Shown one piece after another: positions 1 to 64,000 of a DNA stretch of 64,000 bases (position 1 is the first letter of the stretch; each line of letters starts with the position of its first letter). The notes under the pieces are model-generated. The model was not told where the DNA came from. It saw only the letters and a list, made by a program, of their open reading frames with translations, and did no database searches. The position numbers and the translations under genes are program-made. The DNA is taken from contig NZ_JAIWHV010000001.1 in the NCBI RefSeq assembly GCF_020177375.1, positions 682,001 to 746,000 of the forward strand. Direction: 5' to 3'. Source of the stretch: Saliphagus infecundisoli. GTDB lineage: Archaea > Halobacteriota > Halobacteria > Halobacteriales > Natrialbaceae.

Positions 1-183
1 GCTCTCGTCGGTGCCGTTCTCGCTTCCGTCGGCCGTCTCCTCGCCGCCGCCCGTTTCGTTGGAGGTCTCGTCGGACGTCTCGTTGCCGTCCGTGTCGTCG
101 CCTTCCTGGGCCCGCCCCGTACAGCCGGCGACGGCGACGGCCAACGCGCCCGCACTCCCGTACAGCAGCTCTCGTCGTTCCAT
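1..183 (-). CDS. Lipoprotein, N-terminal part only (cut by window edge)
   Basis: The reading frame starts at an ATG at 183 and runs off the left edge after 61 codons. It opens with MERRELL, a hydrophobic stretch and the lipobox AVAGC with the lipidated Cys at residue 21. This is the usual form of a haloarchaeal lipoprotein exported by the Tat route (twin Arg at 3-4). After the Cys comes a long Asp/Glu/Thr/Gly-rich linker, also typical. The functional domain lies outside the window, so the role is unknown. A TATA-like element on the minus strand lies at about 229-238. Confidence 0.65.
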   Translation of the reverse strand, partial: MERRELLYGSAGALAVAVAGCTGRAQEGDDTDGNETSDETSNETGGGEETADGSENGTDES

Positions 184-437
184 ACGTCCTCCGTCTACGA
201 GCGGGTGCAAAAACGTTTTGGTGAGGATCTATAAAATATATTGTTAGTCCGGCGTTCGAATCCCGTCGAAACAGTCAGGAACGAACGACGGAATCCCGAC
301 CGTCCACCGGAGGGAATCGACGGACGACGGTCGTGCAGCGATTCGACCCGAAACCCTCGTATTACCGGCCGCAACCGCCGATAACGGTGGAATCGAATCC
401 ACAGTCTTTATCAGTAGGAAGGTGGTGAGTCCGGTCA

Positions 438-713
438 ATGCTCCTCTCAGTGGACCGATCGGACCGGGACTCTACCCGGTCGCTCAGTTTCGAGATCATC
501 GCGGCCGTCGCCGAACGCGAGGGTGTCGATCCGACCGAGATCGAACCCCCCGAGTACGAGGCGCTGTACGAGGTCTTGGATCCCGAAGCGCTCGACGCGC
601 TGTTCGCCCCCCGTCAGAACGGCGCCGAGCGCGCCTCCGGACGCGTCGAGTTCCGGTACTGTGGCTACGACGTCACCGTCACCGACGGCGGCGAGGTCTC
701 GATCGAGAACTGA
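438..713 (+). CDS. HalOD1 output-domain small protein
   Basis: This 91-residue protein matches what I know of the HalOD1 family. That is a small haloarchaeal domain found alone or as the output module of signalling proteins. Typical features are SFEIIAAVAEREGVDP near residue 17, the middle segment with LYEVLDPEALDALF, and a beta-rich end with VEFRYCGYDVTV. Molecular function is unknown. A TATA-like CTTTATC at 406-412 lies 26-32 bp before the ATG, so the mRNA is probably leaderless. It stands alone, convergent with the exonuclease-like gene. Confidence 0.8.
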   Translation: MLLSVDRSDRDSTRSLSFEIIAAVAEREGVDPTEIEPPEYEALYEVLDPEALDALFAPRQNGAERASGRVEFRYCGYDVTVTDGGEVSIEN

Positions 714-743
714 CGGTTCCGGCCGACCGACGCTGGTTTTCCA

Positions 744-1493
744 TCAGTCCGCACACGCCGACTCGAAGACCTGCCGGTGGAGGCGGTCGGCGACCCGTTC
801 CGTCACGGTCTCCAAGTTCACCGTGTCGGCCCGGTTGTACTCGATCAGGCGCTCGAGAGAGTCCTCGTCGCCGCGTTCGTACCGGTGCCAGAGGCGGACG
901 GCGTCCCGCCCCGAGAGATCGGGTCGCTCGCGCTCGATCCCGAGGTCGCGTTCGACCTGCTTGAGCCCGCCGGTAAGCTCGAGCGTCCGACAGGGGTAGA
1001 GGAGATCGACGTGGGGCAAGGAGGCGTCGACGTCGTAGCAGGTCTCGAGAAAGGGAACGTCGAAGCGCTGGCCGTTGAAGGTGACAAGCAGCGCCGAGCG
1101 GTCGAGTTCGGCCTGGAGGCGCTCGGCCGTCAGATCGCGGCCGGCGACGAGCGTGGTCGTCTCGCCGCCCCGATGGAGGGTGACGGTCGTCACGTCGTTC
1201 GAGTCGGCGTCCAGTCCCGTCGTTTCGATGTCCAGAAAACACGCGCTCCGAGAGGCGTTTTCGTAGAGGCGCCACCGGCTCGAGGCGGGGAGTTCGTCGG
1301 CGAAAAAGGAAAGGTCGTCGTCGGCGAGTCGGGTCCGACCCTCCTCGATGTAGGCCTCGATCCGGTCTGCGGTCGTCGGGCCGACGACGTCCCCCGCGAA
1401 CTCGTCCCAGTGGGTGACCCCCGACTCCCAGAGCTTCCGCTCGGTTCGCTCGCCGACGCCACGAACCGGGATGAAGCTGTTCTCGATTCGCAC
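744..1493 (-). CDS. RNase H-like 3'-5' exonuclease (YprB-type)
   Basis: The protein has 249 residues. A helix-hairpin-helix-like segment (about residues 8-33, IPVRGVGERTERKLW) precedes an RNase H-fold DEDD exonuclease domain. The first acidic motif is FLDIETTGLD at 86-95, the second FNGQRFDVPFL near 138-148, and the last is YNRADTVNL near 220. This arrangement matches the predicted YprB/RNase_H_2 family, which is expected to use two metal ions to cut nucleic acid from the 3' end. I chose the GTG at 1493 because VRIENSFIPVRGVG is the conserved family start; frames further upstream are low-complexity. The substrate is unknown. Confidence 0.78.
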   Translation of the reverse strand: MRIENSFIPVRGVGERTERKLWESGVTHWDEFAGDVVGPTTADRIEAYIEEGRTRLADDDLSFFADELPASSRWRLYENASRSACFLDIETTGLDADSNDVTTVTLHRGGETTTLVAGRDLTAERLQAELDRSALLVTFNGQRFDVPFLETCYDVDASLPHVDLLYPCRTLELTGGLKQVERDLGIERERPDLSGRDAVRLWHRYERGDEDSLERLIEYNRADTVNLETVTERVADRLHRQVFESACAD

Positions 1494-1596
1494 ACCCCTT
1501 CTGGGGCGCGTGTGATCTAAAGCGTACGGGTTTCCGGCGACGGCGGGACCCCGCGGAACCGGCCGACTTTTCATCCGGCCGACCGTATCGCTCCCC

Positions 1597-2355
1597 ATGG
1601 CCGAGCGAAACGACGCTGCCGACGCCATCGGCGACCTCGTGGACACCCTGGAGGAACTCCGGGGGGAACTCGAGCCGGATAGCCCGGGACCGGGGCGGGG
1701 ACCGCCGCTTCGCCCGCCTACACCCGGGGAGCTCCTCCGGATGGCCGACGAGGTCGCGATCCCGCTCCTGATCCGCGCCCTCGAGGCCCAGATCCGGGCC
1801 CTCGAACGGCTCCAGCGTGCCGTCGGGCTCCTCCGCAGAGAGCGGGAGGTCCGCGAGCGGACGGGCGAGACCCGAGAGCGGAGCCGCGAGCGCGTCGAGG
1901 GCCTCCGGGACCGGACCCTAGACGGGTTGGATGACGTGCTCGCGGAACTCGGGCGGACCGTCGAGGGCGAGCCGACCGATCGACGGGCCCGCGAGCTGCT
2001 CGCCGACGCCCGCGAGCTGCGCGACGAGATCGACGACCGGCTCCGGGACGCGACCGAGGGCCGCGAGCGACGGGGGCGGGATTCCGACCGCGTTCGCGAC
2101 GCCCGGACGATCGAGGTGACGTCGCCCGACGAGGAGGACGAGGACGAGGAGACGGACGTGGACGTCGACGCCGAACTCGACACGCTTCGGGACCGCTACA
2201 GGCCCGAGGAGGGCGGCGAGGAGGCCGACGGCCTCGATGGCGGGGACGAGTCCATCGACACCGATGGCGAGGATGACGAGGGAGACGACACGGAGGAATC
2301 CGGAGAGGGCGACGGGGCCGACGGCGACGACGATCGGCCCCCCGGAGCGAGATAG
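1597..2355 (+). CDS. Conserved haloarchaeal coiled-coil protein
   Basis: The 252-residue protein is very acidic and has no signal peptide. Residues 1-165 are rich in Arg, Glu and Leu with long predicted helices (IRALEAQIRALERLQRAV region) and should form coiled coils. Residues about 175-252 are a disordered Asp/Glu/Gly tail. I recognise it only as a haloarchaeal protein of unknown function, possibly of family DUF7547. It lies just before the menaquinone genes and 36 bp ahead of menF, so co-transcription with menF is possible. Confidence 0.65.
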   Translation: MAERNDAADAIGDLVDTLEELRGELEPDSPGPGRGPPLRPPTPGELLRMADEVAIPLLIRALEAQIRALERLQRAVGLLRREREVRERTGETRERSRERVEGLRDRTLDGLDDVLAELGRTVEGEPTDRRARELLADARELRDEIDDRLRDATEGRERRGRDSDRVRDARTIEVTSPDEEDEDEETDVDVDAELDTLRDRYRPEEGGEEADGLDGGDESIDTDGEDDEGDDTEESGEGDGADGDDDRPPGAR

Positions 2356-2391
2356 TTAGGCTGAAGGCGTCCCCAGCCCGAGTCCGGGTAG

Positions 2392-3723
2392 ATGAACCGA
2401 TCGTCGGGCGACGTGGCTGGGGAGACTATCGCGGCCGACCCGGTCGGGCGGAGCCGCGAACTCGGGGACGTCTCCTTCGGCGCCGTCGCCGACGTCGGCG
2501 AGGGGGCCCACGTCCAGTGGGCGGCCCCCGACGGACTCGAGCTGCTCGGGCGGGGCGTCGCGGCGGCGTTTACCGCCGCTGGCGGGAACCGGATCGAGGA
2601 CGTCCGGTCGGCGGCGGCCGCGTTCTTCGATCGGCTCGACCACGACGGTCCCCCCGAGAGCCGGTCGCGTGCCCTGGGCGGCCTCGCGTTCCACGCCGAC
2701 CACGGCCCCACTCCGCCCTGGACCGGGTTCCCCGCGGCGTCCTTTCTCGTGCCGCGGATCCAGCTCACGCGGACCGACCGAGGGACGTGGCTGACTGCAG
2801 TCGGCGACGGCGAGCGGGCCGCGACGGACCTGCTCGCGGAGTGGGAGGAGCGCCTCGAGAGGCTGGCGACGATGCGCCCCAGCGGGACGAAGCCGGGGGT
2901 CGAACGGAGCCGGCGGCCCACCTCGCGGTCGGCCTGGCGCGAGCGGGTCGAACACGCCCTGGCGCGGATCGCCGACGGCGATCTGGAGAAGGTCGTCCTC
3001 GCCCAGACCCTGGCGGTCGAACTCGGGGAGGGAATCGACGTCGCGGCGACCGTCGAACGCCTCCGCCGGAAGTATCCGGGCTGTTACCGGTTCCTGATCG
3101 ATCCCGACGCGGGCGGGCGGACGTTCTTCGGGGCCCCCCCCGAACGGCTCGTTTCGATGCGGGGCGACCGGATCGAGACCGAGGCACTCGCGGGCTCGGT
3201 CGCCCGCGGGGAGAGCCCCGAGGAGGACGAGGAACTCGCCGACAGGATGCGCGAGGACGAGAAGCTAGAGCGCGAACACGAGGTCGTCGTGCGCGCGATC
3301 CAAGCACAGCTCTCGCCGATCGCCGCCGACGTCTCGGTCGGCGAGCGGACCGTCCGCCGGCTGGCGACGATCCAGCACCTCAGGACGCCGATTACGGCCC
3401 GGGCCGGGGCGGCCGACCACGTCCTCGACGTCGTCGGCGCCCTGCACCCGACGCCCGCGGTCGGCGGGCTTCCCCCCGATCCCGCCATCGAGACGATCCG
3501 GGCGGTCGAGGGGTTCGACCGGGGGTGGTACGCCGCCCCGATCGGCTGGTTCGACGCGGAGGGCGACGGCGAGTTCGCCGTCGGGATCCGGTCGGGAGTC
3601 GCGAGCGAGCGCGAGGTCACCCTCTTTGCGGGCAACGGCATCGTCGCCGACAGCGACCCCGACGAGGAGTGGGCGGAGATCCAGCTCAAGTTCCGGCCCG
3701 TCCTCGACGAGCTCGAACGATGA
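2392..3723 (+). CDS. menF: Isochorismate synthase MenF
   Basis: This 443-residue enzyme converts chorismate to isochorismate, the first committed step of menaquinone synthesis. The C-terminal half carries chorismate-binding motifs: EKVVLAQTLAVEL near 200, ETEALAGSVARGE near 261, HLRTPITARAG near 329, LHPTPAVGGLP near 352 and GWYAAPIGWFDAEGDGEFAVGIR near 378 onwards. The length fits the MenF/EntC group. Its stop overlaps the menD start as ATGA, so the two are translationally coupled. The downstream menD rules strongly for MenF over a siderophore-pathway EntC. Confidence 0.92.
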   Translation: MNRSSGDVAGETIAADPVGRSRELGDVSFGAVADVGEGAHVQWAAPDGLELLGRGVAAAFTAAGGNRIEDVRSAAAAFFDRLDHDGPPESRSRALGGLAFHADHGPTPPWTGFPAASFLVPRIQLTRTDRGTWLTAVGDGERAATDLLAEWEERLERLATMRPSGTKPGVERSRRPTSRSAWRERVEHALARIADGDLEKVVLAQTLAVELGEGIDVAATVERLRRKYPGCYRFLIDPDAGGRTFFGAPPERLVSMRGDRIETEALAGSVARGESPEEDEELADRMREDEKLEREHEVVVRAIQAQLSPIAADVSVGERTVRRLATIQHLRTPITARAGAADHVLDVVGALHPTPAVGGLPPDPAIETIRAVEGFDRGWYAAPIGWFDAEGDGEFAVGIRSGVASEREVTLFAGNGIVADSDPDEEWAEIQLKFRPVLDELER

Positions 3724-5543
3724 CCGACCGCCGGCCGCCGAACCCCTCGACGCTCTGGGCCGAGGTTCTGGTGTCCGAACTCGCCGCGGACGGGCTCTCC
3801 GCGGTCTGTATCGCCCCCGGGAGCCGCTCGACGCCGCTGACGGTCGCCTTCGCCGCCCATCCCGACGTCGAGGTCTACTCCCATCTCGACGAGCGTTCTG
3901 CTGCGTTCTTCGCGCTCGGGCGCGCCCGCCGGACCGGCGAGCCGACGGCACTGGTCTCGACCTCCGGAACGGCGGCGGCGAACTTCCACCCCGCCGTGAT
4001 CGAGGCCCACCAGGGCCGGGTCCCCCTCCTGCTGCTCACCGCCGACCGGCCCCGGGACCTCCGGGACAGCGGCGCCAACCAGACGATAGACCAGGTCGAT
4101 CTCTACGGGGACGCCGTCCGGTGGGCAATGGATCTCCCCGAGGCCAGGCTCGAGGAGCGCCCGGTCGAAATGCTCTGGACGACCGCCGCGCGGGCGCTCG
4201 CCGCCGCGACCGGAACGCCCGCGGGCCCGGTCCACCTCAACTGTCCGTTCCGAAAGCCTCTGGAGCCCGTCGAGACGGGCGAGATAGACGCCGACTTTCT
4301 CGACCGGATCGACCGGGATGGGGACGAGGGACCCGCCGTCCGGACGACCGGGGGGACGCCGGTCCCGGCAGCCGAGGACGTCGCCCGGATCGCGGAGACC
4401 ATGGAGAGCGCCGACCGGCCCCTGGTCGTCGCCGGCCCCGCCGACCCCCCGGGAATCGACGCCGGGAGGATCGCAGGTCTCGCCAGGGCGGTCGGCGCCC
4501 CGATCCTCGCGGACCCGCTGTCGGGACTGCGCTTCGGCGAGCACGTCCGCGAGCGGGACGGGGAGTCGCCGAGGGTCGTCTTCGGCGGGTACGACGCCTA
4601 CCTCCCCGATCCCGACCTCGCTCCCGACGTCGTCCTCCGAGTGGGGGCCTCGCCGACCTCGAAGCCGCTTCGGAACTGGTTGTCCGACGTCGCTCCGAAG
4701 CAGTTCCTGATCGACCCCGCGGGAGGGTGGCGCGAGGCGACCTACGCCGCGACGGATCTCGTCGTCGCGGATCCCGACCGCTTGGTCGGCGACCTCCTCG
4801 CGGTTCTCGAGACCGACGGAAACGACGGGAGCGGTGACGCGGGCACGTCGGGATCCGCCGGCAAGTGGCTCGAGGACTTCCATCGCCGCGAGGCCGCCCA
4901 CTGGTCGGTCGTCGAGCGGGCGACCGACCCCGATCGGCTGGCCGCAGCGCCCTTCGAGGGCGCGGTGCTGGCGGCGGCGCTCGCCGAGGCGCCCGACCCC
5001 GCGACCGTCTTCGTCTCAAACAGCATGCCGATCCGGGACGCCGACCGTTTCGGCCGGCCCCGGGCGGCGGAGCTCTCGGTGCTCGCCAATCGGGGCGCGA
5101 GCGGGATCGACGGCATCACGAGTACGGGACTGGGTGCCGGTTCGGCGGTTGAGGAGCCCCTCGTGATCGTGACCGGCGACCTTGCGTTCTACCACGACTC
5201 CAACGGGTTGCTCGCCGTCGGGCGCTGTGGCGTCGATGCGACCATCGTCGTCCTCGACAACGACGGCGGCGGCATCTTCCACATGCTCCCGATCGAGGAG
5301 TTCGATCCGCCGTTTACGGAGCAGTTCAAGACGCCCCACGGCCTCGAGTTTTCGTACCTCGCCGAGTGCTACGGTCTCGAGTTCGAGTGCGTCGCGCCCG
5401 CCGACTTCTCCGAGCGGTACCGCGCCTCGCTGGCGAGTGCGGGAACCCAGGTGCTTTCGGTGGCGTTCGACGCGGAGGCGAGCCATCGTCGGCGGGAGGA
5501 GTTGGAGGAACGGAGTTTGACGGGCGGAAACGGAGACGAGTAG
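3720..5543 (+). CDS. menD: SEPHCHC synthase MenD
   Basis: This 607-residue thiamine-diphosphate enzyme joins isochorismate and 2-oxoglutarate to give SEPHCHC. The N-terminal domain has CIAPGSRSTPLTVAFA and the catalytic-Glu region SHLDERSAAFFALG. STSGTAAANFHPAVIEA follows. The cofactor motif near 484-515 contains GDLAFYHDSNGLLAV and NDGGGIFHMLP. I use the ATG at 3720, which overlaps the menF stop by 4 nt. The frame stays open far upstream but that part is antisense-style low-complexity Arg-rich sequence. Length agrees with archaeal MenD. Confidence 0.94.
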   Translation: MTDRRPPNPSTLWAEVLVSELAADGLSAVCIAPGSRSTPLTVAFAAHPDVEVYSHLDERSAAFFALGRARRTGEPTALVSTSGTAAANFHPAVIEAHQGRVPLLLLTADRPRDLRDSGANQTIDQVDLYGDAVRWAMDLPEARLEERPVEMLWTTAARALAAATGTPAGPVHLNCPFRKPLEPVETGEIDADFLDRIDRDGDEGPAVRTTGGTPVPAAEDVARIAETMESADRPLVVAGPADPPGIDAGRIAGLARAVGAPILADPLSGLRFGEHVRERDGESPRVVFGGYDAYLPDPDLAPDVVLRVGASPTSKPLRNWLSDVAPKQFLIDPAGGWREATYAATDLVVADPDRLVGDLLAVLETDGNDGSGDAGTSGSAGKWLEDFHRREAAHWSVVERATDPDRLAAAPFEGAVLAAALAEAPDPATVFVSNSMPIRDADRFGRPRAAELSVLANRGASGIDGITSTGLGAGSAVEEPLVIVTGDLAFYHDSNGLLAVGRCGVDATIVVLDNDGGGIFHMLPIEEFDPPFTEQFKTPHGLEFSYLAECYGLEFECVAPADFSERYRASLASAGTQVLSVAFDAEASHRRREELEERSLTGGNGDE

Positions 5544-5654
5544 TCGGCCCGGGGACCGCGGCGGGTGTTCGGTCGAGGTTCTTTATATTCCGGCTCCACG
5601 AGGTGAACGAATCCGGGAGAAATACGTTCTCAGAAATGGACGTCTATCCGACGA

Positions 5655-6535
5655 ATGGATCCCGTTCGATTCCTCCGCGAGGGCCTGGCTGACGACTCGT
5701 TACGGACCGCGATCCTCGTCGGCCTCGCTACGATTCCGTTTACGCTCGTGCTCTCCTGGGAGCCGGCGGCCGGCGACACCGTCGTCGTCGGTGGCTCCGT
5801 CTCGGGGACGCCCATGCTCCTGCCGGACTCGTCGTCGGCTCCCTGTATCGCAACCGGGGGGCTCGCCGAGCCGGGATCTGGACCGGCCTCGCGGCCTCGA
5901 TCGGGACGGTAACCGTCTTCGTTGCCAACACGGTCACGACGGTTCCGCCGGACTCGTTGTGGATGGTCGCGCTCGCGGCCGTGCTGGGGCCGGTCGTCGT
6001 CGGGCTCGGCGTCGCCCTCACGGTCGCGTTCACGACGGTCGCCGCACTGGTCGGCGGATGGGCCACGACCCGGCTCCAGCGGGATCGGCGAAACCGGGCA
6101 GCGAGAAGCGGGGAGACGGGTGCCACCGGTCGGTCACGATGGTGGCTCGCCGTTCTCGTCTACGCGGTCGTCGCACCGGTCGTCTTGGTGTATGTGCTTT
6201 GGGTTCGACCGGAGAGCGGCGTCGGCCTCGTCCTCTCTATCGTGGGTGTGTTCGGGCTCGTCGTCTCCGCCGTCGTCGCGTTCGTCGGGCTGTTCATCGA
6301 CGTGACGGCGCCCCGGGACCCCGCCACGGACCGGCTCCCGTCCGTCCGGCTGTACGTCGGCGTTCCGATCGGGGCGGCCGTTCTCGCCTACGCGATCGGG
6401 GCGCTTCGCGCGACGGGAAATCCCGTGGGGGACGGAACGTACGGCTTCGTTATCGCGCTCTGGGTTTGCGTAACCGCCTACCTCGTTTTCGAGCGGCGGC
6501 CGGGAGGGACGGTACCGAGCGGATCGAACGCGTAG
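5655..6535 (+). pseudogene. Membrane protein gene with apparent -1 frameshift (DUF5518-like)
   Basis: Two frames together encode one membrane protein. The first (from ATG 5655) gives MDPVRFLREGLADDSLRTAILVGL, a TM helix and VVVGGSVSG. At about 5810 continuity needs a shift into the second frame, which reads DAHAPAGLVVGSLYRNRGARRAG and then four or five TM helices to 6535. The switch falls in a GGGG run at about 5807-5810. Five Gs would restore one frame of about 294 codons, so this is either a true frameshift or a homopolymer sequencing error. Architecture resembles haloarchaeal DUF5518-type membrane proteins (hedged). It interrupts the men cluster. A TATA-like TTTATATT lies at 5582-5589. Confidence 0.6.
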
Positions 6536-6731
6536 CCCTCCCCGGAGGCCGATCGCGGGTTCAGAGAGAACCAGTCCCAACCGACCTCGCGGTGACCGAC
6601 ACACTGGCGCTGACGATGGTCGACGGGCGACTCGCCATCCACGAGGAGACCGCGATCGCCGTTGTGAACGGCGAGATCGTCGCGACTCCGAACCGGGTCC
6701 CTATTTGGCGCTCTCCGCGTAATTCGAGGAC

Positions 6732-7661
6732 ATGGTTTCGGACCTGTTCGATCCCGACCGCTGGGAGCCCGTCGAGGGCTTCGACCCCGCCGATCTCACC
6801 TATCACCGTGCCGTCGATTCGGGCACCGTCCGGATCGCCTTCGACCGCCCCGCCGTCCGGAACGCCTTCCGGCCGGAGACCGTCGACGAACTGCTCGAGG
6901 TGCTCCGGGACGCAAAGCGCCGGACTGACGTCGGCTGTGTCCTCCTGACCGGAAACGGTCCCTCGCCGAAGGACGGCGGCTGGGCGTTCTGCTCGGGCGG
7001 CGATCAGACGATCCGGGGCGACGAGGGCTACGAGTACGGCGAGGACGGCACGGACGGCGAAGGTGGGGGGAACGACGACGGGGATGGCGATGGCGAGCAG
7101 TCGGCGGCTCCCCGACTCCATATCCTCGAGGTCCAGCGGCTCATACGCCACCTCCCGAAGGTCGTCGTCTGCGTCGTCCCCGGCTGGGCCGTCGGCGGCG
7201 GCCACTCGCTGCACGTCGTCTGTGATCTGACCATCGCGAGCGAGGAACACGCCAAATTCCTCCAGACCGACCCCGACGTCGCGAGCTACGACGCGGGCTT
7301 TGGCTCGGCGTACCTCGCCAAACAGATCGGCCAGAAGAAGGCCCGAGAAGTGTTCTTCCTCGGGAAGACCTACAGCGCCGAGGAGGCAGCCGAAATGGGG
7401 ATGGTCAACGAGGCGGTTCCCCACGAGGAGTTAGAGGAGCGAGCCCTCGAGTGGGGCGAGCGCATTAATTCGAAGAGTCCGACGGCGATGCGGATGCTCA
7501 AGTACGGGTTCAACATGGCCGACGACGGGATGGTCGGCCAGCAGGTGTTCGCCGGGGAGGCGACGCGGCTGGGCTACATGACCGACGAGGCGCAGGAAGG
7601 TCGGGAGGCGTTCGTCGAGGGGAGGGAACCGGAGTTCGATGGCTTCCCCTGGCACTACTAG
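6732..7661 (+). CDS. menB: 1,4-dihydroxy-2-naphthoyl-CoA synthase MenB
   Basis: The 309-residue protein is a crotonase-fold enzyme that cyclises o-succinylbenzoyl-CoA to DHNA-CoA. Diagnostic elements are FDRPAVRNAFRPETVDEL (38-55), the oxyanion-hole segment GWAFCSGGDQ (83-92), VPGWAVGGGHSLHVVCDL (149-166), QTDPDVASYDAGFGSAYLA near 180, and the C-terminal EFDGFPWHY. Residues about 101-125 form an acidic Gly/Asp-rich insertion in the loop after the first oxyanion residue, longer than in bacterial MenB. It is separated from menD by the frameshifted membrane gene and precedes menA by 67 bp. Confidence 0.93.
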   Translation: MVSDLFDPDRWEPVEGFDPADLTYHRAVDSGTVRIAFDRPAVRNAFRPETVDELLEVLRDAKRRTDVGCVLLTGNGPSPKDGGWAFCSGGDQTIRGDEGYEYGEDGTDGEGGGNDDGDGDGEQSAAPRLHILEVQRLIRHLPKVVVCVVPGWAVGGGHSLHVVCDLTIASEEHAKFLQTDPDVASYDAGFGSAYLAKQIGQKKAREVFFLGKTYSAEEAAEMGMVNEAVPHEELEERALEWGERINSKSPTAMRMLKYGFNMADDGMVGQQVFAGEATRLGYMTDEAQEGREAFVEGREPEFDGFPWHY

Positions 7662-7728
7662 GGGAGCGTCTGCCGGGACACTCGACCGAACCACCACCGC
7701 TTTGGCTCCCCTCGTCTAAACCCCGGCA

Positions 7729-8667
7729 ATGAGCGAGACGGCGGAGCTCTCGGTGGGAAGGGCCTGGCTGATGGCCGCCCGGCCACAGACGCTGCCCGCG
7801 GCCGCGGCGCCGGTGATCGTCGGCACCGGGGTGGCGATCCACGAGGGACTCTTTGCTCCCCTGCCCGCGCTGTTCGCGTTCGTCGGTGCCGCCCTGATCC
7901 AGGTGGGGACCAACTTCGCGAACGACTACTACGACGCAAAGAAAGGCGCCGACACCGACGACCGCGAGGGCTTTACCCGGGTCACCCAGTCGGGACTGAT
8001 CGCCGAAGAGAGCGTCAAGCGCGCGACCCTGCTTACGTTCGGGCTCGCGATTCTCTCGGGAACGTACCTCGTCTACGTCGGCGGGCTCCCGATCCTCGCG
8101 ATCGGACTGATCAGCGTCCTCTGTGGGTGGGCGTACACCGGCGGCCCCTATCCCCTGGGCTATCACGGCCTCGGGGACCTCTTCGTCTTCGTCTTCTTCG
8201 GGCTCGTCGCCGTCGTCGGCACGTTCTACGTCCAGGCCGCGGCGACCCTGGCGGCCCCGCTCCCGATGGGGGCCCCCGAGGGCACCGTCACCACCGAAGC
8301 CGCCGTCGCGAGCCTCCCGGTCGCCGGGCTCTCGACGGCCGTCCTCGTCGTCAACAACGTCCGCGATCTGGAGACCGACGCCGCGACCGGCAAGCGAACG
8401 CTCGCGGTTCGGCTCGGCTACCGGGCCAGCCGGCTCGAGTACGCCGCCCTCCTCGCGCTCGCGTACCTGACTCCCTTCTGGTTTCTCGCGCGGGGCTTCT
8501 CGCCCGCCGTCCTCCTCCCCCTCCTGACCCTTCCCTACGCCGCCCTCGTCGCCCGGACCCTCTCGACTCGGACCGACGGCGAGGCCCTCAACCCCGCCCT
8601 CGAGCGAACCGGAAAACTGCTCGCGGGGTTCGCACTCCTCTTTGCCGCGGGGGTGGCGATCGGGTGA
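7729..8667 (+). CDS. menA: DHNA polyprenyltransferase MenA
   Basis: The 312-residue integral membrane prenyltransferase (UbiA superfamily) attaches a polyprenyl chain to 1,4-dihydroxy-2-naphthoate, giving demethylmenaquinone. The first Asp-rich motif is [11 protein letters not shown] at 65-75 and the second is [20 protein letters not shown] near 206-225. About eight TM helices are visible. The TGA stop overlaps the GTG start of menC (GTGA), so translation is coupled. Within UbiA enzymes the surrounding men genes settle the assignment to MenA. Confidence 0.93.
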
Positions 8668-9719
8668 CCGACCTGGCGTATCGCCAGTTCTCGCTGGCGC
8701 TCGCCGAGCCCCTCGAAACCTCGAGGGGGCCGATCGAGGCCCGCGAGGGGTTTCTGATCCGGCTGACCGACGACGACGGCGGCGAGGGGGTCGGCGAGGC
8801 GACTCCCCTACCCGGCTGGACCGAGTCCATCGAGGACTGTGAGCGCGCCATCGAGCGGGCGCGGGAGGCGGCCCGTGAGGAGGGACTCGCGGGCGCCCTT
8901 GAGGCGGTTTCGGATGCGCCGGCGGCCCGCCACGGACTCGCGCTCGCCGCACTCGACCGGGCGGCCACCGGTGCGGATACACCGCTCTACCGCCATCTCG
9001 GCGGCGACGGCGTCGAGCGGGTACCGGTCAACGCCACCGTCGGCGACGGCTCGCCCGACGAAACCACCGAGGACGTTCGCGAGGCGGTCGACGACGGCTT
9101 CTCGTGTTGCAAGCTGAAAGCCGGCGTCGGGAGCGTCGAGCGGGACGTGCGGCGGGTCCGGCGGGTTCGGGAGGCCGTCGGTGCCGACCTCGAGCTCCGG
9201 CTGGACGCCAACGGCGCCTGGTCGCGTGCGGAGGCCGAGCAGGCCGTCGAGGCCCTCGGTGATGACGTGGACCTGCTAGAGCAACCGCTTTCCTCCGACG
9301 ACCTCGCGGGCCACGCCGACCTCCGCGGGCGCGGCGTCGCGGTCGCGATCGACGAGGGGCTCTACGAGCGCGGGATCGACGCCGTCGTCGGGGCGGACGC
9401 GGCCGACGCCATCGTCGTGAAACCGATGGCGGTCGGCGGGGTGGACGCCGGGATGAAGCTCGCGGTCTGGGCCCGGGAGTGTGGGGTCGTCCCCGTCGTG
9501 ACGACGACGATCGACGCGGTCCTCGCGCGGACGGCGGCGGTCCACCTCGCGGCGGCGATCCCCACGGAGGGGAAGCGACCGGCGAGCGGGCTGGCGACCG
9601 CCGACCTGCTCTGTGAGGACCTCGCGGCCGACCCGGTCGAACTCGAGGGCGGCGAGGCGACCGTTCCCCAGGAGCCCGGTCTCGGCGTCGCGGGCGCGTG
9701 GGGTGGTCGGGATGCGTAA
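8664..9719 (+). CDS. menC: o-succinylbenzoate synthase MenC
   Basis: The 351-residue enolase-superfamily enzyme dehydrates SHCHC to o-succinylbenzoate. Catalytic elements are visible: CCKLKAGVG (Lys pair), LRLDANGAW (metal Asp), DLLEQPL (metal Glu), VAIDEGLY (metal Asp) and IVVKPMAVGG (second Lys). The start is the GTG at 8664, overlapping the menA stop; the protein then reads [17 protein letters not shown], as expected for the capping domain. It overlaps menE by 8 nt. menH, which normally supplies its substrate, is not in this window. Confidence 0.92.
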   Translation: MTDLAYRQFSLALAEPLETSRGPIEAREGFLIRLTDDDGGEGVGEATPLPGWTESIEDCERAIERAREAAREEGLAGALEAVSDAPAARHGLALAALDRAATGADTPLYRHLGGDGVERVPVNATVGDGSPDETTEDVREAVDDGFSCCKLKAGVGSVERDVRRVRRVREAVGADLELRLDANGAWSRAEAEQAVEALGDDVDLLEQPLSSDDLAGHADLRGRGVAVAIDEGLYERGIDAVVGADAADAIVVKPMAVGGVDAGMKLAVWARECGVVPVVTTTIDAVLARTAAVHLAAAIPTEGKRPASGLATADLLCEDLAADPVELEGGEATVPQEPGLGVAGAWGGRDA

Positions 9720-11247
9720 AACGCCCGACTGGCCGACGACCGATCCCGTCGCCCATCGCCGGGAGGCGACCCCGAACCGGACGGCGCTCACGGACGCGGC
9801 GGGGGAGTCCTGGGACTACCGCGAGTACGACCGACGGGTCGAGACACTCCGGCGCTCGCCCGCCCTCGATCCGGGGGCGCGGATCGCCGTCCTGCTCCCC
9901 GCACGGCCCGCGTTCGCCCTCCTCCCGTTCGCGGCGATGCGGGCCGGCGCCTCCCTCGTTCTCCTCCCGACCCGGGAGACGGTTCCCGAACTCGCGGCCA
10001 AGGCCCATCGCGCGGGGGTCGACGCGGTCGTCTGCGGGGACTCGACCGAGGAGACGTCCGTCGATCTCGCCGAGAGCGCGGGGGTCCCGGCGTACTCCGT
10101 CGACGAGCCCACGAGGGCGACCGTCGAGGCGCTCACAACCGGTCCCGTCGCCGACGGTCCCCGAGACCGTCCACCGCTCGAGCCCGACCGGACCCTGCTG
10201 ATCGCCTTTACCTCGGGAACCGGCGGCGAGCCCAAAGGTGTCAGGCTCACCGCCGGCAACCTGCTCGCGAGCGCGCAGGCCTCGGCCTACCGGCTCGGGG
10301 TCGTCCCGGGTGATCGGTGGCTCTCGCCGCTCGCGATGTACCACGTCGGCGGGCTCGCGCCGGCGATCAGGTGCGCGCTGTACGGAACCACGGTCGTGAT
10401 CGACCGCGGGTTCGACGCCGACCGGACGCCGGAGGTGATCGACCGGGAGGGCGTGACCTGCCTCTCGCTCGTCCCGACGATGCTCCGCCGGCTGCTCGAG
10501 GCCGGCTGGACTCCCCCCGACTCCCTCAGATTCGTCCTGCTCGGGGGTGCGCCGGCGGCGCCGACGTTGCTCGAGCGCGCCGGGGACGCGGACGTCACCG
10601 TCTGTCCGACCTACGGGATGACCGAGGCCGCCTCCCAGGTCGCGACCGCGAGCCCCGCCGAGGACCCGCTCGCCCAGGGGGTCGGCCAGCCGCTTTACTC
10701 CGCGTCGGTCTCGATCGTCGGCCACGACGGCGAGCCCGTCGCGCCAGGGGAAGTCGGCGAGGTCGTCGTCGACGGGCCGATGGTGACTCCCGGCTATCTC
10801 GACGACGATCGAACGGAGGAGGCGTTCGGTCCCCGCGGGCTCGCGACGGGCGACGTGGGAACCCGCGACGCCGAGGGCTACCTCCGGATCGCGGGTCGGC
10901 GAAGCGACCGGATCGTCACCGGCGGGGAGAACGTCGATCCCGGCGAGGTGAGCCGGGTCCTCGAAGCGCATTCAGCGGTCGCGGAAGCGGCGGTCGTCGG
11001 CCTCGCCGACCCGGAGTGGAGCGAGCGCGTCGGGGCGCTGATCGTCCCCCGCGGCGAGGCGCCGACCTCCGGCGAACTCTGCGAGCACTACGAGGATCGG
11101 CTTGCGGGGTTCAAGCACCCGCGGACGGTCGTGTTCGCCGATTCGCTCCCCCGGACGGCGTCCGGAACCGTCGACCGGGAGGCCGTCCGCGATCGCCTCG
11201 AGAGCGCCGGGACGCGGCCCGAAGAGGAGTTCGGGGACGGGAGTTAA
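9712..11247 (+). CDS. menE: o-succinylbenzoate-CoA ligase MenE
   Basis: The 511-residue acyl-adenylate-forming enzyme activates o-succinylbenzoate with ATP and CoA. The P-loop-like motif FTSGTGGEPKGV lies near 165-176, YGMTEAASQ near 302 and the hinge segment AGRRSDRIVTGGENVDPGE near 393. A catalytic Lys is available in the C-terminal region (DRLAGFKHPRTVVFADSLPR). The ATG at 9712 lies inside the end of menC (8-nt overlap). The GTG at 9703 is an alternative. It is the last men gene of the run menA-menC-menE, which is clearly one operon. Confidence 0.92.
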   Translation: MRKTPDWPTTDPVAHRREATPNRTALTDAAGESWDYREYDRRVETLRRSPALDPGARIAVLLPARPAFALLPFAAMRAGASLVLLPTRETVPELAAKAHRAGVDAVVCGDSTEETSVDLAESAGVPAYSVDEPTRATVEALTTGPVADGPRDRPPLEPDRTLLIAFTSGTGGEPKGVRLTAGNLLASAQASAYRLGVVPGDRWLSPLAMYHVGGLAPAIRCALYGTTVVIDRGFDADRTPEVIDREGVTCLSLVPTMLRRLLEAGWTPPDSLRFVLLGGAPAAPTLLERAGDADVTVCPTYGMTEAASQVATASPAEDPLAQGVGQPLYSASVSIVGHDGEPVAPGEVGEVVVDGPMVTPGYLDDDRTEEAFGPRGLATGDVGTRDAEGYLRIAGRRSDRIVTGGENVDPGEVSRVLEAHSAVAEAAVVGLADPEWSERVGALIVPRGEAPTSGELCEHYEDRLAGFKHPRTVVFADSLPRTASGTVDREAVRDRLESAGTRPEEEFGDGS

Positions 11248-11272
11248 GCCCCGCGGCCCCCTCTCTCCGGTC

Positions 11273-12070
11273 GTGTGTACGCTCGTCCTCGCCTGGCACT
11301 GTTTCGACGGGACGCCGATCGCCGTCGCCGCGAACCGCGACGAGGCGGCCGATCGGCCCTCCGACCCCCCAGGGGAGTTCGCCGCGGGCGTCCTCGCGCC
11401 CCGCGATCTGGAGGCCGGGGGGACCTGGATCGGCGTCACCCGAGGGGGACTCGTGGCGGCGATCACCAACCGCTGGACCGACCGCGAGGTCGCCGGAGAC
11501 CGGTCCCGGGGCCTGCTCGTCGCCGACGTCCTCGACTGTGAATCGGCCGATGAGGCGATTGACCTCGTCTCTCGAGAGACCGACCGCCATGAGTACGACG
11601 CGTTCAACCTCACGATCGCCGACCGGGAGCGGGCGGTCGTCGCAGAGTGGGACGGGGAGCTCTCGATCACCGACCTCTCGCCGGGCGTCCACGTCGTCGT
11701 CAACGTCGCCGTCGACGACCGGCTCTCGATTCCCGAGCGCCGGGCGGAGGTCGGGCGACAGCAGGCCGAGAACGCCCGGCGGGTTCGACGGGAACTCACC
11801 GTGGGAGAGAACGAGGGGGTCGAGGGATGGCTCGACCGCGCGGGCGACGTCCTCTCGAACCACGAGTACGGCGTCTGTGTCCACGGCGACGGCTTCGGGA
11901 CCCGGTCGTCGTCGCTGCTTGCCGTCGGCGAGGGTGCTCGGTATCTGTTCGCTGACGGACCGCCGTGTCGGACGGCTTACGAGCGGGTCGACGGCGCGGT
12001 CGAGTGGGGCGACGACGTGCGGCCGGACACGCGGACGGACGCCGAGGGCGACCGCGAGGGCCAGGTTTAA
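11273..12070 (+). CDS. NRDE-family (TANGO2-like) protein
   Basis: The 265-residue protein starts MCTLVLAWH, then AVAANRDEAADRP containing the NRDE signature at about 20-23. Family members share a Cys at position 2 and an Ntn-hydrolase-like core; eukaryotic TANGO2 is linked to haem and lipid handling, and the biochemical activity is not settled. Other family marks are GGTWIGVTRGGLVAAITNR near 44 and NHEYGVCVHG near 201. I chose the GTG at 11273 because it puts Cys directly after the initiator. It lies 25 bp after menE and may be co-transcribed. Confidence 0.82.
   Translation: MCTLVLAWHCFDGTPIAVAANRDEAADRPSDPPGEFAAGVLAPRDLEAGGTWIGVTRGGLVAAITNRWTDREVAGDRSRGLLVADVLDCESADEAIDLVSRETDRHEYDAFNLTIADRERAVVAEWDGELSITDLSPGVHVVVNVAVDDRLSIPERRAEVGRQQAENARRVRRELTVGENEGVEGWLDRAGDVLSNHEYGVCVHGDGFGTRSSSLLAVGEGARYLFADGPPCRTAYERVDGAVEWGDDVRPDTRTDAEGDREGQV
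12065..12070 (+). promoter_or_regulatory. TATA-like element before mini-ORF/HTH pair
   Basis: The sequence TTTAAG lies 25-30 bp upstream of the ATG at 12095, where an archaeal TATA box belongs if the transcript begins at that ATG. It overlaps the last codons of the NRDE gene. Confidence 0.4.
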
Positions 12071-12094
12071 GCGGATCGCGGTCCGTCTCCCCGT

Positions 12095-12148
12095 ATGGAC
12101 GAACCCCTGTGGATAGGCCGAGCCACGTCGGTCGGGTGGTCGCCGTGA
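12095..12148 (+). CDS. Possible 17-residue leader ORF overlapping the HTH gene start
   Basis: An ATG at 12095 opens a 17-codon frame (MDEPLWIGRATSVGWSP). Its TGA overlaps the GTG at 12145 as GTGA, the same 4-nt coupling used between other genes here. A TATA-like TTTAAG sits 25-30 bp upstream, so a leaderless transcript would begin at this ATG. It could be a short leader peptide, or the mRNA may simply be read from the inner GTG. There is no homology I can recognise. Confidence 0.35.
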   Translation: MDEPLWIGRATSVGWSP

Positions 12149-12495
12149 GCGTCTCGGAGATCGAATCCGAACTCTCCGAGGACGAACGCGCCGGCCTCGC
12201 GCTCGTCCGGGAGTCGGGCGGGATTCACCAGAGCGACTTCTGGAAGGAACTCGAGGTCTCCTCGCGGAAGGGGAGCCGGATCGCCGAGTCGCTGGTCGAG
12301 AAGGAACTCGTCGACCGCGAGGAGGCGGTCTACGGCGGTCACAACACCTACTACATCACGCCGACCGCAGAGGACCTCGATTTCACGCTGCTGATGGCCG
12401 GCGACATGCTCTCGCCCTTTATCGGCGAAGAGGAGGTCGATCCCAACAGCGACGCCTTCTCTCAGTGGATCATGAACCTCGCCTACGAGGACTAG
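12145..12495 (+). CDS. Small winged-HTH regulator
   Basis: The 116-residue protein reads VSVSEIESELSEDERAGLALV, then a helix-turn-helix (GGIHQSDFWKELEVSSRKGSR) and a wing with NTYYITP. This matches short MarR/IclR-like winged-helix proteins common in haloarchaea. The C-terminal tail (LLMAGDMLSPFIGEEEVDP) has no known domain. The start is GTG 12145, overlapping a mini-ORF stop; GTG 12136 is the alternative. The stop shares the palindrome CTAG with the convergent AIM24-like gene. DNA targets are unknown. Confidence 0.7.
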   Translation: MSVSEIESELSEDERAGLALVRESGGIHQSDFWKELEVSSRKGSRIAESLVEKELVDREEAVYGGHNTYYITPTAEDLDFTLLMAGDMLSPFIGEEEVDPNSDAFSQWIMNLAYED

Positions 12496-13172
12496 CTCTC
12501 GCCGCCGGACGACAGCTTCGGCTCCAGCCGGTCGACCAGCCCATCGAGGTCCCGCGTCTGGTACCAGACCGAGCCGGGTCCGGTGAAGTCGAAGACCAGC
12601 CCCTCGCCGCTGAACAGCGTCGATTTCAGCCCGCCGACCCGCCGGGTCGAGGAGTCGACGCCGTCCTCCCAGGCGACGAGGTGCTCGTTGTCGAGCGTGT
12701 ACGTCTCGCCGGCCTCGAGGTCGAGGCGCTCGAGCCCGCCGTAGGCGTCGAGGAAGGCCGTGCCGGTTCCCTTCAGTGCCAGCGGCGTCAGGCTCGCGCC
12801 CCCGAGCATCGACGTGAGGCCGCCGAGCTCGGAGTCGATGTCGATGCCCTCGGTCGCCGCGAGGAAGGCGCCGTCGACACTGTACAGCGTCTCGTCGGCG
12901 AGTTCGTACGCGAAGACGTCCCCGGGCGTCGGCGGGGCGAACGTCACCCGTCCGGGCTCGTCCTCGGCGACGAACCGGTTGGCGACCATCGACTCCCCGC
13001 CCAGCATCGACTTCGCGGAACTGACGAGCCCGTCGCGGCTGCTCGTCGTCTCGATCGTGACCGTCGAGGAGTGGCCCACCATCGCGCCCGGTTCGGCGAC
13101 GATCGCCTCGCCCGGGTCGAGATCGACGACGAGGTGGCTGTACGACGGGCGGTGAGTGAATTGCGTGTCCAT
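12492..13172 (-). CDS. AIM24 / TIGR00266 family protein
   Basis: The 226-residue protein belongs to the AIM24 (TIGR00266) beta-helix family. It has the expected blocks: FTHRPSYSHLVVDLDPGEAIVAEPGAM at the N-terminus (interrupted quotations: the Ser-Tyr-Ser motif lies at 9-11), GGLTSMLGGASL near 126, and the tail segment LKSTLFSGEGLVFDFTGPG. Function is unknown in archaea; in yeast mitochondria Aim24 helps membrane organisation. It is a single gene, convergent with the HTH gene with overlapping stops. Confidence 0.85.
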   Translation of the reverse strand: MDTQFTHRPSYSHLVVDLDPGEAIVAEPGAMVGHSSTVTIETTSSRDGLVSSAKSMLGGESMVANRFVAEDEPGRVTFAPPTPGDVFAYELADETLYSVDGAFLAATEGIDIDSELGGLTSMLGGASLTPLALKGTGTAFLDAYGGLERLDLEAGETYTLDNEHLVAWEDGVDSSTRRVGGLKSTLFSGEGLVFDFTGPGSVWYQTRDLDGLVDRLEPKLSSGGES

Positions 13173-13236
13173 GAGTCCCTCGTTTCCGGGATCATATCAC
13201 TGCAGGAAAACTCTTGTGGCGCCGGCAGGTCGCCGG

Positions 13237-14502
13237 CTACGCCAGCGCGCTCGCCGCCCGGATCAGCCGCCGCTCGCCGAAGGCGGGGCCGATGAGCTGG
13301 AGACCGACGGGAAGGCCGTCGGTTTCGCCCGCGGGCACGGAGATGGCGGGCAAGTCGGCCAGATTGACCGGGACGGTGTTCGCGTCGGCGAGGTACATCT
13401 GGAGGGGATCGTCGAGACTCTCGCCGAGTTCGAACGGCGGGACGGGCATCGTCGGGCTGGCCAGCACGTCGGCCTCCTCGAGGGCCGAATCGAAGTCCTG
13501 CTTGACCCACGCGCGGGCGTCCTGGGCCTTCGCGTAGTACTTGTCGTGGTAGCCCGCCGAGAGCGCGTACGTCCCTAGGAGGATCCGGCGTTTGACCTCC
13601 TCGCCGAACCCCTCCTCGCGGGTCCGCCCGAACGCCTCGTTCCAGTTGCCCTCCGCCTCCGCGCTATGGCCGTACCGGACCCCGTCGAACCGCGCGAGGT
13701 TTGAGGAGGCTTCCGAGGTCGCGATCACGTAGTAGGCCTCGACGGCGTGTTCGATCGAGGGAAGACTCACCTCGCGGGTCTCGGCGCCCCGGTCCTCGAG
13801 TTCCCCTAACGCCGCCCTCGTGGTCTCGACGACCCCCTCGTCGGCGCCCTCGAACAGCTCCGTCGGAACGCCGATCGTGAGCCCCTCTACGTCGCCGGTG
13901 GCGGCGTCGGCGTAGCTCGAGTCGTCGCCCTCGGTTCGGGTAGTTGCATCCCGATCATCGCTTCCGGCGATGACGTCGAGCAAGGCCGCCGCGTCCGCGA
14001 CGGTCTCGCCGAACGGGCCGATCTGTTCCAAACTATTCGCGTAGGCGACGAGGCCATAGCGCGAGACGAGTCCGTAGGTGGGCTTGATGCCGACGACGCC
14101 ACAGAACGCGGCGGGACACCGGACCGATCCCCCGGTGTCCGAACCCAGCGCGAGGTCGGCCTCGCCGGCGGCGACCGCCGCCGCCGATCCGCCCGAGGAG
14201 CCCCCCGGAACTCTTCCGGGTGCGACCGGGTTCTCGGTCGGGCCGAAGTGGGAGGTTTCGGTCGTCGAGCCCATCCCGAACTCGTCCATGTTGGTCTTGC
14301 CGACGACCGTCGCGCCCGCTTCCTTCAGTCGGGAGACGACCGTCGCGTCGTACGGTGGGACGTACTCCGCCAGCATTCGCGAGCCACAGGTCGTCCGAAC
14401 GCCCGCAGTCGAGATGTTGTCCTTGACGGCGACCGTCCGTCCGGCGAGGGGTCCCTCGTCGCGTCCCTCGATCCGTTCTTCGGTGATGAACGCGTCGCTC
14501 AT
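13237..14502 (-). CDS. gatA: Glu-tRNA(Gln)/Asp-tRNA(Asn) amidotransferase subunit A
   Basis: The 421-residue amidase-signature enzyme liberates ammonia from glutamine for transamidation of misacylated tRNA. The catalytic Lys is K27 in TVAVKDNIS. The Gly/Ser-rich motif with the second and third catalytic residues spans PGGSSGGSAAAVAAG and LGSDTGGSVRCPA near 98-128. It is about 50 residues shorter at the N-terminus than bacterial GatA, as is usual for haloarchaea. It overlaps gatC by 4 nt (ATGA). gatB is not in this window. Confidence 0.93.
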   Translation of the reverse strand: MSDAFITEERIEGRDEGPLAGRTVAVKDNISTAGVRTTCGSRMLAEYVPPYDATVVSRLKEAGATVVGKTNMDEFGMGSTTETSHFGPTENPVAPGRVPGGSSGGSAAAVAAGEADLALGSDTGGSVRCPAAFCGVVGIKPTYGLVSRYGLVAYANSLEQIGPFGETVADAAALLDVIAGSDDRDATTRTEGDDSSYADAATGDVEGLTIGVPTELFEGADEGVVETTRAALGELEDRGAETREVSLPSIEHAVEAYYVIATSEASSNLARFDGVRYGHSAEAEGNWNEAFGRTREEGFGEEVKRRILLGTYALSAGYHDKYYAKAQDARAWVKQDFDSALEEADVLASPTMPVPPFELGESLDDPLQMYLADANTVPVNLADLPAISVPAGETDGLPVGLQLIGPAFGERRLIRAASALA

Positions 14503-14777
14503 GAGACGTTGGGCCCCTTGAAGTAGCCCTCCTCGGTCTCGGGGGCGTTCTCTAAGGCCCGCTCGCGCTCCAAGGGGTCCCGGCTCTCGTCGGGGCGCAT
14601 CACGTTCGTGAGGTCGGCCTCGCGATCGACTTCGGGTACTTCGTCCAAGGTCTCGAAGGCCGCGAGGATCTCGCCGAACTGGCCGGTAAAGGCCTCGACC
14701 TCGTCCTCTGCGAGGTCGATCCGGGCGAGTTCGGCGACGTGGCGGACCTCCTCGGGGGAGACGGCGTCGTCGCTCAT
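14499..14777 (-). CDS. gatC: Amidotransferase subunit C
   Basis: The 92-residue protein is the small GatC subunit that stabilises GatA in the tRNA-dependent amidotransferase. Typical pieces are VSPEEVRHVAELARIDLAEDE at residues 6-26 (the family's N-terminal helix), FETLDEVPEVD near 42, and the end EGYFKGPNVS, which matches the FKVP-like tail that wraps GatA. The ATG at 14777 was preferred over upstream in-frame codons because the family starts here. It is first in a two-gene operon, divergent from purM. Confidence 0.9.
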   Translation of the reverse strand: MSDDAVSPEEVRHVAELARIDLAEDEVEAFTGQFGEILAAFETLDEVPEVDREADLTNVMRPDESRDPLERERALENAPETEEGYFKGPNVS

Positions 14778-14858
14778 GTTCACTCGCACTCTCGGACCGG
14801 GAGTAAGGGTTTCGATCCGACCGGTGGGCTTTTGCCCGTTCCCGCTGCTCGTCGGCAC

Positions 14859-15851
14859 ATGACCGGAAGCGACGGCGGCGACGGAGACTCGCTGACCTAC
14901 GCCGAGGCCGGGGTCGACATCGGGGACAGCGAGGACGCGACCGCGGCGCTGCTCGCGGCGTTCGGCAGCGACCTCACCACCGAGTACGCCGGCCTGCTCG
15001 ACATCGGCGACCGCTACCTCGCGCTGGCGACCGACGGCGTCGGCACCAAACTGATGGTCGCCGACGCACTCGAGGAGTTCTCGACGATCGGGATCGACTG
15101 CATCGCGATGAACGCAAACGACCTCGTCGCCGCGGGCGTCACCCCCGTCGCGTTCGTCGACTACCTCGCGGTTGACGAGCCCGACGACCGGCTGGCACGC
15201 GAAATCGGCGAGGGGCTCGCGGTCGGCCTCGAACGGGCCGACCTCACGCTGCTGGGCGGCGAGACGGCGGTGATGCCCGAAGTCGTCTCCGGGTTCGACC
15301 TCGCGGGGACCTGTGCCGGTCTCGCCGGGAAGGGGGAGGTCATAGACGGCGACGCCGAGGTCGGCGACGCGCTCGTGGGCGTGCCCTCCAGCGGGATCCA
15401 CTCGAACGGGCTCACGCTCGCCCGCGAGGCCGTGACCCGCGACCACGAGTACGGCGACGAGTTCCCGCTCGACCCCGAGGTGACCATCGGCGAGGAACTG
15501 CTCCGGCCGACCCGGATCTACACCGATCTGCTCGAGCCGATGGGCTCTCACGAGATCCACGCCGCGGCCCACGTCACCGGCGGGGGCTGGACGAATCTCC
15601 TCCGGATGGGCGAGCGCCGGTACGTCATCGAGGACCCGCTTCCCGCCCAGCCTATCTTCGAGTTCGTCCAGCAGGAGGGCTCGGTCTCCGCCGAGGAGAT
15701 GTACCGGACGTTCAACATGGGGACGGGGTTCGTCCTCGCGCTCGCCCCCGAGGAGGCAGAATCCCTGGCCGCCGAAACCGACGGCCGGGTGATCGGCCGC
15801 GTCGCGGCGGGCGAGAGCGTCGAGATCCGTGGCCTGTCGCTGTCCGGATAG
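14859..15851 (+). CDS. purM: AIR synthetase (FGAM cyclo-ligase) PurM
   Basis: The 330-residue enzyme closes the imidazole ring of purines, turning FGAM into aminoimidazole ribotide with ATP. Family blocks are LTYAEAGVDI near 11, ATDGVGTKLMVA near 55, GIDCIAMNANDLVAAG (metal and substrate loop), LLGGETAVMPEV near 130 and the C-terminal HVTGGGWTNLLRM and FNMGTGFVL. The ATG at 14859 is 81 bp from the divergent gatC start, leaving space for two back-to-back promoters. Confidence 0.93.
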   Translation: MTGSDGGDGDSLTYAEAGVDIGDSEDATAALLAAFGSDLTTEYAGLLDIGDRYLALATDGVGTKLMVADALEEFSTIGIDCIAMNANDLVAAGVTPVAFVDYLAVDEPDDRLAREIGEGLAVGLERADLTLLGGETAVMPEVVSGFDLAGTCAGLAGKGEVIDGDAEVGDALVGVPSSGIHSNGLTLAREAVTRDHEYGDEFPLDPEVTIGEELLRPTRIYTDLLEPMGSHEIHAAAHVTGGGWTNLLRMGERRYVIEDPLPAQPIFEFVQQEGSVSAEEMYRTFNMGTGFVLALAPEEAESLAAETDGRVIGRVAAGESVEIRGLSLSG

Positions 15852-15884
15852 GGCGACCTCACGGCAGGTCCGACGATCGCCCGG

Positions 15885-16382
15885 TCACTCCGCCGTCGCG
15901 TCCCGAATCGTCGAACGCTCCTCGTCGCTGTGGGCGATGAATCGGACGTCCGACAGCGTCCGGGGCTCGTACTCCCGGATCGTCTCGCCGATGATCGCCG
16001 CACCCTCCTCGAGGTCGAAGCTGGCGACGCCACAGCCCAGCGCGGGGATCACCAGCGACTCGCAGTCCCGGTCGTCCGCGGCCGCGATGGCGTTCCGGGT
16101 CGCCTCGCGGATGCTCTCGGCCGTCGCCTGCCCGTCCCCGTAGTGGGGCATCGCGGCGGCGTGGATCACGTAGTCGGCGTCGAGATCGTAAGCGCCGGTG
16201 ACCGCTACTTCGCCGAGATCCACGGGCCCGTTCTCCATCGCCTCCTCGTTGATCCGCCCGCCCGCGCCACGGCGGAGCGCGCCGGCCGCTCCGGGACCCA
16301 TCCGGAGGCTCGTTCCCGCAGCGTTGACCAGCGCGTCGGCGGACTGTGCGGCGATATCGCCCCGGATCACCTCGAACTCCAT
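15885..16382 (-). CDS. Macrodomain ADP-ribose hydrolase
   Basis: The 165-residue protein is a single macrodomain. It has the adenosine-binding start EVIRGDIAAQSADALVNAAG, the Gly-rich loop GPGAAGALRRGAG, VIHAAAMPHYGDG near 76, and the phosphate-loop VIPALGCGVASFDLEEGA near 120. Such proteins bind or cleave ADP-ribose, for example deacylating O-acetyl-ADP-ribose or removing ADP-ribose from proteins. Start ATG 16382 gives MEFEVIRGD, the usual family start. It lies 33 bp from the purM stop, convergent. Confidence 0.87.
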   Translation of the reverse strand: MEFEVIRGDIAAQSADALVNAAGTSLRMGPGAAGALRRGAGGRINEEAMENGPVDLGEVAVTGAYDLDADYVIHAAAMPHYGDGQATAESIREATRNAIAAADDRDCESLVIPALGCGVASFDLEEGAAIIGETIREYEPRTLSDVRFIAHSDEERSTIRDATAE

Positions 16383-16427
16383 GCGCGGGCGTACGGTCCG
16401 CCGCCCCAAAACGTTGGGTCGAAGGCG

Positions 16428-17396
16428 TCACTCGACGGCGACGACGTTCAGACCGTCGTCGAGTTCCAGGGCGACCTCGTCGCCGTCGATCGCGGTCGTC
16501 ACCCGCACGCGGGGCGGCTCCTCGGAGACCTGCTCGACGGCCGAGCCGCCGACCTCCAGGCGCCGGGCGATGTGATCCAGGTCGTTGAACCCGTACTGCA
16601 ACTCGAGGCCGTGTTCGTCACAGAAGGCGACGACGGCGGGGTGGTACTTCGCGACGGTTCCCAACGGTGCCTGGGCGAGTTCCTTGCAAACGGTACACCG
16701 AAGCCGGGCGACGATCCGGAGGTGTCGATCGCAGTTCCGACAGGGTCCCCCCGATTCGTGGTCCTCGCAGATCGCGAGCGACCGCTCGACAGGTCCGGAG
16801 CAGGTGGGACAGACCTCCTCAAGCATGCCGTATATCCGCTGATAGCTGTGGACCCACGCCGCGGCGTAGATCTCGCCCGCCGACCGGTTGGCGAGTCCCG
16901 CGGGGTCGAGAGAGAACTTGGCGAGGTGTCCCCTCGACCGATCGCCGGCATCCGTCCACAACCCCGCACACTCCGTACAGCGGACGTAGACCCAGCCGTC
17001 CTCGTAGGCGACCGCAACGGGTTCGCCACAGAGCTTGCAGGCCATATCGACCGCGGTCGACTCGAGCGTGGGTTCCTCGAGGCCCGTCCCCGCGATCACC
17101 GAGCGGACGAGCTTCAGCCCCGCCTGCGAGAGTTCGTAGCCGCCGTCGGTCGCCCGGACGAAGTGGTCCTCGAGACGATCGAGGTGGTAGTTGAACTGAC
17201 CGCTGTCGGCCGTCCCGACCCGGTCGCGAAGCTCCGAGAACCGGACGGTGACCTCCCCGAACGGATCGTATTCCTCCCACAGCGCGACCAGAATAGCCAG
17301 CCGCGTCTCGTTGCCGAGCAGTTCGAACGCCTCCGTCGCGTACGCCCCGGCGGATACCTCCTCGAGGGGCGAGTCGGACGAACCGGCATCGACCAT
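16428..17396 (-). CDS. ArsR-like winged-HTH protein with zinc-ribbon C-terminus
   Basis: The 322-residue protein combines an ArsR-type winged helix (about 20-95, LLGNETRLAILVALWEEY and GQFNYHLDRLEDHFV) with a Cys-rich C-terminal half. Zinc-binding pairs are CKLCGEP, CTECAGLW, CPTCSGP, PCRNCD and CTVCKEL. I recognise it as a haloarchaeal transcription factor type, probably with Pfam DUF7351 at the C-terminus. Start ATG 17396 lies 25-31 bp below the TATA-like element at 17421-17427 (minus strand), so the mRNA is likely leaderless. It is divergent from the iron-boxed small gene. Confidence 0.78.
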   Translation of the reverse strand: MVDAGSSDSPLEEVSAGAYATEAFELLGNETRLAILVALWEEYDPFGEVTVRFSELRDRVGTADSGQFNYHLDRLEDHFVRATDGGYELSQAGLKLVRSVIAGTGLEEPTLESTAVDMACKLCGEPVAVAYEDGWVYVRCTECAGLWTDAGDRSRGHLAKFSLDPAGLANRSAGEIYAAAWVHSYQRIYGMLEEVCPTCSGPVERSLAICEDHESGGPCRNCDRHLRIVARLRCTVCKELAQAPLGTVAKYHPAVVAFCDEHGLELQYGFNDLDHIARRLEVGGSAVEQVSEEPPRVRVTTAIDGDEVALELDDGLNVVAVE

Positions 17397-17420
17397 ACGG
17401 ATAGGCCGGCAACCGGCGAC

Positions 17421-17427
17421 ATAAAAC
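17421..17427 (-). promoter_or_regulatory. TATA box of the HTH/zinc-ribbon gene
   Basis: On the minus strand the sequence reads GGTTTTATG, ending 25 bp before the ATG at 17396. The spacing fits a leaderless haloarchaeal transcript. Confidence 0.5.
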
Positions 17428-17479
17428 CGGAGGCCCGCGGTCTCCGCTCCTCGCGCATGCCGGTCGCGGAAGGCACGTC

Positions 17480-17493
17480 TTAGGTAGACCAAA
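17480..17493. promoter_or_regulatory. Degenerate DtxR/Idr-type iron box (site 1)
   Basis: TTAGGTAGACCAAA matches the 14-nt core of the DtxR consensus (TTAGGTTAGCCTAA) at 10 of 14 positions. It lies just upstream of the TATA-like element at 17497-17504. With the perfect site at 17506-17519 it flanks that element. Regulation by an Idr/SirR-type repressor is inferred. Confidence 0.5.
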
Positions 17494-17496
17494 ACC

Positions 17497-17504
17497 CTTT
17501 TAGA
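17497..17504 (+). promoter_or_regulatory. TATA box of the iron-boxed small gene
   Basis: CTTTTAGA lies 25-32 bp upstream of the ATG at 17529, the standard distance for a leaderless start. It lies between the two iron-box-like sites. Confidence 0.5.
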
Positions 17505-17505
17505 T

Positions 17506-17519
17506 TTAGGCCCACCTAA
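17506..17519. promoter_or_regulatory. DtxR/Idr-type iron box (site 2, perfect palindrome)
   Basis: TTAGGCCCACCTAA has perfect TTAGG/CCTAA arms separated by 4 nt, the same geometry as the 14-nt core of the DtxR consensus. It occupies the space between the TATA-like element and the start codon at 17529, so a bound repressor should block initiation. Binding by an iron-dependent repressor is inferred from the motif. Confidence 0.65.
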
Positions 17520-17528
17520 CCTCTCGTG

Positions 17529-17702
17529 ATGGACGTGCCCGCCCGTCGGCGCGAGGACGCCGACGCCACCGACGACGGACCTGCCCCTGTCGAGTCGATC
17601 GTCTCGAGCCACGAGACCCGTCCCGGAAAGGTCGTGCTCACCGAGCGAAACAACAGCGATGGCTGGATCTCGAGCACGGTCGCGGTCGATCTCGAGCCCT
17701 AA
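17529..17702 (+). CDS. 57-residue haloarchaeal protein (probably DUF7331), iron-boxed
   Basis: The ATG at 17529 opens a 57-codon frame. The acidic N-terminus (MDVPARRREDADATDDG) is followed by a conserved-looking core: SHETRPGKVVLTERNNSDGWISS and the end TVAVDLEP. I recognise this as a small haloarchaeal family, probably Pfam DUF7331, of unknown function. The promoter carries two DtxR-type boxes around its TATA element. The gene is convergent with dpsA, whose stop is 45 bp away. An iron-responsive role is inferred from the operators only. Confidence 0.72.
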   Translation: MDVPARRREDADATDDGPAPVESIVSSHETRPGKVVLTERNNSDGWISSTVAVDLEP

Positions 17703-17747
17703 AATCGGTTCTTCGATCCGAACGGTTCTCGACAGCCGCCGACCGTC

Positions 17748-18293
17748 TCAGTGGGTCGCTTCCTCGAGGGTGAGCGTGTCGTCCTCGAGGTAGTGTTCGA
17801 AGTGGTGGCCGTCCTCTTCGAGGGTGACGAGGATCTCCCGGAGGATCTCGGCGGTGGCGTAGTCGCCGAGGTTCTCGGCGAGTTCGATGCTCCCGCGCAG
17901 CGATTCGATGATGTCGCCGTACATTTCGAGGTCGTTCTGGAACATCGTCCGGACGTCGTAGACGTCCTCGCCCTCGAACTCGACGGTCGCCCGGTCCTCC
18001 TGGTTCGAGGGTCCCGAGACGGGAACGCCGCCCAGCGCCTGGGCGCGCTCGGCGATGACGTCGGCGCCCTCCTCGACGTGCTCGTAGGACTCCTCGAGGA
18101 ACTCGTGAAGGGGAAGGAACTCCGAACCCTCGACCACCCAGTGGTGCTTTTTGAGCTGGTGGTAGAGCACGTACGAGTTCGCGAGCTCGGTGTTGAGCGC
18201 GTCGACGACCTGTTCTGCCTTCTCGCGGTCGAGTCGCAGTTCGTTCTCCTCGACAGTGCCTGCCTGCTGGCGGACTTCCTTCTGGGTACTCAT
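17748..18293 (-). CDS. dpsA: DpsA ferritin-like DNA-protecting protein
   Basis: The 181-residue protein is the haloarchaeal DpsA, a dodecameric ferritin-like shell that oxidises and stores iron and limits oxidative damage. The family signature NSYVLYHQLKKHHWVVEGSEF near 40-60 includes the ferroxidase His, and LHEFLEESYEHVEEGADVIAERAQALGGVP carries the acidic ligands. The end DGHHFEHYLEDDTL also matches Halobacterium DpsA. Start ATG 18293 is 28-34 bp below the TATA element at 18321-18327, so it is leaderless. No TTAGG box is visible in its own promoter. Confidence 0.94.
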   Translation of the reverse strand: MSTQKEVRQQAGTVEENELRLDREKAEQVVDALNTELANSYVLYHQLKKHHWVVEGSEFLPLHEFLEESYEHVEEGADVIAERAQALGGVPVSGPSNQEDRATVEFEGEDVYDVRTMFQNDLEMYGDIIESLRGSIELAENLGDYATAEILREILVTLEEDGHHFEHYLEDDTLTLEEATH

Positions 18294-18320
18294 CTCGTCG
18301 CCATCTACAGCCCCCGACCA

Positions 18321-18327
18321 CTTAAAG
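18321..18327 (-). promoter_or_regulatory. TATA box of dpsA
   Basis: CTTTAAG on the minus strand ends 28 bp before the dpsA ATG at 18293, consistent with a leaderless mRNA. Confidence 0.55.
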
Positions 18328-18463
18328 ATTTCCCAGGCCCGAATAATAGTTTCCGTATTGGGAACCTCAATTCTCGTTTTCGCTATCTCGGTTGTTCGAT
18401 AGCCAATCACACGGACGCCGCGTCCGGAAACCGTTAACCGGGTCGCGAGGCGACGGGAAACGG

Positions 18464-19426
18464 ATGGCGCCGAACGTCCTCGTCACCGGTGAGACCCTGA
18501 TCGACATGCTGCCCGACGGCCCCGGTCCGCTCTCGCGGGTCGGCGGGTTCGAGCGTCGGCCCGGCGGCGCGCCCGCGAACGTCGCCGTCGGGCTCGCCCG
18601 CCTCGGGGCCCCGCCACTGTTCTGGACCCGGGTCGGGGCGGACCCGTTCGGGCGCTACCTCGAGGACGTCCTCCGCGATGAGGGGATTTCCGAGCGGTAC
18701 GTCGAGCGGGACCCCGACGCGAAGACGACGCTGGCGTTCGTGACCCACGACGAGGCGGGCGACCGGGCGTTTACCTTCTATCGCGAGGGAACCGCCGACA
18801 CCCGCCTGGAGCCGGGTCGGGTCGGCGACGACGCTCTCGAGGGTCTCGAGTGGGTCCACGCCGGCGGGCTGGCGCTCGCGAGCGAGCCCGCCCGCTCGGC
18901 GACCCGGGACCTGCTCGAACGGGCCGCGGCCCGGGGCTGTACCGTCTCCTTCGATCCGAACGCGCGCCCGGAGCTCTGGGAGCGCGAGGACGCGTTCGCG
19001 AGCGAAGTCCGGGAGGTCCTCCCGGCGGTCGACGTCCTGAAGGCGACCGTCGAGGAACTCGACGCCCTTGGCTTCGCGGGGGACACGGCCGAGGAGCGCG
19101 CCCGCGACGCGCTCGACTGCGGTCCCCACACCGTTCTCCTCACCCGTGGCGGCGAGGGCGCCCTCGCGCTGGCCCGGCAGGACGCTCCCTGGATCGACGG
19201 GACGGAGCGGGCCACCCACGCCGGCTTCGACGTCGAGGTCGCCGACACGACCGGCGCCGGCGACGCCTTCCTCGCGGGCGCGATCGACGCGCTCGTCCGC
19301 GGGGAGGGCCTCGAGGGCTGTCTCGCGTTCGCGAACGCGGTCGCCGCCCGCGCGACGACGGCCGCGGGAGCGATGACGGCCCTCCCCGACCGGGCGGACG
19401 CCGATGCCCTCCTCTCCGAACAGTGA
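18464..19426 (+). CDS. PfkB-family sugar kinase
   Basis: The 320-residue ribokinase-fold enzyme phosphorylates a sugar or nucleoside with ATP. It has the N-terminal GETLIDMLPDG, the Gly-rich GGAPANVAVGLARLGAP, FDPNARPELW near 165 and the C-terminal catalytic DTTGAGDAFLAGA near 263. This pattern is closest to bacterial fructokinases, but the substrate cannot be fixed from motifs. Start ATG 18464. The stop overlaps the next start as GTGA, so the next gene is translated with it. Confidence 0.86.
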   Translation: MAPNVLVTGETLIDMLPDGPGPLSRVGGFERRPGGAPANVAVGLARLGAPPLFWTRVGADPFGRYLEDVLRDEGISERYVERDPDAKTTLAFVTHDEAGDRAFTFYREGTADTRLEPGRVGDDALEGLEWVHAGGLALASEPARSATRDLLERAAARGCTVSFDPNARPELWEREDAFASEVREVLPAVDVLKATVEELDALGFAGDTAEERARDALDCGPHTVLLTRGGEGALALARQDAPWIDGTERATHAGFDVEVADTTGAGDAFLAGAIDALVRGEGLEGCLAFANAVAARATTAAGAMTALPDRADADALLSEQ

Positions 19427-19848
19427 CCGGTCCTCCGGACCCCGTCCGCGCCGTCGAGCGCTATCTCCGCTCGGAACGCGCCGACGTGATCGCGGCGGTC
19501 GGCGACTGTGCCGATCGGGTCGCCAGCGAGTGGGACGGAGGGTCGGCGACCGAGCCCGCGGCAGTCGCCGGCCGGCTCGAGGACTGCCTCGATGACCGCG
19601 GCCTGCTCGAGTGCCTGGCGACGGTTCTCGTCGAGGCCGTCGGGGCGGCGGGCTACGACCTTCCGGCGACGCCCGTCGCGGCGCCGCCGTACGTCGTCGT
19701 CACGAGCCGCGGCCCCGTCCTCCGGGCGACGGTCGGCCCCGGACGGCTCGTGGTCCTGTTGTCGGCCTTCGAGATCGTTCGGTCTACCGACGGGAGTCGA
19801 CAGTACCGCCGTCTCGATGGCGTCGACCCGGTCGTCTCTCTGAAGTGA
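19423..19848 (+). CDS. Conserved haloarchaeal protein coupled to the PfkB kinase (probably DUF7988)
   Basis: The 141-residue protein begins at GTG 19423, overlapping the kinase stop by 4 nt. It has no membrane segment or metal motif. An N-terminal helical half (VERYLRSERADVIAAVGDCADRV) is followed by a beta-rich end (YVVVTSRGPVLRATVGPGRLVVLLSAFEIV). I believe it is family DUF7988, function unknown. Coupled translation suggests a role linked to the kinase, but that is inference. Confidence 0.68.
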   Translation: MTGPPDPVRAVERYLRSERADVIAAVGDCADRVASEWDGGSATEPAAVAGRLEDCLDDRGLLECLATVLVEAVGAAGYDLPATPVAAPPYVVVTSRGPVLRATVGPGRLVVLLSAFEIVRSTDGSRQYRRLDGVDPVVSLK

Positions 19849-19899
19849 GCCGACACGCGGTTCGCCACGTTGCTAACCCCCCTCCTCTCGATACCACGA

Positions 19900-19929
19900 G
19901 TTATTAAAAAATAGGTTAGATATAATAAC
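19900..19929. promoter_or_regulatory. Inverted repeat in the znuA promoter
   Basis: GTTATTA at 19900-19906 is repeated inverted as TAATAAC at 19923-19929, with a 16-nt AT-rich spacer. The right arm overlaps a TATATAAT-like promoter element about 35 bp before the znuA ATG. This is a plausible operator for a metal-responsive repressor. No known archaeal zinc-regulator motif can be matched with certainty. Confidence 0.45.
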
Positions 19930-19960
19930 ACTTTTACCTCCGGGGTGGCAACCGGTGGGT

Positions 19961-21163
19961 ATGAGCCCGACACGACGATCCGTGCTGGCGGGGGCCGGCG
20001 GACTCGCCGCGCTCGCCGGCTGTCTGAGCGAGCCCGACGACGGTGCCGAGAGCGGGGAAGAGAGAGGGCGGAGCGGGTACGCCGCCTTCTTCGCGCTCTG
20101 GGACTGGTCGGAGCAGGTCGGCGGCGACGCCTTCGGGTTCGAGAACCCGGTCGGCGTCGGCGAGGCGGGCCACGGCTGGAGCCCCGATCAGGGACTCACC
20201 GGCGAGGCCGCCGACACCGACGCCTTCGTCTACCTCGACAGCCCCGAGTTCGCGTGGGCCCAGGACGTCGCCTCACAGCTCGAGGACGACTACGACGACG
20301 TGGCCGTCATCGACGCGATGGCGGTCCTCGAGTCCGAACTCCTCCCCTGGGAGGGCGGACACGACCATGCGGATCACGACCACGGGAGCGGCGATCACGG
20401 GGAGGGCGAGGACCACGAGGGTGATCACGAGAACGACAACGAAACGGGCGATCACTCCCACGAAGGTGGCGACAACCACTCTCACGAGGACGGTGATCAC
20501 GACCACTCTCAGGAGGGTGACGACAACCACAGCCACGAGGGTGCCGACGACAGCCACAGCAACGAGAGCGACCACGAAGAGGGGAACCACACGGACGGCG
20601 GGGCGAGCGCCCGCCACGATCCCCACGTCTGGGTCGATCCGGTTCTCGCCGAGGCGATGGTCGGAACGATCGCCGAGGGGCTGGCGGAGGTCGATCCGGA
20701 CAACGCGGAGACGTACGAGGACAACGCCGCCGAGTACGGGGAACGCATCGCCGGCGTCGGCGAGGCGTTCGAGGAACTGGTCGCGTCGGCAGACCGGGAG
20801 GTCGCGGTCCTCGCGGGCCACGACTCCTTCCGGTACGTCGAGGACCGGTACGGCTTCGAGCTCCACACCCCGGTCTCGGCCTCCCCCGAGGAGTCCCCGA
20901 GCGCGGGCGAGATCGCCGGGACGATCGAAGTGATCGAAGAGGAGGGGATCGATACGGTGCTCTACGACCCCTTCGAGGCACCCGAAGGGGAGGTGCCCCC
21001 GCTCGCCGAGACGATCGTCGAGAACAGTCCGGCGACGGAGACGGCGCCGGTCACGCCCGCGGCGGGGACGACCGCCGAGTGGGACGAGGAGGGCTGGGGC
21101 TGGGTCGAACAGCTAGAGGAGGTCACCCTCCCCTCGCTCCGACAGGCCCTCGGAGCCGAGTGA
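19961..21163 (+). CDS. znuA: Zinc-type ABC transporter substrate-binding lipoprotein
   Basis: The 400-residue cluster-A1 binding protein is exported by Tat (RRSVLAGAGG) and lipidated at Cys21 (LAGC). Residues about 132-217 form a His/Asp-rich loop with many HDH, HSH and HEG repeats, the hallmark of zinc-binding ZnuA. The core has ARHDPHVWVDPVLAEAM near 216, LAGHDSFRYVEDRYGFEL near 285 and a DTVLYDPFEAP end. A GTG at 19955 is an alternative, but the ATG puts the twin Arg in place. It is the first gene of znuA-znuC-znuB, with 1- to 4-nt overlaps. Confidence 0.9.
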   Translation: MSPTRRSVLAGAGGLAALAGCLSEPDDGAESGEERGRSGYAAFFALWDWSEQVGGDAFGFENPVGVGEAGHGWSPDQGLTGEAADTDAFVYLDSPEFAWAQDVASQLEDDYDDVAVIDAMAVLESELLPWEGGHDHADHDHGSGDHGEGEDHEGDHENDNETGDHSHEGGDNHSHEDGDHDHSQEGDDNHSHEGADDSHSNESDHEEGNHTDGGASARHDPHVWVDPVLAEAMVGTIAEGLAEVDPDNAETYEDNAAEYGERIAGVGEAFEELVASADREVAVLAGHDSFRYVEDRYGFELHTPVSASPEESPSAGEIAGTIEVIEEEGIDTVLYDPFEAPEGEVPPLAETIVENSPATETAPVTPAAGTTAEWDEEGWGWVEQLEEVTLPSLRQALGAE

Positions 21164-21996
21164 TGGCGAGCACGATGGGGTCCCGGCGGGCGACCGGCAC
21201 GGACGGCGACGCGGGAACTGGAAGAACTAAACCGCACGGCGACCCACGACAACCAGTGACCGACGTCGTCTCCGTGAAGGACGTGACGTTCGCCTACGGC
21301 GAGACGCCCGCGGTCAGCGACGTCACGCTGTCGATCGAGGAGGGGGACTTCCTGGGACTGATCGGCCCCAACGGTTCGGGCAAGACGACCCTGCTCCACC
21401 TCATGCTCGGCCTGCTCGCGCCCGACAGCGGCCGCGTTGAGCTGTTCGGCGAGCCCGTAGACGAGTTCACCGACGGCGAGCGCATCGGCTACGTCTCCCA
21501 GAAAGCCACCAGCGGCGGGGGCGGGATGCCCGTTACCGTCCGCGAGAGCGTGACGATGGGGCGGTTCGCCCACGCGGGCCACTCCCGACTCGACGAGGAT
21601 GACCGCGCCGCCGTGAGTGAGGCCATGGAGACCGTCGGCATCTCCGGGCTCGCCGACCGGCGGATCGGCCGGCTCTCGGGCGGCCAGCGCCAGCGGGCCT
21701 ACATCGCCCGCGCGCTCGCGAGCGAGGCCGACCTGCTCGCCCTGGACGAACCGACCGTCGGCGTCGACGCCGAGTCCCGCGACGCCTTCTACGCGCTGCT
21801 CGACTCGCTGAACGAGTCGGGGATCACCATCGTCCTCATCGAACACGACATCGGCGTCGTCACCGACCGTGCCGACCGGATCGCCTGTATCAACACCGAA
21901 CTGTTCCACCACGGCGACGTCGACTCGTTCGTCGAGAGCGACGCGCTCGCCGAGGCCTACGGGGCGACCGGCCAGGTCGTCCACCACGACCACTGA
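21163..21996 (+). CDS. znuC: Zinc-type ABC transporter ATP-binding protein
   Basis: The 277-residue ATPase has a Walker A motif GPNGSGKTT near 96, the ABC signature LSGGQRQRAYIARAL near 171 and a Walker B DLLALDEPTVGVD near 192. The switch His lies in IVLIEHDIG. Start ATG 21163 overlaps the znuA stop by 1 nt. The first about 30 residues are unlike other ATPases and translation could instead begin at GTG 21256, right at TDVVSVKDVTFAYG. It powers the permease encoded next. Confidence 0.9.
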   Translation: MASTMGSRRATGTDGDAGTGRTKPHGDPRQPVTDVVSVKDVTFAYGETPAVSDVTLSIEEGDFLGLIGPNGSGKTTLLHLMLGLLAPDSGRVELFGEPVDEFTDGERIGYVSQKATSGGGGMPVTVRESVTMGRFAHAGHSRLDEDDRAAVSEAMETVGISGLADRRIGRLSGGQRQRAYIARALASEADLLALDEPTVGVDAESRDAFYALLDSLNESGITIVLIEHDIGVVTDRADRIACINTELFHHGDVDSFVESDALAEAYGATGQVVHHDH

Positions 21997-23006
21997 TGGC
22001 CGGGCTCCGCCGCCGGATCGAGCGCCTCGGGATCGCCGCGACGGCCGCCCTCTCGGCGCTCATGGTCGGGTTCGTCCTCTGCTACTGGCTCCAGGACTAT
22101 CCCCCTCTCGGGGCCGCATACGAGCAGTACCGGATCGCCGGCCAGTGGCTCGACTACTATCTGGGAACGAACGTCTTCCGTCACCCCTACATGTGGCAGT
22201 CGATTGCGACCGGGGTCCTGATCGGCGTCGTCGGCCCGCTCGTGGGCACGTTCCTGGTCCACCGCCAGATGGCGCTGATCGGCGAGACCCTCGCTCACAC
22301 CGCCTTCGCGGGCGTCGCCGTCGGTTTTCTGGCGGCCGGTACGCTCGGCTGGAACGGTTCGCCCCTGCTGGCCGCGCTCGTCGTCGGCATCCTCGGGGCG
22401 CTGGGCGTCCAGTGGCTCGCCGAACGAACCGACGCCTACGGCGACGTCCCCATCGCGATCATGCTCACCGGCAGCTTCGCCGTCGGGACGCTGATCGTCA
22501 GCTACGGCCGGGGCCAGACCGGGATCAGCATCGAGGACTACCTCTTCGGGAACCTCGCGGTCGTCACCCCCTCGGGCGCGCGGCTGATGACCGCCCTGAG
22601 CGTCGCGGTGGTCGCCGGGGTTGCCCTGACGTACAAACAGCTCCTGTTCATCACCTTCGACGAGCAGGCAGCCAGGGTCGCCCGGCTCAACGTCTCGGCG
22701 TACAACACCCTCCTGGTCGTGATGACCGCCGTCGTCGTCGTCGGCGCGATGCAGGTCCTGGGGGTGATCCTCGTCGCCGGCATGCTCGTCGTCCCCGTCG
22801 CCGCAGCCTCCCAGCTCGCGGGCGGGTTCCGGGAGACGATCACGCTCTCGGTGCTGGCGGGCCAGGCCGCCATCGCCGGCGGCTTCGCGCTCTCGATCGC
22901 CGCCGGCCTCCCCTCCGGGGGGTCGATCGTCGTCGTCGCGATCGGGATCTACCTCGCCGCGATCGCCCTCTCGAGCCGGTCGGTCGCCCGGCTCTCGACC
23001 CATTAG
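21996..23006 (+). CDS. znuB: Zinc-type ABC transporter permease
   Basis: The 336-residue membrane protein is an ABC-3 family permease of the ZnuB/MntB type with about eight or nine TM helices. Landmarks are GVLIGVVGPLVGTFLVHRQMALIGETLAHTAFAGV (residues near 70-105; the coupling region) and YKQLLFITFDEQAARV near 210, the classic family block. The start ATG 21996 overlaps the znuC stop (TGATG). It transports zinc or a similar divalent metal with ZnuA and ZnuC; manganese cannot be excluded. Confidence 0.9.
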   Translation: MAGLRRRIERLGIAATAALSALMVGFVLCYWLQDYPPLGAAYEQYRIAGQWLDYYLGTNVFRHPYMWQSIATGVLIGVVGPLVGTFLVHRQMALIGETLAHTAFAGVAVGFLAAGTLGWNGSPLLAALVVGILGALGVQWLAERTDAYGDVPIAIMLTGSFAVGTLIVSYGRGQTGISIEDYLFGNLAVVTPSGARLMTALSVAVVAGVALTYKQLLFITFDEQAARVARLNVSAYNTLLVVMTAVVVVGAMQVLGVILVAGMLVVPVAAASQLAGGFRETITLSVLAGQAAIAGGFALSIAAGLPSGGSIVVVAIGIYLAAIALSSRSVARLSTH

Positions 23007-23107
23007 GGTCGGAGAGATCGATTTCCTGAGGGATCGTCCCGGCGGCTCGCGACCGACGGTCCGACGAGTTTTCGCGACGCTGTGACCCGCGGACCCGTCT
23101 GACCAAC

Positions 23108-23114
23108 AATTAAG
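23108..23114 (+). promoter_or_regulatory. TATA box of the PRC-barrel gene
   Basis: AATTAAG lies 25-31 bp before the ATG at 23139, consistent with a leaderless transcript separate from the znu operon. Confidence 0.5.
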
Positions 23115-23138
23115 AGTGCGCCCTCCGTGGCCCGAAGC

Positions 23139-23465
23139 ATGGACGAGACACGACAGGAGCTCACCTCCTTCGTCGGCCGGGACGTCTACTCAAGCAACGG
23201 CACCTACATCGGCGAGGTCGACGACGTCAAACTCGACGTCGGACGCGAGACCGTTACCGGGCTCGCGATCGGCAACGTAAACGGCGACCTCTTCAGTGCG
23301 GCCAACCGCGGCGCCCGCGGCGTCATCGTTCCCTACCGGTGGGTGCGGGCGGTCGACGACGTGATCCTCGTCAGCGAGATCGTCGAACGGACCCAGGAGG
23401 AAAGCGAGGGCGAGACCGACGAGGAAGGCGAGGTCGAAGACGAAAAGGAAGCCGCCGCGGCCTGA
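23139..23465 (+). CDS. PRC-barrel domain protein
   Basis: The 108-residue protein is a short PRC-barrel (about 6-85: LTSFVGRDVYSSNGTYIGEVDDVKLDV) plus an acidic tail (residues 88-108). Such small barrels bind RNA or proteins in several systems; CdpB1/CdpB2-type PRC-barrel proteins of haloarchaea act in cell division. With NRGARGVIVPYRWVRAVDDVILV it closely resembles that group, but the exact member cannot be assigned. ATG 23139 is preferred over GTG 23127 because of the TATA element at 23108-23114. It is convergent with the DHH gene. Confidence 0.82.
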   Translation: MDETRQELTSFVGRDVYSSNGTYIGEVDDVKLDVGRETVTGLAIGNVNGDLFSAANRGARGVIVPYRWVRAVDDVILVSEIVERTQEESEGETDEEGEVEDEKEAAAA

Positions 23466-24911
23466 TCAGCCACCGTTCTCGCCGTCGACGCCCAGGGCCT
23501 CGAACAGCGTTCGCGTCACCGCCTCCTCGGTGAGCTCGAGCAGGGTGTCGCGGGTGTCCTCGGAGATATCGATTCCGGTGAAGATGCCGAGGGGAATCTC
23601 CGCGCTGGCCTGGGTGGAGTGGCCTGCGGTCTCGCCCATCTCGCCGTAGGCGTCCGCCAGGACGTTCCCGATGTTCAGCCGGATGTCCTTCGAGCGCGCG
23701 GCGAGGAAGATCGTCTTCTCGGCGATCCCGAAGACGGCGGTCGTCGTCACCCCCTCTAAGTTGAGCAGGTGGTTCGCGGCCTGGGCCAAGGCCTCGCGAT
23801 CCCGGACGAAGCCCGCGTTGCTGACGAGGTGGCTCCCCTGGACGTCCCGGTTGGCGATCGCTTCCGCGAGGACGTCCAGGGTCTCGGGGGACATCGACGG
23901 CGACTCGACCTGCTCCAGGGTGTCGTGGTTCGCAAAGGGATAGAGGTAGGCCGCGGCGGTGAGGTCCGCGGGGGTGGTGTCGCGTTTGAAATCGAGGGTC
24001 TCGGCACGGATGCCGTAGAGCAGGGCGGTCGCGACCTCCTCGGAGACGTTCATGTCGAACTCCTGGATGTACTTCGTCAGGATCGTCGACGTCGAGGACA
24101 TGTTCGGCCGGATGTCGACGAACGAGGGGTCGAACGCCTCCGTCGGCTCGGGCTCGTGGTGGTCGATGACGACGTCGACCGAGAGGGGCAACTCGGCGGA
24201 GGTGTCGTGGTCGACGAGCGCAGTCGTGTCGTAGATCGAGGGGTCCTCGACGTCGTCCCACTGGAGGAGTTCGATCCCCAGAAGGTTGACGAACGCACGA
24301 TTTTCCTGGTGGCCGATGTCGCCGAAGTAGACGATGTCGGCGTCGATCCCGAGGTGGGCCGCGATCGCCTGGACCGCCGCCGCGCTCGCGATCGAGTCGG
24401 GATCGGGGTTGTCCTGGGTGACGATCGCGAGCTTCTCGTCGGTCTCCTCTAACACCGTCGTCAGCTTCCCGGCGTTGTACTCGAGTTCGCCCGACTCCAG
24501 GGCCCGCAGCGCCGAGTCGGCGATCACGGCCGAGGGGTTGATGACGATGTCGGCGCCGAGGTCGGAGAGCTCGTCGCCGGAGACGGGGTCGCTTGCCCGC
24601 GCGACGACGAACTGGTCGCCGTTCTGTTCGCGGATGTGCTCGACGGCCTGCTTGTTGGCCTCGACGTCGGAGGCCAGAATGAGGACGACCCCCCGATCCT
24701 CGACGATGCTGGCGACCGTCTCCTCGCGGATGTCGGCCGTCCGGGCGTCCAAGTCCTGGTCGCGCAGGGACTCGACGCGGCTCTCCTCGCGGTCGATGAT
24801 TAACACGTCCTTGCCCTGTTCGACGAGCTCCTCGGCGACGGCGTAGCCGACGCTCCCACAGCCGAGGATCGCGTAGTCCGAAATCGTAGAGATACTGACC
24901 CCGGAACTCAT
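23466..24911 (-). CDS. DHH/DHHA1 phosphoesterase with N-terminal TrkA-N domain
   Basis: The 481-residue protein fuses a Rossmann TrkA-N domain (1-130; YAILGCGSVGYAVAEEL, IDREESRVESL) to a RecJ-like DHH phosphoesterase. Catalytic motifs are NPDPDSIASA near 165, ALVDHDTS near 228, VVIDHHEPEP near 244 and the DHHA1-type GGK-like segment GEMGETAGHSTQASAEIP near 435. Related proteins cleave short oligoribonucleotides, pAp or cyclic dinucleotides. The nucleotide-binding domain may sense NAD or ATP. It stands alone on the minus strand. Confidence 0.85.
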   Translation of the reverse strand: MSSGVSISTISDYAILGCGSVGYAVAEELVEQGKDVLIIDREESRVESLRDQDLDARTADIREETVASIVEDRGVVLILASDVEANKQAVEHIREQNGDQFVVARASDPVSGDELSDLGADIVINPSAVIADSALRALESGELEYNAGKLTTVLEETDEKLAIVTQDNPDPDSIASAAAVQAIAAHLGIDADIVYFGDIGHQENRAFVNLLGIELLQWDDVEDPSIYDTTALVDHDTSAELPLSVDVVIDHHEPEPTEAFDPSFVDIRPNMSSTSTILTKYIQEFDMNVSEEVATALLYGIRAETLDFKRDTTPADLTAAAYLYPFANHDTLEQVESPSMSPETLDVLAEAIANRDVQGSHLVSNAGFVRDREALAQAANHLLNLEGVTTTAVFGIAEKTIFLAARSKDIRLNIGNVLADAYGEMGETAGHSTQASAEIPLGIFTGIDISEDTRDTLLELTEEAVTRTLFEALGVDGENGG

Positions 24912-25033
24912 GTTGGCGAAAGCTTGCTCCCGGTCTACTTAACGGTCCCGAAGACCGGAACCTCCGGGACACCCCCAAAGACGGGACTGCCAAACAAAAC
25001 GTATTTCAACGCGCCGCCGAATCTCGGATACGA

Positions 25034-25107
25034 GGGCCGGTAGCTCAGTCCGGCAGAGCGTCTGACTCTTAATCAGACGGTCGCGTGTTCAAATCGCGCC
25101 CGGCCCG
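25034..25107 (+). tRNA. tRNA-Lys (anticodon CTT)
   Basis: The cloverleaf is complete. The acceptor GGGCCGG pairs with CCGGCCC at 25100-25106, with G25107 as discriminator. The D-arm region is GCTCAGTCCGGCAGAGC. The anticodon stem TCTGA/TCAGA closes the loop CTCTTAA (anticodon CTT). The T-stem GCGTG/CGCGC closes TTCAAAT. CCA is not encoded. Its 3' end is duplicated at 25264-25281. Confidence 0.95.
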
Positions 25108-25110
25108 CTT
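25093..25110. repeat. Direct repeat, copy 1 (tRNA-Lys 3' end)
   Basis: ATCGCGCCCGGCCCGCTT covers the T-stem/acceptor end of tRNA-Lys plus 3 nt. It is repeated exactly at 25264-25281. tRNA 3' ends are the favoured attachment sites of archaeal integrases, so this could be a vestigial att pair. Confidence 0.7.
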
Positions 25111-25217
25111 TTACGACGAAAACGAGGCGCGACCAGCGGGAGCTCCTCGGGAACGGTGACCGGAGGGAACCGTGAGTAGGACGTGAGGAACAAAGCGTCC
25201 ACGAGCGATTTGAAGGA

Positions 25218-25253
25218 GACCAGAAAGGCGCAGCGAAGCGAGCATTTCTGGTC
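25218..25253. repeat. Inverted repeat between the att-like repeats
   Basis: GACCAGAAA at 25218-25226 pairs exactly with TTTCTGGTC at 25245-25253 across an 18-nt loop containing GCAGCGAAGCGAGC. It lies inside the 153-bp segment between the two tRNA-Lys 3' copies and ends 11 bp before the second copy. No gene can be supported in 25108-25350. Confidence 0.6.
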
Positions 25254-25263
25254 GTAGTTCACG

Positions 25264-25281
25264 ATCGCGCCCGGCCCGCTT
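25264..25281. repeat. Direct repeat, copy 2 (duplicated tRNA-Lys 3' end)
   Basis: This is an exact 18-nt copy of the end of tRNA-Lys, preceded by GTTCACG in place of GTTCAA, so similarity reaches into the T-loop. The rest of the tRNA is absent. Confidence 0.7.
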
Positions 25282-25350
25282 CTGCTCCGAGCGACACCGC
25301 GAGTGGCGAAACTTGTCCATCGGTCGTGACACGACGGGCGTATGGAGCGA

Positions 25351-26001
25351 TCACCTCGAGTCGCCCGCCCCGCCGACTCCCCGGCTGACGAGTGTGGCGA
25401 CGCCGTCGAAGTAGCCGGTCCCCCACAGGGCGACGAGGAGCGCGCCGACCGTGTTGTAGAGGAGATCGAAGACGATGTCGCTCGTTCCGTACTGTGCCAA
25501 CACCGGTTCGCCGCCGACGACGGCCGCCAGCCCGGCCGAGGCGAACTCCCCGATCTCCCAGAGGACGCCGAAGGCGAGGACGAACACGAGGATGAACACG
25601 AACCGGAACTCGCCGGGGAGTTCGACCGAATCGGCCGATCGGTCGAGCGCGTCCACGACGGCGTAGCCGACGCCCGCGACGAGGGTCGCCGACACCGTGT
25701 GGGTCATCGAATCGTACCATCCGAACGTCTGGTAGGGACCGAGCGCACCGACCGCGTGGAAAAACGACGCCAGCGCGATCCAGAGCGCGAGCGGGGCACC
25801 CATCTCGTGATCGAACTCGCGGCGTATGAGCGCCGGGAGGACGGTGAGCGCCAGCGGGATGCCGGCGTTTACTACCAGCCCGAAATCGACCGTGACGAGC
25901 GCGTAGCCGACGATGAGCCCCAGCGCGATCTGGATCAGTCGAACGCCGTGCCAGCACCGCCGGTCGGACAGTCCCGGGATGGCGCCGCCCTCGTCCGTCA
26001 C
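25351..26001 (-). CDS. Membrane protein with DUF2238/YjdF-like motifs
   Basis: The 216-residue protein has about six TM helices. It contains GWYDSMTHTVSATLVAGVGYAVVDAL near 93, LAFGVLWEIGEFASAGL near 142 and DIVFDLLYNTVGALLVAL near 175. The His, Glu and paired Asp residues in these blocks recall the YjdF/DUF2238 family of small membrane proteins, function unknown. The start codon is GTG 26001, overlapping the stop of the upstream gene (GTGA). The two genes encode related proteins and form an operon. Confidence 0.7.
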   Translation of the reverse strand: MTDEGGAIPGLSDRRCWHGVRLIQIALGLIVGYALVTVDFGLVVNAGIPLALTVLPALIRREFDHEMGAPLALWIALASFFHAVGALGPYQTFGWYDSMTHTVSATLVAGVGYAVVDALDRSADSVELPGEFRFVFILVFVLAFGVLWEIGEFASAGLAAVVGGEPVLAQYGTSDIVFDLLYNTVGALLVALWGTGYFDGVATLVSRGVGGAGDSR

Positions 26002-26582
26002 GACGAATCACCCAGCTGGCTGTGATGCTCCCCGCCGGCCGTGTCGTGGCGGTAGAAGTAGACCACGAAGAGGACACCGGCGAGCCCGCCGAACGCGGTC
26101 GCGTAGACGAGATCCCACATCAGTTCGTTCTTCGTGGTGAGAAACGACGTCGCGAAGACGACGTCCGAGACCCACTGGCCGATAGTCCAGAGGCCGGCGA
26201 CGGCCATCGTCGCGAGCACGACGAAGGCGACGACGAACCGCGGGGACATTCTGATCGGCGTGAAGGCGTCGATCTCGGCGGTAACCAGCAGAGCGATCGC
26301 CGCAACGGTCAGAAAGCCGGCGATCGGGAGGGTACCGTACAGTCGAACCCAGATCGGGACGGCGGCGATCAACAGCACCTCCCAGGGAGGCACCGACGAC
26401 GGATCGCGCCGAACGATCGGCGGGACGAGGGCGAGAACGACGATACTCGCTCCGAGGGACGCCCAGAGGAGCGATTCCTGCCAGGCGGTCGCGGCGGCTG
26501 CAACGACGATCGCCGAGACGATCAGCCATGCGAGCGCCGCGTTCACCCGATCGTTCTCGACGAGCGATCGGACTATCGGCAT
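25998..26582 (-). CDS. Membrane protein related to its downstream neighbour
   Basis: The 194-residue protein has about six TM helices, including ALAWLIVSAIVVAAAATAW and EVLLIAAVPIWVRLYGTL. The segment ELMWDLVYATAFGGLAGVLFVVYFY aligns with DIVFDLLYNTVGALLVAL of the next gene, and GLWTIGQWVSDVVF with GVLWEIGEFASAG. The His-containing block of the neighbour is replaced by ITAEIDAFTPIRMSP-like sequence. It looks like a diverged tandem paralogue. Function unknown. Confidence 0.68.
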   Translation of the reverse strand: MPIVRSLVENDRVNAALAWLIVSAIVVAAAATAWQESLLWASLGASIVVLALVPPIVRRDPSSVPPWEVLLIAAVPIWVRLYGTLPIAGFLTVAAIALLVTAEIDAFTPIRMSPRFVVAFVVLATMAVAGLWTIGQWVSDVVFATSFLTTKNELMWDLVYATAFGGLAGVLFVVYFYRHDTAGGEHHSQLGDSS

Positions 26583-26989
26583 CCGTTCACCGTACGCCGA
26601 CGGTACTGGCTGGGTGGCGGTCGGATCGCTCTCCGGTCCGACGATGGCCGGATCGGCCGGCCGTCACCGGCCGCCCGTCCGGACCGGATACTCGACGTGG
26701 CCACGGTGGGTGTCACGAGTTCGATGCCGATGTGGTCGTCCATGCGTCAGTAGGTCCGAACCGCCTCCTCCGCCATAATGTCACGCCTTACGCTCGACGG
26801 CCCCGGGTCCTGCCGGAGGTCTACCGCCCGGCGCCGGAACGCGTCGGACACGGCGACTTGAGTTCGGACGCGATCGGCCCGTCGGCCGCCGTGGCGGTCC
26901 CGGCAACGATGTGCCCCTCGCCTCCCGACGGAGCCCACCGAGGCGCCGCCCGATCAGCGAGAGGCTGGGCTCGCTACGAGGGCCACCGA
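26583..26989. other. 407-bp stretch without a supported gene
   Basis: Neither strand gives a convincing protein. A minus-strand ATG at 26743 opens 56 codons that run into the start of the preceding membrane gene. Another minus frame ending at 26747 finishes in DIMAEEAVRTY, which looks protein-like but has no supported start. A decayed gene is possible; no repeat or RNA structure was noticed. Confidence 0.4.
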
Positions 26990-27298
26990 TCACCGCATCG
27001 GCTCCGCTTCCGGCGACTCGAGGGCCTCCGTGACCCGGTGGAGGAGCTCCTCGAGTCGGGCACGTTCGAGCTCCGGCCAGCCCGTCGCGTGGTGGTAGTC
27101 GGCGAGAACGTCCCGGATGCGCTCGAGTTCGGCGGCCGTGAAGGTGGTTTCGCCGGCGTCTACCCGCTCGAACGTCCGGAGGAGTTCGGGTCGGGGCTCC
27201 GTGCCGTCCTCGAGACGCGACAGGAGCGCGTGGTGGAGCGTCCAGCAGGTCTCCCTGGACAGCGAGAGGGTCGTCGGAGCGGGTGGACGGCCGTTCAT
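26990..27298 (-). CDS. Small conserved haloarchaeal protein (probably DUF7853)
   Basis: The 102-residue soluble protein starts at ATG 27298 with MNGRPPAPTTLSLSRETCW. Its core, TLHHALLSRLEDGTEPRPELLRTF followed by FTAAELERIRDVLADYHH, is predicted all-helical. I recognise a haloarchaeal family with the L-S-R-E-x-C-W start, probably DUF7853, of unknown function. The next in-frame ATG upstream (27340) adds only Arg/Pro-rich sequence and was rejected. Confidence 0.68.
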   Translation of the reverse strand: MNGRPPAPTTLSLSRETCWTLHHALLSRLEDGTEPRPELLRTFERVDAGETTFTAAELERIRDVLADYHHATGWPELERARLEELLHRVTEALESPEAEPMR

Positions 27299-27399
27299 CG
27301 GTCTCCGGCCTACGGGGCGTCGGCGCATAAGGGTTGCCACGGCGTGTCACTGGCGTGACCGAGTGGTCGGGCTCGCGGGACCGATGGCGAGGCCCCGAC

Positions 27400-27948
27400 C
27401 TAAAACACCGTCACGACCCCGCCGAGGAGCCCGATCGTGACGAGGAGGCGCCCGAGGCTGCCGAGGAACGTCGCGATCGCGAACCGGACGTAGTCCTTCT
27501 CGAGGACGGCGAAGGCGTAGATCGAGATCGTGTCGGGGAAAAAGGGAACTGACAGCGCGATCGCGAGTCCGCCGTAGCCGTAGCGCTGGGCGAGTTGGAC
27601 CGATCGGGCCTCCGACCACTCGAGGACGTCCCACCGCGAGCGCCGCAGCCATCGGGTGACGGGGCCGGACTCCTTTACCTCCTGGCCGATGTGGAAGGCG
27701 AAGACGCTGCCGGCGGCTTTCCCCACCGCGCTCACGATCATGATGCTCCCGAGATGGGCCCAGGTCGGGAGCCCGAGGTCGAGCGGTGCGACCAGGACGA
27801 TCTCGCTGGGCCCGGGGAGCACGAACGCGATCAGAAACGAGTAGACGAAGATGATGCCCATTCCGGGCCAGCCCGTCGCCGACTCGACGATTCCCTCGAA
27901 CCCCCCGGCGAGAAAGTCGACGAGGAGCGGCGCCGGTATCCCGATCAT
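27400..27948 (-). CDS. VTT/DedA-type membrane protein (YqaA-like)
   Basis: The 182-residue protein has about five TM segments and the SNARE-associated/VTT domain. The conserved block is YSFLIAFVLPGPSEIVLVAPLDLGLP near 41-66, followed by GKAAGSVFAFHIGQ with the Gly-rich re-entrant segment. DedA/VTT proteins move or scramble lipids. The ATG at 27948 overlaps the gtrA-like stop as ATGA, so I prefer it over the ATG at 27963. It is the third gene of sulfatase-GtrA-VTT. Confidence 0.78.
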   Translation of the reverse strand: MIGIPAPLLVDFLAGGFEGIVESATGWPGMGIIFVYSFLIAFVLPGPSEIVLVAPLDLGLPTWAHLGSIMIVSAVGKAAGSVFAFHIGQEVKESGPVTRWLRRSRWDVLEWSEARSVQLAQRYGYGGLAIALSVPFFPDTISIYAFAVLEKDYVRFAIATFLGSLGRLLVTIGLLGGVVTVF

Positions 27949-28370
27949 ACGTCCCACGTCCATCGTGCGTCGAGTACGTATCGGTACACTCCGCTGACGA
28001 GGATGGCGACGCCGTTGGCCACCAGATACAGGAGGTTCACCCCTTCGACGAGGACGAACAGGATCGCCAGCTGGATCGGGATCGCCGTCCCGCGGACGAC
28101 GTTCGTCTTGAACAGGCCGGCGAGGTACTCGCCGGTGCCGGTGTTGCGACTCTTCCGAAACGTCCAGGCGTTGTTGAGGACGTACGAGAGGACGATGGTC
28201 ATCTCGATGGCGATCAGCGCCCCGAGGAGGTAGTTCAAGCCGGCGGTGTCGACGAACAGCCAGAGCAACACCATCTGTACGCCGGCGGTGATCGCCCCGA
28301 CGAGGACGAACCGCCGGAGCCGGAGCGCGAGCGGACCGCTCCGGAGGTTTCGGACGAACGAACGGATCAT
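27945..28370 (-). CDS. GtrA-family membrane protein
   Basis: The 141-residue protein has four TM helices and GtrA-family marks: LRRFVLVGAITAGVQMVLLWLF, a middle NNAWTFRKSR and the end RYVLDARWTW, near the family's N-x-x-W-T-F and R-x-x-x-x-K/R-W-x-F patterns. GtrA proteins are thought to flip or present prenyl-linked sugars for surface glycan synthesis. It overlaps both neighbours by 4 nt, so the three genes are translated together. Confidence 0.85.
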   Translation of the reverse strand: MIRSFVRNLRSGPLALRLRRFVLVGAITAGVQMVLLWLFVDTAGLNYLLGALIAIEMTIVLSYVLNNAWTFRKSRNTGTGEYLAGLFKTNVVRGTAIPIQLAILFVLVEGVNLLYLVANGVAILVSGVYRYVLDARWTWDV

Positions 28371-29830
28371 TTGTATCCCAGCGCCTCCAGCCGTCGTTCG
28401 AGATCGTCGTCGACGTCCGGTTTCGACGCGGCGTCGCCGTCCGAGAGCCTGTTGGCGTGCGAGCGGGCGATCGGACGGAACTCCTCGACGACCGCCCGTT
28501 CCTCCTCGGAGGGATCGACCGAGCGGTCGGTCCCCTGGATCGGGTCCGACGGGCGGTGGTACAGCTCGGAGTCGCCGGTGTCGACGTTCTCGATGTATGT
28601 CCAGTCCCTGTCGCGAACGGAGACGAGCAGGTCGCCGTCCGAAAGCGAGCGGGGGATCGGCTGGGCGGTGACCTCCTGGCCCCGGACGGTGACCGAGACG
28701 ACCGGCTCGTCGGGCGGGGCGTCGCCCTCGCGGACGGTCGACACGAGGCTCTCTCCCTCCCAGATCTCGGGGGCGTCGGCGCCGAGCAGCTCCGCGATCG
28801 TCGGCGGGATCGCGTCGAGGCCGATCTGGCCCTCGATCCGTCGGCCGTCGGCGCCGGGAACGTCCGCGATCAGCGGGACCCGGATCAGCTCGTCGTACAG
28901 CTTCGGGTAGTGAGCGAGGTGGCCGTGTTCCTGGAACTCCTCGCCGTGGTCGCCCGCCAGGAGGATCGCGGTCTCCTCGCGGGCGCCGGCCGCCGACAGC
29001 GCCTCGAGGAGGCGGCCGATGCTGGCGTCGACCTGTCTGGCCGTCGCCTGGTAGAGCGTCCGCAGGTCCGACAGCGTCCGGTCGCCGACCTCCCAGCCCA
29101 GTCCGGTTCGCGTGTGGGCGTGGATCATCCGGGGGGTGCCGATCAGGTCCGAGGACACCTCGCGGATGTAGCGGGGTGCGGGGACGTACGGCGTGTGGGT
29201 GTCCATGTAGTGGATCCAGAGGAAAAAGGGCGAGTCGGTTCCCTCGATGAAGTCGGTCGCGGCGTGTTCGACGTCGAACATCCGGGAGGTGTCGAGAAAG
29301 GGGCGGTCGTCGGCGTTGCCCCGCAGCCGCGAGGCCGCGCGCCTGATCGGCGAGGCCGCGAGCTGGAGCCAGGCCTCGACGGTCGGGTGGGTCGCGAGGT
29401 ACCGGCTGTAGATGCTCGAGCCGACGCTCGCGACGAACGGCTCGAACTCGTCGAACCCGTCGTCGTATCCCCAACTGGAGGTGAGAAAGCCGTTGGCGGC
29501 GTTGAAGCCGGCCGTCGAGACGCCGGCCTCCGAGAGGGTTTCGGGCAGGGTCGGGACCTCGTCGACGCCGATCCGGCCGGTGTCGGCGAACACCGGCCGG
29601 GAGGCGAGGATGGAGGGAAAGGAGAAGGGGGTCCAGTTTCCGGTCGCGAACGCCCGCTCGAAGACGGTCCCGCGCTCGGCGAGCGAATCGATCACCGGGC
29701 TGTGGCGGCCGTCGTCGTAGGGACCGATCGCGTCCGTCCGGAGGGAGTCGACCGTGATGAGGACGACGTTGGACGTCTCGGAGTCGCCCCTCCCACCCCC
29801 GTCGCGGACCCCGGTCGAGAGTGCCTCCAC
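28367..29830 (-). CDS. Sulfatase-like hydrolase/transferase (alkaline phosphatase superfamily)
   Basis: The 487-residue protein carries the superfamily metal-binding motifs: VVLITVDSLRTDAIGPYDD near 25, HYMDTHTPYVPA near 230 and ILLAGDHGEEFQEHGHLAHYP near 318. At the nucleophile position the sequence is GNWTPFSFPSILASRP. There is no Cys-x-Pro-x-Arg, so a formylglycine is not expected and Thr or Ser may act instead, as in phosphoglycerol transferases. Start GTG 29830. There is no signal peptide in the chosen frame. With gtrA and the VTT gene it suggests modification of a cell-surface glycan or lipid (inference). Confidence 0.82.
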   Translation of the reverse strand: MEALSTGVRDGGGRGDSETSNVVLITVDSLRTDAIGPYDDGRHSPVIDSLAERGTVFERAFATGNWTPFSFPSILASRPVFADTGRIGVDEVPTLPETLSEAGVSTAGFNAANGFLTSSWGYDDGFDEFEPFVASVGSSIYSRYLATHPTVEAWLQLAASPIRRAASRLRGNADDRPFLDTSRMFDVEHAATDFIEGTDSPFFLWIHYMDTHTPYVPAPRYIREVSSDLIGTPRMIHAHTRTGLGWEVGDRTLSDLRTLYQATARQVDASIGRLLEALSAAGAREETAILLAGDHGEEFQEHGHLAHYPKLYDELIRVPLIADVPGADGRRIEGQIGLDAIPPTIAELLGADAPEIWEGESLVSTVREGDAPPDEPVVSVTVRGQEVTAQPIPRSLSDGDLLVSVRDRDWTYIENVDTGDSELYHRPSDPIQGTDRSVDPSEEERAVVEEFRPIARSHANRLSDGDAASKPDVDDDLERRLEALGYK

Positions 29831-29959
29831 GTTGGTAACTGAACGGTCAGTCGCGGGTTTGACTGTTTCGATTCCGCGGACGACCCCGATCCGGCGACTC
29901 CGACCGCGGAGGCTGCAAGCACCAGGGGCTTGTGTAAAACCGTGGTAGATCAGGCCGCA

Positions 29960-30358
29960 ATGTGTGCAACCTTCACCGACGACGACGTCGGCAAGACCGT
30001 CGTCAACGCGAGCGGCGACGAGATCGGCATCGTCTCGGCCATCGAACACGGAACCGCCCGCGTCGAACCGGACCCGGGGATCACCGACACGATCCGGGCG
30101 AAACTCGGCTGGGAGGACACCAACGAGGAGACCTATCCGCTTCAGGACCACGCCGTCAGCCGCGTCACCGACGACGAGGTCCGACTCGAACAGGACCTCG
30201 CGGGCGCCAGCGGGGCCGCAGGGACCGGCCCCGGCACGTCCGGCGTCGGCGACGACGCCGGCATCGGGAACGACTCGGGGCTCACGGACGACGATGACGA
30301 CCTCCTCGGCGACGACGATACCCGCCGCAACGACGACGATGACGACAGCCTCCTGTAG
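29960..30358 (+). CDS. PRC-barrel-like protein with acidic tail
   Basis: The 132-residue protein begins MCATFTDDDVGKTVVNASGDEIG, a PRC-barrel N-terminus, continuing IVSAIEHGTARVEPDPGITD and WEDTNEETYPLQDHAVSRVTDDEVRL. From about residue 85 it is a disordered Gly/Asp tail. Several haloarchaeal proteins of this form are known without function. ATG 29960 was chosen because the family starts MCATFT; GTG/other codons upstream are not conserved-looking. A TATA-like GTGTAAAAC lies about 24-30 bp upstream. Confidence 0.8.
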   Translation: MCATFTDDDVGKTVVNASGDEIGIVSAIEHGTARVEPDPGITDTIRAKLGWEDTNEETYPLQDHAVSRVTDDEVRLEQDLAGASGAAGTGPGTSGVGDDAGIGNDSGLTDDDDDLLGDDDTRRNDDDDDSLL

Positions 30359-30416
30359 GCACCGAACTCGCCGACTCGTCCCTTGTCGCGTGCGATCCGG
30401 ATAGCGGCGGCGACCG

Positions 30417-31157
30417 CTACATGTACGAGCGGTCCTCAGGGTAGTCCCGGCTGCCCTCCTCGATGGCGTTCATTCGGTCGGCCAGCGTCGCGTAGTACTC
30501 CTGGAGCTCCCGGGACTGGCGGCGCAGTTCGCCCTCGTCGACGTCCACTCCATAGAGGGATTCGAGGGCGTCGACGAGCCGGATCGCGGCCTCCAGGTCG
30601 GGACCGGGCGAGTGGACGGGCGTGAGGAGCGCGCCCGTCGGCGGCGCGGCGCCGTTCATGCTCCGGGCGACGAGTTCGCCAACCGGGCCGTCGAGGACCC
30701 CCCCGCGGAGCCCGTCGAACCCGCTTCCCTCGAGGCGGTGCTCCCGGAACGCGTCGGTCGCGACGGTGAAGACGTCGTGTTCCTCGGGGCCATGGGGGAA
30801 GGGGATGCCGTAGGGGACGACGATCTCGGAGATCCCCGCCTCCTCGACCCACGAGAGCAGCGAGTCGACGAACGCCGGCGCGGCCGGCACCGGGACGAAC
30901 AGCTCGCCGACGACGGCGGCGAGGGCGGTGTCCTCTATATCGTAGATCCGGGTCGGGTTGCGCGGGCGTCCCTCCGCGAACGGGGTGATCGTCGGGAACT
31001 CCGCGGGCGAGACGTGGCCGACCGCCTCGCTCGGCAGGTGCCTGGTGAGGTAGTCGGTCGCGGTGACCCCGGCGAAGCCGGGACTCGAGAGGCCGACGAC
31101 GAGCACGTCGGCGGCTGGTTCCCCGTCTGCGGTCACGTCGAACGTCGAGTGGGACAT
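30417..31157 (-). CDS. PAC2-family protein (proteasome assembly chaperone-like)
   Basis: The 246-residue protein has the PAC2 fold features: VLVVGLSSPGFAGVTATDYLTRHL near 22, the segment IYDIEDTALAAVVGELFVPVP near 75, and VPYGIPFPHGPEEHDVF near 120. The C-terminal third is helical. Archaeal PAC2 proteins resemble eukaryotic proteasome assembly chaperones; an archaeal role is not firmly shown. ATG 31157 gives MSHSTFDVTADGEP, and the upstream ATG at 31184 adds nine residues only. It is a single gene. Confidence 0.82.
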   Translation of the reverse strand: MSHSTFDVTADGEPAADVLVVGLSSPGFAGVTATDYLTRHLPSEAVGHVSPAEFPTITPFAEGRPRNPTRIYDIEDTALAAVVGELFVPVPAAPAFVDSLLSWVEEAGISEIVVPYGIPFPHGPEEHDVFTVATDAFREHRLEGSGFDGLRGGVLDGPVGELVARSMNGAAPPTGALLTPVHSPGPDLEAAIRLVDALESLYGVDVDEGELRRQSRELQEYYATLADRMNAIEEGSRDYPEDRSYM

Positions 31158-31254
31158 GACCGGCTCTACGTCGGGGGGTCTCAAAGTTCCATGCCCGTCA
31201 CACCCCCATCCGTCACGCTCCGCTCTCAGCCCCGTCGCGTTCCGTCGGGTCCGG

Positions 31255-31701
31255 TCACCCTTCGTCCCCGTCCGCTCCGGGTCCCCTGACGGTCAAGACC
31301 GGGACGTCCGAGAGCCTGACGACCTTCTCGGTGACGCTGCCCAGCAGATAGCGGTCCAGTCCCGTCCGGCCGTGGGTCCCCATCACGACGAGGTCGATTC
31401 CCTCCTCGTCGACGTACTCGAGGATCGTCCGGTGGGGCGTCCCCCGGACGACGGCCGTCGCGGCGGGCTCGACCCCGGCCTCCCGGGCCTCCGCCGCGAC
31501 GCGGTCGACGATCCGGTCGCCCATCGTTTCGAACTCCGAGACGATCCCCGCCGTCTCGACGTCGTCTGCGAACACGGTCACGTCGATGACGTAGAGGAGG
31601 TGGAGGTCCGCGCCGTACCGATCGGCCAGATCGGCGGCGTGAGCGAGCGCGCGGTCGGTCGTCTCGCTGCCGTCGGTCGGGAGGAGGATCCGGTCGTACA
31701 T
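31255..31701 (-). CDS. Universal stress protein (UspA family)
   Basis: The 148-residue protein is a single Usp domain. It starts MYDRILLPTDGSETTDRAL and carries the ATP-binding signature VVMGTHGRTGLDRYLLGSVTEKVVRLSDVPVLTV near 112-145 (G-x2-G-x9-G-S/T pattern present). Haloarchaea carry many such proteins and the specific stress is unknown. The start at 31701 lies close to the divergent Nudix transcription unit. Confidence 0.9.
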   Translation of the reverse strand: MYDRILLPTDGSETTDRALAHAADLADRYGADLHLLYVIDVTVFADDVETAGIVSEFETMGDRIVDRVAAEAREAGVEPAATAVVRGTPHRTILEYVDEEGIDLVVMGTHGRTGLDRYLLGSVTEKVVRLSDVPVLTVRGPGADGDEG

Positions 31702-31829
31702 CCCCTCGTGGTACGTCTCCAAGGACCAAAACGATGTCCGACGACGGCCGCGACGACCGGCGAAAGCGGCGCCGGACCGTCGTGACGACCGAAGCGTTAT
31801 CCTCCCTCCCCGATATACGTCGGCACACG

Positions 31830-31880
31830 ATGGACGTGTCGACCGCCGAACCTGTCGGATCGGCCGGGCGCGGGCGATGA
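31830..31880 (+). CDS. Possible 16-residue leader ORF overlapping the Nudix start
   Basis: ATG 31830 opens 16 codons (MDVSTAEPVGSAGRGR) whose TGA overlaps the Nudix ATG as ATGA. A TATA-like TTATCC at 31798-31803 lies 27-32 bp upstream, so a leaderless transcript would begin at this mini-ORF. The same frame is open back to an ATG at 31734 (48 codons). Translation is not proven. Confidence 0.35.
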   Translation: MDVSTAEPVGSAGRGR

Positions 31881-32431
31881 CGTTCGACGAACTCGCCGTC
31901 CGCGCCGACGACGCCGCCCGCACTGCCGCCGAGCGCTATCGGGACCTCGCTGGACACCACGAGGAGTTCATCGAGCGCGAGGACCGCCGGAGCGTCTCGC
32001 GGCGGCGCTTTGCGACGCTCGTCGACCGGATCCGCCGGACGGGCGCGCCCTACGGCGCCCACACGATCGTCTACCGTCCCTCGGGCGAACTCCTCTTGGT
32101 CCGCCACGAGGGCGTCGGCCGCTGGGTCCTCCCCGGCGGCGGCGTCGAGCCCGGCGAATCCCTCGCCGAGACCGCCCGACGCGAGCTCGCCGAGGAGGCC
32201 GGGATCGAAGCCAGCTACGACGGGCTGGGACTGCTCACACGGATCGGGCTCGAGACCGGCGGCTACGAGACCTGGGGGTTGGTGCCCGTCTTCGCCGCCC
32301 GCGCCGAGAGCCTGGTGCCCGAGATCGACGACCCCGACGACGAGATCTCCGAGGCACGGTGGTTCGAGGACCTCCCCGAGGACACCCGCGACCGCGAGCA
32401 CCTGGAGGCCTGGCGCCGCGACCGGCTGTGA
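31877..32431 (+). CDS. Nudix hydrolase
   Basis: The 184-residue protein carries a full Nudix box at about 87-109 (GGGVEPGESLAETARRELAEEAG, matching G-x5-E-x7-R-E-x-x-E-E-x-G). It hydrolyses a nucleoside diphosphate linked to another group; the substrate is unknown. The N-terminal 55 residues are an acidic/Arg helical extension also seen in other haloarchaeal Nudix proteins. The ATG overlaps the stop of a mini-ORF. Confidence 0.88.
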   Translation: MTFDELAVRADDAARTAAERYRDLAGHHEEFIEREDRRSVSRRRFATLVDRIRRTGAPYGAHTIVYRPSGELLLVRHEGVGRWVLPGGGVEPGESLAETARRELAEEAGIEASYDGLGLLTRIGLETGGYETWGLVPVFAARAESLVPEIDDPDDEISEARWFEDLPEDTRDREHLEAWRRDRL

Positions 32432-32475
32432 GCCCGACGAGCAACCGTTTTCAGTCCCCGGACCCCACTGCGGGT

Positions 32476-33306
32476 ATGTACGGCGTCGTCACCCGCAACC
32501 CCGAGGACCTTGAGTGGCCCGAGTTCGACCGGGGCTTTTTCGAGGTCAAGGACGTCTCCGGGCGCCAGGAGGAGCCCCTCGAGTCGGCGGTGAACATGGT
32601 CTCGTGTTTCGCCGACAACGCCGCGGCCGACGCCGAACCCGACCTCGTTCCCGTCGATGGCGACGGCAATCGTGCGACCCGCGAGCAGCCGTACTTCGAC
32701 TGGGCGTACATCTGTCCGACGGACCCGAACTACCGCGCGGGACTCCTCGAGATCGTCGAGGACTGCGCCGCGGCAAATGGCGACGTCCGCCTCGACGACG
32801 TCGGCTTTCCCCGCGGGGAGTATTGCCGGTGTTCGCGCTGTGAGGAGGCCTTCGCCGAGAACACGTACGACGAGTGGGGAGAGTGGCGCGCGAGCGTGAT
32901 TACGGCGTTCGTCGCCGACGCTGCCTCGCGGGTTCCGGGCCGAACGTATCTCACGCTCCATCCCGATCCCTACCCTGGCCACCTCCGCGAGCGGGCGGGA
33001 ATCGACCTCCCGGCGCTAGCGGACCACGTCGACGAGTTCGTGATCCCGCTGTACGACACCCACTACGGGACGACCTACTGGCTCGAGACGATCGCCCGCG
33101 GGTTCGAGAGCGCACTCGAGACCCCCTTCAGCATCGAACTCTACGCGGTCGACGTCGGCGTCGAGGAGCTGATCCACGCGACGGAGGTCGCCGCCGCCTA
33201 CGGGGAGGGCGTCCTCTTCGGCTACGACGCGGGCAACGCCCGGGCGGCGATCCGGCGGATGCGCGCCGACGAGCGTGAAGGGGTCTCCCACGGCGAGCCC
33301 TCCTGA
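32476..33306 (+). CDS. TIM-barrel-like protein with Cys motif (glycoside hydrolase-like)
   Basis: The 276-residue protein shows blocks typical of TIM-barrel glycoside-hydrolase-like families: WAYICPTDPNYRAGLLEIVED near 76, RLDDVGFPRGEYCRCSRCEEAF near 108 and EFVIPLYDTHYGTT near 188. The C-R-C-S-R-C cluster at the end of the fourth strand recalls CxCxxC elements of uncharacterised hydrolases. There is no signal peptide. ATG 32476 begins MYGVVTRNPEDLEWP. Catalytic residues and substrate are not clear. Confidence 0.66.
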   Translation: MYGVVTRNPEDLEWPEFDRGFFEVKDVSGRQEEPLESAVNMVSCFADNAAADAEPDLVPVDGDGNRATREQPYFDWAYICPTDPNYRAGLLEIVEDCAAANGDVRLDDVGFPRGEYCRCSRCEEAFAENTYDEWGEWRASVITAFVADAASRVPGRTYLTLHPDPYPGHLRERAGIDLPALADHVDEFVIPLYDTHYGTTYWLETIARGFESALETPFSIELYAVDVGVEELIHATEVAAAYGEGVLFGYDAGNARAAIRRMRADEREGVSHGEPS

Positions 33307-33420
33307 CTACTCGGTCGGTTCGTACTCGATCTCGACTTCGTCGTCGTCCCCACCGCCGAGGACCTTCCAGAGGGCTCCCAGGATGACCACTACCGCCGCG
33401 AGTTTGAGCAGACGTGCCAT
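33307..33420 (-). CDS. 37-residue membrane-anchored small protein
   Basis: ATG 33420 starts MARLLKLAAVVVILGALWKV, a single TM helix, followed by GGGDDDEVEIEYEPTE and stop. The length, one N-terminal helix and acidic tail match a small-protein type found in many haloarchaea. Its TAG lies directly beside the stop of the convergent TIM-barrel gene. Function unknown. A weak TATA-like CTAAGT (minus strand) lies about 27-33 bp upstream. Confidence 0.6.
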   Translation of the reverse strand: MARLLKLAAVVVILGALWKVLGGGDDDEVEIEYEPTE

Positions 33421-33483
33421 AGCGTGTGATCTGTCGGGCCCCTCCCACTTAGCCGTTCCTCTCATACGGATTGCTGTAACGAT

Positions 33484-33524
33484 TTACCGGCGAAACCGCG
33501 ATAGTTCTGCGGTTTCGCCGGTAA
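33484..33524. repeat. Perfect hairpin, 16-bp arms, 9-nt loop
   Basis: TTACCGGCGAAACCGC at 33484-33499 is exactly complementary to GCGGTTTCGCCGGTAA at 33509-33524, loop GATAGTTCT. Outer short arms TGTAA/TTACA and ATACGG/CCGTAT extend the symmetry to about 33463-33545. It starts 20 nt after the pyrI stop on the minus strand, so it may end the pyrBI transcript, or be a small mobile-type inverted repeat. Confidence 0.75.
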
Positions 33525-33543
33525 TGATTTACAGAAGCCCGTA

Positions 33544-34020
33544 TCAGGTGTCGATCTGGTCGGCGATCCCCTCGCGGACGATCGTCCCGCAGTAACCACA
33601 CCGGACGCCATCCTTGAGGACCTCGAACCGGCTGGTGACTGGCTCGTCGGCGGTCGTGATACACCCCGAGTTCGGACACGAGAGGACTCCCGAAACTGCG
33701 TCGGGGCGTTCGACGCGGTGTTTCTCGACGACGTCGTACTCGCGGACGATGTTGATCGTCGCGTCGGGGGCGATCAGCGAGAGGACGTCGACCTCGTCCT
33801 GGCTCAGCTCCCGGCCCTCGACTTTCACGATGTCCTTGCGGGCGAGGCGGTCGGAGGGGACGTTCATCCCGACGGAGACGCTCTCGCCGTCGCCCCCGTC
33901 GATGCCGAGGATCGCGAGGACGTTCAGTGCCTGGCCGGCCCGGACGTGGTCGATCACCGTTCCGTTGTGGATCTTGCTGACCCGGAGCTGGTGGCTCGCG
34001 TCGTCTCCGTTCTCACTCAT
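33544..34020 (-). CDS. pyrI: Aspartate carbamoyltransferase regulatory chain
   Basis: The 158-residue protein is the regulatory subunit PyrI. It shows [29 protein letters not shown] (residues near 12-40; the allosteric nucleotide-binding domain) and the zinc domain with CPNSGC near 118-123 and CGYC near 144-147. It binds PyrB and feeds back CTP/ATP signals. Start ATG 34020 overlaps the pyrB end by 8 nt; an in-frame ATG at 34026 is possible. It is the second gene of the pyrBI operon. Confidence 0.94.
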
Positions 34021-34930
34021 CCCCATCACCCAGGAGCATGTCCAGCAGGGCCATCCTGACGGGAACCCCGTTGTGGGCCTGCTCGAAGTAGGCCGCGTGG
34101 TCGGTGTCGTCGACGTCGGGTGCGATCTCGTCCACCCGCGGAAGGGGATGCATCACCGTCAGGTCGTCCTCGGCCGCCTCGAGGGCGTCGGCGTCGATCC
34201 GGTACTCGCCGGCGACCTGCTGGTACTCGTTTTCGTCGGGAAAGCGCTCGCGCTGGATCCGGGTGACGTAGAGGACGTCCAGCGAGGGGAGGATCGCCTC
34301 GTAGCCCTCGTGTTCGCGGACCGTCGCGCCCTCCAGGTGGAGGTCGTAGACGACCTCGCGGGGAAGCTGGAGGCTCTCGGGGCTGATGAAGTGCTGGTCG
34401 GCCTCGAAGTTCGTCAGCGCGTAGGAAAGCGAGTGGACGGTTCGGCCGTACTTCAGGTCGCCCATGATCCCGATGGTGAGGTCGTCGAGCCCGGCGTTCT
34501 CCTGGATCGTATAGAGGTCCAACAGGGTCTGGCTCGGGTGGTGGCCCGCGCCGTCGCCGGCGTTGATCAGGGGGACGTTGACGAACTCGCCGGCCATCGT
34601 CGCCGCGCCCTGGCGCGGGTGACGGAGCACGAGCGCGTCGGCGTACCCCGCTGCGACCCGGACCGTATCGGCGAGGCTCTCGCCTTTGGTGACGCTGGAG
34701 GCGTCGACCGCTCCCATGTCGACGGTGTCGCCGCCGAGGCGCTTGATCGCGGCCTCGAAGCTCATCTTCGTGCGCGTACTCGGCTCGAAAAAGAGCAGGC
34801 CCAGCAGGGAGCCGGCGTGGCGGTCGGCGACGGCCCCCGGGTCGGCGTCGATCTCGGCCGCGCGGTCGAGAACGGCCTCGACGTCCGCCCGGGAGAGTTG
34901 TTTGCTCGTGACGAGGTGGTCCTGGCGCAT
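34013..34930 (-). CDS. pyrB: Aspartate carbamoyltransferase catalytic chain
   Basis: The 305-residue catalytic subunit joins carbamoyl phosphate and aspartate, the first committed pyrimidine step. Motifs are [15 protein letters not shown] near 48, [15 protein letters not shown] near 79, LRHPRQGAA near 103, [18 protein letters not shown] near 123 and [10 protein letters not shown] near 265. ATG 34930 gives [18 protein letters not shown]. Together with pyrI it makes the allosteric holoenzyme. Confidence 0.95.
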
Positions 34931-35085
34931 TCGTCCGTGATGGCGCCCCGGGCGACCTTGAATCTCCCCCTTCGTCACCCCGGTCGGGCGGACTCCCGGC
35001 CGAAGGGAGCGCTCGGGGGGACGGGCGTGCGCGCCCGGTTCGCAGACCAAAAGGTTATGACCGAGACGGACGAGTTGTTCGCCGA

Positions 35086-35712
35086 ATGGCAGATCCGGTC
35101 GCCACCGGTATCGACGTGCTGGATCGAAAGCTCGCCGGCGGCCTCCCCCCCGGGACGATCGTCGCCTACACCGCCCGCCCGGCGAGCCAGTCCGAGCTGT
35201 TGCTCTACGAACTGACGGCCGCCCGCCGAACGCTGTATCTCTCGACCCAGCGGTCGGCCGAGGCGGTCTCACACGCGATGGAGCGGACGGCGGCGCCCGT
35301 CGGCACCCCCCGGATCCGGCGAGTCGGCGACGACGAGCCGCTGGCGGAGGCCCGCGAGCTGGTCGGAGCCCTCCCCGCGGACGCAAACCTGATCGTCGAT
35401 ACGATGGACGTCATAGAGCGAACCGACCGCACCGCCTACACCGCCTTTCTCAACTGGCTGAAAGAACACCTCGTCGAGACCGGCTCGATCGCGGTGTTGC
35501 ACTGTCCCAAAGTCGAGTCCCCTCCATCGACTCGCTCGACGACGCTCCACGTCGCCGACGCCGTCTTCGACCTCCGGTCGGCCGTCGGCGCGACCGAACT
35601 CGAGACCTACCTCACAGTTCCGAAACTCCGTGGCGGGGGCGCGCCGACGGAGACGATCAAGCTCGAGCTCTCCGAACGGGTCTCGATCGACACGAGCCGT
35701 GACATCGCGTAG
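35086..35712 (+). CDS. RecA-fold (RAD55/KaiC-like) protein lacking a Walker A motif
   Basis: The 208-residue protein begins like RAD55/KaiC ATPases ([26 protein letters not shown]) but the P-loop position reads [13 protein letters not shown], with no G-K-T/S. A Walker-B-like strand ([11 protein letters not shown] near 104) and [17 protein letters not shown] follow. It probably keeps the fold without ATP hydrolysis. A TATA-like GGTTATG lies 27-33 bp before ATG 35086. It is likely a partner or regulatory paralogue (inference). Confidence 0.7.
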
Positions 35713-35762
35713 CGGTCCGTCGCGGAGCGATCCCGTCACTCTCCCACCCGGGGAATGCCAAT

Positions 35763-35770
35763 CCTTAATA
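35763..35770 (+). promoter_or_regulatory. TATA box of nikR
   Basis: CCTTAATA lies 24-31 bp before the ATG at 35794, the distance expected for a leaderless haloarchaeal mRNA. Confidence 0.5.
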
Positions 35771-35793
35771 GTCGAAGCGCGTCGAGTTGTTAC

Positions 35794-36222
35794 ATGGCAG
35801 TCGTCAGCGTCTCCATGCCGGACGGGCTCTTAGAGCGCATCGACCAGTTCGCCGAGGACCACGGCTACACCGGCCGCAGCGAGGTCGTCCGGGAGGCCGG
35901 TCGGAACCTGTTGGGGGAGTTCGAGGACACCCGCCTGGAGGACCGGGAGCTGATGGGCGTCGTCACGGTGCTCTTCGACTACGAGACGACGAGCGTCGAA
36001 GAGCGGATGATGCGCCTGCGCCACGAACACGAGGCCCTCGTCGCCTCGAACTTCCACACCCACGTCGGCGACCACCACTGCATGGAACTGTTCGTCCTCG
36101 AGGGCGAGTTAGAGGACATCTCGACGTTCGTCGGCAAGATCAGAGCGACCCAGGACGTTCTGACCGTCGACTACTCGGTGATCCCGGTTGACGACTTCGA
36201 TCCGGTCGCCGACGGCGCCTGA
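35794..36222 (+). CDS. nikR: Nickel-responsive regulator NikR
   Basis: The 142-residue protein has an N-terminal ribbon-helix-helix ([29 protein letters not shown], residues 2-30) and a C-terminal ACT-like domain. The four nickel ligands of E. coli NikR (H76, H87, H89, C95) appear here with exact spacing as H77, H88, H90 and C96. So it should bind nickel and repress a nickel uptake system. No nickel transporter is in the window; the next gene is a cupin behind a palindromic site. Confidence 0.88.
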
Positions 36223-36228
36223 GACGGG

Positions 36229-36247
36229 AGCGTAGTTTTACTACGCT
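36229..36247. promoter_or_regulatory. 8-bp-arm palindrome overlapping the cupin TATA element
   Basis: AGCGTAGT-TTT-ACTACGCT is a perfect inverted repeat 7 nt after the nikR stop. Its centre TTTTACTA at 36236-36243 lies 26-33 bp before the cupin ATG, where a TATA box belongs. It may be an operator, a nikR terminator, or both. Confidence 0.5.
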
Positions 36248-36268
36248 GCCGACGAAACCACGGGTATC

Positions 36269-36646
36269 ATGTCGTACACGAAGGTCAACTACGAGGAGGT
36301 CGACCAGGTCTCGAACGCGATGCACTTCCTGCGAGACCCTTTGCAGACCGAGCGCGTCGGCGTCACCGTCGCCCGGTGTGATCCGGGCTGGAAGAGCCGG
36401 CCCCACGACCACGCCGACAACGACCACGAGGAGGTCTACGTCCTGATCGAGGGACGGGCGACGATCGACGTCGACGGCGAGGACGTCGCGATGGAAACCG
36501 GCGACGCACTCCGCATTCCACCAGAGTCGACCCGCCAGATCAGAAATGGGAACGAAGAGAGCGCGTTCGTCCTCGTCAGCGCCCCGAACTTCTCGGGGGA
36601 CGACGACGAGGACGACGACTGGCTGCTGTCGGGCTTTGCCGGCTGA
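36269..36646 (+). CDS. Cupin-domain protein
   Basis: The 125-residue protein is a single cupin barrel. Cupin motif 1 reads GWKSRPHDHADNDHEEVYVLIEG (His, His and Glu metal ligands near 49-60) and motif 2 is GDALRIPPESTRQIRN near 83. A C-terminal acidic segment ends the protein. Enzyme or sensor activity cannot be told. It follows nikR by 46 bp and precedes a membrane gene by 3 bp. Confidence 0.82.
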   Translation: MSYTKVNYEEVDQVSNAMHFLRDPLQTERVGVTVARCDPGWKSRPHDHADNDHEEVYVLIEGRATIDVDGEDVAMETGDALRIPPESTRQIRNGNEESAFVLVSAPNFSGDDDEDDDWLLSGFAG

Positions 36647-36649
36647 TCC

Positions 36650-37111
36650 GTGTACTCCGTCCACCACGCGATCGTCTCCCTGGTCGTCGGACTGGCGGCC
36701 GTCCTCGTGCTCCCTCCGGTCTCCCTTTTCGGCGCCGCCGTCCCGCCCGCGGTCCTCGTTCTCTACGCGGTCGCCGCAGGCGTCCTGATCGACCTCGATC
36801 ACTTCCTCATCGCGCGGCTCCGGACCGGGGGATGGGACGCCCTCGAGACCTGCCTCGCCAGCCCCCGGATCGCCCTCTCCGATCAGGGGGAGATCTTCGC
36901 TCCCGGCGACGTCGGCGTCCTCTCGCGGCTCCTCTCTCACCACCTGATCGGCGGACTCGCCGTCGCCGCCCTCGTGCTCGCGAGCCGACCGCTGGCGGTC
37001 CTGACGGCGGTCGTCCTCTACGCCCACGTCGTCTCCGATCTCGTCTGGGACGTCCGGGGGGCCGCTACCGACGACCGGCCGCCGGCCGAACGCCTGCAAA
37101 CGTTCCGGTAG
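36650..37111 (+). CDS. Membrane-bound metal-dependent hydrolase-like protein
   Basis: The 153-residue protein (start GTG 36650) has four TM segments. It carries VHHAIVSLV at the N-terminus, VLIDLDHFLIAR near 45-56, SHHLIGGLAVAAL near 100 and LYAHVVSDLVWD near 126. This spaced His/Asp set recalls the YdjM/DUF457 membrane hydrolase-like family, in which the residues bind metal. Substrate unknown. It starts 3 bp after the cupin stop, so the two share a transcript. Confidence 0.7.
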   Translation: MYSVHHAIVSLVVGLAAVLVLPPVSLFGAAVPPAVLVLYAVAAGVLIDLDHFLIARLRTGGWDALETCLASPRIALSDQGEIFAPGDVGVLSRLLSHHLIGGLAVAALVLASRPLAVLTAVVLYAHVVSDLVWDVRGAATDDRPPAERLQTFR

Positions 37112-37177
37112 TTTCCCCGCGTTGAATCGTCGGTGGGTTCCCTGAGCTATATCGGTGCCGCGGACGACAGGGGGGAC

Positions 37178-38329
37178 ATGGAGCTTCTCGAACCGGATCC
37201 GGTCCCCGAACGCGCCCGCGACGTCAAGGAAACTGCCCGGGAGTTCGCCGACGAACACATCGCGCCGAACGCAGAGGAGTACTACCGATCGGGGGAGTAC
37301 CCCCACGAGATACTCGAGGCGGGCCAGGAGGCCGGTCTGGTCGCCCAGGACGTTCCCGAGGAGTGGGGCGGCAAGGGGTACGACCTCGCGCAGACGCTCG
37401 CGATCGCAGAGGAGTTCTATCGGGCCGACGCCGGCATCGCGCTCACCCTCCAACTCGCGAGTTTCGGCTGTGAGATGACCTACGAGTACGGTAGCGACGA
37501 GCAGTGCGAGGAGTACGTCCGCCCCGTCGCCGAGGGCGACCAGATCTCCGGGCTCGCGGTCTCCGAACCCGAGACGGGAAGCGACCTCGCGGGGATGGAC
37601 ACCCGCGCCGAAAAGGAGGGCGACGAGTACGTCCTGAACGGCGAGAAGTACTGGATCGGCAACGGCGTCGAGGCCGACTGGGTCACGGTCTACGCCCGGA
37701 CGGGCGACGACGAGACCAACCGGTACGGCAACCACTCGATGTTCATCGTCCCGACCGACACCGAGGGCTACGAGGCCGAACACATCCCCGAGAAGATCGC
37801 GATGCGGGCCTCCAAACAGGCCCACATCACCTTCGAGGACTGCCGGATCCCCGAGGAGAACCTGATCGGGACCGAAGGTGCGGGCTTCTGGATGCTCGCG
37901 GAGTTCTTCAACCACGGCCGGGTCATCGTCGGCGGCCACGGCATCGGCCTCGCGGCGGCGGCCATCGAATCCACCTGGGAGTTCGTCCACGACCGCGAGG
38001 GCTTTGGCCGGAACATCAACGAGTTTCAGGCGGTCCAGCACGGCCTCGCCGACATGCTCAGACGGTTCGAGGCCGCCCGCTCGCTCTCCTGGCGGGCCTG
38101 CGAGAAGGTCGAGGAGGGTACCCAGGCGGGCTACTGGGCGGCGCTGACCAAGACGGAGGCGACGGAGGCCGCCGTCGATATCTCCGAACGGGGGATGCAG
38201 TTCCACGGCGGCCGGTCGATCCTCGCCGAACGCCGGATCTCGCGGGTGTTCCGAGACGCCCGGATCCCCGTCATCTACGAGGGGGCAAACGAGATCCAGC
38301 GCAACCTGATCTACCGGCAGGCGCCCTGA
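37178..38329 (+). CDS. Acyl-CoA dehydrogenase
   Basis: The 383-residue flavoenzyme oxidises acyl-CoA to 2-enoyl-CoA in beta-oxidation. It shows the family blocks AVSEPETGSDLAGMDTRAEK near 126, GEKYWIGNGVEADWVTVYART near 152, and RDARIPVIYEGANEIQRNLI near 359, where the Glu of IYEG is the catalytic base. Start ATG 37178 (MELLEPDPVPERAR) is preferred over the GTG at 37133. The fused HBD/ECH gene nearby, on the other strand, would take its product onward. Confidence 0.93.
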   Translation: MELLEPDPVPERARDVKETAREFADEHIAPNAEEYYRSGEYPHEILEAGQEAGLVAQDVPEEWGGKGYDLAQTLAIAEEFYRADAGIALTLQLASFGCEMTYEYGSDEQCEEYVRPVAEGDQISGLAVSEPETGSDLAGMDTRAEKEGDEYVLNGEKYWIGNGVEADWVTVYARTGDDETNRYGNHSMFIVPTDTEGYEAEHIPEKIAMRASKQAHITFEDCRIPEENLIGTEGAGFWMLAEFFNHGRVIVGGHGIGLAAAAIESTWEFVHDREGFGRNINEFQAVQHGLADMLRRFEAARSLSWRACEKVEEGTQAGYWAALTKTEATEAAVDISERGMQFHGGRSILAERRISRVFRDARIPVIYEGANEIQRNLIYRQAP

Positions 38330-38336
38330 GATCCGC

Positions 38337-38903
38337 TCAATTCTCCGGATCGAGGTCCCGAAAGGCACCCGCAAAGCCGTCCTCGGAGAGCCCCGTCACG
38401 GTCGTATCGACCCGTTCGCGGAGCTCCTCGACGCGCTCGCACAGGCGTCGGTACTCGGCGTGGTCGGCGAGCTCCCGTTCGGTCTTCTCGGATTCGAGCA
38501 GGGCCTTCTTCGAGACCAGCGCGTAGTACTCGCCGATCTCCGACTCGTACTCGGTGCGGGCCGCGATCGACTCGAGCATCTCGAGCAACTCGTCTTTCGA
38601 GACCGGCTTGACGAGGTAGTCGTCGAACCCCATCTCGATGATGTCGAAGTCGGGGTCGACCGCGGTCACCATCACGACCCGGCAGTCGTACCCCTCCTCG
38701 CGGATCGTCGCCAGGACTTCGTCCCCGGAGAGTCCGGGCATCCGGCGGTCGAGCAGGACGATCTCGACCGTGTCGTCGATCGCCTCGAGGGCTGCCTCGC
38801 CGTCGTTGGCCGTTCGTGCCGGGTACTCCGGCTCGAGCCAGGTCGCAAAGAGGTCAGCCAGGCGGGCCTCGTCGTCCACGACGAGCACGGTGGGCTCGCT
38901 CAC
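38337..38903 (-). CDS. HalX-domain response regulator
   Basis: The 188-residue protein pairs a receiver domain with a C-terminal HalX helical domain. The receiver has VLVVDDEARLADLF at 6-19 (acid pocket), the phospho-acceptor Asp in VEIVLLDRRMPGLSGDE near 50, and DYLVKPVSKDELLEML near 98. HalX is a haloarchaeal dimer-forming module of unknown output. GTG 38903 starts VSEPTVLVVDDE. No histidine kinase gene is adjacent. Confidence 0.9.
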   Translation of the reverse strand: MSEPTVLVVDDEARLADLFATWLEPEYPARTANDGEAALEAIDDTVEIVLLDRRMPGLSGDEVLATIREEGYDCRVVMVTAVDPDFDIIEMGFDDYLVKPVSKDELLEMLESIAARTEYESEIGEYYALVSKKALLESEKTERELADHAEYRRLCERVEELRERVDTTVTGLSEDGFAGAFRDLDPEN

Positions 38904-38984
38904 CGCGACCACTTCCCCGGCCTCCCGGCGACTCCAGTCACGCCTCCTGAATGGTGACAACGGCTGATAAATCCCGCGACTCGG

Positions 38985-40970
38985 TTATTTGCCCTCGAAC
39001 TCCGGCTCGCCGTCGCCCATGAACGCGGTGATCCCCTCCATCAGGTCGTCGGTCCCCATCAGGTGGCCAAAGGCCGTCGCCTCCAGTTCGAGGCCCGCCT
39101 CCATGTCGTCCCGGCCGGCACGCATCGCCCGCTTCGTAAAGCGGTGGGCGATCGGCGGGCCCGCGGCGATCTCCTCTGCGAGGTCGAGCGTGCGTTCCTC
39201 CAGGGAGTCGTTGTCGGTGACCTCGTTGACGAAGCCGTAGTCGGCCATCGTCTCGGGGTCGTAGCGTTCGGCGGTCAGAACGATCTCCTTGGCGCGGCCC
39301 TCGCCGACGATCCGCGGGAGCCGCTGGGTTCCCCCCCAGCCGGGGATCAGTCCCAAATTGAGCTCGGGCTGGCCGAGTTCGGAGCGCTCGCTCGCGACGC
39401 GCATGTCCGCACACGCGGCGAGCTCCATCCCGCCGCCCAGACAGTAGCCGTCGATGCCGGCGACGACCGGGAGGTCACATTCCTCCAGCGAGCCGAACGT
39501 CTCCTGGCCCTGCCGGGAGAGCTCGATCCCCTCGATGGGATCACCGCCGCCGGCGGCCATGCTCTGGACGTCGGCGCCCGCCGAGAACGCCCGGTCGCCA
39601 GCGCCGGTGAGCGCGATCGCGCGAACGTCGTCGTCCCCGTCGAGCGCCTCGACCGCGCCGGCGAGTTCCTCGAGCAGGTCCGAGCTGATCGTGTTCATCC
39701 GGTGGGGACGGTCGATGGCGACGTGGGCGACCTTCTCGCGGGGGTACTCGACCCGGATCGCCTCGTAGTCGGGCTCGTCGCCACCGTCGTCGTTCCCGTC
39801 GTCGGCGCCGTAGAAGCCGCCGTCGTCGGCGAACCCACCGAGGGCCTCGGAGGGGGCGTGTCGGGCTGCCCCGGTCTCCTCGTGGGCGTCCTCGAGCGCG
39901 GAGAGCAGATCGGCGAGGCCGCGCTTATCGGCCATCTTCGCGGGGCCGTCGGGAAAGCCCGCGCCGAGTTGCATCGCCTCGTCGATGGCATCGGGACCGG
40001 CCACGTCGCCGTCGATCAACTGGGCGACCTCGTCGGCCATCACGGCGAGCAGGCGGTCGGCGATCCACTCCTCGCCCTCGTCGGTCGGGATCTCGACGCC
40101 CTCGCCGTCCTCGTAGTCGTAGACGCCTTTGCCGGTCTTCTTCCCGAGGTCGCCCGCCTCGACCTTCTCGACGGTCAGCGGACACGGCTCGTAGGCGTCG
40201 CCCAGGGTCTCGTGCATGTACTCCTGGACGTGGAGGCCGACGTCGAGGCCGACCTGGTCGGTGAGTTCGAACAGCCCCATCGGCAGCCCCATGTCGAACT
40301 TCGCCGTCGAGTCGATCTCGGCGACGGTGGCCTCCTCGCCGTGGACCATCCAGGCCGCCTCGTTCATCAGCGGGACGAGCACGCGGTTGACGATGAATCC
40401 CGGACTGTCCTTGTGGACCCTGACCGGGGACTTGCCGACGTCCTCGGCGAGGGCCTCGATCAGGTCCAGCGTCCCCTCGTCGGTGTGAGCACCCGAGATG
40501 ACCTCGACTAAGGGCATCCGGATCGGCGGGTTGAAGAAGTGCATGCCACAGAACCGTTCGGGCCGGTCGGTGACCTCCGAGAGCTCCGTGATCGACAGCG
40601 AGGAGGTGTTCGTCGCGAAGACCGCGCGCTCGGGCGCGTACTCCTCGACCTCGCCGTAGACGTCCTTCTTGATCTCCATCTTCTCGGGGACGGCCTCTAT
40701 GATGACGTCGCTCTCCCCGACGGCCGCTTCCATCTCGACGACCGGCTCCACTCGCTCGAGGGCGGCGTCGGCCTCCTCCTCGGTGAGTTGGTCCTGCTCG
40801 ACCAACTTCCCGAGCGACCACTCGATGTCGTCGTACCCGTCGGAGACGAGGTCCTCGTTGATATCCCGAATCGCCACGTCGTAGCCCGCGATCGCGACGA
40901 CCTCCGCGATCCCGTGGCCCATGTTCCCGGCGCCGAGAACTGCGACGCTGTTGACGTCCTCGAGTTCCAT
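38985..40970 (-). CDS. 3-hydroxyacyl-CoA dehydrogenase/enoyl-CoA hydratase fusion
   Basis: The 661-residue protein has an N-terminal HBD (1-290; AVLGAGNMGHGIAEVVA for NAD, EAVPEKMEIKKDVYG, FFNPPIRMPLVEV, SPGFIVNRVL) and a C-terminal crotonase domain (from about 412; RPHRMNTISSDLLEEL, AFSAGADVQSM, DGYCLGGGMELAACAD). It performs the hydration and second oxidation of beta-oxidation. The HBD-first order is the common archaeal one, opposite to bacterial FadB. An acidic linker near 385-410 joins them. The gene stands alone. Confidence 0.93.
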   Translation of the reverse strand: MELEDVNSVAVLGAGNMGHGIAEVVAIAGYDVAIRDINEDLVSDGYDDIEWSLGKLVEQDQLTEEEADAALERVEPVVEMEAAVGESDVIIEAVPEKMEIKKDVYGEVEEYAPERAVFATNTSSLSITELSEVTDRPERFCGMHFFNPPIRMPLVEVISGAHTDEGTLDLIEALAEDVGKSPVRVHKDSPGFIVNRVLVPLMNEAAWMVHGEEATVAEIDSTAKFDMGLPMGLFELTDQVGLDVGLHVQEYMHETLGDAYEPCPLTVEKVEAGDLGKKTGKGVYDYEDGEGVEIPTDEGEEWIADRLLAVMADEVAQLIDGDVAGPDAIDEAMQLGAGFPDGPAKMADKRGLADLLSALEDAHEETGAARHAPSEALGGFADDGGFYGADDGNDDGGDEPDYEAIRVEYPREKVAHVAIDRPHRMNTISSDLLEELAGAVEALDGDDDVRAIALTGAGDRAFSAGADVQSMAAGGGDPIEGIELSRQGQETFGSLEECDLPVVAGIDGYCLGGGMELAACADMRVASERSELGQPELNLGLIPGWGGTQRLPRIVGEGRAKEIVLTAERYDPETMADYGFVNEVTDNDSLEERTLDLAEEIAAGPPIAHRFTKRAMRAGRDDMEAGLELEATAFGHLMGTDDLMEGITAFMGDGEPEFEGK

Positions 40971-41065
40971 ACCGTCCGTCCAACCGGAGGCCGTTTCAAC
41001 GTTTCCCTCCACAGAAGAGTAAACGCTAGTCAAGTTTACTAGCTCGGTCGATCCTCCGGGAAGCG

Positions 41066-41228
41066 TCAGCCATCGGAGTCCGTGTCGGTGTCCGTGCCAT
41101 CGGAGTCCGAGTTCGTGTCGCCGTCGTCTCCGTCGGAATCGGTATCCGTGCCGTCGGAATCGGAGTCGCCATCGCCTCCATCGGAATCCGAGTCCGCGTC
41201 CGTGCCGTCGGAATCGGCGTCCGAATCC
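41066..41228. repeat. 54-bp tandem repeat (about 3 copies) coding 18-residue units
   Basis: The marker sequence TCCGTGCC[AG]TCGGA recurs at 41091, 41145 and 41199, a period of exactly 54 bp. On the minus strand each unit codes for 18 residues such as DSDSDGTDTDSDGDDGDT. Copies differ at several bases, so they are not recent. Confidence 0.7.
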
Positions 41229-41548
41229 GAACCGGCGTCGCCCACCGCACCTCTCCGTCCGCCACTCGATGCCGGTTCCCTCCCGACATCGCCTCGGGGG
41301 GCGGGCGGGTCCCGATCCGGCACTCGCCGATGTCGGCTCGCTTGAGCCTCGGGGTCGTCGGCGCGGATGTAGAGGATCACGGGCGGGGCGATGTAGGCCG
41401 CGACCGCGAGGATCGCAAAGAGGGGATCGACGAAGACGAGGATCCCGAAGATCGCCAGGAGAGCGGCGCTTGCGGCGTGGACCGGCCGGTCGGTGTAGCC
41501 GAGATAGAACCGCCACAGTCCGTGGAGCCACTGGCTCGCGTCGCCCAT
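41066..41548 (-). CDS. Two-TM membrane protein with Ser-Asp repeat tail
   Basis: The 160-residue protein starts MGDASQWLHGLWRFYLGY, followed by two TM helices (PVHAASAALLAIFGILVFV and LFAILAVAAYIAPPVILYI). The C-terminal half is disordered; from about residue 105 it consists of Asp/Ser/Gly/Thr repeats, coded by 54-bp tandem units. I know the N-terminal part as a small haloarchaeal family without function. A repetitive acidic tail may hold water or ions, or may vary by slippage. Confidence 0.65.
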   Translation of the reverse strand: MGDASQWLHGLWRFYLGYTDRPVHAASAALLAIFGILVFVDPLFAILAVAAYIAPPVILYIRADDPEAQASRHRRVPDRDPPAPRGDVGREPASSGGRRGAVGDAGSDSDADSDGTDADSDSDGGDGDSDSDGTDTDSDGDDGDTNSDSDGTDTDTDSDG

Positions 41549-41651
41549 TTCCCGAACGGAGGGGCCGGAGCGCCAACGCCCTTTCGCTTGCCACGGCACT
41601 GCCGGTCGCCGCTTTCGCGCGCTTTTTGGTCCCGCCCTCGAGAGTGAGGTC

Positions 41652-42788
41652 GTGAGAGATCGCCGGGCGTGGACCGTCTGTATCTTCTGTTCGGTCGGGG
41701 TCCTCGGGGCCTTCCTCCAGCTCCGGGGCGCCCTGCTCCCCAGCTTCGGCGAGAGCTTCGCGGTCTCGGAGGGGGAGCTCGGACTGATCGCCTCGGCGGC
41801 CTCGGCGGGCACCCTCGTCTCGGTGTCCGCGGTCGGGACGGCCGTCAGCCGGATCGACGTCGGCCGGATGCTGGTCGTCGCGGGCGTCGGCTTCGTCGCC
41901 CTGCTGGTCGCGCTCGCGTTCGCGCCGACGTACGCCGTCCTGCTGGCGGGCTTTGGCGCCGCCGGACTCGCCCAGGGAAGCCTCCACGCCCTCGACCGGC
42001 CCCTGTTGAGCCACCTCTACCCCGACCGTCGGGGCCGGATCTACAACCTCCAGGACATGGCGTGGGCCGTCGGGGCGACGCTGGGCCCGCTGCTGGCGAC
42101 CGCCGCGCTCGTCGTCCGGGGCTGGCGCCTCGCCTTCCTCGTTCTCGCCTGTGCGTTCGTCCCCGTCGTCGCCGCCTTCGGACGACTCGAGGCCCCCGGC
42201 TTCGAGACCGAGGAGGCGCTTGCTCCCCGGGAACTCGCCTCCCTCCTCCGCACGCCGACGGTGGGGACGATGGCGCTGTTGCTGGTTCTGTTGAGCCTGG
42301 TCGAGGGCGGGATCTTCACCTGGCTTCCCTACTACGTCGGGGAGTCGCTCCCCCGGAGCGTCGCGAACCTCTCGCTGTCGCTGTACCTCGCGGCGTACGT
42401 TCCCGGCCGGTACGCGTTCAGCCGGGCCACGGAGCGGGTCGACGAGATCGCGCTGGTGTTCGCGAGCGCCGCGCTCGCGACGGCGGCGCTCGTGGGATTC
42501 CTCTCGACGTCGGGATACGCGATGTTGGGCGCGGTCGCCGTCGTCGGCTTCCTCGTCGCGGGGATGTTCCCCACCCTGCTGGCGTGGGCGACCGACCACG
42601 TCCCCGAGTACAGCGGCCCGGTCAACGCCGTCGCCTTCGTCGCCAGCGGCGCCGGCTTCGCGGTCTTTCCGGCGGCGATGGGCGGGGTCGCCGGCCGGTA
42701 CACGATCGGGGCGGCGATGGCGCTGCTCGCCGCCGCCATGGCCGTCTTCGCGCTCGTCGCCGCGGCCGTCGTCCTCCAGGATCGATGA
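41652..42788 (+). CDS. MFS transporter
   Basis: The 378-residue protein has about twelve TM helices and the major facilitator layout. The cytoplasmic loop A-like region reads VSRIDVGRMLVVAGVG near 66 and DRRGRIYNLQDMAWAVGATLGPLLA near 123 lies in the TM4-5 area. Substrate unknown; the set of helices and FTWLPYYVGE near 217 resemble putative sugar/organic-solute MFS. Start GTG 41652, 103 bp from the divergent Ser-Asp repeat gene. Confidence 0.83.
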   Translation: MRDRRAWTVCIFCSVGVLGAFLQLRGALLPSFGESFAVSEGELGLIASAASAGTLVSVSAVGTAVSRIDVGRMLVVAGVGFVALLVALAFAPTYAVLLAGFGAAGLAQGSLHALDRPLLSHLYPDRRGRIYNLQDMAWAVGATLGPLLATAALVVRGWRLAFLVLACAFVPVVAAFGRLEAPGFETEEALAPRELASLLRTPTVGTMALLLVLLSLVEGGIFTWLPYYVGESLPRSVANLSLSLYLAAYVPGRYAFSRATERVDEIALVFASAALATAALVGFLSTSGYAMLGAVAVVGFLVAGMFPTLLAWATDHVPEYSGPVNAVAFVASGAGFAVFPAAMGGVAGRYTIGAAMALLAAAMAVFALVAAAVVLQDR

Positions 42789-42916
42789 CGTCCGCTCGTG
42801 ACCGTCGGGCGACGGGAGTGACGCCGGGATTCGAGACCGCCGCGAGGGCGGCGAATCGGGAGCGATCGGATCGCCGAGGCCGGGAACTGATAACCCCGCG
42901 GCGAGGAGGGGACCCG

Positions 42917-43537
42917 ATGGGATCGTTCTCGTCCCGGCGCGTCGCTGCCGGCTGTGGAATCGCCGCGCCCGTCCTCGTGCTGTCGGCGATCCTGCTCTCG
43001 ACTGCCCTCGCCGACCCCTTTACCTGGTCGGGCCACGCCCTCTCGGATCTCGGTCGACCGGGAACCGCCACCTTCCCCCTGTTCAACGGCGGGCTCGTTC
43101 TCGGCGGGGTCGTCGGCGCGCCGTTCGTCGGGCGCCTGTGGGCCGAGGCCTGGACTCCCCTCGAGCGTGCCGGCGTCGTCTGCTACGGCCTCGCGATCGC
43201 CGGGATGGCCCTCGTCGGGGTGTTCTTCCTCGAGCACACCGACTGGTACCTCGGGCGGTCGCTGCACGGCCCGGTCGCGCTCGCCTTCTTCGCCGGCGCC
43301 CCGGTCGCGAACCTGTTGCTCGGCGCGGGAGCCGTTCGTGCCGGCGAGCGCCGGTGGGGCGCAGTGACTGTCGGGGTCGGGCTGGCACACCTCCTGCTGT
43401 GGGGCGGCTGGCTCCTCGCGATCGACGTCGGGCTCCTCGAATCGGGGGCGTGGTTCGGCCTCGTCGAGTTCCTTGCTGCCGTGCTCTTCGGCGGATGGAC
43501 GGCCGTCGCCGCCGTCCGGTTGCTCGACCGGAGCTAA
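42917..43537 (+). CDS. DUF998 membrane protein
   Basis: The 206-residue protein has six TM helices and the DUF998 marks FTWSGHALSDLGRPGTATFPLFNGGLVL near 35-62 and FLEHTDWYLGRSLHGPVAL near 103-121. Function is unknown. ATG 42917 starts MGSFSSRRVAAGCG. It follows the MFS gene by 128 bp and has its own promoter space. Confidence 0.86.
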   Translation: MGSFSSRRVAAGCGIAAPVLVLSAILLSTALADPFTWSGHALSDLGRPGTATFPLFNGGLVLGGVVGAPFVGRLWAEAWTPLERAGVVCYGLAIAGMALVGVFFLEHTDWYLGRSLHGPVALAFFAGAPVANLLLGAGAVRAGERRWGAVTVGVGLAHLLLWGGWLLAIDVGLLESGAWFGLVEFLAAVLFGGWTAVAAVRLLDRS

Positions 43538-43603
43538 CCGAACTCCGTCGAAACCGGCGGTGTCCGTGCCAGGAACGGGTTTTGGCACTCTCCTGCACAC
43601 AAT

Positions 43604-43610
43604 CCTTAAA
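43604..43610 (+). promoter_or_regulatory. TATA box of the UPF0058 gene
   Basis: CCTTAAA lies 25-31 bp before ATG 43635, again fitting a leaderless start. Confidence 0.5.
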
Positions 43611-43634
43611 CCGAAACCGTCCGTACCCGGACGT

Positions 43635-43913
43635 ATGCACAAGGACGAGTTGCTCGACCTCCACGCCGAACTGGTGGTCATCATGGAGTACTTCAGCGAC
43701 CGCGAGGAGGTCGACGAGGACCTCTTCGAGCCCTACCGCCGGCTCGACGTCGACCCCTCCCACGTCCACAAATCGAAAAGCGAGCACAAACACGCCGTCT
43801 TCGTCCTCGGCAACGCCCTCGCGGGCGCGATGAGCGAGGACGAGTTCTCCTCGGCAGGCCGGCTGGGCAAGCGCATGCAGGAACTCGCCGACGACGCCGA
43901 GTCGAAGATCTAG
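43635..43913 (+). CDS. UPF0058 family protein
   Basis: The 92-residue protein reads MHKDELLDLHAELVVIMEYF, then YRRLDVDPSHVHKSKSEHKHAVFVLGNAL, which is the UPF0058 signature (H-x-x-K-x-x-H-K-x-A). It is predicted to be all-helical and is widespread in archaea without a known function. It precedes the next gene by 13 bp, so they form a pair. Confidence 0.87.
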   Translation: MHKDELLDLHAELVVIMEYFSDREEVDEDLFEPYRRLDVDPSHVHKSKSEHKHAVFVLGNALAGAMSEDEFSSAGRLGKRMQELADDAESKI

Positions 43914-43926
43914 GAACCGAAACCGC

Positions 43927-45360
43927 ATGGACCCCCGCCTCCGCGAACGTATCGACGGCTGGGAGACCCGGTCGCTCACCGGCGCGGTAGGGGACCTCGC
44001 GGAAGGGGTATCGGGCGTCGTCCTCGCCGAGGAGGGCCATCTGTTCGTCCACGAGGGCCGGATCGTCGGGAGCGAGGGCGACCCCGAGCGGGTCGTCCGA
44101 ACGGGCCGGCTCCACGTCGCTCCCGCCCCCGCGCTCGTGCTCGGATACGCGATGACCGAGCGAGAGAGCGAAACCCGACGGAGCTACGACGCCGCGGAGA
44201 CGCCGCCCGAGGCGCTCCACGACGTGCTCGCGGCCGACGAGCGCACCTGCTACGTCGATCCCGCGGGCGGCCCCGAACCCCGCGACGAGTGGGCGATCGT
44301 CTACGAGGACGGGAGCCGGGAGGCAGCCGTCGCCGTCGGGGGCGGCGAGCCCCTCACGGGGGCCGGGGCCGTCGAACACGTCTCGAGGGCCCTCGAGGGC
44401 TACGAGGTCGTCGAAGTCTCGCTCGCGCCGGTCGATCCCGCCGACCTCGGGCCGACGGTCGACGGCGACCCGCCCGGAGGCGACCACGACGGCGACGGGG
44501 ATCGACTCGACCGGCTCGAGGCCCGCCTCGATGCCATCGAGCGCGAGGGCGAGGCGGGGCTGGTCGCGGAAAACCGGGTGCTCAGAGAGACCGTCGACCG
44601 CCTCGAGGCCCGGATCGAGGAACTCGAGGCTGGCGGGGGAGGCGAGCGGGCGGCCGGCGACGACGTCGCGCCGGAGGAGGCGATCGCGGGGACGAACCTG
44701 TTCGTGCGCTACGCCTCGAAGGGCGAGTCGACGCTGGCCGGCCTCGATTCGGCCGAACCCGAGGCCGTCCGCTCGAACCTCCGCCTGGACCACCACACCG
44801 AGTTCGAGGAGGGTGCGAGCGTCGAGGGCCGGCCGTTCGAGGACTTTCTCGAGTCGACCATCGAGTACCGGTTCGTCGACTGGCTCGTCGGGACCCTCCC
44901 CTTCGAGATCAGAGACACCGGAAGCGAGGAGGCCCTGGCCGACCTCTCCGAGGCGATCCCGCGGATCGACCGCGCGACGTTCGACGCCACGCTCGACCTC
45001 GACGGCGGCGAGTCGGTCGCCTTCGACGTCGTCGCCTTCGACAGACACGGGACCCCCCTGGTGACCGCACGGTGTCACGAGTCGCGCGAGCCCGCGAGCC
45101 GGGAGGTCGTCGCCGGCGTGGAGGAAGCGACCTCGCGAGCGACCTCGACGTATCCCGGGATCGCGGCGGCGATGGTCGTCGCCGCGAGCTACTTCGACCC
45201 CGACGCACTGGAGGTGGTCGACGGCGTCACCGGCGGCGGGGGGTTCCTGCGACGGAGCCCGAAGCGAAGCTACGTCACGCTCTCGAGAAATCGCGGCTAT
45301 CACCTCTGTCTGGTCGAGGCCAGACGCGAGGAACTGTATCTCTCGACGCCCGACCTCTAA
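43927..45360 (+). CDS. Conserved haloarchaeal protein (probably DUF7527)
   Basis: The 477-residue soluble protein starts MDPRLRERIDGWETRSLTGAV. The N-terminal third (about 1-170) includes GVVLAEEGHLFVHEGRIVG and PAPALVLGYAMTERESETRRSY. A short coiled coil at about 190-235 (LDRLEARLDAIEREGE) separates it from a C-terminal domain with GTNLFVRYASKGESTLA and EFEEGASVEGRPFEDFLEST. I believe this is the DUF7527 family, of unknown function. Its TAA overlaps the stop of the convergent HTH gene. Confidence 0.75.
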   Translation: MDPRLRERIDGWETRSLTGAVGDLAEGVSGVVLAEEGHLFVHEGRIVGSEGDPERVVRTGRLHVAPAPALVLGYAMTERESETRRSYDAAETPPEALHDVLAADERTCYVDPAGGPEPRDEWAIVYEDGSREAAVAVGGGEPLTGAGAVEHVSRALEGYEVVEVSLAPVDPADLGPTVDGDPPGGDHDGDGDRLDRLEARLDAIEREGEAGLVAENRVLRETVDRLEARIEELEAGGGGERAAGDDVAPEEAIAGTNLFVRYASKGESTLAGLDSAEPEAVRSNLRLDHHTEFEEGASVEGRPFEDFLESTIEYRFVDWLVGTLPFEIRDTGSEEALADLSEAIPRIDRATFDATLDLDGGESVAFDVVAFDRHGTPLVTARCHESREPASREVVAGVEEATSRATSTYPGIAAAMVVAASYFDPDALEVVDGVTGGGGFLRRSPKRSYVTLSRNRGYHLCLVEARREELYLSTPDL

Positions 45361-45662
45361 CCCTCGATCTCGGCGACGTCCTCGATCTTCATCCCGTCTA
45401 GCTTCTCGCCGATCTCGTCGAGTTTGCCGTCGAGTTCGTCGACGAACTCCTCGGTGCGCTCGGTCTTGATCGCGCCCTGGCTCGAGGGCTCGATCAGGTT
45501 CTCCTCCTCTAGGACCCGAAGCGAGTACCGGACTTTGTGGTGGGGATAGCCGGTCTCGTTGGACATCTTCACGATGCCGATGGGCTCGTTCTCGATGACC
45601 ATCTTCAGGACCTGAAGGTGTCGTTCCAGCATGTCTACTTCCTTCTCGAGTCGATCTATCAT
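45357..45662 (-). CDS. Winged-HTH regulator
   Basis: The 101-residue protein begins with a coiled segment (MIDRLEKEVDMLERHLQVLK), then a winged helix (ENEPIGIVKMSNETGYPHHKVRYSLRVLEEENLIEPSSQG). A C-terminal helix follows (FVDELDGKLDEIGEKL). This is a small haloarchaeal transcriptional regulator type; targets unknown. The promoter region shares 168 bp with the divergent purA. Confidence 0.83.
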   Translation of the reverse strand: MIDRLEKEVDMLERHLQVLKMVIENEPIGIVKMSNETGYPHHKVRYSLRVLEEENLIEPSSQGAIKTERTEEFVDELDGKLDEIGEKLDGMKIEDVAEIEG

Positions 45663-45799
45663 GGCATTTGTTAACTTGTCTTTGGGCCCTTTAAAAGTTT
45701 CTCTCCGGGATCCGGGACGAGGGGTGAGATCCGAGTTTTCTCGTGGGAGGAGTTAACGCTTCTGGTCGCGGCACCCGGGACCGGGGAGACCGTAATCGG

Positions 45800-45805
45800 T
45801 TTATC
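45800..45805 (+). promoter_or_regulatory. TATA box of purA
   Basis: TTTATC lies 26-31 bp before the ATG at 45831, the usual distance for a leaderless transcript. Confidence 0.5.
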
Positions 45806-45830
45806 GACCGGGGAGAAACCCGGCGCTGTT

Positions 45831-47213
45831 ATGACCGTCACGATCGTCGGGTCCCAACTCGGCGACGAAGGCAAGGGCGGAATCGTCGACGTCCTCGGCG
45901 ACTCCGCCGACGTCGTCGTCCGGTATCAGGGCGGGGACAACGCCGGCCACACCGTCGTCCACGACGGCGAGGAGTACAAGCTCTCGCTGGTTCCCAGCGG
46001 GGCCATCCGGGGCAAGGTGAACGTCCTCGGTAACGGCTGCGTCGTCAACCCCCGAACCCTCTTTTCGGAGATCGACGCCCTCCGCGAGCGGGGCGTCGAC
46101 CCCGACGTCCGGGTCGCCCGCCGCGCACACGTCATCTTTCCCTACCACCGCCTGCTCGACGGCATCGAGGAGGACCGAAAGAGCGAGGACGACAACGAGG
46201 TCGGCACCACCGGCCGCGGGATCGGCCCCACCTACGAGGACAAGGCCGCCCGGCGGGGGCTCAGGATCGCCGATCTGACCGACCCCGACACACTCCGCGA
46301 GCGCCTCGCGTACGTCCTCCCCCAGAAGCGCGCGTTAGTCGAGGACGTCTTCGGCCTCGACATCGGGAGTCTCGACGACCCCGACGCGCTCTCGGTCGAT
46401 GCCCTCCACGAGGAGTATGCCGAGTACGGACGGCGCCTCGCCGAGGAGGGGATGCTCGTCGATAGCGGCGACTTCCTCGCCGACCGCATGGCCGAGGGCG
46501 AGGACCTCATGTTCGAGGGCGCACAGGGAACGCTCATCGACATCGACCACGGCAACTACCCCTTCGTCACCTCCTCAAACCCGACTGCCGGCGGCGCCGC
46601 CACCGGGTCGGGACTCGGCCCCGGCGTCGTTGGGGACGGCGAGATCGTCGGTGTCGTCAAGGGCTACCTCACGCGCGTCGGCAGCGGCCCGATGCCGACC
46701 GAACTCGGCGGCGTCCCCGGCGACACGCCGGGGTACGACGGCGATCCCTCGAATCCCGAGACCGAGAGCGAGGAACTCGCCCACCAGATCAGGGAGGAAG
46801 GCGGCGAGTACGGCACCGTCACCGGCCGTCCCCGTCGCGTCGGCTGGCTCGACATGCCGATGTTGCGCCACGCGGCCCGCGCGAGCGGCTTTACCGGTCT
46901 CGCGGTCAACCACGTCGACACCCTCGCCGGTCTCGACGAACTGAACGTCGGCCACGCCTACGAGGTCGACGGCGAGGAGCGCCTGACGATGCCCGCGACG
47001 ACCGAGGAGTGGGGCCGGTGTGAGGCCCAGTACCGGACGTTCGAGGGCTGGCCCGACGTCGACTGGGCGGACGTCGCGACCGAGGGGTACGACGCCCTCC
47101 CCGAGAACGCCCGGACGTACCTCGAGTACGTCGCCGACGAACTCGACGCGCCAGTGTACGCCGTCGGCGTCGGCCCCGCCCGCGAGGAGACGGTCGTCGT
47201 CGAACGGCCATAG
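45831..47213 (+). CDS. purA: Adenylosuccinate synthetase
   Basis: The 460-residue enzyme joins IMP and aspartate using GTP, the first step from IMP to AMP. It opens TIVGSQLGDEGKGGIVDVLGD with the GDEGKG loop that binds GTP and IMP, then VVRYQGGDNAGHTVV with the catalytic His. GTTGRGIGPTYEDKAARRG lies near 124, and GAQGTLIDIDHGNYPFVTSSNP near 226. Length is normal. It precedes trm112 by 45 bp. Confidence 0.95.
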   Translation: MTVTIVGSQLGDEGKGGIVDVLGDSADVVVRYQGGDNAGHTVVHDGEEYKLSLVPSGAIRGKVNVLGNGCVVNPRTLFSEIDALRERGVDPDVRVARRAHVIFPYHRLLDGIEEDRKSEDDNEVGTTGRGIGPTYEDKAARRGLRIADLTDPDTLRERLAYVLPQKRALVEDVFGLDIGSLDDPDALSVDALHEEYAEYGRRLAEEGMLVDSGDFLADRMAEGEDLMFEGAQGTLIDIDHGNYPFVTSSNPTAGGAATGSGLGPGVVGDGEIVGVVKGYLTRVGSGPMPTELGGVPGDTPGYDGDPSNPETESEELAHQIREEGGEYGTVTGRPRRVGWLDMPMLRHAARASGFTGLAVNHVDTLAGLDELNVGHAYEVDGEERLTMPATTEEWGRCEAQYRTFEGWPDVDWADVATEGYDALPENARTYLEYVADELDAPVYAVGVGPAREETVVVERP

Positions 47214-47258
47214 GGCTCTTCCCGAAACCTTTTGCTGAATGCGGATAGCGAAGGTAGT

Positions 47259-47453
47259 ATGAAGGAGTCGCTCCTGGAGATCCTCTGTTGTCCGCTGGAC
47301 AAACACGACCTCGAGCTCGAGGACGCCGAGTACGAGGAGAACGAGGTCGTCTCCGGTACCCTCATCTGTACGGAGTGTGGCGAACGCTACCCCATAGAGG
47401 ACGGCATCCCGAACCTGCTCCCGCCGGACATGCGCGAGGGGACGCCGGCCTAA
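47259..47453 (+). CDS. trm112: Trm112-family methyltransferase activator
   Basis: The 64-residue protein is a zinc-ribbon of the Trm112 type: CCPLDKHDLELEDA near 10, CTECGERYPIEDGIPNLLP near 40-58. Trm112 binds and stabilises several SAM methyltransferases, including the release-factor enzyme Mtq2/HemK2 and tRNA enzymes. A HemK2-like gene lies 5.8 kb away at 53287. ATG 47259 gives MKESLLEILCCPLD. The element CCTTTTGC at 47228-47235 fits a TATA box for a leaderless mRNA. Confidence 0.85.
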   Translation: MKESLLEILCCPLDKHDLELEDAEYEENEVVSGTLICTECGERYPIEDGIPNLLPPDMREGTPA

Positions 47454-47456
47454 CGG

Positions 47457-48098
47457 GTGAGTACCGTGCCCCCCGAAGAGGTCACCGTCACGGTCAGCCG
47501 CAAAGGCCCACAGCCACTGGACGCCCGCCCCTCGAAGCTCGAGGTGCTCGCGGGCGACCGGTTCGGGATCGCCATCGAGAACGAGGGATCGTCGGCCCAC
47601 GTCCACTGCCGGATCACCGGTGAACTCGGCGACTACCTCTCGATCGACCAGTCGAACCACTACGTCGAGGCCAACTCCGACGCCTACATCTCGCTTCGGG
47701 CGCCCGACGTCGACCGGGAGCTGGAGGGAACGCTCGCGATCTCGACGGGGTACGGCGCCACTACCGTCTACGTCGGGCTCGCGGTGACGGCGGCGCCCGA
47801 GGAGATCGAGGTCGACGAGACCCTGGGGATCCCCGCGGGCGGCTCCTCGGGGTCGGGCGGCGGCGGACGGTTCGTCCAGCCGACGACCGGCGGGTCGGCG
47901 GGCCGAACCCGGAGCCGGAACCGGGCGGCCACGGGGGAGATCGACCGGACGACCCTCGCGGTGACCCTCGTCGGCGTCGTCGCGATCGGGGTCGCCGTCG
48001 TGTCCGCGAGCGTCGTCGGCGGCTCGTGGGGATTCCTCGCGGTCCTCGCGGTCGCCGCGGCGGTCGCCGTCGCGGGCTGGCTCGCCTACACCGCCTGA
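47457..48098 (+). CDS. Haloarchaeal protein with Ig-like domain and two TM helices (probably DUF7524)
   Basis: The 213-residue protein begins at GTG 47457, 3 bp after trm112. Residues about 8-115 look like a beta-sandwich (LEVLAGDRFGIAIENEGSSAHVHCRITGEL, with a conserved H-x-H). A Gly/Ser-rich linker (near 120-155) leads to two C-terminal TM helices (TTLAVTLVGVVAIGVAVVSAS and WGFLAVLAVAAAVAVAGWLA). I believe it is DUF7524. No signal peptide is visible, so the beta-domain is presumably cytoplasmic. Confidence 0.72.
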   Translation: MSTVPPEEVTVTVSRKGPQPLDARPSKLEVLAGDRFGIAIENEGSSAHVHCRITGELGDYLSIDQSNHYVEANSDAYISLRAPDVDRELEGTLAISTGYGATTVYVGLAVTAAPEEIEVDETLGIPAGGSSGSGGGGRFVQPTTGGSAGRTRSRNRAATGEIDRTTLAVTLVGVVAIGVAVVSASVVGGSWGFLAVLAVAAAVAVAGWLAYTA

Positions 48099-48108
48099 TC
48101 GCTCCCGG

Positions 48109-49242
48109 TCACTCGACGAGGTCGCCGAATCCCTCTCCACCCTCGTCGCCGTCGTCTTCTCCGCCGAACCGTTTCGCCCGAAGGTATCGCGCCCGGTAGC
48201 GGTTCGCCCCCTCCCCGACGTCCGCCTCGCGGATCTCCTCTGTCCGGCCCTCCGCGACGGCGTCGACGATCTCCTCGATCTGGTTGCGTTCGCCCCTCGT
48301 CAACTCGACCTCCCAGGTGTGGCTCTCCTCGGATTCGTCGATCGCCCAGCTCCGCGCGGCGGCGATCACGAGCGAGCAGGGCTCCCGACAGGGGAACGGT
48401 CCCTCGCCGCCGGGGGCGTCGATCGGGTCCTCGGAATCGTACTCCCACTCCCGGCGGCGGAGACACTGGGAGTCGACACAGCAGGCTTCGGCCATCCAGT
48501 CGACGGCCTCCCGTGGGAGTTCGTCGATCACGTCGTAGATCCCGGTCTGGCGCTCCGCGGTGTCGATCCAGTGATCGACGTCCAGCTCGCCTTCGCGCTC
48601 GCGGTGCCAGTTTTCGACCGTGGCGGGGTAGAAAAAGCCGACGGCGGAGACGAGTTCGGTCGCCGACGGCGACGGGAACACCCAACCGGGGACGAGCGTC
48701 GGCGCCGTCTTCAGCGGCCGGTAGCGGCCGTCCTCGTCGAAGGTGGTCAGCTCGCGAGCCTCGCGGGGCTCGTCGTACGTGTCGAGGTCCTCGACGGCCG
48801 CGCCGGCGTCCTCGACGTGGCGGAGGTCGTACCTTCGGTCTCCGTTCTCAGCAAGGGTCGTCGTGAGCAGGAGCTGACCCCACTCGCGGTCGATACCCTC
48901 CGCGAGCGCGTCGTAGCGGTCGGGGACCGCCAGCGGCTCGGGATCGGACTCGCCGGGGGTCGCCTCGCCGGGAACGGGCGCGCGCTCACACCACCGGAGG
49001 AACGCCCGGCGGGCGGTGCCCGCGCCGCCAACGCGATCCCAGTAGCGCCAGTTCGTCGCGTACTCGCCGAACGCCGAGAGCGTCCGCCGGAGTTCCTCCG
49101 TCGAGAGTCCGGTCCGTTCGAGTTCGGGGAGCTCGAGTCGGTACCCCTCCGGGCCGGCCTCGACCGAGAGCCCGTCGCAGTCGACGGTCTCGCCGCCATC
49201 GACGCGCTCGACGAGGGCCTCGACCGCTCGCTCGGCGTTCAC
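48109..49242 (-). CDS. DR2241-family protein, partner of CbiX
   Basis: The 377-residue protein has the DR2241 arrangement. The N-terminal two thirds are enzyme-like (LERTGLSTEELRRTLSAFGEYATNWRYW and WGQLLLTTTLAENGDRRYDLRHVED). A Cys-rich part follows near 258-302 (EACCVDSQCLRRREWEY and FPCREPCSLVI). Such proteins are encoded with, or fused to, CbiX ferro/cobaltochelatases and may carry an iron-sulfur cluster. The start is GTG 49242, 3 bp from the cbiX stop. Its exact role in tetrapyrrole metal insertion is inferred. Confidence 0.8.
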   Translation of the reverse strand: MNAERAVEALVERVDGGETVDCDGLSVEAGPEGYRLELPELERTGLSTEELRRTLSAFGEYATNWRYWDRVGGAGTARRAFLRWCERAPVPGEATPGESDPEPLAVPDRYDALAEGIDREWGQLLLTTTLAENGDRRYDLRHVEDAGAAVEDLDTYDEPREARELTTFDEDGRYRPLKTAPTLVPGWVFPSPSATELVSAVGFFYPATVENWHREREGELDVDHWIDTAERQTGIYDVIDELPREAVDWMAEACCVDSQCLRRREWEYDSEDPIDAPGGEGPFPCREPCSLVIAAARSWAIDESEESHTWEVELTRGERNQIEEIVDAVAEGRTEEIREADVGEGANRYRARYLRAKRFGGEDDGDEGGEGFGDLVE

Positions 49243-49245
49243 GGC

Positions 49246-50142
49246 TCAGTCACCCGCCTCCGCCCGCGAACCCCGGTCGTCGGCGTCCGCCATCTCGGCG
49301 GTCGCCCGTTTCACGCGGTCGATGGCGTTCTCGATGTCCGCACCCGCGTCGGCCGCCCGCTCGAGGATCACCTCGGCCATCAGCGCCTCGGTGCCGACGG
49401 CGCCGGCGTACCAGATCCGGTGCTCCTCCACTTCCGCGGGCACCTCCCACCCCTCGCGGTAGTCCTCGGTCAGCCCCATGTCCTCGGGGATGTCCTCCTG
49501 GGTGTGGTAGCCGTCGGCGACGAAGAGGGGGACGACGACCACGTCGTCGCTCTCGAAATAGTCGGTGACGTCGTCGACTTCGGGTTCCTCGTCCATGAAC
49601 AGCGCCTCGACCTCGTCGAACCGTCCCCGATTGCGGATGCGATCTGCGTGGTACTCGACGGCCTTCGCGCTGTTCTCGTTTCGTTCGGTGCCGTGGCCGA
49701 CGACCGCGAGGCCGACCCCCTTCCCGACGTCGGGGTCGTCGGTCACCGACTCCGCGCGCCGGACGATCACGTCGGTCATCGCGTCGTGGGTCCCGACGGG
49801 GCCACAGTAGTGGATCGTCTTCCCCTCCGCCTCGAGGGTCGCCCAGTCGGCGTCCGTCCCCTCGGAGTCCCAGCGGTCGGGGTCCCACTCGGAGAGGCGA
49901 AGCTCCCGGGGGATCACCTGCTCGGTGAAGTAGCCCTCGCTGATAAAGAGGGGGACGACGTACACCTCGTCGCTCTCGAGGGTTCGGATCACCTCCCGGA
50001 AGTGGGGCTCTTCCTTCCAGAACGCCTCCCGGACCTCGTCGAAGGCACCGGTGTCACGGACGGTGTCGGCGTGGGCGTAGGTCGGCCGAGCGGCGCCGGG
50101 ATTCAAGTGCGAGCCGTGGGCCGCGATGACGAGCGCCTGCAT
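49246..50142 (-). CDS. cbiX: Sirohydrochlorin cobalt/ferrochelatase (two CbiX domains)
   Basis: The 298-residue protein has two CbiX-type domains. The first opens MQALVIAAHGSHLNPGAARP with the chelatase His in AAHGS, and VYVVPLFISEGYFTEQVIPREL. The second has GLAVVGHGTERNENSAKAVEYHADRI and VVPLFVADGYHTQEDIPEDMGL. It inserts Co or Fe into sirohydrochlorin or a similar ring, in cobalamin or haem synthesis. ATG 50142 matches the family start. A TATA-like GATAAACC (minus) lies about 26-32 bp upstream. It forms an operon with the DR2241-type gene. Confidence 0.87.
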   Translation of the reverse strand: MQALVIAAHGSHLNPGAARPTYAHADTVRDTGAFDEVREAFWKEEPHFREVIRTLESDEVYVVPLFISEGYFTEQVIPRELRLSEWDPDRWDSEGTDADWATLEAEGKTIHYCGPVGTHDAMTDVIVRRAESVTDDPDVGKGVGLAVVGHGTERNENSAKAVEYHADRIRNRGRFDEVEALFMDEEPEVDDVTDYFESDDVVVVPLFVADGYHTQEDIPEDMGLTEDYREGWEVPAEVEEHRIWYAGAVGTEALMAEVILERAADAGADIENAIDRVKRATAEMADADDRGSRAEAGD

Positions 50143-50258
50143 AGTGAGGGGTTGGGACGGCGGCGGTTTATCGGCTACGGTCATACGATGGGGGAACGCC
50201 ACTCCCCCTCGAACGTACCGGCGAGTCGCGTTCGAGGGGTCGGCGGTCTCCGACCGTC

Positions 50259-52262
50259 TCAGCGCAGCTCGAAGAAGCGCCGGTCGTCGCGCTCGCGGCG
50301 GGCGGGGTAGACGACCGCGAGGTTGCCCGACCTGGTGGCGATCGTCGCGGGAAGCGCCTCGAGTTCGGAACTCCAGCCGGGCGCGCCCGGTCGCGGCGAG
50401 AGGAGGACGGTCGTCCGCTCGCCGTCCTCGCCGAGGGCCTCCGGGAGGTCGTCCCAGCCGACGCGCTCGAAGGCGGCCGGGAGTTCGGGATCGACTCGCT
50501 CGAAGGACTCACGGCCCGACTCGCCGCCGACGAGGAGAACCGAGACCGGCGCGTTCGCCGCCGCGGCGATCCGTTTTGCGCTCCGGGCGGCAGCCGGAAA
50601 GCCCCACTCCCCCTCGATACCGGCCGGGAGGACGACCGTAACCGCCGCGGTCGCCGCGATCGGCTCGCGGACGCGCGCGACGACCACCTGCCGGTCGCTG
50701 CCGGCGAGCAGGCGATCGACCGTCCGCCCGATCGTCCGTCGCCTTCCGGCTCGCCCGTCCCAGCCCACCAGGATCGCCGACGCCCGGTCCTCGACGGCCG
50801 CGCGCTCGAGGCCGGCCGGGACGCCGTGATCGACTCGCGTTCGGGTGCCCATCGGGGCGTCCGCGGCCGCGGCGTGGTCGGCGACGTCCTCGAGGGCCTC
50901 GCTTGCGGCCTCGACGTTTCGTTCGACCGACCGGCCCGGCGGGACCACCGTGAGCGCCGAGAGCGTGCCACCCGGGTCCCGGAGGGAAAGCGCGAGTTCG
51001 ACCAGCCCCTCGGCGTGGTCGGCCGACGGCGAGAGCGCGAGCAGGAGCCGGTCGCCGGCCGTGGGGGTGCGATCGCCGGCCGGCCCGCCCTCGCCGGCCA
51101 TCTCGCGGCCGTACCGGTCGACCACCGTGGGGCTGACGACGCTCATCGCGAGAATCAACAGGACGGTGGCGTTGAGGACGGTGTCGTCGAACAGTTCGAT
51201 CCGGACGCCGACGAGGACGATCGCGAGCGCCGCGGCGGCCTGGCCGAGCGAGAGCCCGAACATCGTCATCCGCTCGGCCGACGAGTAGCCGAAGGCCGCG
51301 CCGGCGATCCAGGCGGCGGCCCACTTGGTCGCGAGGGTCGCGACGATCAGGAACGCCGCAAGCAGGAGCGTCTCGCTGCCGGCGACGAGCACGCGGACGT
51401 CGACGAGCATTCCGATCGAGAGCAGGAAGAAGGGGATGAACAGCGCGTTGCCGACGAACTCGATGCGGTTCATCAGCGGCCCGCGGTGGGGGATCTGGCG
51501 GTTGATCGCCAGCCCGCCGAGGAAGGCGCCGACGATCGGCTCGATCCCGACGACCTCCGCGAGCAGCGCCGAGCCGAAGACGACCGCGAGCACGAAGAGG
51601 TAGTCGCTTGTCCCCTCGCGCCCGCCGCGAGCGAAGAAGGCGCGGCTCAGCCGGGGAACGGCGAGCCAGACGACGGCGAAGAAGCCCGCGACGCCGACCC
51701 CCAACCGGAGCCAGAACGCCCACCCCAGGGTCCCGGCGTCGGCCGCGACGACGACCGCCAGCAGAAGGAGCGCGATCGTGTCGGTGACGACGGTGCCACC
51801 GATCGTCGCGACGACGCTCTCGCGGTCGGCGAGCCCGAGCCGCGAGGCGACGGGGTAGGCGAGCAGGGTGTGGGAGGCGAAGATCGAGGCGAACAGCGCG
51901 GCTCCGGGGAGGCTCATGCCGAAGAGGGCGACGCCCGCGACGGTGCCGACGGCCTGGGGAACCAGAAAGGAGAGCAGGCCGAAGGCGACGCTCCGCGAGC
52001 GGCTCTCGACGAACCGGGCGACGTCGATCTCGAGGCCGGCGAGAAAGAGCAAGTAGAGCAGGCCGACCTCGCCGAGCAGGACGACGGTCTCCCCGCGCTC
52101 GAGGATCGCGAGCCCGTTGGGGCCGACGACGGCACCGGCGAGGATGATCCCGACGATCCCCGGAAGGCGAGCGTAGTCGAGGACGGCGGGCGCGACCAGG
52201 AAGGCGACGATCGCGAGAAAGAAGATCGCGATCGGGTCGCCGACCGGCGTCGCGAGGCTCAT
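50259..52262 (-). CDS. CPA2-type cation:proton antiporter with C-terminal Usp domains
   Basis: The 667-residue protein has an N-terminal antiporter domain (about 1-385, twelve or thirteen TM helices). It includes LPGIVGIILAGAVVGPNGLAIL, FLAGLEIDVARFVESR and HTLLAYPVASRLGLADRE. A cytoplasmic half (from about 400) contains Usp-like segments (LLLALSPSADHAEGLVELAL, AILVGWDGRAGRRRTIGRTVDRLL, VVLPAGIEGEWGFPAAARSA). It would exchange Na+ or K+ for protons, with nucleotide sensing by the Usp part. ATG 52262 is chosen as MSLATPVGDPIAIFFLAI. Confidence 0.86.
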   Translation of the reverse strand: MSLATPVGDPIAIFFLAIVAFLVAPAVLDYARLPGIVGIILAGAVVGPNGLAILERGETVVLLGEVGLLYLLFLAGLEIDVARFVESRSRSVAFGLLSFLVPQAVGTVAGVALFGMSLPGAALFASIFASHTLLAYPVASRLGLADRESVVATIGGTVVTDTIALLLLAVVVAADAGTLGWAFWLRLGVGVAGFFAVVWLAVPRLSRAFFARGGREGTSDYLFVLAVVFGSALLAEVVGIEPIVGAFLGGLAINRQIPHRGPLMNRIEFVGNALFIPFFLLSIGMLVDVRVLVAGSETLLLAAFLIVATLATKWAAAWIAGAAFGYSSAERMTMFGLSLGQAAAALAIVLVGVRIELFDDTVLNATVLLILAMSVVSPTVVDRYGREMAGEGGPAGDRTPTAGDRLLLALSPSADHAEGLVELALSLRDPGGTLSALTVVPPGRSVERNVEAASEALEDVADHAAAADAPMGTRTRVDHGVPAGLERAAVEDRASAILVGWDGRAGRRRTIGRTVDRLLAGSDRQVVVARVREPIAATAAVTVVLPAGIEGEWGFPAAARSAKRIAAAANAPVSVLLVGGESGRESFERVDPELPAAFERVGWDDLPEALGEDGERTTVLLSPRPGAPGWSSELEALPATIATRSGNLAVVYPARRERDDRRFFELR

Positions 52263-52392
52263 CCCTGCGGCCACGCGTTCGCGGTCGTCCCGACGCCCGA
52301 CTCGATCATACGGGGTGAATCGAAGGGGGGACCCATGAAAGGGACGATCCTCCACGGGGCGCGCCAGCGACGAGCGGGCGCGAGACGGTGCG

Positions 52393-52398
52393 TTTACA
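52393..52398 (+). promoter_or_regulatory. TATA box of ksgA
   Basis: TTTACA lies 25-30 bp before ATG 52423, suggesting a leaderless transcript for the ksgA-HemK2 pair. Confidence 0.45.
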
Positions 52399-52422
52399 GC
52401 CGGCGACCGCCAACCCAGGGCG

Positions 52423-53286
52423 ATGAGCGAGCCACGGCGGGACCCTGACGCCCTCATCGCGCGGGCCGGCGTCCGCGGGAACCCCGATCGCGACCAGCAC
52501 TTCCTGATCGACGACCGGGTCCTCGATCGGCTTCCGGGCTACCTCGAGTCGGTCCACGGGGCCGAGAACGGACCCCACACGGACCACCTCCTCGAGATCG
52601 GCGCCGGCACCGGCGCGCTCACCGATCGTCTGCTCGCCGCCGGAGAGCGGGTGACGGCCGTCGAGCGCGACCCCGGCCTCGCGTCCTTCCTCCGCGAGGA
52701 GTTCGCGGCGGAGATCGACGCGGGCCGACTGTCGGTCGTGGAGGGCGACGCTCTCGACGCCGACCTCCCCGAGTTCTCCGCGTCGGTCTCGAACCTCCCC
52801 TACGGCGTCTCGAGCGAGATCGCCTTTCGCCTGCTCCCCGAAAAGCGCCCCCTGGTCCTGATGTTCCAGCGCGAGTTCGCCGACCGGATGGTCGCCGAGC
52901 CGGGGACCCCGGAGTACGGCCGGCTCTCCGTCTCCGCACAACACTACGCCAACTGCGAGGTCGTCGAAACCGTCCCGAAGGAGGCGTTTTCGCCGCCGCC
53001 GGCCGTCGAGAGCGCCGTGGTCAGGACCACCGCCCGAGAACCCGACTACGAGGTCGGCGACGAGGACTTTTTCCTCCGGTTCGTCAAAGCGATCTTCACC
53101 CAGCGCCGGAAGACGATCCGGAACGCGATCCGGAACACCGCACACATCTCCGGGCTCGACGACCCCGATGCGGTCGTCGCGGCGGCCGACGAGACCCTCC
53201 TCTCGAAACGCGCCGGCGCGCTCGCGCCGACCGACTTCGCCGACCTCGCGGCCCTGGCCGACGACGTCGGGAGGGGAGACGGGTAA
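52423..53286 (+). CDS. rsmA: 16S rRNA dimethyladenosine transferase KsgA
   Basis: The 287-residue enzyme dimethylates two adenosines near the 3' end of 16S rRNA. It shows NPDRDQHFLIDDRVLDRLP near 20, the SAM-binding GAGTGALTDRLLAAGERVTAVERD near 65, and the catalytic SNLPYGVSSEIAFRLL near 121. The C-terminal domain has FSPPPAVESAVVR and TQRRKTIRNAIRN. It is followed immediately (TAA ATG) by a HemK2-type methyltransferase, so the two are one operon. Confidence 0.94.
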   Translation: MSEPRRDPDALIARAGVRGNPDRDQHFLIDDRVLDRLPGYLESVHGAENGPHTDHLLEIGAGTGALTDRLLAAGERVTAVERDPGLASFLREEFAAEIDAGRLSVVEGDALDADLPEFSASVSNLPYGVSSEIAFRLLPEKRPLVLMFQREFADRMVAEPGTPEYGRLSVSAQHYANCEVVETVPKEAFSPPPAVESAVVRTTAREPDYEVGDEDFFLRFVKAIFTQRRKTIRNAIRNTAHISGLDDPDAVVAAADETLLSKRAGALAPTDFADLAALADDVGRGDG

Positions 53287-53862
53287 ATGGGGGACCTCGC
53301 CGACCGCCGCGGGCTCGAGACCGACGTCTACGAGCCCGCCGAGGACTCCCGGCTGCTCGCGAGCGTCGCCGTCTCCCGGCTTGCGGACGCACGGCGAGTC
53401 CTCGAGGTCGGCACTGGCTCGGGGTACGTCGCCGAGCGGATGGCCGAGGAGACCGGTGCCCGGGTGATCGCCTCGGACGTCAACCCCCATGCCTGTGTGA
53501 GCGCGCGCGAGCGGGGTGTCGAGGCCGTTCGGGCGGATCTCGTCTCTCCCTTCGCAGACGGCGCGTTCGACGCCGTCGTCTTCAACCCGCCGTACCTCCC
53601 GACGGACCCCGATAACGAGTGGGACGACTGGATGGAGCGGGCGCTCTCGGGGGGTGAGTCGGGCCGGGAGGTGATCGAGGCGTTTCTCGAACGCGTCGGG
53701 CGTGTGCTCACCTCCGACGGGCGGGTCCTCCTGCTCGTGAGCAGCCTCGCCGGCGTCTCGGAGGTCGTCGAGCGAGCGGGCGAGGCCGGCTTCAGCGCTG
53801 TCGCCCGCGCCGACGAGTCTTACCCCTTCGAGACGCTGACCGTCGTCGAACTCTTTTACTAA
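53287..53862 (+). CDS. HemK2/Mtq2-type glutamine methyltransferase
   Basis: The 191-residue Rossmann methyltransferase has VYEPAEDSRLLASV (14-27), SAM motif EVGTGSGYVAERMA (40-53) and the catalytic NPPY at 100-103 (VFNPPYLPTDPDNEWDDW). This short form without a PrmC N-domain matches the HemK2/Mtq2 group that methylates the GGQ glutamine of release factor aRF1. Trm112, its usual partner, is at 47259. It begins at the base after the ksgA stop. Confidence 0.86.
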   Translation: MGDLADRRGLETDVYEPAEDSRLLASVAVSRLADARRVLEVGTGSGYVAERMAEETGARVIASDVNPHACVSARERGVEAVRADLVSPFADGAFDAVVFNPPYLPTDPDNEWDDWMERALSGGESGREVIEAFLERVGRVLTSDGRVLLLVSSLAGVSEVVERAGEAGFSAVARADESYPFETLTVVELFY

Positions 53863-54660
53863 CTATCCCCTCCGGATCCGGGGACAGACCACCAGCCGGG
53901 CCCGACCCGCACCGTCGGCCAGATCGAACGCCAGTTCGAGAGGCTCGTCATCGCCCAGTCGGAGCCGGACCGCCTCGTCGGGGAGCACTCGATGGATGGC
54001 CTCCAGATACGACAGCGAGAACGTCGATCTCGACGGTTCGGTCGGGGGCCGCTCGAGCCCCTCGAGATCGGACTCGGGGACGGTCAGGGACATCTCGTCG
54101 GTGTCGCCGTCGGCCGCGGCGACGAGCGCGGGGTCGTCCGTGACCCCCAGCGTGAGGTGGTCGGCGAGCGTTCCCGCGGCCCGGATCGCCGAGCCGACCG
54201 TCTCGCCCTCCGTGTGGACCGCCGCCCCGTCCATCGAGAACGCTTCGAGGTCGGGCGGCTCCCGGATCGAGTCGGGATCGAGGAGGCCGATGGCGTACTC
54301 GAGTCCCTCGGCCGCGAGCCGGAGCCGGCCGTCGGGATCGAGCCACAGCCGGATTGGCCCGCGAGGAGCGACCGAGAGCGCGTCGTCGATCCGGGAGAGA
54401 TCGATCCCGAGGGTCCGGCCGTCGCTCCGGTAGGTGTCGAAGGCAGCGGGTTCGAGTTCGACGCTCGCCGCGGCGACGGTCGCCGGACCGATCGCCGAGA
54501 TCCCCAGTCCGTCGGGAGCGAGGCGGAGCCGGCACTCGGAGACGACGCTCCCGACGGCCTCGAGGGTCGTCGAGAGCGTGTCGGCCGAGCAGACGAGTTC
54601 GACCGGAGGTTCGTCGTCGTACTGTTCCGTTCGCGTCGGTCGGGTGTCGGTCGTGGTCAT
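53863..54660 (-). CDS. Divergent PCNA-like DNA sliding clamp
   Basis: The 265-residue protein aligns along its length with haloarchaeal PCNA. Matching blocks are ADTLSTTLEAVGSVVSECRLRLAPDGLGI near 26, DLSRIDDAL near 88, GLEYAIGLLDPDSIREPPDL near 117, DGDTDEMSLTVPESDL near 183, STFSLSYLEAIHRVLPDEAVRLRLG near 210 and the end CPRIRRG. It differs by an about 20-residue N-terminal tail (MTTTDTRPTRTEQYDD) and many substitutions. It could be a second clamp or a clamp-like regulator. The convergent stop abuts that of the HemK2 gene. Confidence 0.8.
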   Translation of the reverse strand: MTTTDTRPTRTEQYDDEPPVELVCSADTLSTTLEAVGSVVSECRLRLAPDGLGISAIGPATVAAASVELEPAAFDTYRSDGRTLGIDLSRIDDALSVAPRGPIRLWLDPDGRLRLAAEGLEYAIGLLDPDSIREPPDLEAFSMDGAAVHTEGETVGSAIRAAGTLADHLTLGVTDDPALVAAADGDTDEMSLTVPESDLEGLERPPTEPSRSTFSLSYLEAIHRVLPDEAVRLRLGDDEPLELAFDLADGAGRARLVVCPRIRRG

Positions 54661-54918
54661 GATGGCGGGACCCTCGACCGACGGAGCAACGGCTATCCGT
54701 GCGGGGTTCCACCCGACGGTGGGGGCAGCCGCCTCCGCGTTTCGATCGGCCGGGCGATCCTGGCAGGGAAACCGGCCGATCGCGTCTCGGATCCCGGAAC
54801 GACGTACTCGCCCGGACCGTATAATCGTTATGTCGATATGCTTGGGTGTTCGAGGGGGATAATCCGATATCAGTTATCTATATATGACTCAATCAGATAT
54901 CGTAACCTGAAACGGGTT
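54661..54918. other. AT-rich promoter region
   Basis: The first about 120 bp are ordinary GC-rich intergenic DNA. From about 54820 to 54918 the composition becomes AT-rich and contains several GATAT motifs and a TATATAT element. See the separate entry for the paired GATATC sites. Confidence 0.5.
54866..54901. promoter_or_regulatory. Paired GATATC sites flanking TATATAT
   Basis: GATATC at 54866-54871 and again at 54896-54901 are exactly 30 bp apart. Their flanks (CGATATCAG and, reading the other way, CGATATCTG) form an inverted pair. TATATAT at 54879-54885 lies between them, 34-40 bp before ATG 54919. The layout suggests a repressor pair around a promoter (inference). Confidence 0.5.
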
Positions 54919-55476
54919 ATGTCTACCAACGATCGATCTCGCGGGATCCTGACCCCGTCCGACCGCGCGTACCTCCGGGGCGAGTACGAACCGGGGAGCG
55001 TCCAGTCCGAGCGGAACACTCGCGAGCGGATCCGTGAGCGGGTCTTCGAGTCGCTCCGGGACTTCGAACTCCTGATCGAACACCTCCCCGAACGCGACCG
55101 GGGCCTTGTCTTCGAGAAGCGTCTCGAGGAACTCGACGGTCCCGAGGCGTTCGACGCGCTCGTCGCGGCGATGGCCTTTCTCTATCGGGGCATCGAGGAC
55201 TCCGACGCCGACGTCGAGGAGGTGCTCCGGGAGGGGGTCGCGCTGGCGGAGGCCGACCGCGACCGTGCGGTCTCGGTCGAGTTCGAGCGAACGTTCCACG
55301 CGCTGTCGGGCGAGGAGCTGCTCCGTCGGCTCGAGGACGGCGAGACGCTGTCGCTTTCCGAACTCGCCTACCTCCAGCGAAGCGACGACGTTCCACGAGG
55401 AGAGCTGGCCGACGCGCTCGCGAGCGAGAAGCGAGTCGAGGACGGCCGGATCCAGTCGCGGGTGACCGACTTCTAG
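54919..55476 (+). CDS. Conserved haloarchaeal protein of unknown function
   Basis: The 185-residue soluble, highly charged protein starts MSTNDRSRGILTPSDRAYLRGE. It continues SERNTRERIRERVFESLRDFELLIEHLPERDRGLVFEK, mostly helical, and ends in KRVEDGRIQSRVTDF. I recognise the start pattern (G-I-L-T/S-P-x-D-R-x-Y-L-R-G) from haloarchaeal proteins annotated only as unknown. No enzyme motif is visible. It is behind an unusual AT-rich promoter with paired GATATC sites. Confidence 0.72.
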   Translation: MSTNDRSRGILTPSDRAYLRGEYEPGSVQSERNTRERIRERVFESLRDFELLIEHLPERDRGLVFEKRLEELDGPEAFDALVAAMAFLYRGIEDSDADVEEVLREGVALAEADRDRAVSVEFERTFHALSGEELLRRLEDGETLSLSELAYLQRSDDVPRGELADALASEKRVEDGRIQSRVTDF

Positions 55477-55590
55477 GGAGTCATGGGCCGTTGTGGATTA
55501 TTTTCGACCCATTTGGACTGGAATCTCGTGCTTGGTACAGTGCGTGTACGTACCGGTTTACTCCCGTCAGAGCTTCGATTTACAGAACAA

Positions 55591-55598
55591 TTATAATT
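55591..55598 (+). promoter_or_regulatory. TATA box of the small membrane gene
   Basis: TTATAATT lies 22-29 bp before the ATG at 55620, in the range for leaderless initiation. Confidence 0.4.
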
Positions 55599-55619
55599 CC
55601 TTCCGTCTGACTGAATAGT

Positions 55620-55817
55620 ATGTCCGCGCTTCGGTCTGCCTTTTTCGATTGGAATCTGAACCGAGTGGTGAGGGTTGCTGTGAGCGTTACTGCAGTCTTC
55701 CTCGCAACTCGACTTACTGATGGGTTACTTGTGGGACTTGGAGTAGTAGTCGCACTGGCCATAGTACTCGATGTTCCGTGGTGGCTGTACGACCGATACG
55801 CGCAGTCAGACAAGTGA
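55620..55817 (+). CDS. 65-residue membrane protein with low GC
   Basis: ATG 55620 opens 65 codons: MSALRSAFFDWNLNRVVRVAVSVTAVFL, then a second TM stretch (LTDGLLVGLGVVVALAIVLDVPWWLYDRYAQSDK). Two TM helices with a cytoplasmic basic start are likely. Codon use is plainly less GC-rich than its neighbours (many third-position A/T). A TATA-like element is upstream. It may be a recent arrival; function unknown. Confidence 0.6.
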   Translation: MSALRSAFFDWNLNRVVRVAVSVTAVFLATRLTDGLLVGLGVVVALAIVLDVPWWLYDRYAQSDK

Positions 55818-55857
55818 TATACTCGCACCTGAAGTGAGCAAATTCTGCAGTCGACTT

Positions 55858-57114
55858 CTAGAACGTCGAGAGCTCGCCGTCGATCACGCGGCGGGTGATC
55901 GAGGTGACGTCGGCGAGCTGGTCGTTCACGATCGCCTCGATCTCGCCGCGTACGTCCTCGACCGTGACGCCTTCCTCGGTGACGACGTGGACGTCGGCGA
56001 CGTGGGGCTCGTCGATCGGCCGGCCGATCTGGCTGAGGAGCCGAACCCGGAGGTCGCGGATACCCGAGACGTCGGCGACGACCGCCTCCGCGATCTCGGT
56101 GCTCAGAAGGTTGTAGATCTTCCCGATGTGGTTGACCGGGTTCTTCCCGCTCGTGGCCTCCATGCTCATCGACCGGTTGGGCGTGATGAGGCCGTTTGCA
56201 CGGTTCCCGCGGCCGACCGAACCGTCGTCGCCCTGTTCGGCGGACGTGCCGGTGACGGTGAGATAGATCGAACCCTCGTCGTAGTCGTCGGCGGTGTTGA
56301 CGTAGACCGAGACCTCCCGATCCGTGTACTCGCCCGCCAACTCCTCGACTTCCGCGCGGACGGATTCGACGGCCTCGCGATAGTCGTCCATGTCGGCGAC
56401 GTGTTCGTCCACCATCGCCGCCGCGACGGTGACGTCGATCGCATCCTCCTCGCGTTTGCCCATGATCTTCACGTCCGAGCCGATCTCGGGGTTCTCCTCG
56501 GCGTAGGCGCCGTTGAGATGGCGTTCGGCCTCGAGGACGATCCGTTCGGTCTCCGAGAGGGGAGCGTGGCCGACGCCGAAGCTCGTGTCGTTGGCCATCG
56601 GCGCCGTCACCTCCTCTCGCGGGCTCTGCCCGCTCGAACTGTCCGAGGAGCCTGCCTCTTCGCTGTCCTCACCGAAGACGTCCTGGAGGTCGCCGCTGCC
56701 CGCGCCGAGTTTGACGTCGACGATGATGTCCGTCCCGAACTCGAGTTGGGGGATCGTCTCGGCAAGGTACTCCCGGGCGGCCTCGAGAGCGATTCGCTCG
56801 GTCGGGATCGTCGTCCCCTCGTATCGTTTCGTCGCCCGGCCGACGATCAGCAGGTAGATCGGATCGACGACCTCGCCGCCGCCGAAGGCGGGTTCGGCCT
56901 CGCCGGCGACGAGTTGGGTCTCGTCGGTGTTGAAGTGGAGTACGTGGCCCACTCGGTCTAAATACGCCTGGGCGAGCGCGCTCGCGACGCTCTCGGCGAT
57001 CCCGTCACAGATCGAGTCGGGGTGTCCCAGCCCCTTTCGCTCGACGATCTCTACCTCCTGATCCTCGACTGCGCGTCGATCGATCGCCTCGACGCGGACG
57101 TTCCGTTCGGTCAT
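55858..57114 (-). CDS. mat: Archaeal S-adenosylmethionine synthetase
   Basis: The 418-residue enzyme makes S-adenosylmethionine from methionine and ATP and belongs to the archaeal MAT family. Marks are [17 protein letters not shown] near 25, [14 protein letters not shown] near 60, [15 protein letters not shown] near 134, [20 protein letters not shown] near 172 and [20 protein letters not shown] near 300. Residues about 149-170 form a Ser/Glu insertion between the two halves, longer than in methanogen enzymes. ATG 57114 begins [14 protein letters not shown]. Confidence 0.94.
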
Positions 57115-57259
57115 TGTCTCGCCTTCGCCGCCGGCCGTTCTATAACTTGCGAAGATGATTTCGACGTGGATTATAACTGTGGGACAGTCGCGGACGCCTC
57201 CCGTCACCACGCCCCACACGTGGGGAACGCTCATTGGCGACGATCTCCGTCGTCGGTCC

Positions 57260-58228
57260 ATGGACGACCGCGTCGCGGCGGCTCTCGAGAACACCTTTCC
57301 CGACCGGACGGTCGAGACGGTCGCCTCGACGGGCCCCTCCTGGAACGACGCGAACCGGACGGTCGGCGTCGAGTTCGCCGACGGCGAGAGGATCTATCTG
57401 AAACTCGCCATCGACGGGGACGGGACCCGAATCACCCGCGAGCGGGCCGTGATCGCGTTCGTCTCGGCGACCGATGCGGTGGCGGTACCGCGCGTGGTGG
57501 CGAGCGACGTCGATCGTGAGACTCCGTACCTCGTGACGGAACCCGTCCCCGGCCGATCGCTCGAGAAGCGGTGGATGGAGGCGAATCCGGCGGAACGGGC
57601 GGCGCTCGCTCGAGCGGTCGGACGGGCGCTGGCGCGCCTTCACCGGGTCCGGTTCGACGACCACGGTCACGTGACCGGCAGCGGTCCCGAGGGACTCGAT
57701 GTCGAAACCGGACCGTGGACGACGGTCCTCGTCGAACGGATCGAGGCGATGCGATCGCTCGTACCCGCCGACCGCTTCGATCGCCACTTCGACCGGGTGA
57801 TCGAGGCCGTCGAGGCCGACCGGGACCTGCTGGAGGGGGCGCCCGCCACCCTGGTTCACGGCGACCCGGCTCGCCCGAACTGTTTTTGCGACGAGCGGGG
57901 CGTCGGCTTCCTCGACTGGGAGATCGCCCACGTCGGCGACCCGGCGAGGGAACTCCACCGCGCCTGCGACCAGCAGATCGCCCCGCTCCGCGGGTGCGGC
58001 CCCGACAGGCTCGTCGAGGCGCTCCACGAGGGGTACCGGGCCGAGGCCGGCGGGCTCCCGTCGGGGTACGAGCGACGCCGTCCGATCTACGATGCCGTTC
58101 GCTTTCTGGGGGTCTCCGGATTCTTCGAGAAATACGTAGCGTACCGCGAGGAGCCGGCCGACGAACTCGCGGCGTGGGTCGAAGGCGAGATGGATCGCCG
58201 GCTCGCTCGGCTCTCCGACGGGTCGTGA
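57260..58228 (+). CDS. APH-family phosphotransferase
   Basis: The 322-residue kinase-fold protein has LVHGDPARPNCFCDERGVGFLDWEIAHVGDPARELHRA in the region near 199-236: the catalytic Asp of HGD, the Asn, and the metal Asp of DWE. These are the aminoglycoside/choline/homoserine kinase motifs. N-terminal ANRTVGVEFADGERIYLKLAIDG includes the ATP Lys. The acceptor is unknown. ATG 57260 (MDDRVAAALENTF) is chosen over the ATG at 57155, which adds Pro/Thr-rich sequence. Confidence 0.82.
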   Translation: MDDRVAAALENTFPDRTVETVASTGPSWNDANRTVGVEFADGERIYLKLAIDGDGTRITRERAVIAFVSATDAVAVPRVVASDVDRETPYLVTEPVPGRSLEKRWMEANPAERAALARAVGRALARLHRVRFDDHGHVTGSGPEGLDVETGPWTTVLVERIEAMRSLVPADRFDRHFDRVIEAVEADRDLLEGAPATLVHGDPARPNCFCDERGVGFLDWEIAHVGDPARELHRACDQQIAPLRGCGPDRLVEALHEGYRAEAGGLPSGYERRRPIYDAVRFLGVSGFFEKYVAYREEPADELAAWVEGEMDRRLARLSDGS

Positions 58229-58249
58229 TGCTACGATCACCGCCCGACC

Positions 58250-58786
58250 TCACTCCTCGAGCAACAGTTCCAGATAGGAGGTTCGGATCTGATCGTCGGC
58301 GTCGAGCCCGAGTTCGTCGAGGACCGCGACTGCGCCCTCGCGGGCGGGTTCGATCTCGCCTTCCTCGGCCTCGGTCTCGACCTCGACGAACTCGCCGACG
58401 CCCTCGACGCGATCCAGAGTGACGGTGTACTCGCGGACCCTGACTCGCTCGCGCTCCTTTCGCACGGTGGCGGCCGGCTCGAACCCGAGGGAGGTGAGGA
58501 TCGCGTCGACTGCCTCGCCGCTCTCGATCGCGGTCTCGATCTCCGTGCGGGTCTTCGACTCCGTCTCGACGAGGGGGCCCTTGTAGGTCAGCCGGCTCTC
58601 GTCGCCGCCGTCGGCGGACTCCCGGCGCACCCGGAGGGCCTCGTCGGTCTCGGGAAAGGATCGGTGTGGGGCGTCGTAGTAGGTGTCCTCCTGGACGACC
58701 CGCCCGCGGAAGGCGGCGTCGCGCTCCTCGAGACGGGCCCGGACGGCCTCGAGGTGGGCGGGAACCTTCAGTTCGACCTCGTACAT
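58250..58786 (-). CDS. cyaB: CYTH-domain protein (class IV adenylate cyclase/thiamine triphosphatase-like)
   Basis: The 178-residue protein is one CYTH domain. It starts MYEVELKVPAH with the E-x-E-x-K metal/phosphate motif at 3-7. DTYYDAPHRSFPETDEALRVRRES near 34-57, LTYKGPLVETESKTRTEIE near 66 and the acidic FVEVETEAEEGE complete the tunnel fold. It belongs to the CyaB-like group; archaeal members may hydrolyse inorganic triphosphate or make cAMP. ATG 58786 is the family start. Confidence 0.84.
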   Translation of the reverse strand: MYEVELKVPAHLEAVRARLEERDAAFRGRVVQEDTYYDAPHRSFPETDEALRVRRESADGGDESRLTYKGPLVETESKTRTEIETAIESGEAVDAILTSLGFEPAATVRKERERVRVREYTVTLDRVEGVGEFVEVETEAEEGEIEPAREGAVAVLDELGLDADDQIRTSYLELLLEE

Positions 58787-58846
58787 ACGGGGGAGTCCGA
58801 CGGCGAGGGGAAGAATCGGTCGGTTACCGCCGGCCCAAAACGTCGT

Positions 58847-58853
58847 CCTTAAA
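58847..58853 (+). promoter_or_regulatory. TATA box of the FKBP gene
   Basis: CCTTAAA lies 24-30 bp before ATG 58877. The spacing supports this ATG over the in-frame ATG at 58853. Confidence 0.5.
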
Positions 58854-58876
58854 TGGCGACGGGGGGACGTTTGGGT

Positions 58877-59893
58877 ATGACCGAGGACGACGAGGCCGAG
58901 ACCGACGCACAGGCCGATGAGGCCGCCGACGAGGTCGAGGAATCCGAGACCGATGCCGAAAGCGAGGACGGACTCGCCGAGGGCGACTTCGTCGAGATCG
59001 CGTACACCGCCCGCACCGTCGAGGACGGCCAGCTCGTCGACACGACCGACATCGAGGTCGCAGAGGAAGAGGGCGTCGCCGACCAGGACCACGAGTTCAA
59101 ACCCCGGACGATCATCCTCGGCGAGGGCCACATCTTCGAGGACGTCGAGGAGGCCGTCGTCGGCGCCGAGGCCGGCGACACCGGCACCGTGACGATCGAC
59201 GCCGAGGACGCCTTCGGCGCGTACGACCCCGACGACGTCGAGACGATCAGCGCCGAGAAGATCGACGAGGACGACCGCTATCCCGGCGCCCACGTCCAGA
59301 TCGACGGCCAGCACGGCAACATCACGACCGTCGTCGGCGGGCGCGCCCGCGTCGACTTCAACCACCCGCTTGCGGGCGAGGACGTCGAGTACGAGTACGA
59401 GGTGCTCTCGGAGGTCGACGACCGATCCCAGCAGGCAGCCGGCCTCTTCGAGATGTACGTCGACGTCAGCCCCGAGGTCCACATCGAGGTAGACGAGGTC
59501 GAGGAAGAAGTGGAAGTCGAGAGTGATGACGAGGACGAAGACGAGGGTGAGGAGAGCGAACCCGAGACCGAGACCCAGACGGTCGAAAAGGAGACCCTCT
59601 ACGTCGAGTCCACTCCCGAGTTGACGATGAACCAGCAGTGGATGTTCTCCAAACAGCAGATCGCCCAGGACGTCATGGAGAACGTCGGCGTCGATCGCGT
59701 CATCGTCCAGGACGTCATCGACGGCTCCGGCGGGATGGGCATGGGCGGCATGATGGGCGGTATGGGTGGCATGGGCGGAATGGGCGGCGAGGAGGACATC
59801 GAGGAGGCCCTGGAGGACGCCGACGTCGATGCCGACGAGATCGTCGAGGAGCTAGAGGGCGAGGGCGACGTCGAACTCGACGCCGAGGAGTAA
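58877..59893 (+). CDS. FKBP-type peptidyl-prolyl isomerase (SlyD-like)
   Basis: The 338-residue protein begins with an acidic tail (1-32), then an FKBP barrel starting GDFVEIAYTARTVEDGQLVDTT near 36. The SlyD-like insert (IF domain) follows and returns with RVDFNHPLAGEDVEYEYEV near 158-176. A second C-terminal domain (from about 235) includes LTMNQQWMFSKQQIAQDVMENVGVDRVIVQDVI and a Met/Gly-rich stretch at about 286-306. It isomerises prolyl bonds and acts as a chaperone. Confidence 0.88.
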   Translation: MTEDDEAETDAQADEAADEVEESETDAESEDGLAEGDFVEIAYTARTVEDGQLVDTTDIEVAEEEGVADQDHEFKPRTIILGEGHIFEDVEEAVVGAEAGDTGTVTIDAEDAFGAYDPDDVETISAEKIDEDDRYPGAHVQIDGQHGNITTVVGGRARVDFNHPLAGEDVEYEYEVLSEVDDRSQQAAGLFEMYVDVSPEVHIEVDEVEEEVEVESDDEDEDEGEESEPETETQTVEKETLYVESTPELTMNQQWMFSKQQIAQDVMENVGVDRVIVQDVIDGSGGMGMGGMMGGMGGMGGMGGEEDIEEALEDADVDADEIVEELEGEGDVELDAEE

Positions 59894-59954
59894 CTCGGGA
59901 CCTCTTTTCGGACTTTTTCGAGCCCGCGAGCCCTCGCGCCGCGAGACCCGCCCG

Positions 59955-60464
59955 CTACAGTTCCCGGTCGCTGTCGGGATTTGGAATCTCCCAGAGCAGT
60001 TCGGGGAGGAAGGCGTCGAGTTCGTCGATCACCCGGCGCTCGCTGACGCCCAGGCCCTCGCAGTGGTCGTGGGCCGAGTCCCGAATTCCGACGTGGAGGT
60101 CGCCCGACTCGCGCCAGACGCCCAGCGGGAACACCGAACACCGGGCGGGCTTCCAGTCTTCTTCCGCGTGAAGCGAACAGAGGCCGTCCTCGCGGAGAAA
60201 GGCACACGCGTTCCCGTCGTCGTCGACGTGTTCTTCTCTCCCTTTGTCCTCGCGAGCGACGAACTTCTCGCCGCGAAAGTCGGTGGTCGTCTCCGCGAGG
60301 TTCGCCCGCGCGGCGAGTTCGAGCAGGTCCCGGTCGTAGAGCAAGACGCCGTGGTGACAACACCAGGTGCAGTCGTCGACACACTCGAAGGTGAGGTCGG
60401 GGTCGAACTCGACGACGGCCTCCCGACCGGGGTAGACCTCGATTCGGGGGCGCTCGGCGCTCAC
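59955..60464 (-). CDS. YkgJ-family cysteine cluster protein
   Basis: The 169-residue protein carries the CxxxCxxC-type cluster FECVDDCTWCCHHGVLL (Cys 28, 32, 35, 36). Later Cys lie in ACAFLREDGLCSLH near 100 and PARCSVFPLGVW near 118. The family (YkgJ, CxxCxxCC zinc/iron-binding) binds a metal or Fe-S cluster and has no defined activity. GTG 60464 gives VSAERPRIEVYPGRE, and the upstream frame is not conserved-looking. Confidence 0.83.
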   Translation of the reverse strand: MSAERPRIEVYPGREAVVEFDPDLTFECVDDCTWCCHHGVLLYDRDLLELAARANLAETTTDFRGEKFVAREDKGREEHVDDDGNACAFLREDGLCSLHAEEDWKPARCSVFPLGVWRESGDLHVGIRDSAHDHCEGLGVSERRVIDELDAFLPELLWEIPNPDSDREL

Positions 60465-60652
60465 GGCTCGATCGAGGGGGGCGAAAGCCAAGTGTCTTTG
60501 GCATCCGGTCGGCGGTGGGACGGGCCGGCTCACGACTGCGTTCGGGGACGGTGGGCGCGATCTGTCCTCGATCGGGTGTGCGAACGGGGAATAAAACTTC
60601 ACCTATCGAAAAGGGCAGTTAGGTCGTGACAGGGATTTCCTTACTGGATTAG

Positions 60653-62872
<2,220 letters not shown>

Positions 62873-62885
62873 CGATTCAGACGAG

Positions 62886-63617
62886 CTACGGCCGCCGCTC
62901 GCCGGGCTCTTCGACCGCGTTCTCGAGCGTTCCGACGCCCTCGTAGGTAATCTCGACGGTGTCTCCCGGCTCGAGCAGTCCCGGGTTCGCGGGGCTGCCG
63001 AAGGCGACGACGTCGCCCGGCCGGAACGTAAAGCGCTCGGAGAGGTAGGAAACGACCTCGTAGGGGTCGAACAACATCAGCTCGGTCGAGGCCTCCTGGC
63101 GGCGTTCGCCGGCGACGTCGGTCCACATCTCGATGGCGCGGGGATCGAGGTCGGTTTCGATCCAGGGGCCAAGCGGCGCGGAGCCGTCGAAGGCCTTCCG
63201 GGCGGTTCGTCCCTGCTGATCCAGGGCGTCGACGTCGTTCAGGATCGTATAGCCCCGGACGGCTCCGGGAACCTCCTCGGGCGCGAGGTTCCGACAGCGC
63301 TCGTCGATCACCGCGGCGAGTTCGCCCGCGTAGGTGAGTTCGTCCGTGAACTCGGGGGAGGGGATCGGCTCGCCGGGGGCGACCAGCGCGGCGGGGGGCT
63401 TGATGAAGAAGTCCGGCTCCTCGGGACGGTCGTACTCCATCTGCTCCAGCGTTTCGGCGTAGTTGCGCCCGACGCAGTAGAGCGCGGTCGGCCGACACGG
63501 CGGGAGGAGGTCGCCGTCGACACCGACCTCGTAGCGGCCGTCCTCGGCGTGGACGGTGCCGTCGTCGTAGCGTCCCGATACCGGGCCCTCCGGCGTAGAG
63601 AGTCGTGCGAGTCGCAT
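62886..63617 (-). CDS. Fumarylacetoacetate hydrolase-family protein
   Basis: The 243-residue protein has the FAH fold marks ALYCVGRNYAETLEQMEY near 45, FIKPPAALVAPGEPIPSP near 70, GYTILNDVDALDQQGRTARKAFDGSAPLGPWI near 122, and FRPGDVVAFGSPANPG near 197. At the first metal-binding site the typical E-x-E reads A-x-E (TYAGELAAVID), so one metal ligand seems absent. Typical substrates are 2-oxo acids or oxaloacetate-like enols. ATG 63617 is the start. It is convergent with katG. Confidence 0.83.
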   Translation of the reverse strand: MRLARLSTPEGPVSGRYDDGTVHAEDGRYEVGVDGDLLPPCRPTALYCVGRNYAETLEQMEYDRPEEPDFFIKPPAALVAPGEPIPSPEFTDELTYAGELAAVIDERCRNLAPEEVPGAVRGYTILNDVDALDQQGRTARKAFDGSAPLGPWIETDLDPRAIEMWTDVAGERRQEASTELMLFDPYEVVSYLSERFTFRPGDVVAFGSPANPGLLEPGDTVEITYEGVGTLENAVEEPGERRP

Positions 63618-63807
63618 ACCGGCGGTCGGTCCCCCTCGCGGTTAGTCGTACCGGCTCCGAGCGCGACCGGGAGACCCGTCGCCCGGTCGGGCACCGTATC
63701 GGCCTCGAACGGACCCAGTCTGTGCAGGTCCCGAAACAGTGGGTAGGTGGGGATTAGCCCCTCGAAATCGGATCATAACGAATTACTGTCGCCGGATCCA
63801 ACAGGTC

Positions 63808-64000
63808 ATGCATCGGCGGGAGTTCCTCACGGGGGTCGTCGCCAACGGCTGTGCGCTGCGGGAGTACGCGCTCGTTCCCGATGCCACCCCTCACGTGGGA
63901 CGCGACCAGCGGCGATCGACCGACGGGGACGCCGGAGGGGCGCCCCTCGAGGAGGCGGCGGGATTGGTGGTGTTCACATACGACGACGGTCCGATCGAGG
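63808..64000 (+). CDS. Polysaccharide deacetylase-like protein, N-terminal part only
   Basis: The frame starts at ATG 63808 and runs off the right edge after 64 full codons. It opens MHRREFLTGVVANGCALREY, with a twin-Arg-like start and short hydrophobic stretch. A Gly/Asp linker follows. The end reads GLVVFTYDDGPIE, which matches the NodB motif F-T-F/Y-D-D-G-P of polysaccharide deacetylases. So a secreted enzyme acting on glycans is likely. The catalytic remainder is not visible. AATTACT about 22-28 bp upstream may be its TATA box. Confidence 0.65.
   Translation, partial: MHRREFLTGVVANGCALREYALVPDATPHVGRDQRRSTDGDAGGAPLEEAAGLVVFTYDDGPIE

Follow-up and report, generated by a model that had tools for sequence, protein, structure and literature searches.

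A second, divergent sliding clamp of Saliphagus infecundisoli and its head-to-head partner gene

The window, a stretch of 64,000 nucleotides of Saliphagus infecundisoli (contig NZ_JAIWHV010000001.1, positions 682,001 to 746,000), carries a gene for a PCNA-like sliding clamp that differs from the haloarchaeal type at many positions. The question raised by this locus is whether such a clamp is remarkable in itself, and whether it stands alone. The first-pass annotation had taken it to be the main novelty of the window, a divergent clamp outside any replication or repair operon in a group thought to live with one canonical PCNA.

The second clamp and its canonical counterpart

The clamp gene (PCNA2; 53863–54660, minus strand) has a single possible start giving the full-length product of 265 residues. 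Homology to PCNA extends over residues 22–263. The product matches NCBIfam NF002222 with E = 2.6e-49 and 168 bits, below the curated cut-off of 207 bits that marks a canonical haloarchaeal pcn, and falls in a separate clade of the clamp tree. Pfam PCNA_N is matched at 20.6 bits (cut-off 20.3) and PCNA_C at 14.9 bits (cut-off 23). The PCNA of H. volcanii (3hi8) is matched with E = 3.6e-40. The AlphaFold model (pLDDT 90.6; TM 0.94 to 3ifv) predicts an intact two-domain PCNA fold. The trimer-interface residues GDTD and the neighbouring strand are kept in the alignment; the ring itself is putative. The N-terminal tail, residues 1–20 (MTTTDTRPTRTEQYDDEPPV; 54601–54660, minus strand), is modelled at pLDDT 51–67, predicted to be disordered and poorly conserved among relatives. 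The C-terminal PRI motif reads CPRI. The clamp homology, the tail of about 20 residues and the PRI motif had all been read from the sequence beforehand, and all three stand: the first by NF002222, 3hi8 and the fold at TM 0.94, the second by the low model confidence of residues 1–20, the third in the form CPRI.

The canonical pcn of the same genome, the presence of which had been proposed as a check, lies on another contig (G000:C22:87070–87795), and the window clamp is thus the second, divergent one. The two products are 41% identical; the canonical clamp is 87% identical to that of the nearest module-bearing relative. At least two clamp matches occur in about 113 of 394 sampled Halobacteriales genomes (about 29%, hand count), and clamp genes are also found on haloviruses, phages and plasmids. 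A publication of 2012 (PMC3404096) had already reported second clamps in haloarchaea. The single canonical PCNA assumed as the haloarchaeal norm is therefore wrong or at least incomplete, and the mere presence of a second clamp is, because of these extra copies and that report, neither remarkable nor itself a discovery. A recent review (PMC7776575) gives most euryarchaea a single clamp and names Thermococcus kodakarensis as the sole euryarchaeon with two.

Compared with canonical haloarchaeal PCNA (H. volcanii HVO_0175 type), the second clamp keeps the fold, the strands of the trimer interface, the interdomain loop layout and the PRI motif, but is only about 40% identical, evolves several-fold faster, and possesses the N-terminal tail and a partner. 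The PIP pocket and connector loop are altered in the partner-linked clamps: N43 to T in 28/45, E119 to P in 39/45, A241 to S in 24/45, and F221 replaced in most (Q, A or T). The general frame is retained despite these changes. Cys at A241 is confined to the window clamp.

In the clamp tree, 42 of the 45 partner-linked clamps, the second clamp of the window among them, group with full support in a clade that excludes canonical, viral and plasmid clamps; the tree of haloarchaeal clamps called for by the first-pass annotation thus gives the second clamp a clade of its own. The partner-linked clamps of genomes G013, G225 and G229 fall outside it, although a tree uniting all 45 is not rejected (p-AU 0.478). 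As a separate observation, in one genus the clamps that look most canonical (L008 and L030, in G150 and G226) branch beside the second-clamp clade and not with the other canonical clamps.

The partner gene and its linkage to the clamp

The partner was found by tblastn of the window's open reading frames against the loci of the nearest non-canonical clamps. One other gene recurs at those loci, head to head with the clamp. In the window it occupies 54919–55476 (plus strand) and encodes 185 residues with an Arg-rich conserved N-terminus. No family was matched in Pfam, NCBIfam and PHROG searches. A profile search of the 394 genomes gave 44 full-length matches of 197–322 bits (44 genomes, about 11% or one in nine, of many families), followed by a steep drop to paralogues, which match mostly the first 150–180 residues of the profile model only. 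Identity among partners is 53–67% (alignment A3). The clamp adjoins the partner and is divergently transcribed from it in 46 of 46 loci, namely the 44 full-length matches, G411 and a decayed pair in G191, with a gap of 102–465 bp. To place the clamp outside any replication or repair operon was therefore wrong or incomplete, an obligate head-to-head partner having been overlooked; the second clamp holds as an observation, and most of the interest lies in the missed partner gene and its operators.

Named relatives were retrieved with the partner alignment. In this collection 27 of 32 partner matches are full-length and tagged; a divergent clamp accompanies 27/27 of these and 0/5 of the tagless partner-family matches. 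It shares genomes with the 394-genome collection and serves as a check, not as a fully independent sample. Carriers include Halopiger goleimassiliensis (nearest to the window), Halovenus rubra, Haladaptatus salinisoli, Halolamina, Halorubrum xinjiangense, Halosimplex, Halobaculum, Natronococcus pandeyae, Halomarina, Halovivax asiaticus, Halorussus aquaticus and Halomicrococcus gelatinilyticus. In the reverse direction, the best non-canonical clamp relatives, selected for their similarity to the clamp when the partner had not yet been recognised, turned out to carry it. Among eleven other extra clamps of the same family, an intact partner is nearby in none (0/11). Ten of these fall outside the pair clade; the eleventh, in G087, lies inside it and is truncated. 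Since the truncated clamp adjoins the last residues of a partner, the two were lost together in this genome. At L130 (G191:C1, around 83042–83350) clamp and partner are both decayed.

Clamp and partner distances are correlated in a mirror-tree comparison (r = 0.79; 0/2,000 permutations). In close pairs omega is 0.16–0.36 for the clamp and 0.10–0.26 for the partner, against 0–0.10 for canonical clamps. Decay, which had been considered for the clamp, is not borne out for the family, omega being well under 1; the window copy is less clear. Against its nearest relative the window clamp shows omega 0.59 at dS 0.8, a weak estimate at such distance, and it alone has Gly at position 58 (the Asp40 position), Asp being present in 44/45 and in all other relatives. 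On account of both features the window copy may be relaxed.

The spread of the pair is patchy (44/394 genomes), Natrialbaceae are scattered on the partner tree (7 changes), PCNA genes occur on haloviruses and plasmids, and the H. gelatinilyticus copy of the pair is on a plasmid. A viral or plasmid clamp, domesticated or itinerant, in a mobile cassette without specialised host function would account for these features. It is nevertheless quite improbable, given that the pair clamps keep to their own clade apart from viral and plasmid clamps, that partner homologues are absent from the phages and viral contigs searched, that no conserved mobile genes lie nearby, and that the genes are under purifying selection. 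Viral origin as the direct source is rejected on the clamp tree and the absence of the partner in the phages and viral contigs. A known anti-phage defence system is likewise rejected, since among PADLOC models the partner matches no more than a BrxC fragment at 12.9 bits.

No third conserved neighbour is present across loci, and a larger operon is ruled out. The HemK2/Mtq2-type methyltransferase gene convergent with the clamp (53287–53862, plus strand; NF011527, 309 bits) is a locus-specific neighbour outside the module. A MutS neighbour is confined to six related genomes. The partner adjoins an S-adenosylmethionine synthetase gene (named by eye) in the window and in H. goleimassiliensis; this shared neighbour suggests vertical descent there. 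Between the two genes in the window lies an open reading frame of 65 aa (55620–55817, plus strand) with a weak TatC-like match only. A hetero-trimer or work with a special polymerase had been suggested beforehand as possible roles of the clamp; Y-family polymerase occurs in one copy in 80/80 genomes, so co-occurrence with it has no power for the latter. A partner-family homologue is also found at 209–532 of Haloferax volcanii pHV2 (NC_001375.1), where the gene table shows no gene.

Promoter palindromes and the C-terminal tag

The shared intergenic region carries two 17-bp palindromes. Operator 1, the upstream one, is TAATCCGATATCAGTTA (54860–54876), at −58/−59 from the partner ATG in 44/45 promoters. 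Operator 2 is TAACCTGAAACGGGTTA (54903–54919), at −16 in 44/45; its final A doubles as the first letter of the partner ATG. Between them a TATA-box-like element of the partner promoter, CTATATAT (54878–54885, plus strand), was read from the sequence, and a similar AT-rich element is in the equivalent place in most relatives. The intergenic regions carry TAAYCYGWWWCRGRTTA twice, at a spacing of 43 bp in 35 cases and of 42 bp in 9. Both palindromes are at their fixed places in 44/45 promoters versus 0/4,500 dinucleotide shuffles, a count that spans related, not independent, sequences and overstates the number of events. The window genome (4.5 Mb) has only one further operator site within 2 mismatches. 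At one locus (L142, G002:C4) the operators are displaced upstream by about 215 bp from their usual place, and GGTCAGGTGACGTGGTCCG-like repeats are present between them and the partner gene.

A palindrome of the TAATC-N7-GATTA type covers the own ATG, in the equivalent place, of about 15 of 20 paralogues, which are tagless. A conserved palindrome in the own promoter, the mark of an autoregulated repressor, is accordingly found in 44/45 pairs and in about 15/20 paralogues. An operator-first search with TATAATC-N7-GATTATG gave 52 sites in 394 genomes (reversed control, 0), of which 46, when coordinates were compared by hand, immediately precede a partner-family gene. Because of the palindromes at the paralogues' own ATG and these 46/52 sites, the partner family is most likely autoregulatory. 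Separately, a gene of 269 aa at L210 and L211 (G358:C2:1098853 and G275:C2:1124521) has a paralogue-type palindrome at its start codon. This gene is 2.8 kb from a partner-family paralogue, is seen in one genus and resembles a DUF2797 protein by eye; it may be a second target.

The structure model of the partner is too poor (pLDDT 58) for a meaningful PDB comparison, and no recognisable DNA-binding domain or HTH family appeared in Pfam and NCBIfam searches. For this reason DNA binding by the partner is argued from the operators and the arginines. R6, R8, R16, R37, R39 and R41 are conserved and common to paralogues, and K+R make up 21% of residues 1–45 versus 10% afterwards; such an N-terminus would fit DNA contact. 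The low-confidence fold and missing domain are what a different arrangement would predict, in which a general regulator binds the palindromes and the partner, as an enzyme or adaptor recruited by the clamp, just shares the regulated promoter. That arrangement is improbable: such palindromes occur almost only at partner-family genes (46/52), which argues for family autoregulation rather than a global regulon.

The partner ends in a PIP-box-like tag, QSRVTDF (55453–55473, plus strand), conserved in orthologues. The motif Q[SA]x[VM]Tx[FY] is at or near the C-terminus in 45/45 intact partners and closes a variable, low-confidence tail; a PIP-like motif is within the last 30 residues in 0/20 paralogues. 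Against the PIP box consensus QXXhXXaa (as given in PMC4929162), the Q, the hydrophobic V/M and one F/Y are present in 45/45, and the second aromatic is missing, usually because the protein stops before it. The hydrophobic place is Val, not Leu, Ile or Met, in most members. The tag is PIP-like and putatively clamp-binding.

With a tag of this kind at or near the C-terminus of 45/45 partners, the pair might instead be a clamp and its inhibitor, the partner acting mainly, as p21 or TIP do, by filling the PIP pocket of either clamp, second or canonical, and keeping other clients out, with the palindromes as routine autoregulation. Thermococcus TIP, a small clamp-binding inhibitor described in PMC4929162, is a precedent. 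By itself this explanation leaves the dual operator of fixed spacing unaccounted for, as well as the Arg-rich N-terminus common to tagless paralogues, and is rather unlikely.

Proposed reading and relation to known systems

Clamp and partner form a two-gene module, marked by linkage, tag, dual palindromes, co-evolution, purifying selection and joint decay. The module is read, with slightly better than even confidence, as a specialised second clamp with an autorepressing clamp ligand that would limit the second-clamp ring. The partner would belong to a haloarchaeal family of DNA-binding autorepressors and would bind a sliding clamp through its PIP-like tag. Seated on both palindromes over the shared divergent promoter, it would keep second clamp and partner low. 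Engagement of its tag by a clamp would couple repression to clamp abundance or loading. The cell would then make only limited amounts of a specialised clamp ring with no housekeeping duty, probably used in DNA repair or stress replication. Binding of partner to palindromes, binding of tag to one or both of the two clamps, the direction in which regulation runs and the role in the cell are all put forward from sequence comparison. A more specific version, held tentatively and at less than even confidence, makes the partner a clamp-sensing repressor: an undescribed autorepressor family would have gained a PIP tag and a clamp gene, and in the resulting feedback circuit the amount or DNA-loaded state of a dedicated second clamp would directly set its own transcription.

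PCNA2 of T. kodakarensis (TK0582) is likewise a second clamp in a euryarchaeon, dispensable according to the available text of PMC3984812; likened here by description, it differs in that no dedicated divergent partner is mentioned in that text. Other extra haloarchaeal clamps are the second PCNAs of N. magadii (phage PhiCh1), H. jeotgali, H. borinquense and H. californiae; the available text of PMC3404096 mentions no partner or operators for them, and the PhiCh1 clamp falls outside the pair clade in the tree. The partner resembles, in its terminal PIP-like tag, archaea-specific proteins with a (putative) terminal PIP motif, which are set apart by description, not being described as encoded beside a clamp in the available part of PMC4929162. 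Autoregulated type II toxin-antitoxin pairs likewise consist of two genes with a palindromic operator over their own promoter, but the genes of the present module are divergent and not co-directional, one product is a sliding clamp, and no toxin family is matched. No description of the clamp-partner pair was found in the open-access library searched, and the module is provisionally regarded as undescribed.

In this module gene regulation may be wired to a sliding clamp, and the module draws attention to a family of likely autorepressors that is widespread and unannotated, together with its operator. Carriers include Halorubrum xinjiangense, Haladaptatus salinisoli and Halovivax asiaticus, which would open euryarchaeal clamp specialisation to genetics.

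At one further locus (L074:9854–12167, in G275:C1) PCNA2 is divergent from the partner and is followed by a co-directional canonical pcn, all contiguous.
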